Below are positions 1-64,000 of a DNA stretch of 64,000 nucleotides, in pieces; the stretch's first letter is position 1, and each line of letters begins with the position of its first letter. A program made the translations under genes and the position numbers. The notes under the pieces are model-generated. The model worked only from the letters and a program-made list of their open reading frames with translations. It did no database searches and was not told the origin of the DNA. Source of the stretch: Saitoella complicata NRRL Y-17804 (taxonomy: Eukaryota; Ascomycota; Saitoellomycetes; Saitoellales; Saitoellaceae); NCBI RefSeq assembly GCF_001661265.1, contig NW_017566992.1:713514-777513 (forward strand), written 5' to 3'.

Positions 1-416
1 TACGACGGCGTTTGTGCTTTTCGGGACCGAAAAATGGTTGCTGTGCTGTGCTGTTCGTGGTTGTGATTGTGATCTATGTGTGTCTGGTTGTGTGGAAGGC
101 TCCAGCGATGTTGCGACTCGGACGACATTCTGCCATGGCCCTGATACGAATATCGACACCATGGCGTCTATCGGAGTTGCGATATGTGCGAACACCGACA
201 ATCTCGGCGAATTCCTTTTACCAAACAAATACACACCCGGACGACTTTGTAGATCTCATAGGTGGATTCCCGGGTAGTCAATACGCACCGCCTATGTTAC
301 TGACTGGATCATTTGACAAGAAACTAGCAATTGCCTTCTCCTGGGTATCCATTCTGCTCCTAACCTTCACAAACTCCTCAACCACCTATCGTACAGTTCA
401 AACCCCATCAACCTTC
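1..416. other. Left-edge stretch, no gene supported
   Basis: Open frames here on the + strand begin with non-ATG codons and show no recognisable domain. The stretch lies just downstream of the small minus-strand gene that ends at 417 and probably holds its 3' untranslated region. I see nothing else that can be supported. Confidence 0.4.
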
Positions 417-727
417 TCAATGATTATGCCACTCCTCCTTAATCCCATTGAAGACCCCATTCGCAGCATCAGCTCCGAGCGTTGCACCGAATCCCCTACA
501 CATCCAATTAGCCACCATCCTACCTCTCGCGATCACCACTCCCGGTAACTCAAGACTTACCACACAGCCGCATTCATGAGCGCTTTCCCAACCCCACCAG
601 CCTTCTGCCCAAGATGGTGATGGTGCTTCTCTTGCGGCTGCTGTTGTTGTATGGGTGCTTGCATTTGTTGTGGGACCTGGCCGTAGCCTGGGTACTGTTG
701 GCCCTGCTGGTAGTATTGCTGGTTCAT
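417..727 (-). CDS. Small Q/Y-rich protein with a glycine-zipper-like tail, one intron
   Basis: Predicted 81-residue protein in two exons (727..561 and 495..417). The 65-nt intron has a GTAAG donor and a TAG acceptor, and splicing keeps the frame. The N-terminal 35 residues are rich in Gln, Tyr, Gly and Pro and are followed by a run of four His. The C-terminal 40 residues contain GVGKALMNAAVWGFGATLG, a small-residue-spaced helix that could associate with membranes or self-assemble. Without splicing the first exon meets a stop right after the donor, which supports the intron. The start is the Met before NQQYYQQ, because the longer frame upstream opens with a non-ATG codon. I do not know its function; similar small proteins occur in other fungi as far as I recall. 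Confidence 0.6.
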
Positions 728-1044
728 CTTGGTTGCGATTGATCTGTGGTTTAAAAACTGGGAAGGGTGCGATTGGTGGAGTACTTGTAGACGACGGTAA
801 GCTTTCTGGAGCGAGGACTTGGTCCGCGGGGACAGACACGGTATACTTGCGTACAATGACGTCGAAGCGTAAAGTTAGTCGGCAAAATTGGACTTGTATG
901 AGTCTCGAGTTATCAAAGTGATTGGATTCGAAATTGAGCAACGAGAATAGGGACAGCTTGTCTTCCAGGCCATTCTGCGCCCAGCTGCTCCATTCCTTCC
1001 AAGTTTTATCGCCCGCGGCTGGTCAATTGCATTTTTCTCACACC
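728..1044. other. Interval between two minus-strand genes
   Basis: About 317 bp upstream of the small Q/Y-rich gene and downstream of the CREG-like gene. It should hold the promoter of the first and the 3' untranslated region of the second. No motif stands out. Confidence 0.4.
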
Positions 1045-1910
1045 TCACGCCTGGAAAGTGATCTGCCCGCTCCTCTCACCTCCCTCAACAACTTCAACAT
1101 CCTCGGTCGCATTCCTGAAATACTCCATCGGCAAAAACCCAATATACGAAACATTCCCAAACCCACCTGTGTTCATCTGTCAGCCTGCGTGTGTCTTCTT
1201 GTAAGGTTAATTGGGGGGTTCGACTCACCGAAAAAGTAAATCTTCTCAATCTCAAACGTATACCACTTCCCAAAATGCACACCCGCGCTCGGAATCCACT
1301 CAACCGCATCAGGATGTGCGTCCAGGAAGCAGGATTCGATACGTTTGTTTTCGGAGGGTGTGGTGATTTCGGTGATGTTACCAAAGAGGTTCCTGTGAAA
1401 ATGTTATCAATCAATGACCTTCAGAAACAACAAAATCACATACATTCTGGGACCAGCAGCGAGGGAGTAGACAGGGTGCTGCGGGTGTTCACGGATGGAG
1501 AGGGTGAGGGAGGAGCCGTGAGCCCAGTTTCGGTAGCTGTGTTTCCCCGTGTCAGATTTGCGCAACAAAACAGCATGGGAGAGAACACATACGCTGGCTC
1601 GAGGTTCATGATCAACAAACTCGGGTTTCCGTCACCATCGCAGTCCGCGATATACGTCTGTCAACCCATCTCGTCAGCATCCCCCCGTATAGGTCGAAGC
1701 ATTGATGAAGTGATATACCATGAGTCCCATCGGCGCACCCTCCAAAGTTTGGTTGACTTCGGGTTGCCATACCGACATCAAGTTCGCGAGACCTTCTTCG
1801 CGGACGAGACGGCGTGCGACGATGCCGGCTTCTTCGAGAGTTTGGCCATAGCCGAGGACGGCGGGGAGGGCGGCGAGGGTTGAGAGAAGCGCCAAGGCAG
1901 AGAAGCGCAT
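1045..1910 (-). CDS. Secreted CREG-like protein (FMN-binding split-barrel fold), four introns
   Basis: Predicted 211-residue secreted protein of the CREG / pyridoxamine-phosphate-oxidase-like family. Exons are 1910..1719, 1657..1593, 1536..1444, 1392..1229 and 1166..1045; the introns are 61, 56, 51 and 62 nt, and all joins keep frame. Residues 1-20 form a signal peptide (MRFSALALLSTLAALPAVLG). Family landmarks follow in order: the N-terminal helix with VARRLV, a TYIADCDGDGNPSLL strand, NWAHGSSLTLSI, then CFLDAHPDAVEWIP and the end motif GGFGNVSYIGFLP. Animal CREG proteins are lysosomal or secreted glycoproteins without proven enzyme activity, and the fungal members are uncharacterised. Here the export signal and several NxS/T sites suggest a secreted glycoprotein. 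I infer no substrate. Confidence 0.85.
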
Positions 1911-2236
1911 GGTGATGGTGAACTGTAAGGAATGATAGGGGTATAGATGGAGATGGAGCGAAAGTGTCGCCGGTGGCTTTAGGCCTTGATATCGATGGAA
2001 GGCGTGCGTTATCGACAGAGATCCTGCGAGGTTATCGGGGGGCCAGATGTGATGACGTGGGTGCTTCAAAAGACATTTTACAGTAATTTTAAAGTTATAA
2101 AAAGAAGCTTTGTCGATTTTCCAACCCGCTCTCTCGAACTCCTCTAAACTCGGTATCACGTACCGACGTCGTCGTGCATCAACACACATCACCCGTTTGT
2201 CAACGTTACACTCCCTCTCCTCGCCACTTCTTCACA
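1911..2236. promoter_or_regulatory. Divergent promoter between CREG-like and WBP11-like genes
   Basis: A 326-bp interval between two start codons on opposite strands, so it must contain both promoters. I did not recognise a specific factor site. Confidence 0.4.
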
Positions 2237-3208
2237 ATGCCAAAAGAACGCACCCTAAACCCTGCCCTCGCAAAACACAAGGCAGACAAACAACGTCAAA
2301 TTCGCGCCGGGAAAACCCAACAACGCAAAGCGCAGGATGAACGATACGCGAAACGGAATCCGGAGCGAATTCGGGCGCAGATAGCGGAATTGAAGGCGAG
2401 TTCGGAAGGAGCTGGACTGGGGACGGGAGATAGAAGAGTGCTGGAGGGGTTGGAGGGGGAGTTGAGGAAGATTGAAAGGGCGCGGACAGCGGCTGGGATC
2501 AGTACAGCGCCAGCTGGGGAACGGCTGGGTAGAGGGGAAGGCAGAGATGGCGAAAGAAGGGAAAGAGGACCGATCATCGAAAGCGATCGTACAAAAGAGC
2601 AGGACCGCAGCCGTCGAGAACGACAAGAACGCCGCGAACGCAACCCACCAAAACCACGGATCCCGAAAGATCCGAAGAAGTCGATATACTACGATCCGGT
2701 GTTTAATCCGTATGGTGTTCCGCCGCCTGGGATGCCGTACCGGGAGATTGGGCAGGAGGATAAACGAGAGCAGGAGGGTGGGGATGGGGAGTATAGCGAT
2801 GCGGATAGTACGACGAGTTCCGTGCTTGCGATTCCTATGCCGCCGGGTACGCCGCCACGATTGTCGGATGAAGAAGTCAGCGACGACGAGGAGGTGGATA
2901 TACCTATGCCTCAACAAAGAGAACCGAAGGAAGAGAAGAATAAGGAGGAAGTGGAAACAGGACCAGTACAAGCAGTGTATGAAGCTGCGCCGGTTCTTCG
3001 CGATCTGCAGAAGGAGACGATTGCGGCTGGATTTGTGCCTGCTGCTGTACGGCGGCACATGCCTGTTTCTAGACCGGCCGTTTCTCAAGTGCAAGCGGAT
3101 GTGGTGGTGCGAGGAGGGCAAGGACTGGAGAAGAAGGGGGTGAATGCGGCGCCGGAGGTTGATGAGGAGTATGATGCGTTTATGAAGGAGATGAAGGGGT
3201 TGTTGTAG
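2237..3208 (+). CDS. WBP11 / Saf1-like splicing factor
   Basis: Intronless gene for 323 residues. The N-terminus (MPKERTLNPALAKHKADKQR) and the following Lys/Arg/Gln-rich helix match the conserved N-terminal domain of WW-domain-binding protein 11 (NpwBP), S. pombe Saf1. These are nuclear proteins that bind WW domains and associate with the spliceosome. A central Arg/Glu-rich stretch (about residues 100-150) precedes KSIYYDPVFNPYGVPPPGMPY, a conserved proline-rich WW-ligand motif. Acidic and proline-rich linkers follow, with two PMP motifs. The C-terminus EVDEEYDAFMKEMKGLL is also typical of the family. The ATG at 2237 is the first in frame that matches the family start; the upstream extension opens without ATG. 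Confidence 0.85.
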   Translation: MPKERTLNPALAKHKADKQRQIRAGKTQQRKAQDERYAKRNPERIRAQIAELKASSEGAGLGTGDRRVLEGLEGELRKIERARTAAGISTAPAGERLGRGEGRDGERRERGPIIESDRTKEQDRSRRERQERRERNPPKPRIPKDPKKSIYYDPVFNPYGVPPPGMPYREIGQEDKREQEGGDGEYSDADSTTSSVLAIPMPPGTPPRLSDEEVSDDEEVDIPMPQQREPKEEKNKEEVETGPVQAVYEAAPVLRDLQKETIAAGFVPAAVRRHMPVSRPAVSQVQADVVVRGGQGLEKKGVNAAPEVDEEYDAFMKEMKGLL

Positions 3209-3901
3209 AGGACATTGAATCGAGTAACGTGTGATTGAAGGGGAAGAATCCGGAGGGAAGACGAAGAAGAGAGTCCCCGCACGGGTCGTGGAAGATGGCA
3301 ATGAACGTGGGAAGACCCTTGTAGACTATGCGTATTAAGCAGCGAGTTTCGGAACCAAGCTCAAGCATAGATTGCATGCCAAGTCCTGTTCAAACGCTTG
3401 CGAGGATGCCATCCGCTATGCTCGTCATCCTCGAGAGTCAACGGCCCCTTCCCGTTGCTCGAAGCTTCAAGCCAAGAATGGCCAAGGCGTGAGTTTAATT
3501 CTTGGAGGTGATCGGCTGTTTACACTCGCATCATCGACATGCAGTGGTCATCCCGGGTCCCGGCCAGCGTCTGTGCTCATGAATGCTCTCCCTCCTCGAC
3601 CCCCTATCCAACCCCTTCAACAACAAACAAGATCTAGAAGCTGAGCCCCTTCGTAAATCTCTGCAATGATGCTCTTCTCTTCGCTCGTGGCTTGGCATAG
3701 TTTCATGACGGCAATCGGACTCGCGCGCCCCGAAGCCTCTGCCGTCACCGAGTCTCACCAGACAAATAAAGGTAAATCTCGGAGGACCAGCCCATCCAAC
3801 AACCAACGACCCTTCAACGACCGACAAGACAACCAGCATACACTCCCACAGTTCGCTTTCCAACGACGGTCGTTTTTCATTAGAACGTTACACAGGGAGC
3901 A
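3209..3901. other. Interval upstream of the FLC/TRP-like gene
   Basis: About 690 bp between two plus-strand genes. It holds the 3' end of the WBP11-like transcript and the promoter of the next gene. The sequence just before the start codon (TTACACAG) resembles an intron acceptor, so a leader intron is possible but not resolved. No other gene is supported. Confidence 0.35.
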
Positions 3902-6235
3902 ATGAGGATCACCTCGATTTCCTCGTTCATTTTGGCCGTGTGGCTCGCGCTCCTCGCGTTCGTTTCGGCAGAGTCGGATACGGGGGAGAATTATGGGTAC
4001 TCCGTTATCAGAACTGAGCGATTTGGATCGTGCAGCGAGAACTCCATTCTCGACGCGAGCCAGTTCTCGGCGGCGTATTATGAACACAATTTGTCCATCA
4101 TCTTCGATATTAAGGGTCATTCGTTGACGACGACACAGTATGTCACTGCTTCGATCGACGTGTTTGCTTATGGCGAGACTCGATGGAATATTTCGTTCGA
4201 TCCGTGTAGGGTCAACATCGACGGCCTGTGCCCGTTGAGTACGGAGGAGTTTGATGCGTTTGGTCTCTTGCCGATCACGCCCAGCATGGCGAAACAGATC
4301 CCCACTATCGCCTTCCATATCCCGGACTTCGATGGACAAGTCACGATCAAGCTTTACAATAACGAGACAAACGAGGAGGTTGCGTGTCTCACCTCTACGC
4401 TTTCGAATGGACAGACGTTTAAGCATGGGTATATCTCGTGGATTACGGGTATATTGGCCGTGGTGGCGTGTTTGTCGTCATTCTACAGTGTTGTTGCAGA
4501 GGCGAGTAGACCGTTGGATGCACAAGCCGCTGCAGCACATTCCTCACCTTCGGCATTCACCGTCTTCTCATTCTTCCAGTTCATCGCGTTCTCGGGCGCA
4601 GTCTCCGTGGTTTATCCCGTTATCTTCGAATCCTGGGCCTCGAACTTTGCGTGGTCCGCTGGAATCATCCCAGCTTCTGGAATTGAATCCGCAGTCCAAC
4701 GGTTCCGTAACGGCACGAACGGCAATTATGAGGGGGTATACACGGGTGGTGTCGCCAAACGTGCGATTTACGGACAGGAAATCGAGCCAGGCATGCCCAC
4801 GCCCGGACACTACAAGGGCATGCAAGGTCTCGCTACACGTATTGGAACTACGACTACGGATCTGTTCATGATTGCGTTTATTTGGTTTTTGGTTGTTGTT
4901 GCTGGTGTCATTGTCTTTGTTGTTGCCTTCAAGGTGATTATGGAGGTTCTTGCGAAGATGAAGATCGTTAAGGCGAGGAGGTTGTCGGCGTTTAGGCAGA
5001 ATTGGTTGTTGTTCCTGGGTGTGACAGTGTTGAGGTTGATGCTGATTGCCTTCTTTGCGATGGTCACATTGTCGATTTATCAGCTCACTCTTCCGGATGC
5101 TTTCGGGCCCAAGATCATTGCTGGTCTCGTGTTGGGTATTTTTATCATTACGCTGTTCTTTGCGGCGTTCCATATCATCCAGATTGCATTTACAAGACGG
5201 AACAAGGAGTTGGGTGGACGCGTGGGACACCCGCTGTACGACGATGAACGTACGTTGAAAAGGTGGGGATGGATGTACGTCCAGTTCAAGCACCAGTACT
5301 GGTGGTTCTTCATGGTATTCTTCACGATTGAGTTCTTCCAGGCTCTCGTGTTGGGGCTCGCTCAGGGACATTCTCTCGCTCAAGCTTTGGTGTTGATGTT
5401 ACTCGAGCTCGTCTTGCTCGTGCTCACGGTCTTTTGGAGGCCGTATGCCGGTCGTCGCGCAAACGCTATCGCGATCTTGATTGCGCTCGTCAGGACGGTT
5501 TGTTTGATCATCATCTTCATCTTTGTCGATAACTTCAACTTCGCCTCTATCCCGCGTACCGTCCTCGGTATCGTCCTCATCGTCATCCAAGCCATCACGA
5601 TGATCATCTTTGTCACCTTCATCGTTATCAACGTCTTTTTCGCCATCATCGCGTCCTTGCCGGAGGATAAGGTTCCGGCCAGGTTCAGGAATAGGCATCA
5701 CAAGTATCGTGAGAGGGTGTTTACGCATGAGACGGATGCGAGGATGAGCACAAGTGTTATCCCGCCCGAGGGATTGCCCCAGGGGGCTCCGGCCAGTGCG
5801 TATGGTGTTCGTCGTGGACCTTTGGATGGTGAGGATGTGGGATCTGAGGAGACGTTGTACGCACCTAAGCCGACGTACGCCTACGCATCCCAATCCAACG
5901 TCTCGTCCGGTACCGGGATTTCTTCCGGACAATCTAGTACCGCGGACTTGAACAAGATGCCCGTCACTTTCGCGCCCTCGCAATCACTCGCGACCAACCA
6001 GAACTCGAGGCCTACCACTGGGCATAGCTATGCTCCTAGTACACGTGCACCGAGTGTTGCCTACTCTGCCGGTGGTGATAGCAACTTGGCTGCTGCCGCT
6101 GCTGGGGCTGCCTTGAGGAGTACGACACCTTCAAGGATGGCTGGTGCCGGTACGAGTGTGAGGACGAGTCCGAGTATGGAGCAGTTTAGGAGTGAGAGGG
6201 GACATTGGCGTGGGGAGTCTGTTGATCGGTTTTAG
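3902..6235 (+). CDS. FLC / Pkd2-type TRP-like membrane protein
   Basis: Intronless, 777 residues. Residues 1-23 are a signal peptide ending near FVSA. Residues about 28-165 form the extracellular or luminal ML-like lipid-binding domain (MD-2-related) with paired cysteines. A TRP-like channel domain with eight to nine hydrophobic spans follows, between about 175 and 615. The last 160 residues are a cytosolic Ser/Thr/Ala-rich tail. This order is that of the yeast Flc proteins (flavin carrier, ER FAD uptake and cell-wall integrity) and of fission yeast Pkd2. The family is linked to calcium signalling and wall maintenance, but which of these functions applies here cannot be told from sequence. 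The length agrees with the family (about 750-900). Confidence 0.88.
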   Translation: MRITSISSFILAVWLALLAFVSAESDTGENYGYSVIRTERFGSCSENSILDASQFSAAYYEHNLSIIFDIKGHSLTTTQYVTASIDVFAYGETRWNISFDPCRVNIDGLCPLSTEEFDAFGLLPITPSMAKQIPTIAFHIPDFDGQVTIKLYNNETNEEVACLTSTLSNGQTFKHGYISWITGILAVVACLSSFYSVVAEASRPLDAQAAAAHSSPSAFTVFSFFQFIAFSGAVSVVYPVIFESWASNFAWSAGIIPASGIESAVQRFRNGTNGNYEGVYTGGVAKRAIYGQEIEPGMPTPGHYKGMQGLATRIGTTTTDLFMIAFIWFLVVVAGVIVFVVAFKVIMEVLAKMKIVKARRLSAFRQNWLLFLGVTVLRLMLIAFFAMVTLSIYQLTLPDAFGPKIIAGLVLGIFIITLFFAAFHIIQIAFTRRNKELGGRVGHPLYDDERTLKRWGWMYVQFKHQYWWFFMVFFTIEFFQALVLGLAQGHSLAQALVLMLLELVLLVLTVFWRPYAGRRANAIAILIALVRTVCLIIIFIFVDNFNFASIPRTVLGIVLIVIQAITMIIFVTFIVINVFFAIIASLPEDKVPARFRNRHHKYRERVFTHETDARMSTSVIPPEGLPQGAPASAYGVRRGPLDGEDVGSEETLYAPKPTYAYASQSNVSSGTGISSGQSSTADLNKMPVTFAPSQSLATNQNSRPTTGHSYAPSTRAPSVAYSAGGDSNLAAAAAGAALRSTTPSRMAGAGTSVRTSPSMEQFRSERGHWRGESVDRF

Positions 6236-6550
6236 AGAAGAAAGAGGAATGGGCAAATAGAGCCTTCAAGAACGAGCGTACGATAGGAGACAGAAAGAGC
6301 GAAAGAGAGAAGGTTTGGATGTTCATGCTATTTATATTTTGGGTATAATTATTGGGTTACACTTGGCACAAGGATATGTTTAATGCGGTGTTCATGAGGG
6401 AACTTGTTCGGCATGGGACTTGCAATTGCAGTTATTTAGCACTTTTATTGAATGCAGAGAGATTCGTTCGTCTGAACTATTTGAGCTATCCTAAGTGAAT
6501 GTTGGTAATATCTGGGTATCCTTCGAAACATGCCAATCATAACAGCTGCT
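6236..6550. other. Convergent intergenic stretch
   Basis: About 315 bp between the convergent 3' ends of the FLC/TRP-like gene and the oxidoreductase. It is AT-rich in its first half, as expected for two 3' untranslated regions. No gene is supported. Confidence 0.4.
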
Positions 6551-7880
6551 TCACTCAATCGAGAACGTCGCCTCGGCCCCACCCATTCCCCCACCAAGGA
6601 CCATTCCTCCCCTCCCGAAAACCAATCCAAGAACATCAACCCCACTCTCACTAAACTCCCGTCTCACCCACCACGGACTTGCTCCACTACTCCTCCCCTT
6701 GACCCCCAAACAAAATCCTTCCAACACAAAGCGATGCGGAGTCCAAGCTGACTCGGTGGGGTATGATGGCCAGGGGGTGCCAGAGTAGACGTGGTCGGTA
6801 ATGGGGGGGAGAGGGGTTAGGGACAGGGTGTTGAAGATGTTTGGGGTGGTAAACTGTGTGGCACATTGTTAGTCTTGTCTGTTGAGAGAAAGGGTGGGAA
6901 ACGTACGTTGTAGTATGTAACTTTTTGGTGTTCGCAGTCGATCTCGATGGTTGGTGCATCTTCTTTCTTACCCAATCCCAACCCGCCTAGGAATCCGACG
7001 GGGCTTGTAGGGGCGACACGGGTGTCGACTTCGAGGGTTGCAATACAGCCGTTGATGAAGCGGAGTTCAGCAGTCACGGCATCAGCCAAAGTTCCATCCG
7101 CTGCATTCCGCCTCACTTCGGAGGTTGTGACGTCCGCGACTTCGGAACCGATGAGGAAGCGGAGGAGGGAGAGACATTGGTGGGTCATGGATGTTGCGTC
7201 TATTCCGTCTGTCGCGGTCCATTTGATGGTGGCACGGACTGGGGTCCCGGCTTTTTGGACGAGTTCGCGGGCGCGGTGGGTTGCGGGGTGTGCCAATACC
7301 CACAGATCCTCGAGAATCAATACCCCCTTTCCACCTTCCTCTAACTGTTTCTCGGCGGCCCTTGAGTAGATTTCTTGTGCTTCTTCACCGGACACGGAGA
7401 TGGGTCCTTCACAAAGGACTGGCATTTCTTTCCTGATACATTGGAGGATGATGGCGTGGCGTTGAGGGAAAGGGAGAGCGATGTATACGGCGTCAATATG
7501 AAGGGAGCGGATGAGATGGGCGTAGGTATCGTAGGTACGGGGGATTGAGTGGGTCTTTCCGAGTCGTTGGGTTAGGGCGGGATCGGGGGTTGCGATTGCA
7601 GTGATTTTGAGGTCGGATTTTGTGCGGGCGGGGATGATGATGTGTTCGGGACTGTAAGCAACTTTTCAGCTTTTGTATTTCGATGTTGTAGAGGTGACGC
7701 ACTCGAATGATTCATCGCATAAGATACCGATGCGTAAGGCATTATGAATTTTCGGAGCTTCGGCGTTGGGATTTGAAATGATGCGGTTGAGGAGGGAGTT
7801 GAATGTGTGGTTGATTGTTTGAGCCTGAATATGGATCAAAAATATGTTCAATACAAGCGATCTCTGACCCTGCTTACCAT
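6551..7880 (-). CDS. Gfo/Idh/MocA-family oxidoreductase (dihydrodiol-dehydrogenase-like), with an ATG-only first exon
   Basis: Predicted 390-residue NAD(P)-dependent oxidoreductase. Exons are 7880..7878, 7824..7703, 7651..6907 and 6853..6551; the introns are 53, 51 and 53 nt. The Rossmann start reads NALRIGIL, although the usual glycine after it is replaced (CDESFDPE). The middle holds IDAVYIALPFPQRHAIIL and MPVLCEGP, the family's KHVLCEKP-type motif with the Lys replaced. The C-terminal domain includes LFIGSEV-like and LEVDTRV segments. The C-terminal 60 residues are Gly-rich and unlike the family end, so the last exon may be longer or spliced differently. The closest recognisable group is the fungal dihydrodiol/xylose dehydrogenases. 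Substrate unknown. Confidence 0.7.
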
Positions 7881-8346
7881 CGTTACCTGCCCTTCACAGA
7901 TCCTGCTAAATAATCAACGTTGATTAATAAAGTGACGTCGCTTTTAGTACTGGAGAATCAGCAGCTGTCAAGACATCGTCAGCATCGCACGGCTAGAGAC
8001 GCGAAGCAGAAGGAGATGTCTTTACCCTTGAGTTGGTCTGACTTGAAGATTGTCAGAATAAATCGGAGATGGATGTCACTTTTTGCGGGGAACGCAAGAC
8101 GTCTGGGACCCTGCACCCGCTTGCAGTGAGGTGGTTCCGAGAGGCCTAGGCCGAATTAGCCGGCGTCGATGTCAAAGGTATGGTAATGTAATTGTCAACC
8201 TAGATAGTGGTTTGCGATTCTGCCATTGATTCTGGTCCCGACATCTCTCTTTACAGTACAATTGGTATCGTCGTAGTATTTCTCACGGTTCACGTTATCT
8301 GCTGTCGGAGATAACTTTAGAACGCTATGAGTTCGTCGTTTTGATA
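7881..8346. other. Interval between oxidoreductase and DNA methyltransferase
   Basis: About 466 bp upstream of the oxidoreductase and downstream of the methyltransferase, both on the minus strand. It contains the oxidoreductase promoter. No coding signal or clear factor site is visible. Confidence 0.35.
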
Positions 8347-10449
8347 TCACTTCCTTATTCTTGGTTGCCTGTCCGTCTCCTCCAATGTCTTCCTCACCTC
8401 CTCCAGATACGCCTTTGCGAACCAAGGCGGCACGGCGTTGCCAACTGCAAGATGTTCAGTATATTCTCGCCTTCAGAGATGTAACGGAGAGTACATACTC
8501 ATTCGACCAATGCTACGATTCGATATCTCGGGAGGGAAGAGGTGATCGTCTGGGAAGGACTGTAAACGTGCTACTTCTCGCAGAGTGAACCGCCTCCCGT
8601 CTAAAGTCACATCCGTCAATTATTCTTGTGGCTCGTAGTCTGGAAAAGACAAACCTGGGTGCAGATTAGGCATACTGGTCATAACAGACCACGGGTACGG
8701 CTCGTCCCATGTCGGTAACATGTGAGCCTTGAACCCAATGTTGTCGAATACTTGGTTGACGTTAACAGAATGCCCATTCGTAGTAGTTATACCGGTCAAT
8801 GCTTCTCGTAACGTCCTGGGTGGAAAAAGACGATCAACACCACCCACAGGCGAATGGGTTGGCGTGGAAAACGCAGGTAATTCCTGCCCTGGACAGCTAC
8901 ACAAAAGTAGCAACCGTTTCCGACCTTTCTGGGGGACCCCAAAATGCGCTGTGTTTAGGATCCTCCACGACGTAGAATACCCAGCATCAAGAAACATTCT
9001 CACTGCAGATCGCCAGTACTCCACACTGTTGCTGTAGGTTATCCCTGGCACTTCTTCGAGGGTGCATATGCGAGGTTTGACTTGGCGTATGAGCGGCTCA
9101 ATTGCGAATAATGTTGCTTGGTTGGCGTCGTCGTTCTTGCCGGCCGTAGTATGTGCTGCGGAAAATGGTTGACATGGCGGCGATATATGACAGATATCAA
9201 CCCTCCTGGACAGTGTCTCAACGACGGGGATAAAATTGTCAGCGGAGGCCTGTTACCAGGGAAGTGTTCAGTTAGCTAGCGCACCAAGCCGAAAGGGGTA
9301 GTTGTTAGTAACCCAAATAGCCTCACCACGTAACGGTGGTACCGCAAAATTCGCCCGAAATGTGCGAATGGCATCTTCATCAAAGTCGAAGCCATATGCC
9401 ACGTCCAGGCCGGCCATCAGGGCTCCTCGGCTCACTCCGCCAGCTCCACAAAAGGCGTCTAATAACCGATATCGAGAGCCATTTATCCTTGGTCGGGTTT
9501 CCCGATCCAGGAAGTCGTCGCGAAGGACTTTGTCAGCGACGCAGTATCCGAAGCACCATTCAGGGACCTCGTCCTCCAAAAAGGTCCGCAGCCCACCTTC
9601 TCCCGAAGAGGTAGACCGCTCCGCCCTATATCGACACACTAACCTCCTCGATACTCGCCCGGACGGAAGTCCCTTGTTCGTAAACACAAGACTCCATCCG
9701 GGCTTCACTGTCACTCCCTCCATCAACAGTACTCGGACTGACTCGTCGAGGAGAAAGACTTCGTTCTCTTCGTCACGGAGAAAGCCGCCGAAATCCGGTA
9801 TATCCCGTGGTCGAACGAATTCAGATCCGACAAGGACAACCTTTGGCGGTTCGTCCTCGCTCTCGCTAAATGTAGTCTCGAAGTAGTCGGGTAGCCAGAT
9901 ACGAGGCCGACCTTTCGAATCCGTGCCGAAGAATGGGACATGATCCGATATCCGTATGAGACGCCCATCGTCCATAACAGCGTCTTCCCTTAATACTCCA
10001 GCGGGCGTTTTGGGAGGCAGCAAAGAGCGAGGCCGGTTGCGGCCTTGCGAGGAGTGCAGAGGAGGTGGCGCGAGCGAAGCTTGAGGACGTCGACGTGGAA
10101 GAGTATCTTGCTTTTCGTTCTCCTTGTTGAGGTCAATGTGGTGCAATACCATTGGGAGAAAAGCCTCGTCGTCGTTGTCCATGTCCACCCAGTCCCCATC
10201 GTCGATGGCCATGTCTGTCGTGCTCGTACTGGACTCTTCACGAACGTCTCTTCTGGCCGTCCTGCCATGATTAACACCTACCAGACCACAAGACCTGTCA
10301 TCTCGAGCTGGAGTGAACACTTCATGTCCGCTTGAGGCGTCAGCAGCGATACGGTCCATCATCTGAGCCCAATCGCACTCGTCTTCGGAGTCGACATAAT
10401 CTTCCTCCTCCCCGTACTCTACCTCCATAACATCAACATCAAGGTCCAT
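8347..10449 (-). CDS. RID/Masc1-type DNA (cytosine-5) methyltransferase
   Basis: Predicted 643 residues in four exons (10449..9313, 9249..8655, 8600..8499, 8444..8347); the introns are 63, 54 and 54 nt. The acidic N-terminal region carries no domain I recognise. Catalytic motifs are intact and in order: I, DAFCGAGG (about 331); IV, SPPCQPFS with the catalytic Cys near 405; VI, LEEV near 443; VIII, PQKGRKRLLLL; IX, the REVARLQSFPDD region; X, GNAVPPWFA in the last exon. The motif IV block HTTAGKNDDANQATLFA is the signature of the RID/Masc1 subfamily, required for repeat-induced point mutation in Neurospora and methylation induced premeiotically in Ascobolus. Motif VI reads EEV where I recall EQT for RID. 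The first intron uses an unusual GTTACT donor. Confidence 0.85.
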
Positions 10450-11139
10450 CTCAAGTTCTTGGTCGATGGGACGACCGTTAGACCTGCAGCAAGCATATAT
10501 AGCACTTCACAAGGCCTATGAACCTGGTGTGAAAGTGGGCAAATAGGAGCCTTCCTGCCTTCAGTGGGCATCCCACCTTGATAGGGTCAGATCAAGAAGA
10601 ATTGCCTGACCTACGGCACTACACACCCTGAGCATAATTAACAGATGAGCCAAAGAACATAGGTGATGGCTGCAGAAGGTGAAGAAGCTTCTTAGTTCCC
10701 ATGATGTTACTGGACCAAAAGGCGAGCTGGGCGTCCTTTGTGTCGAGGTGCATCGGTGCATCATATGGCCATGGAGATACCGGTAGGCAACGGGTTAGAT
10801 TGTTCCCTGTCACTTGTGAGTTTAACTTCGGTACGGTTCCGCGGGCCCTTTACGCATGCATACCTGTATCCGGGGCACTGGCTCATCGATATCAAAACGA
10901 CACCCGATTTCATTGTCTGGAATCTGAAAATAAAAGAGCTCCCGACTCGCTCAGCATAGGGTACGACGTCGAGCAGCCCCTGGAGCCGTGCAGCCGTGCA
11001 ACGATCAAAACACCAACACCACCCTTCCCTCGAACTGTCTTGCTTTCATCGCTTGCTGATCAGTATCAGTCAAGTTGCTTTGTCGCTACGCATCATAATT
11101 CCTCCATTTTCAAATAGCAAATCATTGTCTCCGTGCCTC
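10450..11139. other. Divergent interval between methyltransferase and RNase III
   Basis: A 690-bp interval between two start codons on opposite strands, so both promoters lie here. Short open frames are present but none starts with ATG and resembles a protein family. No specific site was recognised. Confidence 0.35.
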
Positions 11140-12207
11140 ATGACCGGATCGCAAAAGCGAAAACTGCAGGAGGTGGTCCAACCATCCATGCAGTCCGATG
11201 CCAAGCGAGCCCATCACGAGACGCAGAAAGCAGTGACCCTCGAAGCCTTCGACAACTTTACTCGAGCTCTATATCAACTTTGGGAGATAGCACCATCCGC
11301 GAACGAAGTTCCCGTAGTCCTCGACGGTACAGGCAATGGAGTCAACACCGAGAAATTCCTTCATGCGGCAGCGATGAAACGAATGAAAGACCGCGGAGAG
11401 TTCAACTGGGTCACGAAGTTTCTTCCAGCCTCTCAAGGCGCTGATTTTTACGAGCCCGGTGAGGCATGGCCTCCGAGACTCCCGCCCATCAACAGTCCCG
11501 AACTCTGCCGTAGAGTCTTCACCCACCGCTCCTACGCTCCAACCGCTGTCTCCAACCCCGATCCAAACACCCACAACGAGCGTCTCGAATTCCTCGGTGA
11601 CTCCTACCTCAACCACACCGTCACCCGCCTCCTTTACGAGCGCTTCCCTCACCGTCGTGAAGGCGAGCTATCAACCATGCGCGCCCACCTGGTCGGAAAC
11701 ACCATGGCCATGAAGTTCTCCGAACTCTATCAATTCCCTGGACGGCTCTTGCTTTCCGAAGGTGCCCAACAAGACGGCGTCCGAAACCTCCCAAAAGTCA
11801 AAGCAGATATCTTCGAAGCATACATCGGCGGCGTTGTCCTCGACTCCCCCGCCGGCCCGGACACAGTCTTCATCTGGCTCAAACAACTCCTCGAACCCGA
11901 ACTCCGCATTGTTGACCAAAGCCTTAACCAAACCACCCAACTCGACCGCATGGCAAAACAGACTCTCTACAACTTGCTTGGTGGAAAGCAGGCTAGGGTC
12001 GTGTATCACTGGGTTGGTGGAAAGGGAGGTGGAGGTGCTGATGGGGGGTATGTCATGGCTTGTTATGTTGATGGGAAGGAGGCTGCCCGGGCTCATGCGA
12101 TGAATCAGAAGGATGCGGGGATCAAGGCGGCGATGATTGTTGTTGAGAGGCTCAAGGCTGGGAAGAGTCCGTGGGCAGAGGAAGAGCAGCCGGACCGGTT
12201 TGAATGA
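11140..12207 (+). CDS. RNT1: Ribonuclease III (Rnt1/Pac1-like)
   Basis: Intronless, 355 residues. An N-terminal helical region (about 25-105) is followed by the endonuclease domain. This has the signature NERLEFLGDSYLNHTVTRLL near residue 147 and the second metal-binding segment KADIFEAYIGG near 220. The C-terminal 75 residues form a double-stranded-RNA-binding domain (NLLGGKQARVVYHW ... DAGIKAAMIVVERL). Fungal Rnt1/Pac1 cleaves stem-loops in pre-rRNA, snRNA and snoRNA precursors in the nucleus. The acidic catalytic residues in both motifs are present, so it should be active. The start is the first ATG in frame; the upstream extension begins at GTG. Confidence 0.9.
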   Translation: MTGSQKRKLQEVVQPSMQSDAKRAHHETQKAVTLEAFDNFTRALYQLWEIAPSANEVPVVLDGTGNGVNTEKFLHAAAMKRMKDRGEFNWVTKFLPASQGADFYEPGEAWPPRLPPINSPELCRRVFTHRSYAPTAVSNPDPNTHNERLEFLGDSYLNHTVTRLLYERFPHRREGELSTMRAHLVGNTMAMKFSELYQFPGRLLLSEGAQQDGVRNLPKVKADIFEAYIGGVVLDSPAGPDTVFIWLKQLLEPELRIVDQSLNQTTQLDRMAKQTLYNLLGGKQARVVYHWVGGKGGGGADGGYVMACYVDGKEAARAHAMNQKDAGIKAAMIVVERLKAGKSPWAEEEQPDRFE

Positions 12208-12397
12208 GTGCGTGTGGATTACAACCTCGATAGAAGCTCGTCATCATAATTGCTTTTTAAATATTGGTGTTGTGGATGGGGTTATTGTGTTTTTCGTTTG
12301 GTTCAGGAAGCATAGGCGATGGTTGGCGCGATGAGAAGGTTCGCGTGTTTTCTTTCCGTTTATTGATTATCCTTTTACTCGATAGATAGGCCTAGGC

Positions 12398-12812
12398 ATG
12401 GCAATCACCAACCTCACGCACACCCTCTCCTTCTTTTCCCACGACGCACAAATCCGCGTCATGGGCTCCTCGAACCCCCACCACCGGCCTTCACGCGATT
12501 GAAAAACTCGCCGTATGGATGGCGTCCATCATGGACCGATCATACGAGATCTTGTAAATTGGTGCTGGGAAGAGTGAGGATGAGAACACGGTGTTTGTGG
12601 AAAGGTTGGATAGGTTTCCGGTTAGGAAGAGGAAGGTAGACATGCCTGTGATGGGGGTGTTGACGTCTAATGAGGAGGGGAAGTGTGTGCTATGGAAGGA
12701 GTACTTTGATATGACACCGATTGAGGGGTTCTTTGAGCCGCCGAAAAGATCTGATGAGGACATTGATCCGAATGAGCTCGGGAAGAACCTGGAGGAGTCT
12801 ATGTACCAGTAG
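12398..12812 (+). pseudogene. Decayed limonene-1,2-epoxide-hydrolase-like gene
   Basis: The 3' part (about 12560-12812) reads ENTVFVERLDRF, then LPVMGV-like VDMPVMGVLTSN and LWKEYFDM. These match the last two strands of the limonene-1,2-epoxide hydrolase / SnoaL-like alpha+beta barrel family (VxxERxDRF ... GKxxLWRDYFD). The preceding piece carries SSNP, then in a shifted frame TTGLHAIEKLAVWMASIMDRS, which fits the central helix of the same fold. A frame change near 12473 and a TAA near 12554 separate the pieces. No intron with acceptable signals joins them, and the N-terminal helix of the family is missing. I therefore call it a pseudogene. A functional short protein from an internal ATG is possible but unlikely. 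Confidence 0.6.
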
Positions 12813-12935
12813 GACGCTATAGTGCGACAGACAAAATACTTCCACAATCACTTCACAATTCAAAGTTGGCAATATCCTTGGCACAGAACATTCCGAATCT
12901 CCTCACTCCTATCGTACACCATCCACATCATTCCC

Positions 12936-14762
12936 TTATTTGTCCATCAACATCTTCACAGCCCACCCAACACTCAATACCCTCAAATCCGTATACATCT
13001 GTCCCACCCCCACGAACACAACCGGCACTCCAGTCGAATAAACCATACTAACCAACGTCCCAACCATATCCCCAACCGTATCAACCTTCGAAATCACAAA
13101 CCCGTCCAACTTCCTCCCTGCACCCAGGGCATCCGAGAAGTTCCGTGCTTGGGCAACAGAGTCAGTACCGACCAGTGCCTCGCCAACCATAAAGATCTTG
13201 TCCGGGCGAGCGAGTTGTGCGAATTTCTCAAGGGAGGACATGAGGCGGGCGTCGTTGTGCCGGCGACCGGCGGTGTCGATGAGGACTACGTCGAAGTTGT
13301 TTTGAGCGGCGTACGAGATGGCATCTTTCGCGATCGCTGCAGCGTCCTTTCCATACCCACGTTCGAAGAGCTCGACTGCACCACCCGATCTCTCCGATAG
13401 CTTCGTCAAGTTCTTGACGTGGACGCGAAGTTGTTCGACGGCACCGGAACGGAAGGTATCACACGCAGCCACCAAAATCCTCAGCTTGTTCTGCAACAAC
13501 CAAAACGCGACCTTTGACAAATTCGTCGACTTTCCGACACCGTTCACACCAATAAACGAGATCGTATACGGCCTCTTCTCCTTATTCACCCTACTAATCT
13601 CCCTCAACAAATCCAATCCAACACCCGGCGTTAAGATCCTCTTCAAAGCCTGTTCCGTAGCCCCATTAACAGCAGCCTGAATCGACTCAAACGACTTTGT
13701 CGTGGTATTAACCAAACTCTTCTCAACAGAGTCAACGAGATGCGTAGCGACCGGCTTTGCAACATTCTTCTTCAACAGATGCTCCTGCATACTCGCCAAC
13801 GCCGGCGCAAGATCCTCACTCGTCAATGTCTTTCCACCAATGAAGCCCTGGAGATAGCCGAACGCACCACCCAACGCACCCTTCGCTTTCGTGCTTACAC
13901 CATCCTCATCATCCTCACCGAGCTCCTTGACCATGAACTCCCCACTCGTAAGCTTACCTCCATAATCTGTCGTATCCGCCAACCCCTCCACATCCACATC
14001 ACCACCCTCACCCGCTCCATTCGCTCCCTCTCCTCCAGGAGCGGAGAAATCGAGAGTCTGCCCATCGTCCTCCTCGGCTGCACCGTCCATACCCCATCTC
14101 CTTCCTTTCTTGCCCTTCTTGGAGGACCCAGTGTCGGATTCGGAGCCGGCAGGGGAGGCACGGCCAGAGGAACGACGGCCCTTGACGGCGGGGCGGAGAC
14201 CACGGGCTTTCATGGCGTCGGGTGTCATGAACGGAACGGAAGGCGTCCCAGGAGTGGGTGGTGCACCCGCATCCTTTCCAACAGGCGTGGAAACCGTGTC
14301 AATAGGTTTTGTGGGTCTCGGCCCAAATGGTGATCCAGTAAGCGGTGGCGGCGATCTCGGTGTTGCGCCAGCGTCCGCTTCCAGCTCTTTCACCCTCCTC
14401 GAGAAAAAGTCCTCGAATTTGACGTCGATATTCTGCGGAACCTGTCCCTTTCCCTCCTTAATTTCCTCTCCGTACATGCGGATGAAGACTTTCTTCACGC
14501 TCTCCAACAGCTCCTCGGCCCAGGTCAATTGTAACAAACTCTGATACACGACCACGAAGATCAGGCCCAAGTCGTTCGCGACGGACCAGCGCACGGTGTA
14601 GTTTCCCTGCGCGTACGATGTGGTAGATGCACGTTCCTCAATAAAAACCGACGAGATAAGGGAGTTGAGCACCGTGTTCGGCGGAGGAGGTCCATTCGAA
14701 GTTTTCGGAGCAGACCAGAGGACAACTCCTCCACGAGTCAAGATAGTGAAAGCGTCGAGCAT
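12936..14762 (-). CDS. SRP101: Signal recognition particle receptor subunit alpha
   Basis: Intronless, 608 residues. The N-terminal 150 residues form the SRX longin-like domain (MLDAFTILTRGGVVLW ... SLLQLTWAEELLESVKKVFI), which docks on the beta subunit at the ER membrane. A charged linker follows (about 150-320). The C-terminal NG GTPase domain carries G1 GVNGVGKSTNLSKVAFWLL near 401, DTFRSGAVEQL, G3 DTAGRRHND near 497, G4 SKVDTVGD and the end motif GVGQMYTDLR. It receives the ribosome-SRP complex for co-translational translocation. The length matches yeast Srp101 (about 620). It is divergent from VPS25 with 157 bp between start codons. Confidence 0.95.
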   Translation of the reverse strand: MLDAFTILTRGGVVLWSAPKTSNGPPPPNTVLNSLISSVFIEERASTTSYAQGNYTVRWSVANDLGLIFVVVYQSLLQLTWAEELLESVKKVFIRMYGEEIKEGKGQVPQNIDVKFEDFFSRRVKELEADAGATPRSPPPLTGSPFGPRPTKPIDTVSTPVGKDAGAPPTPGTPSVPFMTPDAMKARGLRPAVKGRRSSGRASPAGSESDTGSSKKGKKGRRWGMDGAAEEDDGQTLDFSAPGGEGANGAGEGGDVDVEGLADTTDYGGKLTSGEFMVKELGEDDEDGVSTKAKGALGGAFGYLQGFIGGKTLTSEDLAPALASMQEHLLKKNVAKPVATHLVDSVEKSLVNTTTKSFESIQAAVNGATEQALKRILTPGVGLDLLREISRVNKEKRPYTISFIGVNGVGKSTNLSKVAFWLLQNKLRILVAACDTFRSGAVEQLRVHVKNLTKLSERSGGAVELFERGYGKDAAAIAKDAISYAAQNNFDVVLIDTAGRRHNDARLMSSLEKFAQLARPDKIFMVGEALVGTDSVAQARNFSDALGAGRKLDGFVISKVDTVGDMVGTLVSMVYSTGVPVVFVGVGQMYTDLRVLSVGWAVKMLMDK

Positions 14763-14919
14763 GGCAACAGAAGGCCTCGACGGATCAAAAGAAAAGAATC
14801 GAACTTTGCGTTTGCGATGAGAAGTTGCGGTCGCAACTTGGACACGGTACGGTATCCCCGGATGGCTGTGGCGCAGTCAGGTTGAGCAGGGCCAACGCGT
14901 CGGTGACGATACCCCAGAT

Positions 14920-15486
14920 ATGAGCTCCCAAGTCGTGATGGCATCGTCCAATTCTAATTCTGAAGGCTTCCCATGGCCAAAGATATACTCTTTCCCTCCA
15001 TTCTTCACCCGACAACCCACAACCCAAACCTGGATCGCCCAGCGCTCAGCTTGGTCCTCCCTCCTTCTCTCCCACGCTCGATACCACCGACGATTTCGGT
15101 TATCCTTGGGCAATGATGAGTCAATTTGGGAAAACAAAGAGATAGGGAGGGTTGTGAAAGATCTTGTACGAAAGGAGCTGGCTGAGTGGATGGTCCACGA
15201 AAACCAAGCCGCATACGTCCCTAATACCCAGAAGCAACAGTTGCTCCTCTACTGGCGGAAACCGGCTGAATGGGCAGAGTTGATCTACAAATGGATTGAT
15301 GATACAGCGCAGTTTAACAGCGTGCTGACTCTGTACGAGTTGGTTGAGCATGAGACTGAGTTTAAGGAGTTGGATCCGATGATCTTGGGGCAGGCGCTGG
15401 ATGTGTTGAAGAGGAGGGGGTTGTGTCAGGTGTTTGGTGGGGAAGATGGCGGTGGAGTCAAGTTCTTTAAGGAGCAGGGTCGATGA
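14920..15486 (+). CDS. VPS25: ESCRT-II subunit Vps25
   Basis: Intronless, 188 residues. The conserved start FPWPKIYSFPPFFTRQP is the PPXY-like segment by which Vps25 binds the other ESCRT-II subunits. Two winged-helix domains follow, with YWRKPAEWAELIYKWIDDTAQFNSVLTLYEL and a C-terminal LKRRGLCQVF strand. ESCRT-II acts on endosomes and recruits Vps20 for multivesicular-body sorting. Two Met codons are possible starts (14920 and 14938); the first is used here. The length is near the family's 175-200. Confidence 0.92.
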   Translation: MSSQVVMASSNSNSEGFPWPKIYSFPPFFTRQPTTQTWIAQRSAWSSLLLSHARYHRRFRLSLGNDESIWENKEIGRVVKDLVRKELAEWMVHENQAAYVPNTQKQQLLLYWRKPAEWAELIYKWIDDTAQFNSVLTLYELVEHETEFKELDPMILGQALDVLKRRGLCQVFGGEDGGGVKFFKEQGR

Positions 15487-16280
15487 GATGGAATTGATGG
15501 CATCACGACGAGAAGTCGCAGCTTACGAGACAAGAATCGCGGCTATATGCTACCATGATGTGTGCGACGCTACTTCAGCCTGGTTAAATGCCTACGCACT
15601 GTTGGTTGCGCGACGTACTGCTACAAGGATACTAGGGAAATGAAGTAGGGAGTGGGGGCTCAAACGACAACGCTGGAAAGGGAAGGTTATTGCTTCCGAG
15701 CTATCCAAATGTGACGGCCAAGGAAGCGGAGGTTTGTGTGAGCACAACAGCATGACGAACACCAATACGAACCCGTTGACGTTTGGACCGGACTATTTTC
15801 ACGTTTGACGACCAATACCACGAGACATGGTCACCGTACGGCCGATACTCGATTCCCCGACGCACAACACATGGATTGGTACATTGCATTTCTTAGCAGA
15901 ATAGACATAGAATTCGGTTTGCATGATAAGTTAGTTCATATCAGCGTGAGCATACAACCCAGGCTGATAGTCCAGCTTTGTCCAAGTCGTTTGTGGTTCA
16001 AGAGCCAAGAGTTATTTGAGCACAGAAGAATGATGAACACCAGGACGAGACTTCGTGAATGTTAAGACGATATAGAGGTATACGAATGCTTTTCCATTTC
16101 TTATAACTATCAACTGTGAAAGCCAACATTGTATCTCATATCCATATCGAAAAAGCTGTGCGAAAACCCACGAAACACCTGTCTGAACCCATAAAATGCC
16201 AGAGAACGAAATCAAAAATACCAAAATGTATGTACCCGAACGAAAACCCGGATGTCTATATTCCTACAACCCCGTTGTAT
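15487..16280. other. Convergent intergenic stretch with a faint internal repeat
   Basis: About 790 bp between the 3' ends of VPS25 and ADE4, longer than needed for untranslated regions. No open frame with ATG start resembles a family. Two roughly 30-bp segments near 15738 and 16019 are alike (GAGCACA, then ATGA-GAACACC-A-ACGA), possibly an old duplication. Confidence 0.3.
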
Positions 16281-17864
16281 TTATCCCATAGCATGGTGGT
16301 GGTTGTGCAATGAGATGTCCATTGGCGCCTTACCCTCACCATCGACGGGGATGTCACCACCACCGTTGATACCGTTAAGCCTCTGCTTGACGTTCTCGCT
16401 TCTCAAGCTCTCGAGGTGCTCGAAGTAGCCAGCGGCGACGGGGGTAACATACTCTCCAGTGAAGACACCGACCTCGAACTCCTTCAACGCGGGGTTGAAC
16501 TGGGAACAAGTCTCCTTCAAGTCATCGAGGGTCTGGTAGATAACCATATCCGCACCGATCTCCTCAGCGATTTGCTGCTCATCACGATCAAACGCAACGA
16601 GTTCCCGGGTGTCGGCAAGGTCGATACCGTAGATATGAGCATGGCGGATCGGCGGTGCACAGGACGCAAAGTAAACCTTCTTCGCACCCGCATCACGAGC
16701 CATCTGGACGATCTCCTTGGAGGTGGTACCACGAACAATAGAATCATCCACGATCAACACATTCTTACCCGCGAACTCCAACGCCATCGCGTTCAATTTT
16801 CTCCGGACGTTCTTGCGGCGCATTTGTTGACCGGGCATGATGAACGTACGGCCGACATATCTGTTCTTGATGAAACCCTCGCGGTATTTCAGGCCGAGAG
16901 CCCATGAACACTGCAAGGCAGCGACACGGGAGGTGTCTGGTACTGGTACGACGACGTCGATGTGTTCCTGGACGTTCTCTCCGACGAGCTTCTTGACGGT
17001 CTCGGCGAGCTTGTCACCCATAGCGAGACGGGAACGATAGACAGAGATACCGTCCAACACGGAATCAGGACGAGCAAAATAGACATACTCGAAGATATCT
17101 GGGGCGAAGGTACCGGCGGGGGTAACCTGGCGAACGGTCTTGAGACCATCCTTGGTGATGATGATGGCCTCTCCGGGCTTGACGTCGTAGTACTTCTTGA
17201 AGCCGAGGGCGTCGTGCACGACGGACTCAGAGGCGAACATGTAGTCGACTCCGTGCTCCGTCTCACGCTCACCCAAAACGAGGGGTCGGATACCGTTAGG
17301 GTCACGGAAACCAATGATACCGAAACCAGCAAGCATAGCAACACAAGCGAATCCACCATTGCACTGATCATAGATACCCTCTTTCAACGCAGTGAAAATG
17401 TCCTCCTCATTACAACGAGCCTTTCCAGTCTCCTGCAACTTATTGGCGAAGATGTTCAACATCAACTCAGAGTCCGAGTCAGTGTTGATGTGCCTATGCG
17501 CATCCTGATCCAAATACTCCCTCAACTCGATCGAGTTGACGATGTTTCCGTTATGCGCAAAGACGATACCGTAGGGCGAGTTAACATAAAAGGGCTGAGC
17601 CTCACTCTGTGCCGAACTGCCCGCAGTCGGGTATCTGAGGTGTGCCAATCCCATGTTTCCGCGCAATCCCTTCAACTGCTCCTCGTGGAAGACGTCACGG
17701 ACCATCCCGTTGCCCTTGTTCTGGTAGAGGCGGCCTTTGGGGCCACAGGTGACGATACCGGCAGCGTCCTGACCACGGTGTTGGAGCATGTTGAGACCTT
17801 CGAAGATCTCCGACACGGCGGCGCCGGCAGGATCAGCGAGGAGAAGACCGAGGATACCGCACAT
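16281..17864 (-). CDS. ADE4: Amidophosphoribosyltransferase
   Basis: 527 residues, uninterrupted. Begins MCGILGLL, with Cys2 as the N-terminal nucleophile of the glutaminase domain. GLNMLQHRGQDAAGI, AHLRYPTAG and AHNGNI complete the glutamine site. The phosphoribosyltransferase domain carries the PRPP loop VLIVDDSIVRGTTSKEIV and the MRRKNVRRKLN stretch. It makes phosphoribosylamine, the first committed step of purine synthesis, in the cytosol. Unlike bacterial enzymes there is no propeptide before Cys2, as in yeast Ade4. The 5' leader probably contains an intron ending one base before the ATG. Length agrees with the family (about 510-530). Confidence 0.97.
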   Translation of the reverse strand: MCGILGLLLADPAGAAVSEIFEGLNMLQHRGQDAAGIVTCGPKGRLYQNKGNGMVRDVFHEEQLKGLRGNMGLAHLRYPTAGSSAQSEAQPFYVNSPYGIVFAHNGNIVNSIELREYLDQDAHRHINTDSDSELMLNIFANKLQETGKARCNEEDIFTALKEGIYDQCNGGFACVAMLAGFGIIGFRDPNGIRPLVLGERETEHGVDYMFASESVVHDALGFKKYYDVKPGEAIIITKDGLKTVRQVTPAGTFAPDIFEYVYFARPDSVLDGISVYRSRLAMGDKLAETVKKLVGENVQEHIDVVVPVPDTSRVAALQCSWALGLKYREGFIKNRYVGRTFIMPGQQMRRKNVRRKLNAMALEFAGKNVLIVDDSIVRGTTSKEIVQMARDAGAKKVYFASCAPPIRHAHIYGIDLADTRELVAFDRDEQQIAEEIGADMVIYQTLDDLKETCSQFNPALKEFEVGVFTGEYVTPVAAGYFEHLESLRSENVKQRLNGINGGGDIPVDGEGKAPMDISLHNHHHAMG

Positions 17865-17865
17865 T

Positions 17866-18171
17866 CTGGAAAAGATGTTAGCATGCTTTCTTGCACGGGT
17901 AATTTGCGTGCGAAGGCGATGTGCGCAGTGTCCATGTCAACTTCGCCGAGGAAGATAGAGTCTCAGTCCACTGGGGTTGTTATCCGCAACCCGCCCCGAG
18001 AGGTGGGTATAGGTAGTCTATCATCTATTGTGAAAGCATCATCGCGATCCGCTGGCGCAACCTCTTGAGTCGCACACAGACAGGATCCCTGCCTCCATCT
18101 TCCTCGGTTCTCCATCGCTCGGATCTTCTTTCTGCGCACATTTCGCCTTTGGCCTGAACAACTGAACATAC
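17866..18171 (-). other. Predicted 5'-leader intron of ADE4
   Basis: Directly upstream of the ADE4 start is GCTAACATCTTTTCCAG: a consensus branch site, a pyrimidine tract and an acceptor one base before the ATG. A matching GTATGT donor lies at 18171. The implied intron is 306 nt, much longer than the coding introns in this window. The donor assignment is by eye and other donors are possible. Confidence 0.45.
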
Positions 18172-19272
18172 CTGATCTGAACTTGACGATATCAAAAACC
18201 TCAAAAGGCTCTTCAAGGTAATTCCTCGTAAGGTTATAAGGCAAAAGCGGGCGCGTCGTCGACGGGGTTTGATGACCAACCAACGCTTTTTCGCCTGCGA
18301 CACCAAAAATTTGGAAGGGACCCGTGTTCGCGCCCCACGATTGGGCTGAGAACTAAGAGATGAACGATCTGCCGAGAACGCGGTAGGCAGCCGTTAGGTG
18401 ACAGGAGGCTGCAAGTTTATCCTAAGTTTATCCGAGGGATTGGAAGTCTCTTTTGGGGGTTTTCGATGGATTCATTTGGAGGGTTTTACGAGGAGTTGTG
18501 CTCGGATGGGTTTTCCGCGCATGCCGCAGCTGACATCTCGGGTATCGATAGGAAAATGAGTGGACCCTGATCAGCAGGACGGTCAAGAAGGTATTCATGG
18601 CCATGAACATTCTTTTGAACAGCAGTGTATTCCCTATCGCTAGTAGCACATTGGTGATGTGTCGAACAGGTAGACAACCCATGCATCACAACAGGCGGAA
18701 AGATGTCGATGTCGAGCTTTGAGAACGGCAACAGGTAAAGTCACAAGTAGGATCTGTCAAGAACAAGTCAGCGCGAGTTCTTGCGAACAATCTGACAGCA
18801 TGGGACATCAATCATTCCATCTCGAAGAAAGTAGCTTCAGCAAAAAGTTGGTCGCATGATGATGCGGGCCCATATTGGAGGGGCGAACCTCCGAGTCACC
18901 GCACCTCTCGATCGCAAATTACATGAGTAAATCATGAGCGGTCTTTCTTCGAGACAGCTTGATGTATGTCTGCTGTCCCGGCCAAGTGATCACTTACCAT
19001 TCGCACTCCTCTCTCATCACTCCTCTCCCACCGAGCATCACGACACGAAATATATATCAGGGCAGGGCCAGGGTGTTTAAATTTCGTAGGGTTCAGGAAC
19101 CCTCGCCCCTCTCACGCCCGCACGGCCCACTCCTCCCTCCAGGCACGCGCGAAAACTCTGCTCAGGCACGGGAATTCGCGGGCTAGTGCGTTTGGGAAAA
19201 GAAGCGGTCGAAGCAGCGTTACGAGCAAAAGTCCCCGTCCGGCAAACCCCGTCAACACCAACTCCAGTAGCC
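18172..19272. other. Divergent interval between ADE4 and RPL14
   Basis: About 1.1 kb holding the promoters of ADE4 and RPL14. Short open frames on both strands show no family resemblance. A tandem copy of AAGTTTATCC occurs near 18412-18432. No tRNA or other RNA gene was recognised. Confidence 0.3.
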
Positions 19273-19905
19273 ATGTCGAACTTCAAGCGTCAGGTCGAAG
19301 TTGGTACGTTGCCCTTTCCCGTGTGCTGTCAGTTCTAACTCGCTCGAACCAGGCCGTGTCGTCCTCCTTACCTCCGGCCCTTCCGTTGGCTCCCTCGCCA
19401 CCATCGTCGAGATCATCGACCACCGCCGCGCCTTGATCGACGGTCCCTCCACCGGTGTCGCCCGTCAGGCCGCTTCCTACGCCCAGTTCCAGCTCACCCC
19501 CTTCGTCATCGCCAAGCTCCCCCGTGCCGCCGGTTCCGGTGTCGTCGCTAAGAAGTGGGAGGCTGCTGGTGTTTCCGCCAAGTGGGAGGCTTCGTCATGG
19601 GCTAAGAAGTTGGAGCAGAGGAAGAGGAGGGCTGCGTTGACTGATTTCGAGAGGTTCCAGGTTATGAGGTTGAAGAAGCAGGTGTGTGCGCGTTTTGGGA
19701 TGGGTTGGATGGGGATGTATGCGGGGTGAATGCGGTGAGAGAGTTCGATCTCGTGGCTTTTTGCTGCTCGAAATGACTCCTCTCGCTCATTCCACCCATG
19801 TACACGCCATCTTGTACCTCCCACCCTCCCCTCATGAACACTCCACTAATACGCGTTTACCAGAGGGCTTTCCTCGTCAAGAAGGAGTTGGCTAAGAAGG
19901 CTTAA
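19273..19905 (+). CDS. RPL14: 60S ribosomal protein L14 (eL14)
   Basis: 133 residues in three exons (19273..19303, 19353..19681, 19864..19905). The protein starts [20 protein letters not shown] and shows the KOW-like segment [22 protein letters not shown], and the conserved end [13 protein letters not shown] joined to [13 protein letters not shown]. Exon 1 codes ten residues, a common arrangement in ribosomal protein genes. The second intron, 182 nt, is three times the usual size here. It is part of the large cytosolic ribosomal subunit. Codon use is strongly C-ending, as expected for a highly expressed gene. Confidence 0.95.
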
Positions 19906-20467
19906 ATTATCGGCGTTATATTCCATATCAATCGGTAATTTTTGGGTCTTTTGTCCGGGCGAACGTTTCGGGGGTTTCGTTTCTTGGCTCAGAACAGGCG
20001 GGAAACGGGTTCCCTGGAGTTTGAAGAGGATATCTTATGCGGTATCTTTGGAGGACTGCAGAAAATATATGCTTGTCGTGCATTTATTCAAATTGTTCGT
20101 TCAGTGCAGTGTTGCTATGATATTGTATCCGACTTGCTTTGTTCGATATCCCGCAAACTCGGCCAACGACTTCATTTTCGGCGTGGACAACTCTCAGTTT
20201 CAGATCTCCATCCTGACAACATCCTCGACATCTCTGACTCCGAGTCTGAACGTGGATAACCACAGGTGCCAGTATGTCCCAACTTCAGGCAACTCCCCGC
20301 ACACTCCAACTTGAGATCCGTTCGCATTATCCCGAGTGGTGTGTCATCACTCTGCGCGTCCCGTCCAGCCCCAGCCCCAAGTGCAGCCGTAACTCCACGT
20401 CCGTGCCCGTGTCTATCATTGCTTCTTCGTGATGGCGTGTTCGCTCATGTTGCACGACTGTTGAAGC
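19906..20467. other. Convergent intergenic stretch
   Basis: About 560 bp between the 3' ends of RPL14 and the F-box/ankyrin-like gene. Two overlapping open frames cross it without family resemblance. Nothing further is supported. Confidence 0.3.
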
Positions 20468-21373
20468 TCACCCCTTCATCCCCAACAACAACCCAACCCC
20501 AGGCACACTCCCCTTCCCCATCAACCACTCCACCATCTCCCTCCTCCCCCCATCCACTGCCTTCCTCAAAACCCCCTTCCCATTAACATCCGCCCCAAAC
20601 TCCTCCACCAACATCTTCACCAACTCGAATCTCCCCATTTTGACACACTGTAATAACGCTGCGTCAGAGCTTGCGTGAATGTTGCAGCCGCCGTGGGTGA
20701 GGAGGAGACGGACATAGGTGAGTGGTGGGTTTGGGAGGCGGAGGAGGTTTGTGAGAGGGTAGGGGTTGTGTCGGGAGATCGTGAAGTTGCGGTTAATGAG
20801 GGCTTCGAGGAGGAGGAGTTTTTCCTGTAGCCGTGGCTCACGAAATAGTCTGTCAGGAATCTCAGGCGGCTTCACCCTCATATACCCCTTCTCAACCCTC
20901 GTCACAACGCCCACCGGTGGTATCCCCCCACCATCCGTCGCATCCCGATACGCGTACGGCGTCAACACACTCCGCTCATACATCTCTAACACCTCCACCC
21001 CAAAAATATTCCGAAACCAACCTTTCTCCAAGAATCGTCGTGTTACGTGGTGTTTTTGGCCACACATGGAGAGGATGAAGGAGAGTTTGAGGTGGGTGTC
21101 GGTTGAGGCGTTGGATTCGAAGGTGTGGAAGAGGGTGCGGGAGGTTAGGGGGAGGTGAGGGTTGGAGGAGGAGGCGAAGATGCGGGATATTAGTTCGTAG
21201 GGGAGGTTTTCGAGGTAGGAGGAGCCGGGTTCTGGTTCTCGAGGTGGTGGTTCGTCATTGTTGGAGGATATCTTATGGCGTTTTGGGGGTGAGGGAGGGT
21301 CGTGATCTGCGGTTGGAGAGAGGGAGCGCTTGCGTGATGAGGTGATCCGACTTCGACCCTCGAGGAATGGCAT
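20468..21373 (-). CDS. F-box-like protein with C-terminal ankyrin-type repeats
   Basis: 301 residues from the ATG at 21373. A basic Ser-rich N-terminus with two nuclear-localisation-like clusters (SSRKRSLSP, PPKRHKIS) precedes YLENLPYELISRIF at about 60-75, an F-box-like helix pair. The C-terminal third shows degenerate ankyrin repeats: NPPLTYVRLLLTHGGCNIHASSDAALLQCVKMGRFELVKMLVEEFGADVNG and GGRREMVEWLM. F-box proteins bring substrates to SCF ubiquitin ligases, and ankyrin repeats would bind them, but this is family inference. The frame stays open upstream toward the assembly gap, so the real start may be further 5'. Many such genes exist in filamentous fungi. Confidence 0.65.
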   Translation of the reverse strand: MPFLEGRSRITSSRKRSLSPTADHDPPSPPKRHKISSNNDEPPPREPEPGSSYLENLPYELISRIFASSSNPHLPLTSRTLFHTFESNASTDTHLKLSFILSMCGQKHHVTRRFLEKGWFRNIFGVEVLEMYERSVLTPYAYRDATDGGGIPPVGVVTRVEKGYMRVKPPEIPDRLFREPRLQEKLLLLEALINRNFTISRHNPYPLTNLLRLPNPPLTYVRLLLTHGGCNIHASSDAALLQCVKMGRFELVKMLVEEFGADVNGKGVLRKAVDGGRREMVEWLMGKGSVPGVGLLLGMKG

Positions 21374-22057
21374 CTCTCCTCTTCTACCAAACCTGGTTAT
21401 TTTCTTGGTGTTGAGAAATCTACGACCAGCACCTGCGTAGAAGGAAATGTCGTCGTTACTAGCCAAAGTTGCCGGAACGGGAAATTCTCGTATATACACT
21501 ACGATCATACACACCTCCAACCACCCCCCCCCNCCNNNNNNNNNNNNNNNNNNNNNNNNNNNNNNNNNNNNNNNNNNNNNNNNNNNNNNNNNNNNNNNNN
21601 NNNNNNNNNNNNNNNNNNNNNNNNNNNNNNNNNNNNNNNNNNNNNNNNNNNNNNNNNNNNNNNNNNNNNNNNNNNNNNNNNNNNNNNNNNNNNNNNNNNN
21701 NNNNNNNNNNNNNNNNNNNNNNNNNNNNNNNNNNNNNNNNNNNNNNNNNNNNNNNNNNNNNNNNNNNNNNNNNNNNNNNNNNNNNNNNNNNNNNNNNNNN
21801 NNNNNNNNNNNNNNNNNNNNNNNNNNNNNNNNNNNNNNNNNNNNNNNNNNNNNNNNNNNNNCCCCCCCTACGCCCCCCGACGACAGTCTCAAACATTTCA
21901 TCATTATTATTGCCACGCTAACGAGCTACACCAAGAGTCATATGACTTCATGGAAAGAGCATCGATTCCTCGATCATGACCTCACAGCCTAACTCTTGAA
22001 TGAACTTGCAATCCTCACACTTCACAACGTTCATATCGAACAACGCGACCGGCACCG
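21374..22057. other. Divergent interval interrupted by the gap
   Basis: Apart from the unknown bases this holds about 160 bp left and 195 bp right of the gap, which should include promoters of the two flanking genes. An exon of either gene could be hidden in the gap. Confidence 0.3.
21533..21861. other. Assembly gap (N run) flanked by C homopolymers
   Basis: Unknown bases from 21536 to 21861 plus one at 21533. The left edge ends in a run of C and the right edge begins with a run of seven C. A homopolymer dropout in sequencing is a likely cause. The gap lies in the divergent interval between the F-box-like gene and the next hypothetical gene. Confidence 0.95.
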
Positions 22058-22840
22058 ATGTCTGCTTCCTCGAAACTCGGACTAGCAACCCCAGTCTTCA
22101 CGACAACATACTTCAACACCTCAAGCCCTAACTTATCCTTCACCTTGCGACCCACCGGCCCCACCATGCCCATCTCAAACCACTGGACATCAACCGACTC
22201 TGTCCCGACGTTCGATCTGGGTCCAGCAGCTGTCGAGTTGAGGGAAGAAATGGTGTTGGGGATGTGGGAGCATCCTGTACACTTCCATACTCCCATCGGA
22301 GGTAACTCACCGATGGGCTTTGCAACGGATTCGGGGTACACAGACGCTGTCGATGCCACCGTCGGGGCTATCTCACCTTTGGAGCTGCCACCACCTCTCA
22401 CGCCGTCCTACATCCCACCCTCAACCCCAATTTTGAGGTCCACCTCGAGGCGAAACCCACCTCCAGCCCTGGAGCAGCTGCCGAAACTGACCTTTTCGTC
22501 CTCGATCGAGTCGAACTCATCCACCGAGTCCGCGACCGCCGGGACACCTCACCCGCCCCCCGGACCAGTGCGTCATATCTCTTTCGCCTCGGATACCATC
22601 ACGCGTCCGACCGGCCTTGACGCGCACCACTCCGTCCATCTCCATACCGGGCGTGGTCGCGCGCCGAGTCCTCATCCCAACGTTCTGGCGCGGGCGTTTA
22701 AGAAGCATAAAACCCAGAGAGAGGGACATGTGGGGGTGGGTGAGAGTGGTGGAGAACGAAAGGGTGTTAGTATTGGGGAGAAGGTTGCGGGGGTGTTGGG
22801 GGTTGGGATTAGGGTTAGGAAGGGGTTGTGGATGCAGTGA
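22058..22840 (+). CDS. Hypothetical Ser/Pro-rich protein
   Basis: Open frame of 260 residues starting with ATG. The N-terminal 90 residues look globular (PNLSFTLRPTGPTMPISNHW, LREEMVLGMWEHPVHFHTP). The middle is Ser/Thr/Pro-rich and disordered, and the C-terminus is basic (NVLARAFKKHKTQ) and then Gly/Val-rich. I recognise no domain. The coding case rests on length, ATG start and C-ending codons in the first two thirds. The last 40 codons look less like the rest and may lie beyond a missed splice site. Confidence 0.4.
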   Translation: MSASSKLGLATPVFTTTYFNTSSPNLSFTLRPTGPTMPISNHWTSTDSVPTFDLGPAAVELREEMVLGMWEHPVHFHTPIGGNSPMGFATDSGYTDAVDATVGAISPLELPPPLTPSYIPPSTPILRSTSRRNPPPALEQLPKLTFSSSIESNSSTESATAGTPHPPPGPVRHISFASDTITRPTGLDAHHSVHLHTGRGRAPSPHPNVLARAFKKHKTQREGHVGVGESGGERKGVSIGEKVAGVLGVGIRVRKGLWMQ

Positions 22841-23013
22841 TGATGTTTAAGAACAATGTATTGCAAGTAACGCATGCTACGATGCTCGCCAAACCGCATG
22901 ATGGTATACTGTTGTATATCTCTTCATCATCCCCCGTACCCGCACATTCACAACTTTTGTCATATTCCCCGATGAAAACAGGCTCGCGGCAACAGCTGTC
23001 ACAGTCGCTGCCC

Positions 23014-24134
23014 TTAGATCAACAACCACATAAACACAACCTGACTCAAAGCAACCATGAACAAGAACTGAATCCTCCTGCTTCTCTGTCCGTGTGTGAC
23101 CGTCTGTGCCGTCGTTGCACCAGCGGAGTCTGGTAAGAGAACGTACTTCATCGAGCGGAGCTACACGAAACATCATATTAGCAGCGTGCATTGGCCGTGC
23201 GCGGTGCGCGTTACATACCAAGAAGAATCCGTTCGCGAAGAAAGTGTAGAAGAATACGGTGTAGGTTGGCGTCAGGGTACCACTGGCAAGGACGCGGGTG
23301 ATCATGGTAGCGATGATACTATGTTGTCGCATTAGCAAGTCGCAAAACAAACCGCAAGACAACAACATACCCGATGAACTTGTACCCACTGTACGCGATC
23401 AGATCGAGGAATTGGGACTGCGAGCTGATACCAAGAAGGTAGCACCCTAACTTGACCGCACAGAATTCAAAGATGATGACGGCGAACGCGGTAGAGGCCG
23501 TCGACGCGAGGAGTTGGGGATGGAACTGTCCCTGGAGTCCAGCGAGGAACGCAGAAAGGATGATGTACGACACGAACGCCATCACAGGGATATACAAATC
23601 CGGCGCATTGATATCGTCTCTTGGCGCCTTATACCCCTCCACATTCCCCTGCTCTCCACGCTTGACCAACCGCGTCCAGGGATGATGTCTCCACGGGAAC
23701 ACAACGAGCAACAACTTGTTCATCACATACGAGTTCGAGACGTGGAAAGTGTGTCGTATCGCTCCCAGGTTGATCCACCGATTCAGGTTCTGCTCGACGT
23801 ATTGCTGTCCTTGCGCCATAGCCGTCTGACCCATCTGGAAACCCATCTGTGCCGTAGCGTCATTCAAGCCGAAGAATTGGCCGGCGGCGGGGAAGGCGTT
23901 GTAGCCCCCGTATCCTGGCTGTTGACCAGGTGCTCCTGGTTGTTGAGGAGCATAGCCCTGAGGAGGGACTTGCGCGTACGCGTTTTGCTCGGCGGCGGAA
24001 TATGGCGAGATCACATTTGGTGGTGGAGAACGCATGGGTGGGATTGGGTGCTGTGGTGTTGGGTGGTAGAGGTGTGGAGGGGGTGAAGTTGCCTGTTGTT
24101 GGAAGGTTCCTCGATGCTGTGGGTTCGTGTACAT
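23014..24134 (-). CDS. YIF1: Yip1-interacting factor Yif1
   Basis: 336 residues in three exons (24134..23371, 23318..23219, 23160..23014); introns are 52 and 58 nt. A Pro/Gln-rich cytosolic N-terminus (about 1-100) is followed by the YIF1 domain. Its landmarks are FGLNDATAQMGFQMGQTAMAQGQQYVEQNL, the SNSYVMNKLLLVVFPWRHHPW stretch, APDLYIPVMAFVSYI and five hydrophobic spans, the last ending ALSQVVFMWLLI at the C-terminus. Yif1 with Yip1 and Yos1 cycles between ER and Golgi and is needed for COPII vesicle fusion. The third exon is supported by the LRSMKYVLLPDS segment expected after the fourth span. An untranslated first exon is likely. Confidence 0.92.
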
Positions 24135-24137
24135 GTC

Positions 24138-24188
24138 CTGCTCAGTTATGGTCAGCATTTTTTCTGAACAACTATATTCATAACGCAC
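24138..24188 (-). other. Predicted 5'-leader intron of YIF1
   Basis: A 51-nt stretch with a GTGCGT donor, a GCTGAC branch site and a CAG acceptor three bases before the YIF1 start codon. Its size matches the coding introns. No ATG in frame precedes it, so it would interrupt only the leader. Confidence 0.45.
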
Positions 24189-24685
24189 CTATTCGCTCAC
24201 TCCCTGACAGTCCAATTGGTCCTGGGTGCTCGTTTGTGATGTTTGGTCGTTTCGAGTTACGTAGCTGCAACCTACGAGCGCCCAGCTGCAGCTTCACGTG
24301 TGGAAGGATAGCAAGAGAAATGTAAGGTCTACGTTCGTCAAGGGAGGTCCTGGAGTTCTTTGCACAGTTATCTTTAGCAACCGAAGACGCCCGGGTTGAA
24401 AAGAATGCTCCGTGGCAGTACGGTAGTTGGCCCCCACCACGAACGCGTTTGCGGCCCTTCGAGGTTGCACAAAGCTAAGATCACAGTCGCCAAAGCCTTC
24501 TGAACAAGTTCTATTTGTCTTTCAATAATTGTTCAACAGGTGTTCGTATTCGTCGCGCTCCTCCAATGTCCTCCAGCGGAATGACTCGTGCGCTCCTTTG
24601 CGTCCTCAGGGTAACCCCAGCGCGTTCAATCGAAATTTATGCATTAGAGCGTCACATTGTTCAACCGTAACCACCATCATCCAAC
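24189..24685. promoter_or_regulatory. Divergent promoter of YIF1 and eIF1A, with a CACGTG box
   Basis: The interval separates two divergent start codons. It contains TTCACGTG (CACGTG at 24295-24300), the E-box bound by Cbf1-type bHLH factors in fungi, which is common upstream of translation genes. The site is seen; its use is inferred. Confidence 0.35.
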
Positions 24686-25276
24686 ATGCCTAAGAACAAG
24701 GGAAAGGTTCGTACATCTCTCCTCTCGTTCTAGTCATCCTTAGCATCTCCACTGCTCGTCTGGCTTTCGAACGAGTCATTATGACACGGTACTGACTTGT
24801 GGCGAATACAGGGAGGAAAGAACAGGAGAAGAGGAAAGAACGAGAACGAGGACGAGAAGCGTGAGCTTGTGTTCAAGGAGGATGGACAGGAATACGCTCA
24901 GGTCACCAAGATGCTTGGTAACGGACGTTTGGAGGCCATGTGCTTCGACGGAGAGAGGCGTTTGGCGCACATTCGTGGAAAGTTGAGGAAGAAGGTACGT
25001 GCTCCCGAACGAAGCGAGGGTCCCCTTTTGCAGAGATGATGAGACTAACGCATTCTTTGGTAGGTCTGGATCAACCAGGGTGATATCATCCTCCTCTCCC
25101 TCCGTGAATACCAGGACGAGAAGGCCGACGTTATCCAGAAGTACAATGCCGATGAGGCGAGAAACCTCAAGGCCTACGGAGAGTTGCCCGAGAACGCCAA
25201 GATCAACGAGACTGACATGTTCGGTGGTGAGGGTGACGAGGAGTGTAACTTCGAGTTCGACATCGACGAGATCTAA
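24686..25276 (+). CDS. TIF11: Translation initiation factor eIF1A
   Basis: 138 residues in three exons (24686..24706, 24812..24994, 25064..25276). Starts MPKNKGK joined to [12 protein letters not shown], the basic N-terminal tail. The OB fold holds [30 protein letters not shown] and [23 protein letters not shown], and the acidic C-terminal tail ends DIDEI. eIF1A binds the A site of the 40S subunit and controls scanning and start-codon choice. Exon 1 has only seven codons; the second intron ends with branch GACTAACG and TAG. Very strongly conserved, so the call is firm. Confidence 0.97.
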
Positions 25277-25694
25277 GCGCATTTACGCGTCTGTCATCAT
25301 GTTCATCGTTCGTTAGAGAAGAGAAGGAAAGGAAGAGAGTGCGGCGTGGCATCAAAAAAGTATGGTTACGGATTGAGGTCGCTTTTTGTTGGAATCTGAG
25401 TGTGTTGTTTTTATCTTTGTGTCGTCTTTTTCTCGACCTCTCACACGGTGCTCCTGTCGTCAACATACGTACGCAGTCACTGTTGGGGTCGAATGTGTAT
25501 ACGCAGGGTTGTTTCTTGTCAGTTTGTTTGGACAGGCAAAATGGAAAATCATAAAAATCATGGTGTAACACCTCGGCCTCAATCGTCCCTTGATCCGGAC
25601 CCGTATGTTGGCTATGCTATGGGTATCTTCTATTGTACTATCACATTTTTGTAACCCCTTCATCCTCCCCGGTTCCTCATCCCTCAACTACCTT
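25277..25694. other. Convergent intergenic stretch
   Basis: About 420 bp between the 3' ends of TIF11 and the mitochondrial EF-G2 gene. T-rich in part, as expected for 3' untranslated regions. No gene is supported. Confidence 0.4.
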
Positions 25695-28160
25695 TTAAAA
25701 ATCAAATCCACCTCTGACCTCCTTCAGCACTTCACGTTCCTTGTCGCGATTCACCCTCTCGAACTTCTCAACACTCATCTGGAATGATCCCCTTCCACCA
25801 GTCAAACTTCGTAGGGATTTGTTGTAGCCAATCATCTCGCGCAATGGAACCAATGCTTTCACCACTCGGACTTGCGCAGATTCATCCGTGGAAGAACGCG
25901 CGTTGTAGGTTGAGTCTGGTGGAGCATACACCCTGTCCAGATCGACGGAAGAGATATCGGATGAGGCATCCTCATCAAGGGAAAGGATGGTACCCCCGCG
26001 TGTACCGGAAATATCACCGACAACACCACCGAGATCTTTCTCTCCCACAGTAACGGTAACAGCCATGACTGGCTCCACCACGCCCGTGCCCACTGATTTG
26101 ATCGCCTCCACCACGGCTAGCCTTCCTGCTTGCGAAAGAGCAGTGAGTGTTGGTGCAGGGTCTGTGGTGAGCAGGTCCTTCACAGCGACTGTGACGTGTG
26201 TAGCATGAAGCTGAGCAGAAAACAAAGGACCACGGACCAATGCCACCTCGGCCGCCATTTGCAATGTAGAATGTACTTCACCGTGGATCAAGTCGCCGGG
26301 GAGCAGAATACCTGCCGGGATGATCGTGGTGATTTTGTTTCCGTTCACAGTTCTCGTACGGGTGAGTTCCATTTCTTCCGGAGCGCCTCCAAATCCCTTG
26401 CTCTTCTTCTTTGATACTTTCTTGGTCTTCTTCACTTCGACCTCTTCTACTTCCTCCTCTTCATATGGCTCTACCATTGCCTTGGCAGATGCTGTTCCTC
26501 TCTTGCCAGCTCCAAACTCCTTGTCGACCTGCTTTTCCATCTCTGCACTCATGCCGTTGACAGTTTCTCTGTATCCAATTCTCAGGTCACCCATCTCGGC
26601 CTTGGCTCCGAACTCTCCGAGGAGACGTTCTCGGACAACCTCGAGGTGGAGTTCACCCATGCCACTGAGCAAGACCTGCCCAGTCTCATCATCACGAGTG
26701 ACATGAAGAGATGGGTCCTCACGGAGTGCCATTTCCAATGCTAGGTCTAAACCCTTGGCGTCAGACAACGTCGTTGGTTCGAGGGAACGGATGAAAACTG
26801 GTGGTGGAGTAGGAATAGGGTGAAGTTGAAGGGTTGTGCGCGAATCACGAGAGGAGATGATCGTAGTTCCAGTCTTCGCATGCTTCAAACCCAAGATAAC
26901 ACCGATATTTCCTGCAGTGATTTCCGTAACTTCTTCAGAATCCATAGCATACATCCTCAACAACTTATTAGCGCGCTCCTTCATAGGAACTTCTCCAACT
27001 GTGACGGTGTTTGTGATTGGGGTACCCATCGCGAGTTTTCCGCTGTAAACACGAACGAACACCATTGCTCCTTTTCTGGGATCGTGGACGACTTTGAATG
27101 CAAGTGCACACAGATCATTCTTCTTGTCGTCGAGTTCGCCGGGTTTTCCCTGCAGCGTAATGGCTGCTGGTGGACGGTCAGCAGGGCAGGGGAGGTAGTC
27201 GAGTACGGCGTCAAGAAGAGGCTGTACACCGATGTTTCGGAATGAAGCGCCGGTGAGGATAGGGATGAGTGTGTTGCCAAGCGTGCATCTTCGAATAGCT
27301 TTCTTGAGCGCGGCAGTTGGAATGGCATTTTCGTGTTCGAGGTAAAGTTCCATGACCTCTTCATCGAGTTCCGCAAGTGTGTCGACAAGAGCTCCACGGG
27401 CTTTTGCTGTTTCCTCTTGGAGTGCTGGAGAGGGGTAGGAAGCAACAGGAACTGCCTTGACGTCCCTCCCATCAGACTTTCCGTCACTGGGCCATGTGAG
27501 AACAATACCGTCCATGACATCCACGACACCGATGAATGCTCCACCTTCAACACCGTTCTCGAAGACTGGGATCTGAAGACATCCAACTTTAGCTCCACCT
27601 CTTGCCAACTTCGTCGCCACTTCACGGACAGTACGCCCGAATCCAGCGCCTGTTCGGTCCATCTTATTGACGAAAACGATACGAGGGATCTGATGTGCAG
27701 ATGCTTGTCGCCAGACTTTCTCGGTCTGTGCTTCAACACCTGCTACGGCGTCGAGGATGGTGACTGCACCATCAAGGACACGGAGTGATCTTGCAACCTC
27801 GAAGGTAAAATCAGCATGTCCAGGTGTATCGATCAAGTTAAGTCGGTAGTTTCGCCAAGGAAAGGTAATTGCTGCGGATGTAATCGTAATTCCACGTTGG
27901 CGTTCAGCGGGGAGGTAGTCCATGACCGTGTTTCCCTCGTCAACATCTCCAATCCGCCGCGTGTACCCAGAATAGTAGAGCATACGCTCAGTCGTTGTCG
28001 TCTTACCGGCATCGATGTGTGCAATGATACCGATGTTTCGCAGGCGAGAAACTGGTATATCCTCGGCTGCTACGGCAGCATAAGTGCGGTGGTTAATGAT
28101 CCATGTCACTGGACGCCGTAATGAACGACAGCACAGTCGGGGTATTGGACTTCGAAGCAT
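25695..28160 (-). CDS. MEF2: Mitochondrial ribosome-releasing elongation factor G2
   Basis: Intronless, 821 residues from the Met before LRSPIPRLCCRSLRR, a basic Ser/Arg presequence of about 35 residues for mitochondrial import. The GTPase domain has RNIGIIAHIDAGKTTTTERMLYYSG, the switch with RQRGITITSA, DTPGHADFTFEV and NKMDRTGAGF. Later domains include SGMGELHLEVV and the C-terminal EF-G domain IV-V ending with GRGSFQM. It resembles Mef2/EF-G2mt, which splits mitochondrial ribosomes with the recycling factor after termination. A Lys-rich insert (KKTKKVSKKKSKGFGG) sits in domain IV, as in other fungal Mef2. The frame is open upstream but without ATG. CHS5 starts 113 bp away on the other strand. 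Confidence 0.92.
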   Translation of the reverse strand: MLRSPIPRLCCRSLRRPVTWIINHRTYAAVAAEDIPVSRLRNIGIIAHIDAGKTTTTERMLYYSGYTRRIGDVDEGNTVMDYLPAERQRGITITSAAITFPWRNYRLNLIDTPGHADFTFEVARSLRVLDGAVTILDAVAGVEAQTEKVWRQASAHQIPRIVFVNKMDRTGAGFGRTVREVATKLARGGAKVGCLQIPVFENGVEGGAFIGVVDVMDGIVLTWPSDGKSDGRDVKAVPVASYPSPALQEETAKARGALVDTLAELDEEVMELYLEHENAIPTAALKKAIRRCTLGNTLIPILTGASFRNIGVQPLLDAVLDYLPCPADRPPAAITLQGKPGELDDKKNDLCALAFKVVHDPRKGAMVFVRVYSGKLAMGTPITNTVTVGEVPMKERANKLLRMYAMDSEEVTEITAGNIGVILGLKHAKTGTTIISSRDSRTTLQLHPIPTPPPVFIRSLEPTTLSDAKGLDLALEMALREDPSLHVTRDDETGQVLLSGMGELHLEVVRERLLGEFGAKAEMGDLRIGYRETVNGMSAEMEKQVDKEFGAGKRGTASAKAMVEPYEEEEVEEVEVKKTKKVSKKKSKGFGGAPEEMELTRTRTVNGNKITTIIPAGILLPGDLIHGEVHSTLQMAAEVALVRGPLFSAQLHATHVTVAVKDLLTTDPAPTLTALSQAGRLAVVEAIKSVGTGVVEPVMAVTVTVGEKDLGGVVGDISGTRGGTILSLDEDASSDISSVDLDRVYAPPDSTYNARSSTDESAQVRVVKALVPLREMIGYNKSLRSLTGGRGSFQMSVEKFERVNRDKEREVLKEVRGGFDF

Positions 28161-28273
28161 TGTAGTATATCCTCCTGCTCGGTGTGCCGCAGCTGCACCT
28201 CCAGGGGCCGTGCCAGCGCAGCCCTGTACGACATCGACCAACTGTCAACAATCAATTGAAACGGTAACCTGCC

Positions 28274-29852
28274 ATGGCGACGAAGGTCCAATTCACCGTT
28301 GGGAAGCTGGATGCCGGAATGGTATGCTGACGGCCTCTGTCATTCTTGTCATTCCAAGACGCTGACCGGGCATCTACAGGCAATCCTCCTTACCCGCGAC
28401 CCCAAGGAGTCGATGCACCTCGTCGAATTCCCTTCCGTACTCTTGCCATCAGGTGTGAAATCCGGTTCTATCATTGATATCTCAGTTGCGCAGAATCCGA
28501 CTGAGGAGGATGCTGAGAACGAGGCTTTCAGCAACTTGCAGGAGGATATCCTCGCACAGTTCGGAACGGCAGAGCCCAAAACTCCTGAGCTGAGATTACG
28601 AAACGCGACACAGACAAGTGTAGTACTGGAATGGGACCCAGTCGAAATCGCCACTGCCGAGTTGCGGTCATTGGCACTTTACAAGAACAACGCACGATTA
28701 GGCAACATCCCAGATCCGCTCCACAACACCTCAACCAAACTCTCCGGCCTCGCAATCGACACCGCCTACAGCTTCCACCTCGTCCTTAAAACCTCCGCCG
28801 GAACCTACACCTCCCCAAAACTCAATGTCAAAACCCACAAAATGACCGACCTCACCGGTCTCCAAATCTGCGTTTCCGACACACCACCCCTTACCGCGGA
28901 GGAGCAGACGGCACTCATGGCTTCATTGCAGGCGATCGGAGCTAGGGAACCGCAGACAAATGTGAAGATTGATACTACGCATTTCATTTGTAAGGAGCCT
29001 AGGGGACCGGAGTGGGAAAAGGCGAATGAGATGAATATTCCTATCGTTGTGCCGGAGTGGGTTACGGCGTGTGAACGTGAAGGAAGACTCGTTGGTGTCA
29101 AAGCGTATTATCTCGGTGCAGACCCAGCACTTCGGGTTGTTCGTGGGCCGGCGGGGCCTCCGCCTGGGTACCCTGAGTCGAGAAGAGGAAGTATGCTCGA
29201 TGTCCCGACGCGGTCTTCCCTTGCTGCTGGCGCTGCTGCTGAAGGTGCTGCGGCAACCGACTCCACCCCTGTTACTACAGAACCACCTATCGATGAAGGA
29301 CCAGAGCCCTTGTCTTTGCCGACCAGCCCACCACCAGAGCCAGTTAACCTCAATGAGCTCAACCTCGCCGAAGCACGAGTTCTGCCACAGGATGTCGGCG
29401 CGCTGGACGAAGGCTTCGATTTCGCTCCGACCCAGGCTGTTGCGATCACACCCACCGAGACACCCGCACAGGATTCGGGAGTGCCTCAAGAGCCAGAACA
29501 GACCGAACAGGCTGGAAAGGAGGAGGAACAGGCGCCGGTACAGCCGCATACAATTGTGGATAACACCGATGGGCCCGTACCCGAAGCAGTTGCCCCACCA
29601 ACAACCGAAGGCGACCGAAGACTTACTCCAGAGCCATCACCCGTCGTCACCCCTACCCTCGGCGAGGGCGAACCAGGCCCAGAAGGACACATCACCGCGA
29701 CTGCCACGGACGCCGAAGAAGCTGCTCCGGAAGCTACGGAAGAAGCTGGTGTTGCCGCGAAGGAGGAAGAGGAGATTGTAGAGGCGGCTGAGGTAGCTGA
29801 GGGGAAGGATGAGCAGGCAAATGAGGAGGGGTTTGAGGAGGTTGCGATCTAA
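28274..29852 (+). CDS. CHS5: Exomer scaffold protein Chs5
   Basis: 506 residues in two exons (28274..28321 and 28380..29852; 58-nt intron with branch GCTGACC). The start MATKVQFTVGKLDAGM joined to AILLTRDPKESMHLVEFPSVLLPSGVKSGSI is the conserved Chs5 N-terminal dimer domain. A fibronectin type III domain (about 85-170) and a BRCT domain (about 175-265; TGLQICVSDTPPL ... IVVPEWVTACEREGRLV) follow; together they bind Arf1. The remaining 230 residues are acidic, Pro/Glu/Ala-rich and disordered. Chs5 with the ChAPs forms exomer at the trans-Golgi, which exports chitin synthase to the surface. Length is below yeast Chs5 (671), mainly in the tail. Confidence 0.93.
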
Positions 29853-30156
29853 AGGGATTTGAAGTGTTACTTGGTGCTATTCCTACTTTACCAAATGATA
29901 CCCGTAAGTGAACAATGAACATTATTTGACTCGACTCGATATCATGCTTAAGTTGTCAAATCAACGATCAATAAAAAGAAAGAGATATCATATTTTAGTA
30001 TTAGAGTTAGAAGTAAAGTCAAGTTGATGTCGATGCTTTCGCAATAAGGTATAACTCATCGACAATCTATATTGTTCATGAAACCCAGGCCTCCTCCCGA
30101 CCATCCCGTCCCGTCCAGTCCCATATAAGAATTCAGGTATTTCCGCAAGCATCGTC
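29853..30156. other. Convergent intergenic stretch
   Basis: About 300 AT-rich bases between the 3' ends of CHS5 and the GT2 gene. It shows no coding signal. Confidence 0.4.
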
Positions 30157-32814
30157 TCAAAGCTTAAGCAAGTTCGGGTTGAGAATAATTGGTACCAAGA
30201 TGTGACCCATGACCGACAATGCCAATGGGAACCACGAGTTAATCTGCGGGATCTGCCATTGATATGGTGCATAACACCCAAGGTAGATCATCATGGGAAT
30301 TTGTAATCCGAAGTAGATGTAAAGGAACGTGTGACTCTTGGCAATCTTCTTCAATTCCTTGAAGAGATTAGAATCCTCGACTTCCTTGGCCGTTGCACCC
30401 CACTGCATGTTGTATTCAAACATATGGCTGAGAAGAGCCCGGGAGATGTGGAATGAGATACCGTTGAAGTAGATGAACAAGAACGGAGTCCATCCCAACG
30501 CCGCAACGAAACAAGTGATAATACCAGTATCGCTACCACGGTACCGACCAATAGCAGCTCCGAGTGATCCGACAACACCAAAGACAACCATGATACCGAA
30601 CATCAAATCGAAGTTCTGCTGGTAGACGTGATCGATGATGTTGTGGAACCAACCCGTAAGGAAGTAGTTGACCGTGACGAAGATCCACGATCCACCCAAG
30701 GCATAGTACGTTCCGATGTATCCAAGTAAGGTAACCTTTCCAAATAACGGAATCTGAGGAGCCCAGATGAAACGTCTAAAGAGGGGTGTGAAGGGGCCCT
30801 TATAGACCCATTGACGAAGAGGATGGAAGAGCAATTCGGAACAGCCGTACGCGTATTTTTCCCAGCGCGTGATCTCGTCGTGAACGGTCAATGAGACACC
30901 TTCCTTGAAGTCACCATTGGTGTAGGCAGCCAAACGAACAGAGTATCCAGCGCACTGGAGCTTGAGGGCCATCTCGAAATCTTCGGAAACATGGGATTCA
31001 GACCACCACCTCGGTGTACCATCCTCGTGGATGTACCTAGCAGCCCTCTGAACAGCAGACCAGCGAAGGAAAGCGTTGTGGCCAACGAAGGGAGCAACAT
31101 CACCAGCGGCACAAGCGTACTGGATCGCACGGTAGATAACATCGGTGAAGTACGTCATACCCTTCTCGAAAAAGTTGCCATCGACTTCCATAACACCAGA
31201 AGCATGTTGGAGAACGGCAAGGTGATCCGTCTGAGCGAACTCCGAGGCAGCGTCGATCAAACAATCGTTGGGAACACGGGTGTCGGAGTCGATAATCAGA
31301 AAAAATTCTCCAATACGGATGTTCCCTTCAGCCCAGAGTCTCCCATCAGCCTGAAGGAGGTCTTCGAGAATATTGTTGTAAGCACGTTCTTCATCGGCCA
31401 AGGACCATCCCTCCGGACGCTCGACACCACGAAGAGCCTCCTCAACCCTCACGGACAACCCCATCATCGCATTCATGTTCGAGGCCTTCTTGAAACGTCC
31501 AGCACGGATATACCCGTCAACACCATGTCCAGGACGAGCGACCCAGCCGATATTGTGTCTTCGATAGTACTCCTTCCTAAACTCTTGGGATTCGGTCGAG
31601 ATGAGCTGCATTCTGTCGTCACAGAGGATAAGGTTGACGACCCCTCCCTGGCGTTCATACCGATGCATAGCAGCCTTGACAGAAGTAACAGTAGGGTCAA
31701 TAACCTTGTTGAGGGACTCCTTGTAAACCGGGCAGATAACCGTCATAGGAGGAAGAGCGCCCATAATTCTCTTGGGAGGAATCGCGGAGTACGCAAAAGA
31801 GTTCCTGAAGACCTGCTTGAAGGGACCGATAATACTGCCAACGGAGGACACCACGGTCATGTTGAAGTACAAGAACATCAAGATAGCGATAGGGAAATAA
31901 GCGACGTAGGCGAAGCGAATCACAGTACCATCGTAGCGGTACTCGATCAAGAGACTGCGGAGAAGGAGACCAAAGTAGATACCACCAAGAGCGATGACGA
32001 ACATGACATAGATAGGGATTTGAATCTCCCTGCGACGAAGAGGAACACGCCCATCCTCGTCGGCCTCCAAATCGGCAGCTTCAGCGGCGGTCTTAGCCAT
32101 CACCGACTTCTTCTTCTTCTTGAGGAACCCAAAGCGTCCTTCCTTCTTCTCCTCAATGACTTCAAGCTCACCAGGTTTTGCGGCCTGATCCCAACTGATT
32201 TGTTCGAACGCGGCCTGGACCGTCTTCGCCAACGTCAAAGCCGTCCCCGCTTCTTGGGACCAAACAACCATGATACCCTCCTCGCGAAAGAACGCAGTAG
32301 GCTGATCCAACCTCGCCCTACGAAGCTGAGACAAGTTGTCGAAGACCTGAAGTGTTTGTCCTTCCTCGAGAAGATTGGTTTTCAGGATGTTGAGAGGGAC
32401 GTTCGGGATGAGCGGATGATCGATGAAGATAACCAACTCCATGTCGAGAGCGGAGGCGTACGTGTGCAAATCCTCCGTCGGGATCATCTCGCCGATGTTG
32501 TCATTACAAATGACATACTCCGTATCCTCACGAATACAAACAGCCGAACGACCATAGAACCCCGTACGTCCAAACACACCACGATCCGCGCATTGCTCAA
32601 ACAACAACCGCGAAGACTTGCCAACAAGGTCGACATTGGCAGTGCTTTCGCCTGCCGTCTTCTCGTCGAGGAAGGAAGAGTAGATGGCGTTCATTTTGAG
32701 GTTCGCCTTAAAGATGTCTTGGGTGTCATTGACGATTTTGCCGTCATCGTTGATGTAGGTGACAACACCGGGACCCTGCTGGGGTTGTTGATGGCGAGAG
32801 GTCAGATTACCCAT
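30157..32814 (-). CDS. Membrane family-2 glycosyltransferase (fungal GT2)
   Basis: Intronless, 885 residues. A soluble N-terminal 270 residues is followed by two spans (about 275-345) and then a processive-type GT2 domain. Its landmarks are MTVICPVYKESL, ILCDDRMQL, IIDSDTRVP near 510 (DXD) and SEDFEMALKLQ near 610. Next comes EITRWEKYAYG near 648, where the usual QxxRW is ExxRW. A cluster of C-terminal spans (about 690-880) includes MFEYNMQWGATAKEVED. The family is conserved across filamentous fungi. It is related to chitin/hyaluronan-type synthases but lacks the chitin synthase QRRRW block, so I do not call it a chitin synthase. Product unknown; a plasma-membrane polysaccharide synthase is the likely role. 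C-ending codons suggest high expression. Confidence 0.85.
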   Translation of the reverse strand: MGNLTSRHQQPQQGPGVVTYINDDGKIVNDTQDIFKANLKMNAIYSSFLDEKTAGESTANVDLVGKSSRLLFEQCADRGVFGRTGFYGRSAVCIREDTEYVICNDNIGEMIPTEDLHTYASALDMELVIFIDHPLIPNVPLNILKTNLLEEGQTLQVFDNLSQLRRARLDQPTAFFREEGIMVVWSQEAGTALTLAKTVQAAFEQISWDQAAKPGELEVIEEKKEGRFGFLKKKKKSVMAKTAAEAADLEADEDGRVPLRRREIQIPIYVMFVIALGGIYFGLLLRSLLIEYRYDGTVIRFAYVAYFPIAILMFLYFNMTVVSSVGSIIGPFKQVFRNSFAYSAIPPKRIMGALPPMTVICPVYKESLNKVIDPTVTSVKAAMHRYERQGGVVNLILCDDRMQLISTESQEFRKEYYRRHNIGWVARPGHGVDGYIRAGRFKKASNMNAMMGLSVRVEEALRGVERPEGWSLADEERAYNNILEDLLQADGRLWAEGNIRIGEFFLIIDSDTRVPNDCLIDAASEFAQTDHLAVLQHASGVMEVDGNFFEKGMTYFTDVIYRAIQYACAAGDVAPFVGHNAFLRWSAVQRAARYIHEDGTPRWWSESHVSEDFEMALKLQCAGYSVRLAAYTNGDFKEGVSLTVHDEITRWEKYAYGCSELLFHPLRQWVYKGPFTPLFRRFIWAPQIPLFGKVTLLGYIGTYYALGGSWIFVTVNYFLTGWFHNIIDHVYQQNFDLMFGIMVVFGVVGSLGAAIGRYRGSDTGIITCFVAALGWTPFLFIYFNGISFHISRALLSHMFEYNMQWGATAKEVEDSNLFKELKKIAKSHTFLYIYFGLQIPMMIYLGCYAPYQWQIPQINSWFPLALSVMGHILVPIILNPNLLKL

Positions 32815-34941
32815 TGTCGAGTTGCTTGTCGAGGTGAGCGAGTGGTGATCAGGTTGATGATAATAGGAACTTGGAACGTGGGATGGTCCTCGATCTTATA
32901 CCCGACGACAACAACAAGCAACCCACCAACAACCCGGAAACCTCTTAAATGTCATCCTTGATCCCTTTTGGGCTCTGCGTCTGTGCGTCCCAGAACGCAA
33001 TCTATGCTCTCCAGTCCCCAACCTCAACCGTTTTGCCGACATCGGTCAGCTCGTGCCTCCATGCTTTGCCCGTGAAGCCAAGCATCAGTTTCCCCGTCGC
33101 AATCTAACATCGCCCGTAAAAGTCATCATAGGCAAGTCGATCACACCTCTCATATCGCAATCTAACATTGCCTTAAGTTGCGACTTGATGAATAGAGTGC
33201 TGAACACCGAGCCGTCGTAAAGTCAGCGTAGCGCTGTCGTGATCCACAACACCATTGTTTGCAAGGCCTCAAACCTGCCATAGAGTGGTTGAGCCCGTAA
33301 ATTTCTCTGCCAGCAGCAGCTTAGTGGGTGGACAGAGTACTGTTTGGCTACCCAGTCAGTTTCGGGACGGGCGGGGCTCTCTGGTCTTTAGGACCTTGAG
33401 GTAGAGTATTGGGCTGGTGAGTGTCGTTAGCGTGCGCAGAGGAGGTATGCTCAAGCACCGCCGTTCACGACTCCCGAAACCTAATGCTTGATCCCTTATT
33501 TTGGTGCGCGGGAACACACATCGGGCGATAAGCGGCGCAATGTCCTGACGCCGACCACCATGGCATCCCCAACGGCGCGGAGTTTGTAACATTCACCGTG
33601 ATCCACACCCGAGTGAACCGTGCACAGACGTGATCCGCCAATGAATGCCCCAAGCAATGCCAAGCCATGATTCGTCTTCATGAGGTGTTTGTTTCTCTCT
33701 CTCGTAGCACAGTTTCCGTGCACAAATCGTGGGCCTGACATATTGCGACAGGCCTCATCGATCCTCCACCAACCTCTTCTCGCTTCGGGATGTTGCGGAA
33801 GTAACCGCCAATCGATCTATCTCGCCAAGAGATTTTAAGACTTTTCCCTGTGTGCATTGATCATGCCATCCTCCAAAGATCCCTCGCGAGCTCTGTCTCA
33901 TCACCCTGACGGACACTGCTTGCTCAGCGGGGCCCCGAGCTCGCACAGAATTGCCGTATCGAAAAAAGACCCCCAAGCCTTCCACCAAATCCGATGCAAA
34001 TGCCGACCCGTGTTTGCCTGAAATACACGCCATGCGCCGGTCAACACTCCGCTTCCGAGTGATCGCGGTTTTTCGCCTTTGTTTCGACGTTGAAGTGAGG
34101 ATATGTACAGTGTGCACGGATCCCGTTGTCAGGTGCAGATCAGCGATCCGATCGTGGACCCACAGCTAAAATGACATCGTTGAGAAAGTTGACGTTGGCA
34201 TCCAAGGGGGTTATACAGCATTGCTTCCCATTGATCCGTAGCTAAGGGCCATTTCACACGCCTTGATGTTTTCTTGACGTTTTGCAGCATCGCGCATCTC
34301 AGCGCACACCCAGACTTCGCTTGAGCTCGAGCGCGGCTGCACCGCACATCCATCAGATCCCCGTCAATGACTGTACATCTGGCTTATCTCCGAGTTCCGA
34401 CCCGTGTCTCATCAGATTATCAAATCACATTTTATTTCACAGAAGAGGTTCGAGCTCCAATGTTTTCTAATTGAATCGAGGCGTGAAACTATGGTCACCT
34501 CAGCCGATATCGAAATCCGCGCGCACCGCCGCTGTCAACCCTCTTAAAGGCTCTCAAACGAGGTGAAGGGTCTATATTGAATATAGCGTATGTTATCGGA
34601 CGGAAAAAGTGGATTAGACGACTAAGATGTTGAGATCGACCTGTAGTGTTGGTACTATGCATATGTTTCAGTTGAACTTCCGGCAGATCGAGTTTTGACC
34701 ACCGTGGGAGTCTGATCCCCCTCCGAGGTTGTGGTTGGGGAGACAACAAACACGGCCCGAGAACGGCTCTCTCGTCGTCGCCGAATAGAGTCGTTTGAGT
34801 TTTAAGGGATGGATCTCGGGAATACTCTGCCTTGTTGGGACACTTAAACTCTCCGTTTAAGGAATCCCGGGAGTCTTTATCAAGGCACCCATTCCCACTT
34901 CCTCTCTCTTCTCCATCAGCTCACTCGCCTCCACCTTCGCT
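32815..34941. promoter_or_regulatory. Long divergent interval between GT2 and GH16 genes
   Basis: At 2.1 kb this is the largest gene-free stretch. Both flanking wall genes have their promoters here. Open frames are short, mostly without ATG and without family resemblance. A 14-bp direct repeat (TCGCAATCTAACAT) lies at 33097-33110 and 33155-33168. I saw no RNA gene. A long promoter fits a developmentally controlled wall gene, but that is inference. Confidence 0.35.
33097..33168. repeat. 14-bp direct repeat in the GT2/GH16 interval
   Basis: TCGCAATCTAACAT occurs twice, 58 bp apart start to start. Each copy is followed by YGCC. It could be a paired factor site upstream of the GT2 gene, or chance. 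Confidence 0.4.
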
Positions 34942-36525
34942 ATGAATCACGAAGACGACACCCGCCCCTCTGTCGACTCCTTCAAGAGTGCCGACGCCGA
35001 AGAAATCCCCCAAAACATCGCCATTCAATCCCGCCTCACCTACGCTCTCCCGACTCCCCGTCACCACTCCCCCGCTTCCTCCCTGAACACGAACGAATGG
35101 CCTCAATCCCCTACCTCCCCCGGTTCCGGCGCCCGCACCCCCGCGTCCCGCCGTTCGCGCCCGTTGACCGTCACGAGATCCTCGACCCGTAACTCCTTCT
35201 CCTCCAACGCTTCAGGTGGCTTGGCGATACGCCCGAAGATTTTGACGGGTGCGGGTGCGAGGGAGTCGGCGACTAGTAGCATGACCTTCAAACCACCCAT
35301 GTTCCGTCAACACTTTGTCACGACCCTCGTCGAAGGGGATCCCGATAAGTCCGAGTGGGCCAAGGAGACTCGTGATCGTTGGCGTCTCATCCAAGCGTTC
35401 CCTTGGATCGGATTCGTACTCGCTGCGGCCGTTGCTGGGTTTTTGGCGTGGTATGGGTGGCAGTCAGTGCCGACCAACACCTACTCCCTCGTCCTCGAAG
35501 ACGATTTCTCCAATGGTCTTGATACGAGTATCTGGAATCACGAGGTGCAGTTGTCCGGCTTTGGAAATGGTGGGTTCGATATGACGACCACGAGTGAGAA
35601 CAACTCGTTTGTGAAGGATGGGATGCTCCACATCGTACCCACCCTCACCTCTGACATCTACGGCGACGCTGCCATCAGCAACGGATACACACTCAACCTC
35701 ACCGGAAACGGGTGTACCTCCGACATCGACTCTGATTGTGCCGTCATCTCTAATTCGTCCACCGGTGTCGTCCTTCCCCCGATTCAATCGGCGAGATTGA
35801 ACACGAAAGGGAAGTACTCGATCAAGTATGGCAAAGTCGAGGTTGTGGCTAAAATCCCGTCTGGTAACTGGATGTGGCCTGCGATTTGGATGATGCCTTC
35901 CGATGATGTTTACGGTGCTTGGCCGAGGAGTGGTGAGATTGACATCATGGAGGCTAAGGGCAACACGCCCGGGAAGGACGTCGCTGGTCGTGACTATGTG
36001 ACTTCCTCTTTGCATTGGGGTCCTTCATCCGACTATGATGCTTACCTCAAGACCACCGCCGTGGTCCAGCAACTGCATGGTGATTTCTCAGGGGGTTTCA
36101 ACACCTACGGACTTGAATGGACCCCGGACTACCTCTTCGTCTATGTGAATTCTCGCTTGCGTCAAGGTCTCTCCCTCCGCTTCAACAAAGAATCCTTCTA
36201 TAACCGTGGTGAGTTCCCCAAATACGACTGGAAGAACTCTACCCTCCTCGACGACCCATGGTCAGACTCGACGTCCAACGCCGCTCCCTTCGACCAAGAC
36301 TTCTATCTCATCCTCAACGTCGCCGTCGGGGGTACAAATGGTTACTTCTCGGACAACATGAAGAACAAACCCTGGGGTGACTCAACAACCACCGCCCGCC
36401 GTGACTTCTGGGCCGCGAAAGACGAGTGGTATCCGACCTGGCCCGCAGTCGAGGATCGCGGGATGGTCGTTAAGAGCGTGAAGATGTACCAGCTCACGGA
36501 ATCGCAAAAGGTGTACCTCTATTAA
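34942..36525 (+). CDS. Type II membrane GH16-family beta-glucanase-like protein
   Basis: Intronless, 527 residues. A cytosolic Ser/Pro/Arg-rich N-terminus (1-150) precedes one span, PWIGFVLAAAVAGFLAWYGW (about 153-173), with no cleavable signal, so the rest faces the lumen or cell exterior. The GH16 jelly-roll follows: FGKVEVVAKIPSGNWMWPAIWMMP-like residues, then the catalytic ExDxxE motif as GEIDIMEA near 331, and NTYGLEWTPDYLFVYV. Both catalytic Glu are present. The closest group is the endo-1,3-beta-glucanase / glucan-binding-protein branch of GH16, rather than the Kre6/Skn1 or Crh branches. A role in wall glucan remodelling is inferred from family. Confidence 0.88.
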   Translation: MNHEDDTRPSVDSFKSADAEEIPQNIAIQSRLTYALPTPRHHSPASSLNTNEWPQSPTSPGSGARTPASRRSRPLTVTRSSTRNSFSSNASGGLAIRPKILTGAGARESATSSMTFKPPMFRQHFVTTLVEGDPDKSEWAKETRDRWRLIQAFPWIGFVLAAAVAGFLAWYGWQSVPTNTYSLVLEDDFSNGLDTSIWNHEVQLSGFGNGGFDMTTTSENNSFVKDGMLHIVPTLTSDIYGDAAISNGYTLNLTGNGCTSDIDSDCAVISNSSTGVVLPPIQSARLNTKGKYSIKYGKVEVVAKIPSGNWMWPAIWMMPSDDVYGAWPRSGEIDIMEAKGNTPGKDVAGRDYVTSSLHWGPSSDYDAYLKTTAVVQQLHGDFSGGFNTYGLEWTPDYLFVYVNSRLRQGLSLRFNKESFYNRGEFPKYDWKNSTLLDDPWSDSTSNAAPFDQDFYLILNVAVGGTNGYFSDNMKNKPWGDSTTTARRDFWAAKDEWYPTWPAVEDRGMVVKSVKMYQLTESQKVYLY

Positions 36526-36704
36526 GGTTGTTATGGTTAAGATGATGAACTTTAGACATGGATGAGCGTTTAATACTGAATTAATTTTTCTCTCCTGGAA
36601 CAACCACGGAGCTGCTTCCCACGGGCCATGCACGTCGCCGATGCACGCCCCTGAACCCGCCTGCAGCCAACCATCACCGCCAAACCATCGACACTTCTCT
36701 CACA

Positions 36705-37283
36705 ATGGCTCTCCCAAGACGGATCATCAAGGTGGGCATACGTTCACTTCCATTTCGCCATCACCAACTGATTTGGTTCCCACAGGAAACCGAACGCCTC
36801 CAAGCCGACCCAGTCCCCGGCATCCTCGCTACCCCCCACGAAGACAACCTCCGCTACTTCGACGTCCTCGTCCTCGGTCCCTCTCAATCCCCCTACGAAG
36901 GCGGCCGCTTCAAACTAGAGCTCTTCTTACCAGAAGAATACCCAATGTCTCCACCCAAAGTCCGGTTTTTGACCAAGATTTATCATCCTAATATCGATAA
37001 GTTGGGGAGGATTTGTATGGATACGTTGAAGGGGAATTGGAGTCCGGCGTTGCAGATTAGGACTGTGTTGTTAAGTGTGCAGAGTTTGTTGAGTTCGCCT
37101 AATCCTGGTATGTAGCTATGTGAGTCACGATAGTGACCAGCTGTCTGACTGTGAGTGTTGGGATGTATGCTAACTCTTTGGGTAGATGATCCGCTTGCTG
37201 CAGACGTGGCGAGACATTTCAAGGAGGACGAGGATGGTGCGTTGAGGGTTGCGAGGGAGTGGACGGAGAAGTACGCCAAGTAA
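36705..37283 (+). CDS. UBC13: Ubiquitin-conjugating enzyme E2 Ubc13
   Basis: 148 residues in three exons (36705..36731, 36786..37107, 37186..37283). Starts MALPRRIIK joined to [25 protein letters not shown]. The catalytic core has the HPN motif ([14 protein letters not shown]) with the active-site Cys and the following [27 protein letters not shown], which identify Ubc13. With Mms2 it builds Lys63 ubiquitin chains in error-free DNA damage tolerance. Residue 9 at the first junction and the split Asp codon in NPDDPLA match the expected protein. Confidence 0.96.
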
Positions 37284-37766
37284 AGTGTCGCATGCTGATG
37301 TACTTGGATTGCGAGTCAGAGGTATGGAGTCAGATGCAAGGTGGATGTGCCTCACGCAGTCAGCACGAAGCCTGAGAGAGAGATAGAGATTGATGAGACG
37401 ATGGAAAGAGGGCCGTGAACTGACAGCTGTCCTTCTTGTTTTGCTTCCTTTCTTGTTCTCCAGCGCATATATTACACCCATCGTGTTTGCCGCAATCGCA
37501 GTCGTGCGTTCCTTTCCCTTCTCGTTATCGTACATCTTGACCATTGCTTCTCATTCCTTCATAACAAAACGCCTTCCTTCGCTTTCTGGTTCTGGCAATT
37601 GGTCTTGGCTTTGTGTAGCAGTCCGGGGTTACGGTATCGTACAGACACATTCCAGTGCAATCAGCTCACACCCAAAACTCCAAGTAATGTTCTTATCGTG
37701 CGTTTCGAACGGGCTGGATTATATGCATCCATTCACTCAAAGTCGAGAGTGGATATATGCACCACT
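37284..37766. other. Convergent intergenic stretch
   Basis: About 480 bp between the 3' ends of UBC13 and the small membrane protein gene. The open frames crossing it show no family resemblance. Confidence 0.35.
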
Positions 37767-38046
37767 TCACTGCACCTTCCCCGACAGAACTTCGGAAATC
37801 GTTAGAGGTCCTCCATCGACATGCCTCAACTTCGGTCCGTTGCGCATGACTTCCTCGGTTCTCTGTGCTCTGACTTTGGCGAGGAACTCGTGCCGCATTT
37901 GCTATGGGTCAATGTCAGTCCTTCCGTGAATTCCGGGAGAAGGGAAAAAGACGTACTGCTTTCTTGTCCTCAACGAGACACATACCGAGCCAGCCACCGC
38001 CTAGGGTGCCGATCATGAGGGCTGTGACTAGTCCGACTTTACCCAT
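37767..38046 (-). CDS. Small single-span membrane protein, two exons
   Basis: Predicted 74 residues in two exons (38046..37957, 37901..37767) around a 55-nt intron with a GTACGT donor and a CATAG acceptor; the frame is kept and ends at TGA. Residues 5-23 form one hydrophobic Gly-rich span (VGLVTALMIGTLGGGWLGM), followed by a charged helix (EDKKAQMRHEFLAKVRAQR). This layout (short N-terminus, one span, basic soluble tail) is common among mitochondrial inner-membrane assembly proteins such as Pet117. The match is general only and I give no name. Neither exon would be found as a long open frame. Confidence 0.55.
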
Positions 38047-38242
38047 ATTGTCCTATCCCCGAATCAATGTCACTTGATTCAAACGTAACGCTCGTATTTC
38101 GACCACTTCGAGCAACATACTCCGTACACTCGCGCACCGCCACACCCCAAGCCACACCCCCCCTCCAAATTATGCACCCAGCACGAGACCCCGAAAAGAG
38201 GTCCGAGAAGTCCGCCAAAACACCGCCAGAAATTCAGTCAAG
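38047..38242. promoter_or_regulatory. Divergent promoter of small membrane protein and RPL24
   Basis: About 200 bp between the start of the small membrane protein gene and the predicted first splice donor of RPL24. Both transcription starts should lie here. No specific site was recognised. Confidence 0.3.
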
Positions 38243-38619
38243 GTGAGTATTTGTGTGGTGTGCTGTTTGGTGTCGTCGTTGCGACTGCGTGTGTCGAGTT
38301 TGCGGGTGTGATTTAAGGGGGATTGGGGACGGATGGATTGATGGGTGTCCGGGCGTTGAGCGAGGGGATTGAGGGTGTGGGATGGGGACGGGGAGATTGG
38401 GCGGAGCGGAGGGTTTAGGGTGGTGTGAGATGGACGAGAAATGGATTGGAATTGGGTTCGCCAGAGGTTGAGGACGGTTTGACTTGTCAATCCCCCGAGA
38501 TCAATGTTCGACATCTCAGTTTGATCATCCACCCGCACCACGAACCGCACACATCTCCCACACCGAAACAGCACACACAAGCACATTTCTCCACAACTAA
38601 ATGCTAACAATTTCTACAG
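38243..38619 (+). other. Predicted 5'-leader intron of RPL24
   Basis: The RPL24 ATG is immediately preceded by TTTCTACAG with ATGCTAAC (branch site) 11 bases before it. A GTGAGT donor lies at 38243, giving a 377-nt leader intron. The acceptor and branch are strong; the donor choice is less certain. The intron is G-rich in its first half. Confidence 0.5.
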
Positions 38620-39075
38620 ATGAAGGTCGAACAGTGCGCTTTCTCCGGCTCCAAGATCTACCCCGGTACGGGTAAGCTCTACGTCCGCGGTGACTCCAAG
38701 GTCTTCCGCTTCCAGTCCTCCAAGAACGCCTCCCTCTTCCTCCAGCGCAAGAACCCCCGCAAGATCTCCTGGACCGTTCTCTACCGTCGCATGCACAAGA
38801 AGGGTATTGAGGTCGAGGTTCAGAAGAAGCGTACCCGCCGTACCGTCAAGGCTCAGCGTGCCGTTGTTGGTGCTTCCATGGATGTGATCAAGGAGAAGAG
38901 GTCCCAGCGCCCTGAGGCCCGCTCTGCGGCCCGTGCTGAGGCTATTGCGAAGGCTAAGGAGTCGAAGAAGGAGAAGGCTGTTGAGAAGGCCAAGTTGAAG
39001 TCCCAGGCCAACACTGCCAACCAGCAGGCCCAGAAGGTCGTTAAGCAGGCCCCCAAGGGTGCTATCCGCCGTTAA
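38620..39075 (+). CDS. RPL24: 60S ribosomal protein L24 (eL24)
   Basis: 151 residues in one coding exon. Begins [31 protein letters not shown], the zinc-ribbon-derived eL24 domain in which some cysteines are replaced as in other fungi. It continues [45 protein letters not shown] and then the long basic C-terminal helix. It lies at the interface of the large cytosolic subunit. Codons are strongly C/G-ending, as in RPL14 here. In other fungi the start also reads MKVE, so the ATG at 38620 is firm. Confidence 0.96.
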
Positions 39076-39738
39076 ATTGCTTCCCATAGCTTGGGAGTAG
39101 TTTTGCAGTGCCTTCTTCGACTGGATTGGTGAAAAAAGGGTGTTTCGTCCTTTTGTTAGGTGGAGCATTGGGTGTGTTTTCCTTCTTGGTTCCCGGTTGC
39201 TTTTGATTTTTTTCATGGGATATATAGCGGCCTTTGGACAAGGGGGAGAATATACTGATGCTTTGGGGCGTTTTTTGTCATGTCTCGTTCGTGTTCGGTG
39301 CAGATTTGATTGCAGAGTGATTCCGAAGTTTACGACAGTGAAACGGCATATGAAGTTACGGCAATTGCAACTGCGACAACGGACTTGGAATATCGACAAT
39401 TCGGCCCGAAATACGACAGCGGCTCAGTTCGGATGTTGACCCTCTATCCCCGCGCTCGATATTGCCATACGACAAACGGCCCACAGATGGACCCTGTAAA
39501 CATTGCCATACGCGTAGAACCGTATTACGACCGAGACACAACTCATAATCCTTCTTAAAACGACCGGACCGATCTGTAGGACCCTCCCCACAAGCGTGTC
39601 CCTTGCCTTCCTGACCATCCTTTGCCTAATGCGGGCATACGACATCAAACACCTCCAAAAAGCTTAAACCGCGACAAAAAAAACAGTTTCGTCGCTCTCC
39701 ACAGTCTCTCCATCTCCACAACACAGCTCTCTATCATT
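39076..39738. other. Interval between RPL24 and GNA1
   Basis: About 660 bp containing the RPL24 3' untranslated region (T-rich near 39120-39260) and the GNA1 promoter. It has no coding signal. Confidence 0.35.
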
Positions 39739-40370
39739 ATGTCTGAGGAATACTTGTTCTCTCCTGACCTCATCTCGCCCAACGTCAAGGCGAACCTCCC
39801 CAAGGGCTACACTTGCCGTCCTCTCTCGAACAAGGACTATGGACGTGGATTTTTGGATGTGTTGAAGGTTCTCACCACTGTTGGAGATATCTCCGAGAAG
39901 ATGTACCTCGGTGCGTTCCCTTTCTTCTCCCTCCCTATCTTGTCATAAATCAAAGCTGATGTCGATGGTAAATCTAGCCCGCTTCAACTGGATGAAAGCC
40001 CGCAACGACTCCTACTACCTCCTCGTCATCGTCGACCAAAACGACCGCATCGTTGGCTCCGGAACCCTCCTCATCGAGCGCAAATTCATCCACGAAACCG
40101 CCTCCACCGGGCACATTGAAGACATCGCCGTCGCGAAGGACCAGCAGGGCAAGAAGTTGGGATTAAGGATCATTGAGGCATTGGATTATGTCTGTGAGAA
40201 GCAGGGAGCGTATAAGAATACGCTTGTGTGTAAGGATCATAATATTCCTTTTTATGAGAAGTGTGGGTTCAAGAGGGGACAGAATGAAATGGTGAGTCTG
40301 AAGCCAAGCCTGATTTGTGAGTGTGCGTTGCTGACTGTCGTGCTTGCAGACCAGGTACTACAAGTTGTAA
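39739..40370 (+). CDS. GNA1: Glucosamine-6-phosphate N-acetyltransferase
   Basis: 168 residues in three exons (39739..39910, 39978..40291, 40350..40370). The first exon ends with the helix FLDVLKVLTTVGDISEKMYL. The second carries FNWMKARNDSYYLLVIVDQNDRIVGSGTLLIERKFIHE, then GHIEDIAVAKDQQGKKLGLRIIEAL, the acetyl-CoA loop, and NTLVCKDHNIPFYEKCGFKR. The third exon codes only the final six residues, TRYYKL, which matches the yeast C-terminus. Gna1 acetylates GlcN-6-P in the cytosol on the way to UDP-GlcNAc, the precursor of chitin, N-glycans and GPI anchors. A third exon of 21 nt could easily be missed. Confidence 0.95.
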
Positions 40371-40545
40371 GGTATGGCTAGCTGGACAAGAAACAGGGAA
40401 CACTGCCAACCTCCGCCTCATAGACATACGCCCAATTCAATCAAAAATATCATGACATTCTACTGTACTATATAGCACACACCATGCCCAACATGCCCCA
40501 CGCACACGTACACCTTCAAAAAAAGAAGTCTCCCAAGATGCTACT

Positions 40546-42345
40546 CTACGCCTCCAACCCCAACCCCTCCAACAACTCCTCAATCGCCAAAACCCTCTCA
40601 TTATACTCCCTCTCCCACTCCGTCTCCCCAACCCCCCAACCCAACGCAACCCCACCTCCCGGCCCATCCCCCTGCACCCTCCCCCTCTCATCCACCAACT
40701 CATTCAAAATCCCATACCTCAACCCCAAATAATACCTAATATCATCAATCAACTCAATCGTATCGGTCTCCTGACGCGAGGAGATCCGTGATGCGGACTC
40801 GGAGACGATGGAGGCGAAGAGAGGGGATGTTAGGTATGTTTCGAGATGTGCAGCGAAATGTGACGCGGCGTGGTGTTCGAGGCGTTCAGTTCGGGTTGAC
40901 CATGCTGCGCGTAAGACATCATACATCGACACCCCCTCCGGCGGGTCCTCCGGGGGCGTTTTGGTTATCTCGATTGCGGCTAAACTCTTCAAACGATCGA
41001 GGAGTAACATATCGGCTGCGAAGACCAGGTCGAGGGCGTGAGGGGGTGGGATGTGTGCCACGCGGTCTGTGTAGATGAATTCGAGGATGAGGGGTGTGAG
41101 GCGGGGGTTGACGTCTAGGAGGACTGTGGGGAGGGTGGGGGAGTGGGATTCGGAGAAGGGGCCGGAGAACATTAGTTGGTAATATTCGGAGCGGGAGAGC
41201 ATTGCTTTTTGTGCTGGGTACAACAAGACACCCCCGCCCTCTCCGTGTCCGTTTTCGTTTTCGTTTTCGGAGGACGAGTCGTCGTCGTCATCGTCGTGGA
41301 GGTTGACGCGTAGTACCACATCCGCAAAAACCTCCTCCTCCCGTATCCGTGCGACAACGTTGTCGATATCTTCTTCTTTGTCGACTTTTCGCACTTTCCC
41401 GATGACTTGGTCACGGACCCACGCACCCATATCCCCTTGCGCCTTCCTCACCAACTCCTTCCTCAAATCATTCAAATTCTTCTTCTCCCGCCCACTCATC
41501 AACATCTCCCCCACCTCCTCCATCTCGAGACTCTTTGTCACCACTCTGAGGTTTTCGCTAAGTTCGGGGGGGAGGGAGAGGAGTTCGCCGATGTAGAGGA
41601 CTTTGATGACGGCTTCGAAGGTGAGTGGATGCACGATTGGTGCGAGTTTGATGAGCTTTTTGCCTCTCCAGCGGGTTTGTAGGTTCCGTTTGAAGTATGG
41701 TGATCGGGCAGCGAGGATGAACTTGTGTAACTCAAAATCCACGTTCCCGTCTCCACCCACAGCCCTAAACACCACATCGCTCCCCACCCCCTTCCCCAAC
41801 AACTCCCTCGTTATATGCGACGCGAACGGCTGACTCGTATCAACAGCCTTACTCAAGTCATACTTCAGCAATATCCCTCGAATCTCGTCGGTTAGTGCGC
41901 CGTAGATACACCGTTCGCCTTGGAATGTATCCCGGTCGCAGCGGGCGCCGTGCTCGAGGAGGTAAGTGACAATCGTGACGTGTCCGCACAACGAGGCGAG
42001 GATGAGGGGTGAGTAATCGAATTCGTCGACTTGGTTTACGTCGACGTTGTAGTTCGTTACCAGCGTATCGACGGCTTCTAAATCACCTCTTCGAGAGGCC
42101 TCGCATAGGTCGTCGAAGAGTCTCTTTCCTTCCTCGTCTAGGGCTTTGACTTTGATGACGCCTTGCTCGCCTGGTGTGATTCTCGCCATTAGACTGCGCT
42201 TCGTGGTGGTTTTCTCTTCGGATGATTGTGCGGAGTCTCCGTCATGATCATCTTCGTCTTCGTCGTGGGGAAGGGTCATGTATGCGTGTAATGGACCGTT
42301 TGGGGCAGGTGGTAGTGGATCAGTCCATTGGTTTGGCGTTGACAT
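40546..42345 (-). CDS. Ankyrin-BTB/POZ protein (ABTB1/Btb3-like)
   Basis: 599 residues from the Met before STPNQWTD; the open frame further upstream begins at GTG. An acidic N-terminus precedes ankyrin repeats (about 75-165; LFDDLCEASRRGDLEAVDTLV, EFDYSPLILASLCGHVTIVTYLLEHGA). Two BTB domains follow (about 195-300; about 365-460, with an Asp-rich insert). The order ankyrin, BTB, BTB is that of ABTB1/BPOZ and S. pombe Btb3, which act as adaptors for cullin-3 ubiquitin ligases. Leu/Glu-rich helices end the protein. No introns. Confidence 0.85.
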   Translation of the reverse strand: MSTPNQWTDPLPPAPNGPLHAYMTLPHDEDEDDHDGDSAQSSEEKTTTKRSLMARITPGEQGVIKVKALDEEGKRLFDDLCEASRRGDLEAVDTLVTNYNVDVNQVDEFDYSPLILASLCGHVTIVTYLLEHGARCDRDTFQGERCIYGALTDEIRGILLKYDLSKAVDTSQPFASHITRELLGKGVGSDVVFRAVGGDGNVDFELHKFILAARSPYFKRNLQTRWRGKKLIKLAPIVHPLTFEAVIKVLYIGELLSLPPELSENLRVVTKSLEMEEVGEMLMSGREKKNLNDLRKELVRKAQGDMGAWVRDQVIGKVRKVDKEEDIDNVVARIREEEVFADVVLRVNLHDDDDDDSSSENENENGHGEGGGVLLYPAQKAMLSRSEYYQLMFSGPFSESHSPTLPTVLLDVNPRLTPLILEFIYTDRVAHIPPPHALDLVFAADMLLLDRLKSLAAIEITKTPPEDPPEGVSMYDVLRAAWSTRTERLEHHAASHFAAHLETYLTSPLFASIVSESASRISSRQETDTIELIDDIRYYLGLRYGILNELVDERGRVQGDGPGGGVALGWGVGETEWEREYNERVLAIEELLEGLGLEA

Positions 42346-42962
42346 GGTGGTGATCTTGGGGAGGATCGAGGAGGAAGGAGGAGGCCTTCCTGGCTGTACG
42401 TCACCTAATGCACGACCGAGGCCTGCAAATCTGAGAGCTGTTGGGTTTGCTGGTGGCCCACCCACCGGCGCACAAAAAAGAAATGTTTACGGGCAGAATT
42501 GACGGTTTTGACGAAGCTAGTTACATCCAGGCGGTGTTACGATGACTCCGCATCTTGCCCTTCGAAAGGCACTGGCCATATCTCATCACGCTGTTCCCAC
42601 AGCACCGATCAAAAGTCTATATCGCATAAAAGCCGACCCGTAGTTTCCAGGGATACCTAGTTGAATCCAAGTCTCCGGTTTAAAGGGCAAAGAACATGAC
42701 AATTGCAGAGATAAGGCTAATACGGCCGGTTGTTAAATTAGGTCGAGACGAAGCGCAAACTACGGACAGTTATAATGAGGCCTGGGCGAAGAACCAAACT
42801 GCGCCTTAGGACCAGGAAGATCCTAAAGAAGGGAAACTGTGAAACAGTTATGCGATGCAACTCCAAGATATCGTATTCATGCCTCAGTATATCGAGCGCA
42901 CATGCTTGTTCACCTAATCAAACATTTTTCTTCCCCATACCACCTCTCACCTTACCCCAAGC
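42346..42962. other. Interval between EGD2 and the ankyrin-BTB gene
   Basis: About 620 bp downstream of EGD2 and upstream of the ankyrin-BTB gene, both on the minus strand. It should contain the promoter of the latter. No gene is supported. Confidence 0.35.
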
Positions 42963-43511
42963 TTACTCGGAGCAAGAGAGAATGGAGTTGACGATATCCA
43001 TACTGTTCTCCCTCAAGGCCTTAACGGCCTTGCCGCGGGAGACGTTAGCCTGCTGCATGACGAGCTCAATGTCCTTCTCCTCAATGCCAGAAGCGTCAAC
43101 CTCACCCTCCTCCTCCTCAGGCTGAGCCTCCTCCTTCTTCTCCTCAATAGCCTCCTCACCCTGAGAAGCCTTAACAGCCTCCTGGGCAGCGGCCTCAGCC
43201 TGCAACTGCTGGGCAGCAGAAGCGAACTGAGCCTGAGCGTTCAAGTCCTCAACCTTGGCCTCACCGAAGACGATGTAGCAGTTGGAGTTGGGGGACTTGT
43301 AGACGGCGGGGGAGGAGATGACGAAGAGGACGTTCTTGGGGCGGCGGAAGGTGACTCGGGTGATTCCGGGAACCTGGACGAGGCCGAGCTTGGAGAGGGC
43401 CTTGCGGGCCTTGGACTCCGTGCGGGAAGCGACGTTGGTGGGGATGGTGGAGGAAGAGGTCTGCTCCTCGTTGTCGGAAAGGGGTTCGATATGGGCTTCT
43501 TCGGCGGACAT
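42963..43511 (-). CDS. EGD2: Nascent polypeptide-associated complex subunit alpha
   Basis: 182 residues, one coding exon. The NAC domain runs from [37 protein letters not shown] to [12 protein letters not shown]. An Ala/Gln/Glu-rich linker follows, then the C-terminal UBA domain ([36 protein letters not shown]). NAC sits at the ribosomal exit tunnel and shields nascent chains from mis-targeting. The start is the Met before SAEEAH; a strong intron acceptor lies five bases upstream of it. Confidence 0.96.
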
Positions 43512-43516
43512 TTTGA

Positions 43517-43975
43517 CTATGGCATTGTTAGGATCTTGTATGGGCATGACATAGTTGGGTGTTCTGTCAAGAGATCAAGAGGGCGTCGCAAGCGGTTCGA
43601 AACATAAGAGACACTATCGCATCTGCGTTGAGTTCTTTGAGACCATGGCATCTTCGTTCCCTTCGTTGTCATTGAATGGCTGCGCAAACCCCCAAACTCA
43701 TCGAGGGATACGCAACAGCCATTGCGATGACCCTGGAACCACTCCTCGGCCAATTCACTTCCTTTTTTACTCCAACAAGCGGCCTCAATATCACTTGACA
43801 TCGCGCAGCTCGCGCAATCGACCGTACTGGTCCCCAACAGCCAATTTCGCCGGCCGTGTTCGTCGAGCCATCCATTGCTCATTTCCCATCCGATCTCGAC
43901 GGAACCGGTACCAATCGATAGCTCTTGACGTCCTCTTGATGATTTTGACAGCATTGACCCGGTAAATCCACTCAC
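43517..43975 (-). other. Predicted 5'-leader intron of EGD2
   Basis: Upstream of the EGD2 ATG reads CCTAACAATGCCATAG, a branch site and acceptor five bases before the start. A GTGAGTGG donor after CAACAAG lies at 43975. The implied leader intron is 459 nt. The acceptor is convincing; the donor is the best candidate by eye. Confidence 0.5.
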
Positions 43976-44258
43976 CTTGTTGTTTTATGAGTTGTCTGAT
44001 GCTGATCTCGAGCGATGCGCTGGTCGTTAGCCAGGTGTAGCGCACGTGATCGGGTGTCTACGTTACAAGGGCCCGAGCGCGGCGTGCAAAGTGGTAAGTA
44101 CGTCAAACTCATGAGTTGATGACCCGTCCGTCGAGTTCCGTCAACGATACGCCTTTGTACCGAATGTTGGGTCCCATTATAAACTGTCGTCTGCTTTACT
44201 GACAGATCGTCTCCGCGTCTACATCTTATTGCCTGTTTGGGCGACGAATGACCCCGGG
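43976..44258. promoter_or_regulatory. Divergent promoter of EGD2 and the transporter fusion, with CACGTG
   Basis: This interval lies between the predicted EGD2 leader and the leader of the transporter-glycosyltransferase gene. It contains GCACGTGATC, with the E-box CACGTG at 44043-44048, a Cbf1-type site. Binding is inferred only. Confidence 0.35.
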
Positions 44259-44408
44259 ATGGCTACCGACAGTGGACCTGCGCAATACGCTCATACAAAG
44301 GGCATATACGATGAACTCATGCCCGAAGAATCCCTCCAAAGCGCTGCTACCATACCCAGAACGTCAGCCCAGGCGACAACCTTTGATCCCAGAACCAGCC
44401 GGGACTGA
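44259..44408 (+). CDS. Upstream open reading frame or unjoined first exon (49 codons)
   Basis: ATG-started frame of 49 residues (MATDSGPAQYAHTKG ... DPRTSRD) whose stop lies 41 bases before the ATG of the transporter-glycosyltransferase gene. Its composition is protein-like. A splice joining it to the main frame would need an intron of about 28 nt, shorter than any here, so I treat it as a possible regulatory upstream frame. The transporter part lacks the usual cytosolic N-terminal tail, which keeps the alternative of a first exon open. Confidence 0.3.
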   Translation: MATDSGPAQYAHTKGIYDELMPEESLQSAATIPRTSAQATTFDPRTSRD

Positions 44409-44449
44409 GTGCGTGGGAAATCCGCTCGGTCGGTAGACATTCGCCTGTC

Positions 44450-46606
44450 ATGTCGCTCCTTGGAACTTATATCATCTCCGAGACAGTCAGAGCAACTTTG
44501 TCTCATGCCGTCAGCAGTGCGTCTGGCACGCACCTCTCTCCAGCACACTTCACTCTCGCCTCCGAAGTGCTCAAGCTTTGCGTTGCGTCAGCTGTTTCCC
44601 GTTCTGGCACTCACAAGTCACATACAAATCATACAAATGGACTATGGAGAGGGTATTGGGTGTACGCAGTACCAGCAGCGTTGTATTACGCCAACAATCT
44701 GATGTACCTCTGGGGCATGAGGGTCAGCGCACCATCTGTGCTGCACGTCAGCATGCTGGCCAAACTGCCTGTTACGGGAGTTCTGCACCACGTTCTTGTT
44801 CGACGTGAGAATAGGCCCGGTGTCTGGGGTGCGCTGTTGACGATCTGTGCTGGACTGTATTTGTTCAACTCTGCCCCAGGAGCAGGAGCAGGAGCGAGTA
44901 GCGAGGGTGGAGCAGGAGGGTTTGCAAACGGTGCCATGCTTGGTACGGCGATTGCGGTTGTCTCGGCCACCACTGGGATTTATACGGAGCTGGTCATTAC
45001 ACATGATGCTGTACCTTTTTGGACGGCGCAAGTGTTGTTGTACGCCTTCTCATCAGCGATCGCGCTGTGCACCGTTCTCACGACTTCGGCTTCACTGTTA
45101 CCCTCCGTAAGCGGTTTGGATGGAGTACTGGTCTTGGTCACTGTGTTGACGGGATTGATCGTGGCAGAGATATTGAGGCAGAGAGACACGCTTGTCAAGC
45201 TTGTCGGCACAGCAGCTACGGTACTTACTATTGCGCTTGTCCAGTGCATTCTCTTCCCGGAGTTACGCCCTTCAACCTTCACACAACGAGGCATTCTGGG
45301 AGCTGGCGTTGTGGCAATTGGCATTTGGGTATGGAATGCATGGAAGGTTGAGGGGCAGGAGGTGGATGACCATGACGACGAACGCGGCAAGGAGGGGAGG
45401 CACATCCCCGGGAAACCGGTGAAACAGGGATCGGGGCAGCCCACTGCTAAGAAGTTGGCCGTGGCAGCTACGGCCGTACTTGTTCTTTCTGCCTTCGCTC
45501 CCTCCGACCCAGCACGGTCTTATAGAGCAAGCCCATCGACATACGACAGGGACATGGAGACATACTTCCGCCCACGCGGACTCGTTCCCTCAGCATGGGG
45601 CACCGATCCAGCACCGTACACCTGCGTCCACGACCTCGTCACGCGATACGATCTGAACGCAGACTCTGTGCCTAAAGCCCTGGCGCATCCCTCTCAAGCA
45701 TGTCCATTGTATCCTATTCCGGACGGCGGCTTGATTTTCCACGCATACTGGGCCGGTCCCTGGCGTCCTTTCCACGAAGTCATGATCGACTCATTCCTCG
45801 CAACACAGAGACTTGGCGACGGACACAAGATGGTTTACTGGTATGTTGGTCCTGGTCCGAGTGAGAACACTAGGCTGAAGTACGCGGGGGGAGTTGGAAA
45901 GGGTTACGTTGAGTTCAGGGAGTTTGCCGCGGAGAATGAGGCGACGGGTACGTGTCTTGAACAAATGTCAGAGTGGAGGGATGTGAAGTATCGAGAGGAG
46001 GTGAAAATGCCCGTTGAGTCATATTCGGATCTCGTGAGAACGCTGTTGCTGGCGAAGTATGGCGGTGTATGGGTGGATTCGGACACATTGCTGCTGCACG
46101 ACTTGACACCTCTCATTCGGACCGGGGCCAATGCACCAAGACTGGGATTGAACAAGTGGAACAATAATCTGCTTGTCTACGGGCCTCCGGACGCCGGTAT
46201 AGGGCAGAAAGTTCTCGAGGTTAGCTGCAGCCTTTCATTCAACGAGTCCAACTGGCAGTACTCCGATAGTCTGAAGCCTGAGAGGTGGTACTGGTTGTAC
46301 AACGATGGTGCACTCCGCGTTTGCCTCGAGCATGAGAATTGCGGAATCTCCGGCCACCCCGCATTTCTCCAGGGCGGGACTCGGACAGTCGAGCCTTGCG
46401 AAAAGGGTTTGGATCCGAGACGCTCAGCGTTTCCATACTCGTTAAGGGGTTTGTGGACGTGGCATGCGAGGTTGAACTCCAGGGATGATGAATGTATAAG
46501 ACCTGAAGCTCAAAATGCGGTGATGAGCTTGGTGAGGAGGATCGAGGATATGCTGAAGGATGGCATTGATCATCAAGGACGGAGCATTATCCGAGGTTAT
46601 GAATGA
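44450..46606 (+). CDS. Fusion of nucleotide-sugar transporter (SLC35A-like) and DXD glycosyltransferase
   Basis: One uninterrupted frame of 718 residues. Residues 1-300 are a nucleotide-sugar transporter: a series of about ten spans with STAV-like LASEVLKL near 40, YAVPAALYYANNLMYLWGM, VLHVSMLAKLPVTGVLH and WGALLTICAGLYL, all SLC35A landmarks. A polar linker (305-333) leads to one more span, KKLAVAATAVLVLSAFA (334-350). Residues about 370-718 form a Golgi-type glycosyltransferase of the GT32 / Gly_transf_sug kind, with DLVRTLLLAKYGGVWVDSDTLLL (DXD near 542-544), LGLNKWNNNLLVYGPPD and several Cys. If the transporter ends in the cytosol, the extra span puts the catalytic domain in the lumen, where the imported sugar is released. 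Substrate unknown. Confidence 0.82.
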   Translation: MSLLGTYIISETVRATLSHAVSSASGTHLSPAHFTLASEVLKLCVASAVSRSGTHKSHTNHTNGLWRGYWVYAVPAALYYANNLMYLWGMRVSAPSVLHVSMLAKLPVTGVLHHVLVRRENRPGVWGALLTICAGLYLFNSAPGAGAGASSEGGAGGFANGAMLGTAIAVVSATTGIYTELVITHDAVPFWTAQVLLYAFSSAIALCTVLTTSASLLPSVSGLDGVLVLVTVLTGLIVAEILRQRDTLVKLVGTAATVLTIALVQCILFPELRPSTFTQRGILGAGVVAIGIWVWNAWKVEGQEVDDHDDERGKEGRHIPGKPVKQGSGQPTAKKLAVAATAVLVLSAFAPSDPARSYRASPSTYDRDMETYFRPRGLVPSAWGTDPAPYTCVHDLVTRYDLNADSVPKALAHPSQACPLYPIPDGGLIFHAYWAGPWRPFHEVMIDSFLATQRLGDGHKMVYWYVGPGPSENTRLKYAGGVGKGYVEFREFAAENEATGTCLEQMSEWRDVKYREEVKMPVESYSDLVRTLLLAKYGGVWVDSDTLLLHDLTPLIRTGANAPRLGLNKWNNNLLVYGPPDAGIGQKVLEVSCSLSFNESNWQYSDSLKPERWYWLYNDGALRVCLEHENCGISGHPAFLQGGTRTVEPCEKGLDPRRSAFPYSLRGLWTWHARLNSRDDECIRPEAQNAVMSLVRRIEDMLKDGIDHQGRSIIRGYE

Positions 46607-46902
46607 GAATATGAATAGACATACGTTATAATTAGCTTTGCACAGGAACTGAAGGTAGATCACCCACTGAACACGTAGTTGCCTTACTACTGCTAATCCA
46701 AAAACAAAAGACGTCAAAAGACAGAAGCCTCGCTCATGCATCTCATAGAAGAAACCAAAAGAGCTCGGTCCTTGATTACCCCGCGAACGAAGATCAAGAA
46801 TAAGAAAGGAGCGGTAAACAACCAAAAAGAAATCGATATCAAGAAAGCACGCACTAAATCTCACATCCCCTCATGATCACTTCCAAAAATCCCACCAACC
46901 GA
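46607..46902. other. Convergent intergenic stretch
   Basis: About 300 A-rich bases between the 3' ends of the fusion gene and the Cys-rich protein gene. No gene is supported. Confidence 0.4.
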
Positions 46903-47724
46903 TTACCAGCCCTTCTTGGGGGCGGGGGTCTCGTCGCAGCAGTCCTCAGTGATTGTGACAGTGCACTTCTCCGTGGTCGTGCAGACAGACGTAACGGGCT
47001 TGTACTCGGTGGTGATGCAAGTCTCAGTGACGGTCTCAGTGCAGGCAGGCTCAGTGTAGTAGCAGTACTCGGTAGTCGTGTAGGGGACGCTGCAGGTCTC
47101 GTAGACGGTGCACATAGAGGTGTACTCATCGTACTTGGTCTCGTAACAGGTCTCGTAGCAAGTCTCCGTAGTGTAGCAGGGCTCGTAGTCGGTGACGGTG
47201 CAGGTCTCGTAACAAGTGGTGCCATCAGCGGTGTAATAATCGGTGTAGGTCTCGGTGCAGTATTCGGTTGTCTCACAAGTAGAGGTTTCGTAGCAAGTTG
47301 ACCAGACCGTAGAGGCATCGCAAGAGTAGGAGCAAGGGTAGACAGTGGAGCTAGAGCTGCAGGATTCCGTGTCGTCGTACCAGTAGGACAAATAAGGAGT
47401 CTTGCAGACCTCCGTGGTAGACGTATCGGTGCAGGTCGCGGTCTCGTAGCAAGTCTCCGTCGTGGTGTCGTAACAAGTAGAATAGAGGGTCTTGTAGTCA
47501 TATTCGGTGCAGGTCACGTCCTCGTAACAGGTGCTGTAGACGCACTCGGTGTAGTAGCAGGTGACGTAGATCTCGGTCTCCTTGGTCACAGTGGTCGGTT
47601 CACAGCATTCTTCAGTGGTGGTGGTGGTGCATTCGTCGTCCTTGGGGTAAGAGTAACCACCGGGAGCGGCGAAGACAATGTTGGAGGCGGCGAGAAGAGA
47701 AGCAAGGATGGCGACGTACTTCAT
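46903..47724 (-). CDS. Secreted Cys/Tyr/Thr-rich repetitive protein
   Basis: 273 residues, no introns. Residues 1-20 are a signal peptide (MKYVAILASLLAASNIVFAA). The rest is built from irregular short units of the type TCYETxTC, TEYC and CTETVTETC. There are about 31 Cys, many Thr, Tyr and Glu, and little else until the end APKKGW. Cysteines are mostly five to eight residues apart. The protein could be heavily disulphide-bonded or tyrosine cross-linked and O-mannosylated, as in wall or surface proteins. No GPI-type hydrophobic tail is visible. I recognise no family. C-ending codons (many TAC, ACC, TGC) suggest strong expression. Confidence 0.78.
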   Translation of the reverse strand: MKYVAILASLLAASNIVFAAPGGYSYPKDDECTTTTTEECCEPTTVTKETEIYVTCYYTECVYSTCYEDVTCTEYDYKTLYSTCYDTTTETCYETATCTDTSTTEVCKTPYLSYWYDDTESCSSSSTVYPCSYSCDASTVWSTCYETSTCETTEYCTETYTDYYTADGTTCYETCTVTDYEPCYTTETCYETCYETKYDEYTSMCTVYETCSVPYTTTEYCYYTEPACTETVTETCITTEYKPVTSVCTTTEKCTVTITEDCCDETPAPKKGW

Positions 47725-49410
47725 TGTTGTTTGGTTGTTGAAAAGTATTTGTTGTAGTGTTGAACGAAGGTTGAGAGCGAGAGGCTGTGTAGAGCGATTG
47801 AGATGTGAACGAGTAGTTGATGAGAATCAAGAAGGTGGGTGAAGAGGACAGTTTATATAGAGCTGGGAGTGATGGTCCATGGTCTGTTTGCGGTGGAACA
47901 TCATGCCCTTCCTTCCACTCGACTCGCTCTCGGCCCTATCTCCATACTCGCGGGCCGAGACATGGCTCGATTAAGTTTGTTGGCTGAGTGGATATGATCC
48001 GCCGAATAGGCTCATGGCCTCGCATCTTGTCCGTATAACGGACCTGCTCCCGGACCGACACGCGCCAGCCTCAGCGTGTGAGAATAGTCCAGGGAAGCAT
48101 GCCCAAGAATAGCATAGGCTTCGGCTTTCGTTGAGAAATTCTGCGAGATATCGTAGGTCGTCCATGCCAAAAACGCAATGTTGTTTCGCGTTCTTTCTGC
48201 TTCGAATCAGCAACAGTCCTGTCAGATCCTCGGTACGCTTTCTTCCCGCAATTGCAGTGATGGCAAGGCGTTCATCCAAGAACTTCTCCTCTCCAAGAAT
48301 AGACCCGAGAACAGGATGGATTGAACGATGAGATCACAGGCCACACTCTTGCCGTGCGTTCACTAAAAATAGCAGCGAAACATGGGGCTTGGAAATAAGG
48401 TTTCATTCCGAGGGTAGATCCCGGTCCGACCTGCAGGCCGCACACCGCATGACTGCAACCTGACAAGCTGAGATTTAGCCACGGTGATTGGAAAGAGATA
48501 ATATGCTTACATCAACAGCGGGGATGACGGTAATAGTAGCCGAAGCGAGGTTGGCCTCGCGGAAGGGATCTTTGGACTTTTGCGATGTGGAGAAGAGAAC
48601 TCCTCCTCACGCTCCCCACGACACTTGCGTCAAGTGAGGATGTAGAGTTCGTCGCCTTTCGTCCTCCATAATCCTCCCCAACTGGTACGCTGTCCCGATC
48701 CTCGCCCTCTTCCGCCAGTACCGATCAAATTACGCGGATCGAAACCGTCATGGCGGGTTACGGCATGTTGCGCACGCCTCCCGCTGCAGCAGCGCGCCTC
48801 CAGTCAACCATGAAACCAATAATTTCACGTAGGTAACACAGTAGATGGTCCGCCATACATCTTGAAGACTCTTACAGCCTGACTCACCTCATAGGGACAG
48901 GCCGGCGCGTCTCCATGAAGTGACCATGGCCATGCCATGGCCATGGCCCGGATCCGAATCGATCCGATACCAAGCTTTTCGATTTGGAGCCTAGAACATG
49001 CTGATGGATGACGGAGGTGCCGAGGGCCGGAAATATGCCACTCCTTGAGCATCACGCTTGCTGCTGTAGCAAGCGTTCCAAAACACAACATGCTGCTCGC
49101 ACAGGCATGCAACCTTTCAAGCACCGGGTGTGGCCGGTCCCTGAGCGCATCAGCTCGATATGCTTATGACCTTGTTGCGATCGCGAACGTACCGTGTATG
49201 GACTGACAATGCTCTCCTCCGATGACGGTACTCCCAGGAAGTGATGATGCACGTGCACGCAACCACGAACACCCCAAGCGTGCGCAACGTCGCCGATAAA
49301 GTCAGTCGTTGAACCGCCGAGTAGGATGCACGGGGGCACTGAGTGCGGCTCCACTTCCGCTATTCGCCCAATGGTCGCAGTCATCTGCAATTCCACCCTA
49401 CTTCGCTCCT
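47725..49410. other. Long gene-free stretch
   Basis: About 1.7 kb between the start of the Cys-rich protein gene and the 3' end of the RMP1-like gene. Its first part holds the Cys-rich protein promoter. Short open frames on both strands have no family resemblance. A cluster of CATGGC units lies at 48924-48947. I saw no RNA gene. Confidence 0.35.
48924..48947. repeat. Overlapping CCATGG/GGCCATGG units
   Basis: CCATGG occurs three times in 24 bases with GCCATG spacers, giving a near-palindromic cluster. It could form a hairpin; no function is known to me. Confidence 0.4.
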
Positions 49411-50280
49411 TCACCCGAAGATGTCGTCGATGTCGTCCTTGTTGACCTTTTTCTTCTTTTTGACCAATCCCGCCATAGTCCCCTTCACCGCTCCTTCAAC
49501 TTTTTTCTTCTTCTTGACCAGGCCATCATTGCTCTTCGCTTTGACTTCACCCGCCACTGTAGCTCCAAGCACGTTCTTCTTTTTCTTCACGGCCGGTGCC
49601 TCAGTAGCAGCATAATCACTTTGTCTCTTCGTGCCTTTCACCTTCTCCTTCACTTTTTCATCCGCAATCTCTGGTATGGCCGGAATCGTCTCCAATTCCT
49701 TCGCAGCAGCAGCGGTAAGAACAGGGCTATCCACCATCGCCTCATCAACCAAGACCTCCGCATCGTCATCTCTCCTTGCGATCGCTTCGCCAAAATCCAG
49801 AATCTCGTGGTCGAGAGGGCGAGAGAGGACTTCGCCCAAATCATCGCCCAGCACCGCATCCTCCGGGTCGACATCCATCTCATCCACCGTAACCTCAAGC
49901 TCAAGAGCCCCCTCGGATTCAGATCCAGGCCCGATAGAGGAATATGTACGCCCAAGTACACCTAACAACACCATGCCTAGCTTCGGATACTGCCCATGCG
50001 CAATCAACCCCGTAAATGCCGCATACGCATCCGGCACAATCCTCCTCATCCTCTCTTTCTGCGCCTCTCCTGCTGCATCATCTTCAGCACTTTGTAAAGC
50101 TCCTAACACCTTCCGGAGCATAACGGCGTATCGCCACCAATGCGCTTGACGATGTTGGTTTTTGTTGCGGTGGAGGAGAAGGTGGAGGAGGGTTGCGTCG
50201 TGGGCTTGTAGGTCCGCCGATGAGGGGTCAGCCACGTCTACCGGTGGTGCCTCCGGACGTTTGGCAGGTTTTGGAGGCAT
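49411..50280 (-). CDS. RMP1: RNase MRP subunit Rmp1-like protein
   Basis: 289 residues, no introns. The N-terminal 100 residues carry LLHLLLHRNKNQHRQAHWWRYAVMLRKVL, the conserved helical signature of the Rmp1 domain, which binds the MRP RNA in rRNA processing. The rest is acidic (about 130-190) and then strongly basic, with three KKKKK clusters. It ends DDIDDIFG, a C-terminus common in fungal nucleolar proteins. Nucleolar location is inferred from the basic clusters. Only the first domain supports the name. Confidence 0.78.
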   Translation of the reverse strand: MPPKPAKRPEAPPVDVADPSSADLQAHDATLLHLLLHRNKNQHRQAHWWRYAVMLRKVLGALQSAEDDAAGEAQKERMRRIVPDAYAAFTGLIAHGQYPKLGMVLLGVLGRTYSSIGPGSESEGALELEVTVDEMDVDPEDAVLGDDLGEVLSRPLDHEILDFGEAIARRDDDAEVLVDEAMVDSPVLTAAAAKELETIPAIPEIADEKVKEKVKGTKRQSDYAATEAPAVKKKKNVLGATVAGEVKAKSNDGLVKKKKKVEGAVKGTMAGLVKKKKKVNKDDIDDIFG

Positions 50281-50583
50281 CGCAGAAGATTTACTGAGGG
50301 TGTATGGGGTTCAGGTTGTGGTTTGTGTACACTCTGTGAAAGCGAGGTTCTGTGGAGTAACGTAGACTTTTGGGCTAGCTGACTTCGGAAACGCGAGAAT
50401 GCATCTAAGCACTCTTTACACGGGCCTCGATTCTGTGCATTTAGGTACGCTTGAAGCTTGGAGAATGGGTGTGAGAGCGAAGGAACAGCTGTAGATGTTT
50501 GTAATCCAAAATAGTATTAATGCCACCTACCCAGGTATGTCACACTTTTACCCCCTCGTCTACACATATCGTACGCCCGTAAC
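50281..50583. other. Interval between NAGK gene and RMP1
   Basis: About 300 bp downstream of the NAGK gene and upstream of RMP1, both on the minus strand. It should hold the RMP1 promoter. Nothing specific is visible. Confidence 0.35.
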
Positions 50584-52362
<1,779 letters not shown>

Positions 52363-53472
52363 ATGTTCAGGTCCAGTGTCCTCCGATCCTTGCGCAACGT
52401 CGCTCCCTCAACCAGGGCCTTCTCCACCTCCGCCGTCGCCGAGGCCGAGAAGAAGATCGCCTTGATCGGTGCCCGCGGTTACACCGGCCAAGCCCTCATC
52501 TCCCTCGTCAATGCCCACCCCTCTCTCGTCATCTCCCACGTCTCCTCCCGTGAACTCGCCGGAAAGCCTTTGGATGGCTACTCCAAAGCCCAGATCACCT
52601 ACTCCAACCTCTCCCCCGAGGACATCAAGAACATGGAAGCGGAGGGTGAGGTCGATGCGTGGGTTATGGCACTTCCTAACGGTGTCTGCAAGCCTATGGT
52701 TGAGTCTGTTTTGGCGGGTGCCAAGAAGGCCGGAAAGAAGAACTCTGTTGTGGTTGATTTGAGTGCCGATTACCGATTCGACGAACCCCGTGACACCAAC
52801 TGGATCTACGGTCTCCCCGAACTCAACGACCGCTCAAAGATCTCACAAGCGACCCTCATCTCCAACCCAGGATGTTACGCAACAGGCGCCCAGCTCGCAT
52901 TGGCACCACTAATCCCTCACCTCTCCTCCCCACCCACGGTCTTCGGTGTCTCCGGATACTCTGGAGCAGGAACTAAACCATCCCCGAAAAACGACACCAC
53001 CAACCTTCAGGACAATTTAATCCCATACTCCCTCACCGACCACATCCACGAACGCGAAATCTCCCACCGTCTAGGCTCGAAAGTCGCGTTCATCCCTCAC
53101 GTCGGACAATGGTTCCAGGGTATCTCGCTCACGGTCTCGATCCCCCTCGCTAAGACCATGACCTCCCGCGAGATCAGGAACCTCTACACCGAATTCTACG
53201 CCTCCGAGAAACTCGTCGAAATCATCGGCGAGGAACCTTCGGTCAAGGACATCGCCGGTCAACACGGTGTCAGGATTGGTGGATTCGGCGTTAACCAGGC
53301 TGGGGACCGCGTTGTTGTTGTTGCGACGATTGATAACTTGTTGAAGGGTGCTGCTACGCAGTGTTTGCAGAACTTGAATTTGGCGTTGGGTGTGGGAGAG
53401 TTTGATGGTATTCCGTTGATGGGGAGTGGGGAGAGGTTGATCGTTCCTGCTGTCAATGTTCATCAGAAGTAG
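52363..53472 (+). CDS. N-acetyl-gamma-glutamyl-phosphate reductase, separate gene
   Basis: 369 residues, no introns. Begins with its own mitochondrial presequence (MFRSSVLRSLRNVAPSTRAF, about 25 residues). Then come the NADP-binding start KIALIGARGYTGQALI, VSSRELAGKPLDGY, WVMALPNGVC, the catalytic Cys near 171 in SNPGCYATGAQLAL, GVSGYSGAGTKPSPKND, HRLGSKVAFIPHVGQWFQGI and the end LNLALGVGEFDGIPL. It reduces acetylglutamyl phosphate to the semialdehyde in mitochondria. In most fungi studied this enzyme is the C-terminal half of Arg5,6. Here it is a free gene, divergent from the kinase gene, and complete at both ends. Confidence 0.95.
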   Translation: MFRSSVLRSLRNVAPSTRAFSTSAVAEAEKKIALIGARGYTGQALISLVNAHPSLVISHVSSRELAGKPLDGYSKAQITYSNLSPEDIKNMEAEGEVDAWVMALPNGVCKPMVESVLAGAKKAGKKNSVVVDLSADYRFDEPRDTNWIYGLPELNDRSKISQATLISNPGCYATGAQLALAPLIPHLSSPPTVFGVSGYSGAGTKPSPKNDTTNLQDNLIPYSLTDHIHEREISHRLGSKVAFIPHVGQWFQGISLTVSIPLAKTMTSREIRNLYTEFYASEKLVEIIGEEPSVKDIAGQHGVRIGGFGVNQAGDRVVVVATIDNLLKGAATQCLQNLNLALGVGEFDGIPLMGSGERLIVPAVNVHQK

Positions 53473-53893
53473 CTTAAGGCTACGGGGTTACAAGGGGTGG
53501 TGGGATGGTAAAACAGGAGATTCATATATCACAAGAGAAATGAGAACGTTGGTATTGTTAACCGCGACGAGTTGTTGGGTGAAGATATCCAATACAATCA
53601 ATACCTGTTGATCACCGATGGGAAAATACGCTTTCTTACATTCTTCATCCAGGTTATTGACAACAAACAGCGTTGAACACGACACAACCTGCCGATATGC
53701 GTAGATGAAGGAGTAAAGTGTAACATACCTGGGTTGTGGGCATAAAATCATTTTTGGGGTCCACATATCGATTGACAATTTCAACTGGATCGTGTACTGA
53801 ACTATCGTAACTTTAACGAACGGTATCCTCCCAACATACAGAAACGAGCAAAACGCACTATCGTACACCTCTTGCCACACCAAGATTATATCT
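53473..53893. other. Convergent intergenic stretch
   Basis: About 420 AT-rich bases between the 3' ends of the reductase and sugar transporter genes. A 149-codon open frame crosses it, opens without an ATG and overlaps the transporter end; I do not support it. Confidence 0.4.
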
Positions 53894-55750
53894 TCACTTG
53901 CTAGAGGCCTCACTGACATTCTCTTCGTGCACAACACTCATCTTCCCCAAGCCCTCCACGTCACGCCCACCCAACGGCTTCTCTCCCCTCTCCGCCATCC
54001 TGATCCTCAACTCCTCCACCCTCCTCGCATACTCCTTCTCCTCATCCCACGTAAACGGACTCTTAGACGCAAACAACATATCAACACTCTCCAAACTCCT
54101 CTTCGCCGTCTCCGGAAAGAACACATAAATAACCGGAATCCACGCAAACATCGCAGCACCAAACACGTAAAAGGTCTTCTCACCAATACCGGCAAACATG
54201 ATCGGGACGAGCAGTGAACCACCACCGAAGCCTACAGCCCAGCCTGCGACGCCGAATGCGTTTCCTTTTGCGCGGAGGTGGGTAGGGAAGATTTCGGTGG
54301 GGTAGATGAAAGGGATCATGAGCCAAGTCGAGGAGAAAAAGAAAAGGTAGATGAAAACGCAGGCGGCGGCACCTGTACCCAATGCCGCCGCGTTCTGAGG
54401 CTGGTTAATCGCAGCACGGGAGAGACCGCCGATTGCGAAATGGATGATTGCCAACACGACAGCGCCCCAGAACAGGGTTCGTCGACGTCCGACTTTGTCG
54501 AGGGTGAAGGCTGCGACGGCGGTGCCGAAGATGCCGACCGTGTTGCACAAAGCGGATAGCCAGTTGGATTTGTCGTCGTCGAAGCCTGCGGTGCGGAAGA
54601 TTGTTGCAGAATAGATGACGACCGCGGCGATTCCAGTGCCATATTGCATCATGACCTGCAACCAGAAGGACAATTGGATACGGCGAGCGAGGTGAATGTC
54701 GCCTGAGTCGGTACCGAGGAACATACGCCAGTACGAGATGTTCTGATCCTTGTTTTCGAGTTCGACCATGGTGACAATTTCGTCGAACTCGGCGCGTGCG
54801 ACGGGGTGGTCTGGGTTGTCGTTTCCACGGAGCTTGGCGATGATCTCCAGGGCTTCTTCTTTGCGACCCATTTTGATAAGCCACTATGAGAGTTGGTTAG
54901 ATCCCTTGCACAACATGAAGAGATTTGACTACTTACTCTAGGCGATTCAGGCAGCAAAAGGACGCCCAGCGCCAATGGGAAACAGGGCAACATCTGGAAT
55001 GCCAACACGAACCTCCATCTAAACTGACCCCCGCCGATATCGCTATGCGAGATACCATAACCTAACCAAGAAGCCGTCGTAATCCCGATGAAGTTGGCCA
55101 AAAAGGTGATGGTGATGAATTTCCCACGGGAATGCGCGGCGGCGATTTCAGCGGACCAAGCGGGGACGATACACATGAGGTAACCAACCCCAACGCCGGT
55201 GATGACGCGAGCGCAGAGCATCATGTTGAGGTTTTGAGCGGCACTTTGAAGGGCAGCACCGATGATGCACCAGAAGCAACCGGCAAGGATACCTTTGATA
55301 CGGCCATATTTGTCGGCGACGTGGCCTATATCAGCGGTGAGCTTCTACCAGCTTGCTAGCTATACGGGTGAAGGGTTGTTCACTAACCAGCCCAGAAACC
55401 TCCAAACAAAGCTCCGAGGTAATAGATACAAACGATTCCACCCTGCCTCGTAGGGTCGTGAACGACTCCGTTACTTCCCAGTTGCATGCGCTCCTGCCAA
55501 AGATGTTAGCGTGCGGACGTCCGCGCGGGGGGCCAAGATTTCTCACGATGTATTCGGGCGAGACGTTGACCGAGCCCATCACACCTACCCAAATATACGT
55601 CAGCAAAAAAAAGCTAGGCAACGAGCTATGACTGTGCAGTTTCAACGGACCTTGTGCAAGACCTTCGAAGTTAATGGCTAGTGCAGCGACGATGTTGAGG
55701 AGGGCAAGCAAGTGCTTCCCGGAAAGCCTACGCCAGAAGCCCCGGATCAT
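53894..55750 (-). CDS. Sugar porter of the major facilitator superfamily
   Basis: 540 residues in five exons (55750..55651, 55584..55547, 55493..55388, 55325..54937, 54883..53894). All joins keep frame; introns are 66, 53, 62 and 53 nt. Twelve spans are expected. Landmarks: LAINFEGLAQGVMGSVNVSPEYI, GALFGGFWAG then ADKYGRIKG after span 2, CARVITGVGVGYL, and LPESPRWLIKMGRKEEAL at the end of span 6. The second half has FWLQVMMQYGTGIAAVVIYS, DKVGRRRTLFWG, IYPTEIFPTHLRAKG and a PETA end motif. The family takes up hexoses, pentoses, disaccharides or quinate by proton symport; substrate cannot be told. The first intron has a GTCCGT donor. Carbon-repression-type sites occur upstream. Confidence 0.9.
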
Positions 55751-56355
55751 ATTGAGATGATTGCTGTTAAACTGATTTTGAGATGGGTGTTGGCTACTGA
55801 TGTCATGTAAGTAGTCTTGGGTTCCCCAAGCTTTATACAGTGGTGTACTCCACCGAGGACTCATACGCTCCACGCGATTACTTTGTGGGGTACGTATGAG
55901 GGGCACGACTTACTGTGGGGTATCTAGATCGAAGTCAAAGACTTTTCTGGCTTTAGCCTAAAGTCTTTTACAACCCGCAGTTTCCATCACTTTAGCCTAT
56001 TCAACCTCGATCTGCTCCCGAGGCTTTGGTTCACATCAATCTCCGGCCGGGCCTTCCGGGGGTGGATGATCCTTGCCTTCAGCGCCGTGGGGCTTTCTCC
56101 GCTCCGGAAAGGCGCATGGGCGAGCGGGTGATGGACTAAGCCTCTCAGGAGGGGTTTGAGACACCTGGTTCTGGAGGCTCACGGAATTTCAGTTTTACCC
56201 GGGTTTACATTGGTAAAAAGGGTTAACGAGGCAGAATTCTTCAATGGGTATTCGATTGTGATTTAACCGGTCATTATTGAAATGGATAAGTCTGAAAACC
56301 GTCCCTAACTTGAACCAACGTTTATAGCGTGGGTCTCGTTCTGACCTCCTGCCCT
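55751..56355. promoter_or_regulatory. Sugar transporter promoter with CreA-type sites, inverted repeat and CTTTAGCCTA repeats
   Basis: About 600 bp upstream of the transporter. Two GTGGGG boxes (55885-55890, 55915-55920) fit the CreA/Mig1 consensus SYGGRG. At 55937-55968 AAAGACTTT and AAAGTCTTT form an inverted repeat around the palindrome CTTTAGCCTAAAG. CTTTAGCCTA recurs at 55990-55999. TTTAACCGGT lies at 56262-56271. Sites are seen, function is inferred. Confidence 0.45.
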
Positions 56356-57984
56356 CTACTTCGCCTTCCCATCAAAGTAGGAAATCACAGCCTGCGCGCA
56401 TTCCGTTAGTAGCTCATAATTTCATGATTATCAGTACGACTCACGTATTTGCCATTGAATGTCCAAGCCTTCCCATCTGCCTCAAGCAATTCCCTCTCTT
56501 TGTCCTCAGAGGGTAAACCCACGCAAACATCCGCCTTGCATGTCCTAAGAGCAAGAGTGCGAAGTCCACTTCCACGTCCCATAGGTCCAATTGCATCTAC
56601 GAACGGCGTTGTTTTGGCCCAGTGTGCCTGTAAAAACATGTTAGCTACAACCACGAAGGTAGCGTAAAGTCTGACTTACGTCCGAGGTCAGCTTGCGGTA
56701 GTTGAGATCGCCCTTATAGATAACCAAATCACTGTTCTTTAAAGCTTCATACAACTCAGCGGCGCTGTCCAAGACAGGAAGGCGCCAGAATGGATGAGCT
56801 GTCGTCCAGAAAGCATCAACGCGAACAGCGATTCGGCCGGCGCGATAGTGTCCCTCCAGCTCGGCTGCGAGCGTGTCCAACGCCCTACGCGACTCAGCGT
56901 CACAGTCAAACGATTTAGGGTCACGAAGCATGCTGAATAGAGACTCGATGTCGACGGGCGTCACGTCCGAGACGAACCAACCAAAGTTCTTGGGGCGGAG
57001 GATGACGGTGGAGGCGATGCCGCTTGCGAGGAGGTAGGCGATGAAAATCAGGTCTGCGAAGAGTTCAAAGCCGGCATTGTCGAGGACGACGTCGATTTGA
57101 CCGCCTTTGACGTCCTTCATGAGTTTCCAGACAGCGTCAGTGTCGTTGACGACGATGTTCTTCTGGGAGTCTATCGCAGACAGTCAGCATGCGTTGATCT
57201 GCAAGCAGAGATTTGACATACTCTTGATAGCCTCTTTTCCCTGAAGACTCTGAATATCCTCCAAACTCAAATTCGTCAGAAGCGAAAGATCCGTCGCATT
57301 ACCCCATAACGAAATCTCAACCATCTCAGTGAACAACAACTTCCTCGCATCCTCGCTCATGTTCTTAGCCCCCTTCATCTCCTTGACAAGGTTCAAATAC
57401 CGAAGCGTGAGCTCTTTGACAGCTGCGCCGGACTTTAGGAATGTTGAGTCTTTCTGGCGCTTGAAGATGTCGTAGTCTTTCCAATAGGTTGATTTGGCGA
57501 AGATGATTTGGAGGCGGCGGTACATGTAGCTTTCGGAGAAGAGCCATGGAGAGTTGAGCCAGGTTGGACGGCCGAGAACTTCGATCTCCCTGTTGAAGTC
57601 GTGGATGTCGCTCGAGTTATCGTCGTCGAGAGGTCTGCGCAGGTTGTCAGCGATATGCTCATATCGGCTTCCCAAGAAGAACTTACGTGAGTGCAGCGTC
57701 TGCAACACACTCGTCTTTCACATTCGTCATTTCACGAACAATCACCTCGCCCTCATCCTTGGTAGCTCCGGACTTTGTCACGAGCGTCTCTTTCACATCT
57801 TCAATCGCGGCTTGGAGGATGACAGGCCAGCGCTTGCGAGCGGTTGAGTGGGCAAAGCTGTTGATGTCGCCGGTCGATGACCAGGCTGGACCAAGATGTT
57901 AGCGAATAGATAACCGTTCAGTTCAAGGAAGTACTCACGGATGTCAGTGTCGGTATCACAATACTTGCGGATAATGGCGACCAT
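56356..57984 (-). CDS. DUF89/ARMT1-type damage-control phosphatase
   Basis: 455 residues in six exons (57984..57939, 57885..57687, 57634..57222, 57170..56680, 56627..56445, 56391..56356). The introns are 51-53 nt and all frames are kept. Landmarks: INSFAHSTARKRWPVILQAAI, RPTWLNSPWLFSESYMYRRL, ATDLSLLTNLSLEDIQ, the metal site VVLDNAGFELFADL, and RTCKADVCVGLP. The last exon codes AVISYFDGKAK. This is the subfamily III DUF89 group (yeast YMR027W, human ARMT1), metal-dependent phosphatases that remove reactive sugar phosphates such as fructose-1-phosphate; a methyltransferase activity was also claimed. The Asn/Asp of the metal site are present. Six exons make it the most intron-rich gene here. 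Confidence 0.9.
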
Positions 57985-59011
57985 GTCGTAAAGTCGTAGG
58001 ATATGTCAATGAATCAAGGCATCCGTGCGACGTCGCAAAGGCCTTTTCAGCAGCAGAGAGGACTACGATCCCCGAGACGACTGAACTGGTTCAGCCGGAA
58101 CAAGTGCGGAGACAGCGGACAACTTCGCTCCATCCGCCTATTCCCTCAAAGCACCCGTGATGACTCGACCTTTAACCGGTCGGATCGACCCTCCATCACC
58201 TGCAAACCGGATCACCGAGTCACCTCGAGGAAACAATCGTAATTAACCTGCATGAGGTGCGGGGTATCCGTTTGCATTATCGTTCCTCGAATCGTTCCTC
58301 GAGGCCCTCTTAGTATGTATAGGGTTGTGGCGGCCAATCCGGTAGAGCGAGCCGCGCGAGATCCGCAGCGAATAGCCACTTGTAATTGCTTCCCCGGAGA
58401 AGCAATTCCGTTGCATTAACGAGCGATCTGTACGTCTTTGAAATTAACCGGAGAGAGCGGGGAGGATCAGAGGTTCGAATTGCCCGTTGCGTCATAACCA
58501 TGCCAATAGGGAACAAAGGGCTTCGAGGAGGACCACAGCATGGCAGCCCGGTTGCCCCACGGGGCGCGGGGTACATGTCGACCGTTCTTCACAAGGCGTG
58601 GGTAGTATGACTACGGGGCAAGCTTTAGCCGGTACATTGCATCGTGGTGTACGAGGCTGTCCGTCTGCAAATGCGGTGAATCAGTCAACCCGTGTCCAGA
58701 GGTGGGCGGGGTGGTGAAGAGCGGGGAAAGGACGAAGGATTCAGCCTGTTGCAAGAGAGACTGTTGTTGAAGCGTTTAACCGGTGAGACCTTTCGCGATG
58801 CTGGCGGACCGCTCTGACTTCCGACAAAATAGCCGGGTCGTATGTGGAACTCCCATTCTTCCGCTTGCTCCGCTTCCTGGCGAAGTTCCGCACATAAAAT
58901 CCCATTCCTCAACAGAATGTCAGTCTTCACCAAACCAGATCAATTCTACAAAGTGTTCTCACACTCCAGTAAACACTCATCATCACATTACAACGGAAAC
59001 ACAGAACCAGC
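57985..59011. promoter_or_regulatory. Divergent interval with repeated TTTAACCGGT sites
   Basis: About 1 kb between the phosphatase and kinase start codons. TTTAACCGGT occurs at 58171-58180 and 58775-58784, with a related TTAACCGG near 58444. AACCGGTT-like sequences are the targets of Grainyhead/CP2 factors. An ATGACTC (Gcn4/CPC1 core) lies at 58160-58166. No gene is supported inside. Confidence 0.4.
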
Positions 59012-60421
59012 ATGGCTCCTCTTGACCTCCTCGTACTCGGGATGAACTCCGGTACTGCCATGGATGGCATCGACATCGGCCTCTGCCGCTTCAAACAAGA
59101 AGCACCCGAGTCTCCTATGGAAATGGAGCTGATCCAATATGACGAACTCGAAGTCCCTCAGTGGATCAAGAAACCCATGCTCCGAATGCTTCGCGAAACC
59201 TCCACCACTCCCGCTGAGATGTCCCAGATCAACGTCCAACTCGGACAAATGTTTGCCGATGCCGCCAATGAATTCTGCCAGAAATACAACGTCCCCCGCG
59301 AAGCTGTCGACTTGATCGGGAGCCATGGTCAGACGATCTGGTTGTTAAGTATGCCGAAGGAGGGTGAGACCAAGAGTGCGTTGTGTATGGGGGAAGGAAC
59401 CGTTATGTCTGCCATGACTGGAATCACCACAGTCACGGATTTCCGTATGGCGGAACAAGCCGTCGGACGTCAAGGCGCTCCTCTCGTTGGTTTCTACGAC
59501 GGGCTTTTGCTCCGCCACCCGACCAAGTACATTGCATGCCAAAACATTGGTGGCATCGCAAACGTCTGCTTCATTCCCTCCGATGCCGACGGCTCCATCG
59601 ACACCATGACCGACTTTGACTGCGGCCCTGGCAACATTTTCATTGATGCCGCGGTGCGGTACTTTACAAACGGCGAACGCGAATATGACAAAGACGGAGA
59701 AATGGGTAAACGTGGTACTGTCTGCCAGGAGATTGTTGACAACTTCCTCCACAACCACCCTTACTGCACGCACGATCCTCCCAAGACGACCGGACGCGAA
59801 GTCTTCGGGGACGGTGACGCGCAAGCCATTATCGATGACTGCCTCGCTCGAGGTCTCTCACCCGATGATACCGTCGCTACCATTACTCGCATTACGGCCC
59901 AGAACATCGTCGAGCATTACCACCGCTATGCACCCGAGCGTGGTGCCGTTATCGACGAGATCCATATGTGCGGAGGCGGCTCACTCAACCCCAACGTCAC
60001 CGAATACATCCAATCCGCATTCCCACGCGCTCGAGTCCTCTCGCTCGATGAATCCGGTATCCCATCCGCGGCGAAGGAAGCTGTCACGTTCGCGATGCAA
60101 GGAATGGAAGCCATCCTCGGCCGTGCGCTTATCGTCCCGTGTAATGCGGAGACAACCGAGGGGAACACAATTTCTGGAAAGATCGCGCCTGGGAAGAGTT
60201 GGAGGACGTTGATTGGGAAGGCACACGCGTTTGGCGAGGGAAAGCCGTTGCCGAGGGTACGTGAGATGTTCTTGACGAGGAAGTACTTCATGAACCAGAA
60301 GCCAATTAACGGCCTTCCGGCTGACTTCAACTTCGAGAAGAGTGTGAACGGGACCAATGGGGTGAATGCACACGCGACGAACGGCGTCAATGGGTCCAAC
60401 GGTGTCAATGGACACCATTGA
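59012..60421 (+). CDS. AnmK / levoglucosan-kinase-like anhydrosugar kinase
   Basis: 469 residues, no introns. Begins with [20 protein letters not shown], the phosphate-binding motif of anhydro-N-acetylmuramic acid kinase. It continues with IGSHGQTIW, the [17 protein letters not shown] segment, [26 protein letters not shown], the [12 protein letters not shown] loop and [16 protein letters not shown], all family landmarks. Fungi make no peptidoglycan; the characterised yeast relative (Lipomyces starkeyi) is levoglucosan kinase, which hydrolyses and phosphorylates 1,6-anhydroglucose to glucose-6-phosphate. That is the best guess for activity. After residue 440 a tail of repeated NG(V/T)N units ends NGHH, absent from the family. 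Levoglucosan arises in burnt biomass. Confidence 0.88.
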
Positions 60422-62023
60422 ACGTGAAGAGGATGTTTATCTTTTATTCTGCTATCAGTTAGGCGTTAAACACACCATATCGAACTACTCACACCCCAAA
60501 CAAGCAAGTACCTGTTGGCCTGTGTACATAATGGGAGATCACATCGAGTTATGACCCCTATGCCGGCTAAACGGGCCTTGTTCCCAGTCAATTAAGAAGA
60601 GAAAGCAATCGAAACGGTCACGTAACAGCCCATTGTCATTTACGGCCTTATAGCTCGAGGTTCGATTGTAGACATAGTTCTTGACGTTGGGGAGCCAGTG
60701 CAGGGGCCCGACCAACGTCAACAGTGAACCTCGAAAGAGAATGAACGGCATAACGACATTTGAGGTGCTCGAAGAACCGATGTGACGAGAGAACTCACAT
60801 CTCAAACGGCAATTGTTTCCCTACTAGCGTTGCTGCGGTCCCAAAATGACTCCTGAATGTTCACGAGCCACTCAACATTCATGGTCAGGATGAACACGGG
60901 GATGACGATGCCCCAGGTCTTCGAATGCCGACTGGACTAGCTGAGTGATCTGCAAACACATCGCAAGTATGCTGAGGCTATCCGCGAAGGGTCGGTTGCT
61001 GGCGTCTCCGCTCAGATAACCTACACAGCTGATGTGCCTGATGACACGGAATACCGGTACGGATGAAGGGAATCTGAGGCAGTGTGGTTGGCACTACACC
61101 TGTTCTGTGCCTGGTAGTGCTACAGAATTCATTCTTTCACTGGGATCTTCGTGAATCGCACGATGCTCCACTCAGCCTTCTTCACATGCCATATGCGTGC
61201 TGTGATGTCGTGCAGCGCTTGATCTTTCGTATGTGAAGCTTGGCCATGGAAGGTCAAAGATCTTCACGTTCAACATTCATCGGAGGGACCGATTGCGATA
61301 CCTGTGAGATGAACCCTTCGTCCCCCGAGACGATAAGGAACTCTTGAACGGTTATGCGCTGTGCTGCTCGACCATATCGCAGTGCCAAGGGCATGCTTTC
61401 TATTCTGTCCCGCGGCCAGGTGTACGCTTCGGCAATCGGTCAACTCTCATAGTCAATGAGGTCCGTGTCTCCAATATTGTTGGGAAATCTTTAAGTATGG
61501 CGCTATCCTATATTCTGGAGTTTGCCAAAAATTGGAAGCCTACCAAACCCCGACCCTGAAGATATTGGCGTACAGGGCGCCCAGCAGTTGTACATTGCCG
61601 CTCTCTGGTTTTGGGGTTCAAAGTAAGTCATACTCACGATATCATTGATATCAATATACCTACTTTTCTTTGGAAGTTTAAGCTTCTTGGCTCAATTGCA
61701 GACGTGCAACCGCGTGTTCCGCGATCGTGGGCATCGTTCTTCCCTGACCTCGGTCACGCCCGATAACATTCATCAAGACGAGAAAGAGTTTGGGAAAGCA
61801 TTCAGATTGAGCCGAAGATGCGATATGTTTCGACTTTTTTGATGAATCACGTCCTTCATTCTCCCGACTTCGATCGGCCCGACCCCCCGTACGTACGGGT
61901 CCCCTGCCAAACCCTGCGCCGTACATCGTATCCCTGCTGCGCCACGCGCACCTCCAACGTCACACCCTCCCATAAACACCAAAACACTCCAAACACCCAA
62001 TTATCCCAATCCAAACAATTACG
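60422..62023. other. Long stretch with coding-like fragments, no gene resolved
   Basis: About 1.6 kb between the kinase and synaptobrevin genes. On the minus strand two pieces look protein-like: one around 60840-60930 (IPVFILTMNVEWLVNIQESFW) and one from about 60539 to 60735 (LHWLPNVKNYVYNRTSSY). A GTGAGT between them could be a donor. On the plus strand near 60945 reads LQTHRKYAEAIREGSVAGV. I could not assemble a gene, so these may be exons or remnants. Confidence 0.25.
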
Positions 62024-62587
62024 ATGTCCGAGCCATACGATCCTTATATCCCAGCAGCTGGGGGATCCGGAACCAGCGGTGCACCTGCGGCTGGAGCGGC
62101 GGCGGGTGGAAGACAGGGTAATCCGAAGACTGCGGCGATTCAGCAGCAGATCGATGATACTGTTGGCATTATGCGTGAGGTGAGTCACTGTCGTTGATGA
62201 GTTCGAGTGAGGCGGTGTGTGTAGGGTGTGCTGTGTCCCGTTCGGGTTGGGACGGGGAGGGCTGTGTTTGGTGGGGGTCAAACGCGGCCCCTGGAACCCA
62301 TAACGAAGTCCACACACACCCTCCCATCGCTCCTCATACCTTTGTTGCAATTGGTTCTAACTCCTATCCAGAACATCAACAAAGTAGCCGAACGCGGCGA
62401 ACGCCTCGACTCCCTCCAAGACAAAACCGACAATCTTGCCCAATCCGCCCAAGGCTTCCGTCGTGGTGCGAATCGCGTCCGGAAACAGATGTGGTGGAAG
62501 GATATGAGGATGAGGATTTGTTTGATTGTTGGGGTGATTATTTTGTTGGTTGTTATTATTGTGCCGGTTGTTACTCATTTTACTTAG
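62024..62587 (+). CDS. SNC1: Synaptobrevin-type R-SNARE (Snc1/2-like)
   Basis: 123 residues in two exons (62024..62179 and 62372..62587). A Gly/Ala/Pro-rich N-terminus (1-35) precedes the SNARE helix: [15 protein letters not shown] joined to [42 protein letters not shown], with the zero-layer Arg in GERLDSL. One C-terminal span ([20 protein letters not shown]) anchors it. Snc proteins sit on post-Golgi vesicles and drive fusion with the plasma membrane through Sso and Sec9. The 192-nt intron splits the SNARE helix after the hydrophobic layer preceding ENINK, and is longer than most here. Confidence 0.95.
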
Positions 62588-62833
62588 GCGACGGGAGGAG
62601 CCTTGATGAGTGATGGGAGGAGCGTGGGGCAATAAGGGGGAGGGATGAGGGAAGGGGGATGAGTGGGATAAGGACGGTATTGTGTGCTGTTTAATGTTCT
62701 GTTTATCAGTCGGTTGTGGCTGTTTTTACTTTTGGTTCGTCTCTTTCGTCTTCGTGTCCTCACTTCTGGGGGCTCGCAACTGCTTTCTTCTTAATGGAAC
62801 AAATGTGTATCGACATTCGGTAAAATCCTCGCC

Positions 62834-63473
62834 TCAAACATGCTCGACAACCATCCTCCACTTAAATTGACTCGCTCGACACTCAACCCGCTCCTCCACC
62901 TCCACCTCATCCACGCCCAAATCCATCTCTGACCCTGCCGCGGTGTTGACGTCAACGGGGATGATCACGATGGGTTTGAGAGATTTCAGCGGTCGAGTCC
63001 ACGGTAAGGAATCTGTCAGCAGGTCGTGTTCAGCTCCCGACTGGGTTGGAATAAAACCGACTTACGGAAATGCAGGATCCAGTCTGTTTGCGGGATACGG
63101 AGCGCATACAGCGGGGCCAGTGGCTCGGTGTCGGTGGTGATGCGGTGGACGACGCGTTTAGCTATCGACTGCGCACGCATATAATAAGCTTTGACACGAT
63201 TGGATACAGTAGACGCAAACACACGACCAACTCCTTTTCGGCGCTCCTAACCAACTTGCTATCGACGCCGGCTGAGTAGTAAACGGCTAATTGCGTCAAC
63301 TCCTTTCTTGTTGGGTCGAGGAGGAGGTGGGTTGCGAGTAATGTAGGTGACGTAGTGAGAGAGGAGGAGGAGGAGGAATTGGAGGGTGTGAATGCTGTGC
63401 GGGAGGCGAAAATTGGGTGGGGGGTTGGAGGAAAGCGGTGGGGGGTTGAGGTTGTGAGGGAGGTGGTGGGCAT
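62834..63473 (-). CDS. Hypothetical 176-residue protein, three exons
   Basis: Exons 63473..63225, 63168..63066 and 63012..62834 join in frame with introns of 56 and 53 nt (GTGTGT and GTAAGT donors, CAG acceptors, branch CTGAC in the second). The product has a Ser/Pro-rich N-terminus, then ATHLLLDPTRKELTQLAVYYSAGVDSKL, a basic helix AKRVVHRITTD, YALRIPQTDWILHFHSLPWTRPLKSLKPIVIIPVDVN and an acidic end. I recognise no family. Frame continuity over two introns is the main support. The gene could begin further upstream, near or in the gap. Confidence 0.45.
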
Positions 63474-63615
63474 TTGGATTGATTGCAATTGTAGAGCTTC
63501 GGTAAAGAGGAAGAACAGAAGAGATTTGCAAGGGGATGTTGACGGTGTGTTAAGGTCAGTTGGTGGAGAATGTTCGTGGTTGTGAGTACTGGTCGATCAG
63601 GGGGCCCGGGGGGTG
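63474..63615. other. Stretch before the second gap
   Basis: About 140 bp upstream of the hypothetical minus-strand gene. It probably holds promoter sequence and ends in a G-rich run next to the gap. Confidence 0.3.
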
Positions 63616-63975
63616 NNNNNNNNNNNNNNNNNNNNNNNNNNNNNNNNNNNNNNNNNNNNNNNNNNNNNNNNNNNNNNNNNNNNNNNNNNNNNNNNNNNNN
63701 NNNNNNNNNNNNNNNNNNNNNNNNNNNNNNNNNNNNNNNNNNNNNNNNNNNNNNNNNNNNNNNNNNNNNNNNNNNNNNNNNNNNNNNNNNNNNNNNNNNN
63801 NNNNNNNNNNNNNNNNNNNNNNNNNNNNNNNNNNNNNNNNNNNNNNNNNNNNNNNNNNNNNNNNNNNNNNNNNNNNNNNNNNNNNNNNNNNNNNNNNNNN
63901 NNNNNNNNNNNNNNNNNNNNNNNNNNNNNNNNNNNNNNNNNNNNNNNNNNNNNNNNNNNNNNNNNNNNNNNNNNN
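63616..63975. other. Assembly gap (N run) next to a G/C homopolymer
   Basis: 360 unknown bases. The left edge reads GGGGGCCCGGGGGGTG, again a G/C homopolymer as at the first gap. Only 25 known bases follow. Confidence 0.95.
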
Positions 63976-64000
63976 GAGGTGGGCCAGCTACGGTGAAGAT

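Follow-up and report, generated by a model that had tools for sequence, protein, structure and literature searches.

A nucleotide-sugar transporter joined to a predicted lumenal glycosyltransferase in a single chain of Saitoella complicata and other fungi

The window, by which we mean the whole 64,000-nucleotide stretch of DNA that was analysed, covers positions 713514-777513 of its contig in the 14.12 Mb genome of Saitoella complicata, a member of the Taphrinomycotina. On the forward strand, positions 44450..46606 form a single uninterrupted frame of 718 codons that begins with ATG and has no internal stop, exactly as an earlier note on this DNA had stated. The ORF listing and translation of the window give the product as a protein of 718 aa, P0001. 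The stop-to-stop extent of the frame is 44387-46606, and the chance of 718 stop-free codons, calculated at the base composition of the ORF itself, is ~4.5e-14. The encoded chain comprises a transporter half with ten predicted membrane helices (residues 2-302; 44453..45355), a polar linker predicted to be cytosolic (residues 303-332; 45356..45445), an eleventh membrane span (residues 333-348; 45446..45493), a short stem (residues 349-365; 45494..45544) and a glycosyltransferase half (residues 366-718; 45545..46603), all on the plus strand. The same note had described an SLC35A-like transporter followed by an extra span and a DXD glycosyltransferase, and this order is borne out both by Pfam and by an AlphaFold model. 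A homologue of similar length, the 716-aa protein P0002 of S. coloradoensis, is 86% identical to P0001 over 100% of its length. When the region 44000-46700 was scanned for consensus introns (GTRNGN, CTRAY and YAG, with a length of 45-220 bases), the sole candidate was found at 44662-44727, within conserved span 3, and no candidate intron crossed the junction between transporter and enzyme.

The N-terminal ~300 residues are predicted, with good support for both the ten spans and the fold, to make up a complete SLC35A-type transporter whose N and C termini both face the cytosol. Residues 33-295 match the Pfam family Nuc_sug_transp (PF04142) with 54.9 bits against a cut-off of 27, and this profile is matched at E<=0.01 by 41 of the 49 family rows. 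In the AlphaFold model of P0001 (pLDDT 85.7, pTM 0.71), the transporter helices lie at residues 2-23, 31-52, 65-92, 95-117 (broken at 103-104), 123-140, 156-185, 190-212, 222-243, 247-268 and 279-302, while a 7-residue helix at 270-276 was left out of the span count. The model aligns end to end with all ten helices of solved nucleotide-sugar transporters, and in such structural alignments the transporter half is 11-21% identical to these carriers. Hydropathy by itself (Kyte-Doolittle, 19 residues, cut-off 1.3) yields only six transporter segments and the eleventh span; thus the count of ten spans, which had been claimed before, depends on the model and on homology, both of which uphold it.

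The residues that line the cavity of the transporter are strongly conserved. Three lysines are near-invariant in the aligned columns of the family (K42 in 24/24, K105 in 26/29 and K250 in 42/44), and by alignment K42 and K105 occupy the positions of Lys55 and Lys124 of mCST, cavity residues whose functional roles are treated in eLife 45221. The positions associated with donor specificity are mixed: where mCST has Ser261 the chain has Ala, which is what UDP-sugar carriers have, but the Tyr214 position is occupied by Tyr and the Asn210 position by Gln. We consider a UDP-sugar the most likely imported donor.

The catalytic half is predicted, again with good support, to have a GT-A fold, as judged from the structure model. 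Two Pfam families match around its DXD motif (D543-S544-D545; 46076..46084, +): Gly_transf_sug (PF04488) at residues 511-556, with 27.3 bits against a cut-off of 23, and Caps_synth (PF05704) at residues 515-552, with 33.7 bits against a cut-off of 24.5. Among the 30 rows that cover the motif, D543 is retained in 26 and missing from 4 and D545 is retained in 29 and missing from 1, departures being found, for example, in P0011 and P0029. The Pfam matches make the enzyme half GT32-like; when it was compared with a single PF04488 protein from this genome, only 25 columns around the DXD could be aligned, with a probability of 2.6%. The transfer mechanism is presumably retaining. Since the cavity lysines and the DXD are retained in most members, the transporter and the enzyme halves both look active.

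The eleventh span, detected by hydropathy and in the structure model, is a short helix of 16 residues with K334 and K335 at its cytosolic end. The linker, delimited by the structure model together with charge and alignment counts, falls below a pLDDT of 50 at residues 309-318, as does the stem in the model at residues 355-359. Over the 58 positions of linker and eleventh span (residues 301-358) the S. coloradoensis homologue is 78% identical. There are 10 K or R in the five cytosolic loops compared to 1 in the five lumenal loops. The 30-residue linker supplies 5 of these 10 and also carries 7 D and E, so that the bias is 5 to 1 when the linker is left out. The enzyme half has eight near-invariant cysteines in the family alignment and an N-glycosylation sequon, N598-E-S (46241..46249, +), whose alignment column holds a sequon in 12 of the 21 covering proteins and lacks it in the other 9, including P0002. 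Because of the charge bias, the conserved cysteines and the common sequon, the catalytic half is predicted, with good support, to be lumenal; these features and the ten-span model back the proposal of the earlier note that the eleventh span places the catalytic domain in the lumen. The protein probably resides in the Golgi (or the ER).

A second fused gene is present in S. complicata on contig C4 (locus L002), where a single frame of 828 codons encodes a product 42% identical to the window copy in the alignment and identical, letter for letter, to the 827-residue protein P0003 of S. complicata NRRL Y-17804. When the window protein was used as query against the genome (E<=0.01), the two fused copies were the only loci matched, and the PF04142 profile also matches other, ordinary transporters in this genome. 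The 340-residue protein P0030 of S. complicata, labelled 'partial', corresponds to the transporter half encoded by this second copy but lacks a stretch of ~21 residues. It stops at a GTAAGT near L002 1464 (minus strand), directly after the transporter half, and the DNA continues in frame past its end. P0030 is thus a cut model of P0003, and this GTAAGT could possibly give rise to a spliced short transcript of the second copy that ends after the transporter half. Four TTAGGG units (L002 3805-3782, minus strand) and, in the bases after them, a short CCCTAA stretch lie some 1.2 kb upstream of this copy and together resemble a head-to-head telomere-repeat scar.

The earlier note had proposed domain searches for the same order in other fungi, and such searches found the fused chain elsewhere. 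One whole-chain and two half-chain searches, each scoring 7,994-7,999 candidates, retrieved 50 different proteins including that of the window, and all counts from this set are lower bounds. Among the matches listed, at least 27 of the 50 have both halves, at least 19 have the transporter only and at least 4 the enzyme only. All 27 fused proteins among these matches have the halves in identical order with a gap of 48-125 residues between them. Besides Saitoella, the fused holders named among the matches listed are Sporobolomyces koalae, Sporobolomyces johnsonii and Sporobolomyces carnicolor; Sporobolomyces are basidiomycetes, and placement in the Pucciniomycotina was looked up for Sp. koalae. 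Judged from these sequences, the fused architecture is common to two fungal phyla, Ascomycota and Basidiomycota. Many of the retrieved records are fragmentary, and only six rows (P0001, P0002, P0003, P0010, P0015 and P0025) reach 295 or more aligned residues in the transporter half together with 343 or more in the enzyme half.

Of the 19 transporter-only records, 10 end right after the eleventh hydrophobic segment (P0031-P0033, P0035, P0037-P0040, P0044 and P0049), and the other nine, including P0030, do not have this segment. An ending after the eleventh segment is expected either from an intron that follows it or from loss of the enzyme, and transporter-only records other than P0030 may be real losses. 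These records, which include some from Xylariales and Pseudohyphozyma, speak only weakly against the fused chain. In a tree of transporter halves, 3 of 11 transporter-only rows (P0031, P0034 and P0036) fall within supported groups with fused rows, and the remaining eight make up three separate groups that meet at an unresolved node. Groups common to the trees of both halves are Sporobolomyces with P0029, P0001 with P0002, and P0008 with P0009, with P0003 nearby. Both are quick trees with a very long outgroup branch, in which 9/22 and 5/19 inner branches are open. The placement in the transporter tree is consistent with, but no proof of, a single ancient fusion after which the enzyme was lost in some lines or gene models were cut. 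The fusion itself looks like one old event in which a transporter gene became linked to an entire gene for a type II glycosyltransferase.

Each half is of a known kind, and what is new is their combination in one architecture. The transporter half resembles the SLC35A carriers of CMP-sialic acid, UDP-Gal and UDP-GlcNAc (solved as 6oh2-6oh4 and 6i1r) in its ten-helix fold of the drug/metabolite transporter superfamily, in its PF04142 match above cut-off and in its conserved cavity lysines. However, the solved carriers terminate in the cytosol after span ten, whereas the fusion crosses the membrane an eleventh time and goes on to an enzyme that is predicted to be lumenal. The remainder resembles Golgi type II DXD glycosyltransferases (PF04488, PF05704), with a cytosolic flank, one span, a stem and a lumenal GT-A domain, but here ten transporter spans come before the anchor, which is the eleventh and last. 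The same two kinds of partner are held together in the membrane in mammalian complexes of nucleotide-sugar transporters with glycosyltransferases, which, according to PMC9368800 and PMC6453868, include SLC35A2, A3 and A4 with MGATs and SLC35A2 with UGT8, B4GalT1 and B4GalT4. As described there, the mammalian partners are separate polypeptides (FRET, BiFC, PLA and NanoBiT), in contrast to the one evolutionarily kept covalent chain of the fusion. PMC9368800 states that the role of these interactions is not fully understood and, in its section 4.7, that very little is known about what they mean biologically. In a literature search judged by titles and the abstracts shown, no description of a natural transporter-glycosyltransferase fusion was found, in agreement with the earlier note, which knew of no described example of this architecture. 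One paper, considered as a prior description for the phrase 'single polypeptide', was rejected; the phrase sits in a reference on chitin synthase. The combination of PF04142 with a glycosyltransferase domain is already in precomputed Pfam lists, and the sequences are thus deposited.

We think it quite probable that P0001 is a bifunctional membrane protein with both transporter activity and lumenal glycosyltransferase activity, a judgement that leaves the channelling of donor aside. In the ancient joining, the anchor of a type II glycosyltransferase would have become the eleventh span. After its ten spans, the chain would pass through the cytosolic linker and then cross the membrane by the signal-anchor-like eleventh span, which would set the GT-A enzyme in the lumen on its short stem. 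The transporter half would import its nucleotide sugar, for which a UDP-sugar is the likeliest candidate, by exchange, and the tethered enzyme would transfer the sugar to a lumenal acceptor glycan near the transporter exit. The tether would raise the local donor concentration, place donor supply and transfer together and fix their stoichiometry at 1:1, and from this closeness we infer that imported donor would be used preferentially (channelling). A gap of variable length and a linker modelled with low confidence are as compatible with a loose tether as with a hand-over. Since the linker is flexible, the gap variable and the model devoid of a confident contact surface between the halves (pTM 0.71, linker partly <50 pLDDT), a rigid tunnel or hand-over is disfavoured, although a strict hand-over is possible. 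We hold only tentatively, as a rather doubtful extension, that these proteins constitute an ancient class of transporter-enzymes, patchy across the Dikarya, in which the donor would be taken at the lumenal gate of the enzyme's own transporter with little mixing with the pool, import and transfer would be coupled and the nucleotide by-product would return via the same carrier.

The chance is not far short of even that the fusion secures only co-expression and co-localisation, with the transporter half supplying a common lumenal pool and the enzyme drawing on it without preference for its own imported donor. This explanation overlaps that of a bifunctional protein and differs only in the last step, and cleavage within the stem once the chain has been made is even conceivable. 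The stretches of linker and stem at pLDDT <50 favour it, the 48-125-residue gap in all 27 fused records among the matches listed speaks against a rigid interface, and contig C10 carries a PF04142 match that is stronger (242.8 bits for its main exon), so that another donor carrier is probably present in the genome. On the other hand, an order fixed across Ascomycota and Basidiomycota hints at a benefit of the tether as such, and co-expression would usually be achieved without fusion. It is unlikely that the transporter half is simply a retention or localisation module that has lost transport, leaving a multi-span glycosyltransferase: the 11-21% identity to solved carriers and the Gln at the mCST Asn210 position would suit such a module, but all ten helices are retained in the model, and the almost invariant K42, K105 and K250 would be needless for an anchor.

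The remaining alternatives concern topology and the gene itself. A cytosolic catalytic half, which would result from an odd number of spans in the transporter half or an eleventh segment that does not cross the membrane, agrees with the six transporter segments detected by hydropathy and with an eleventh helix of only 16 residues. We regard it as very improbable, however, given the end-to-end alignment of ten model helices with solved ten-span structures, the positive-inside charge distribution (10 to 1 with the linker and 5 to 1 when it is left out) and the conserved cysteines and sequon of the catalytic half. That two adjoining genes were joined artefactually, because a stop is missing from the sequence, the assembly is wrong or an intron was overlooked, is scarcely credible: although 10 of the 19 transporter-only records terminate right after the eleventh hydrophobic segment, the frame has no stop, the only candidate intron lies in span 3 rather than across the junction, a second species has an 86%-identical chain and at least 27 of the 50 matches listed are fused.

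A bifunctional protein conserved as a covalent fusion would be a natural experiment on whether nucleotide-sugar transporters pass their donors to specific glycosyltransferases; it could be produced either whole or as two chains, which would allow the contribution of the tether to be measured. The architecture also illustrates how a ten-span carrier with cytosolic ends would deliver a lumenal enzyme by one added span, and it offers a new way into the cell-surface glycans of Taphrinomycotina and red yeasts.

Several other genes in the window deserve mention. Adjoining the 3' end of the fusion gene and convergent with it is a 273-codon frame (46903-47724, -) with a start that looks signal-like by eye, dense Cys/Thr/Tyr repeats and no Pfam match. 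A GT2 membrane glycosyltransferase with DUF7928 (30157-32814, -) is overlapped in antisense by a 656-codon open frame (30991-32961, +), perhaps a by-product of codon bias. A homologue of anhydro-N-acetylmuramic acid kinase, an enzyme of peptidoglycan recycling in bacteria, is encoded in this fungus at 59012-60421 (+; PF03702, E 5.7e-74). In many fungi acetylglutamate kinase and its partner reductase form one ARG5,6 precursor. Here, an acetylglutamate kinase-like amino-acid kinase with a NAT domain (50584-52116, -) and a reductase of the semialdehyde-dehydrogenase fold (52363-53472, +), which has a single match in the genome and which we take to be N-acetyl-gamma-glutamyl-phosphate reductase, are separate divergent genes with 246 bases between them.
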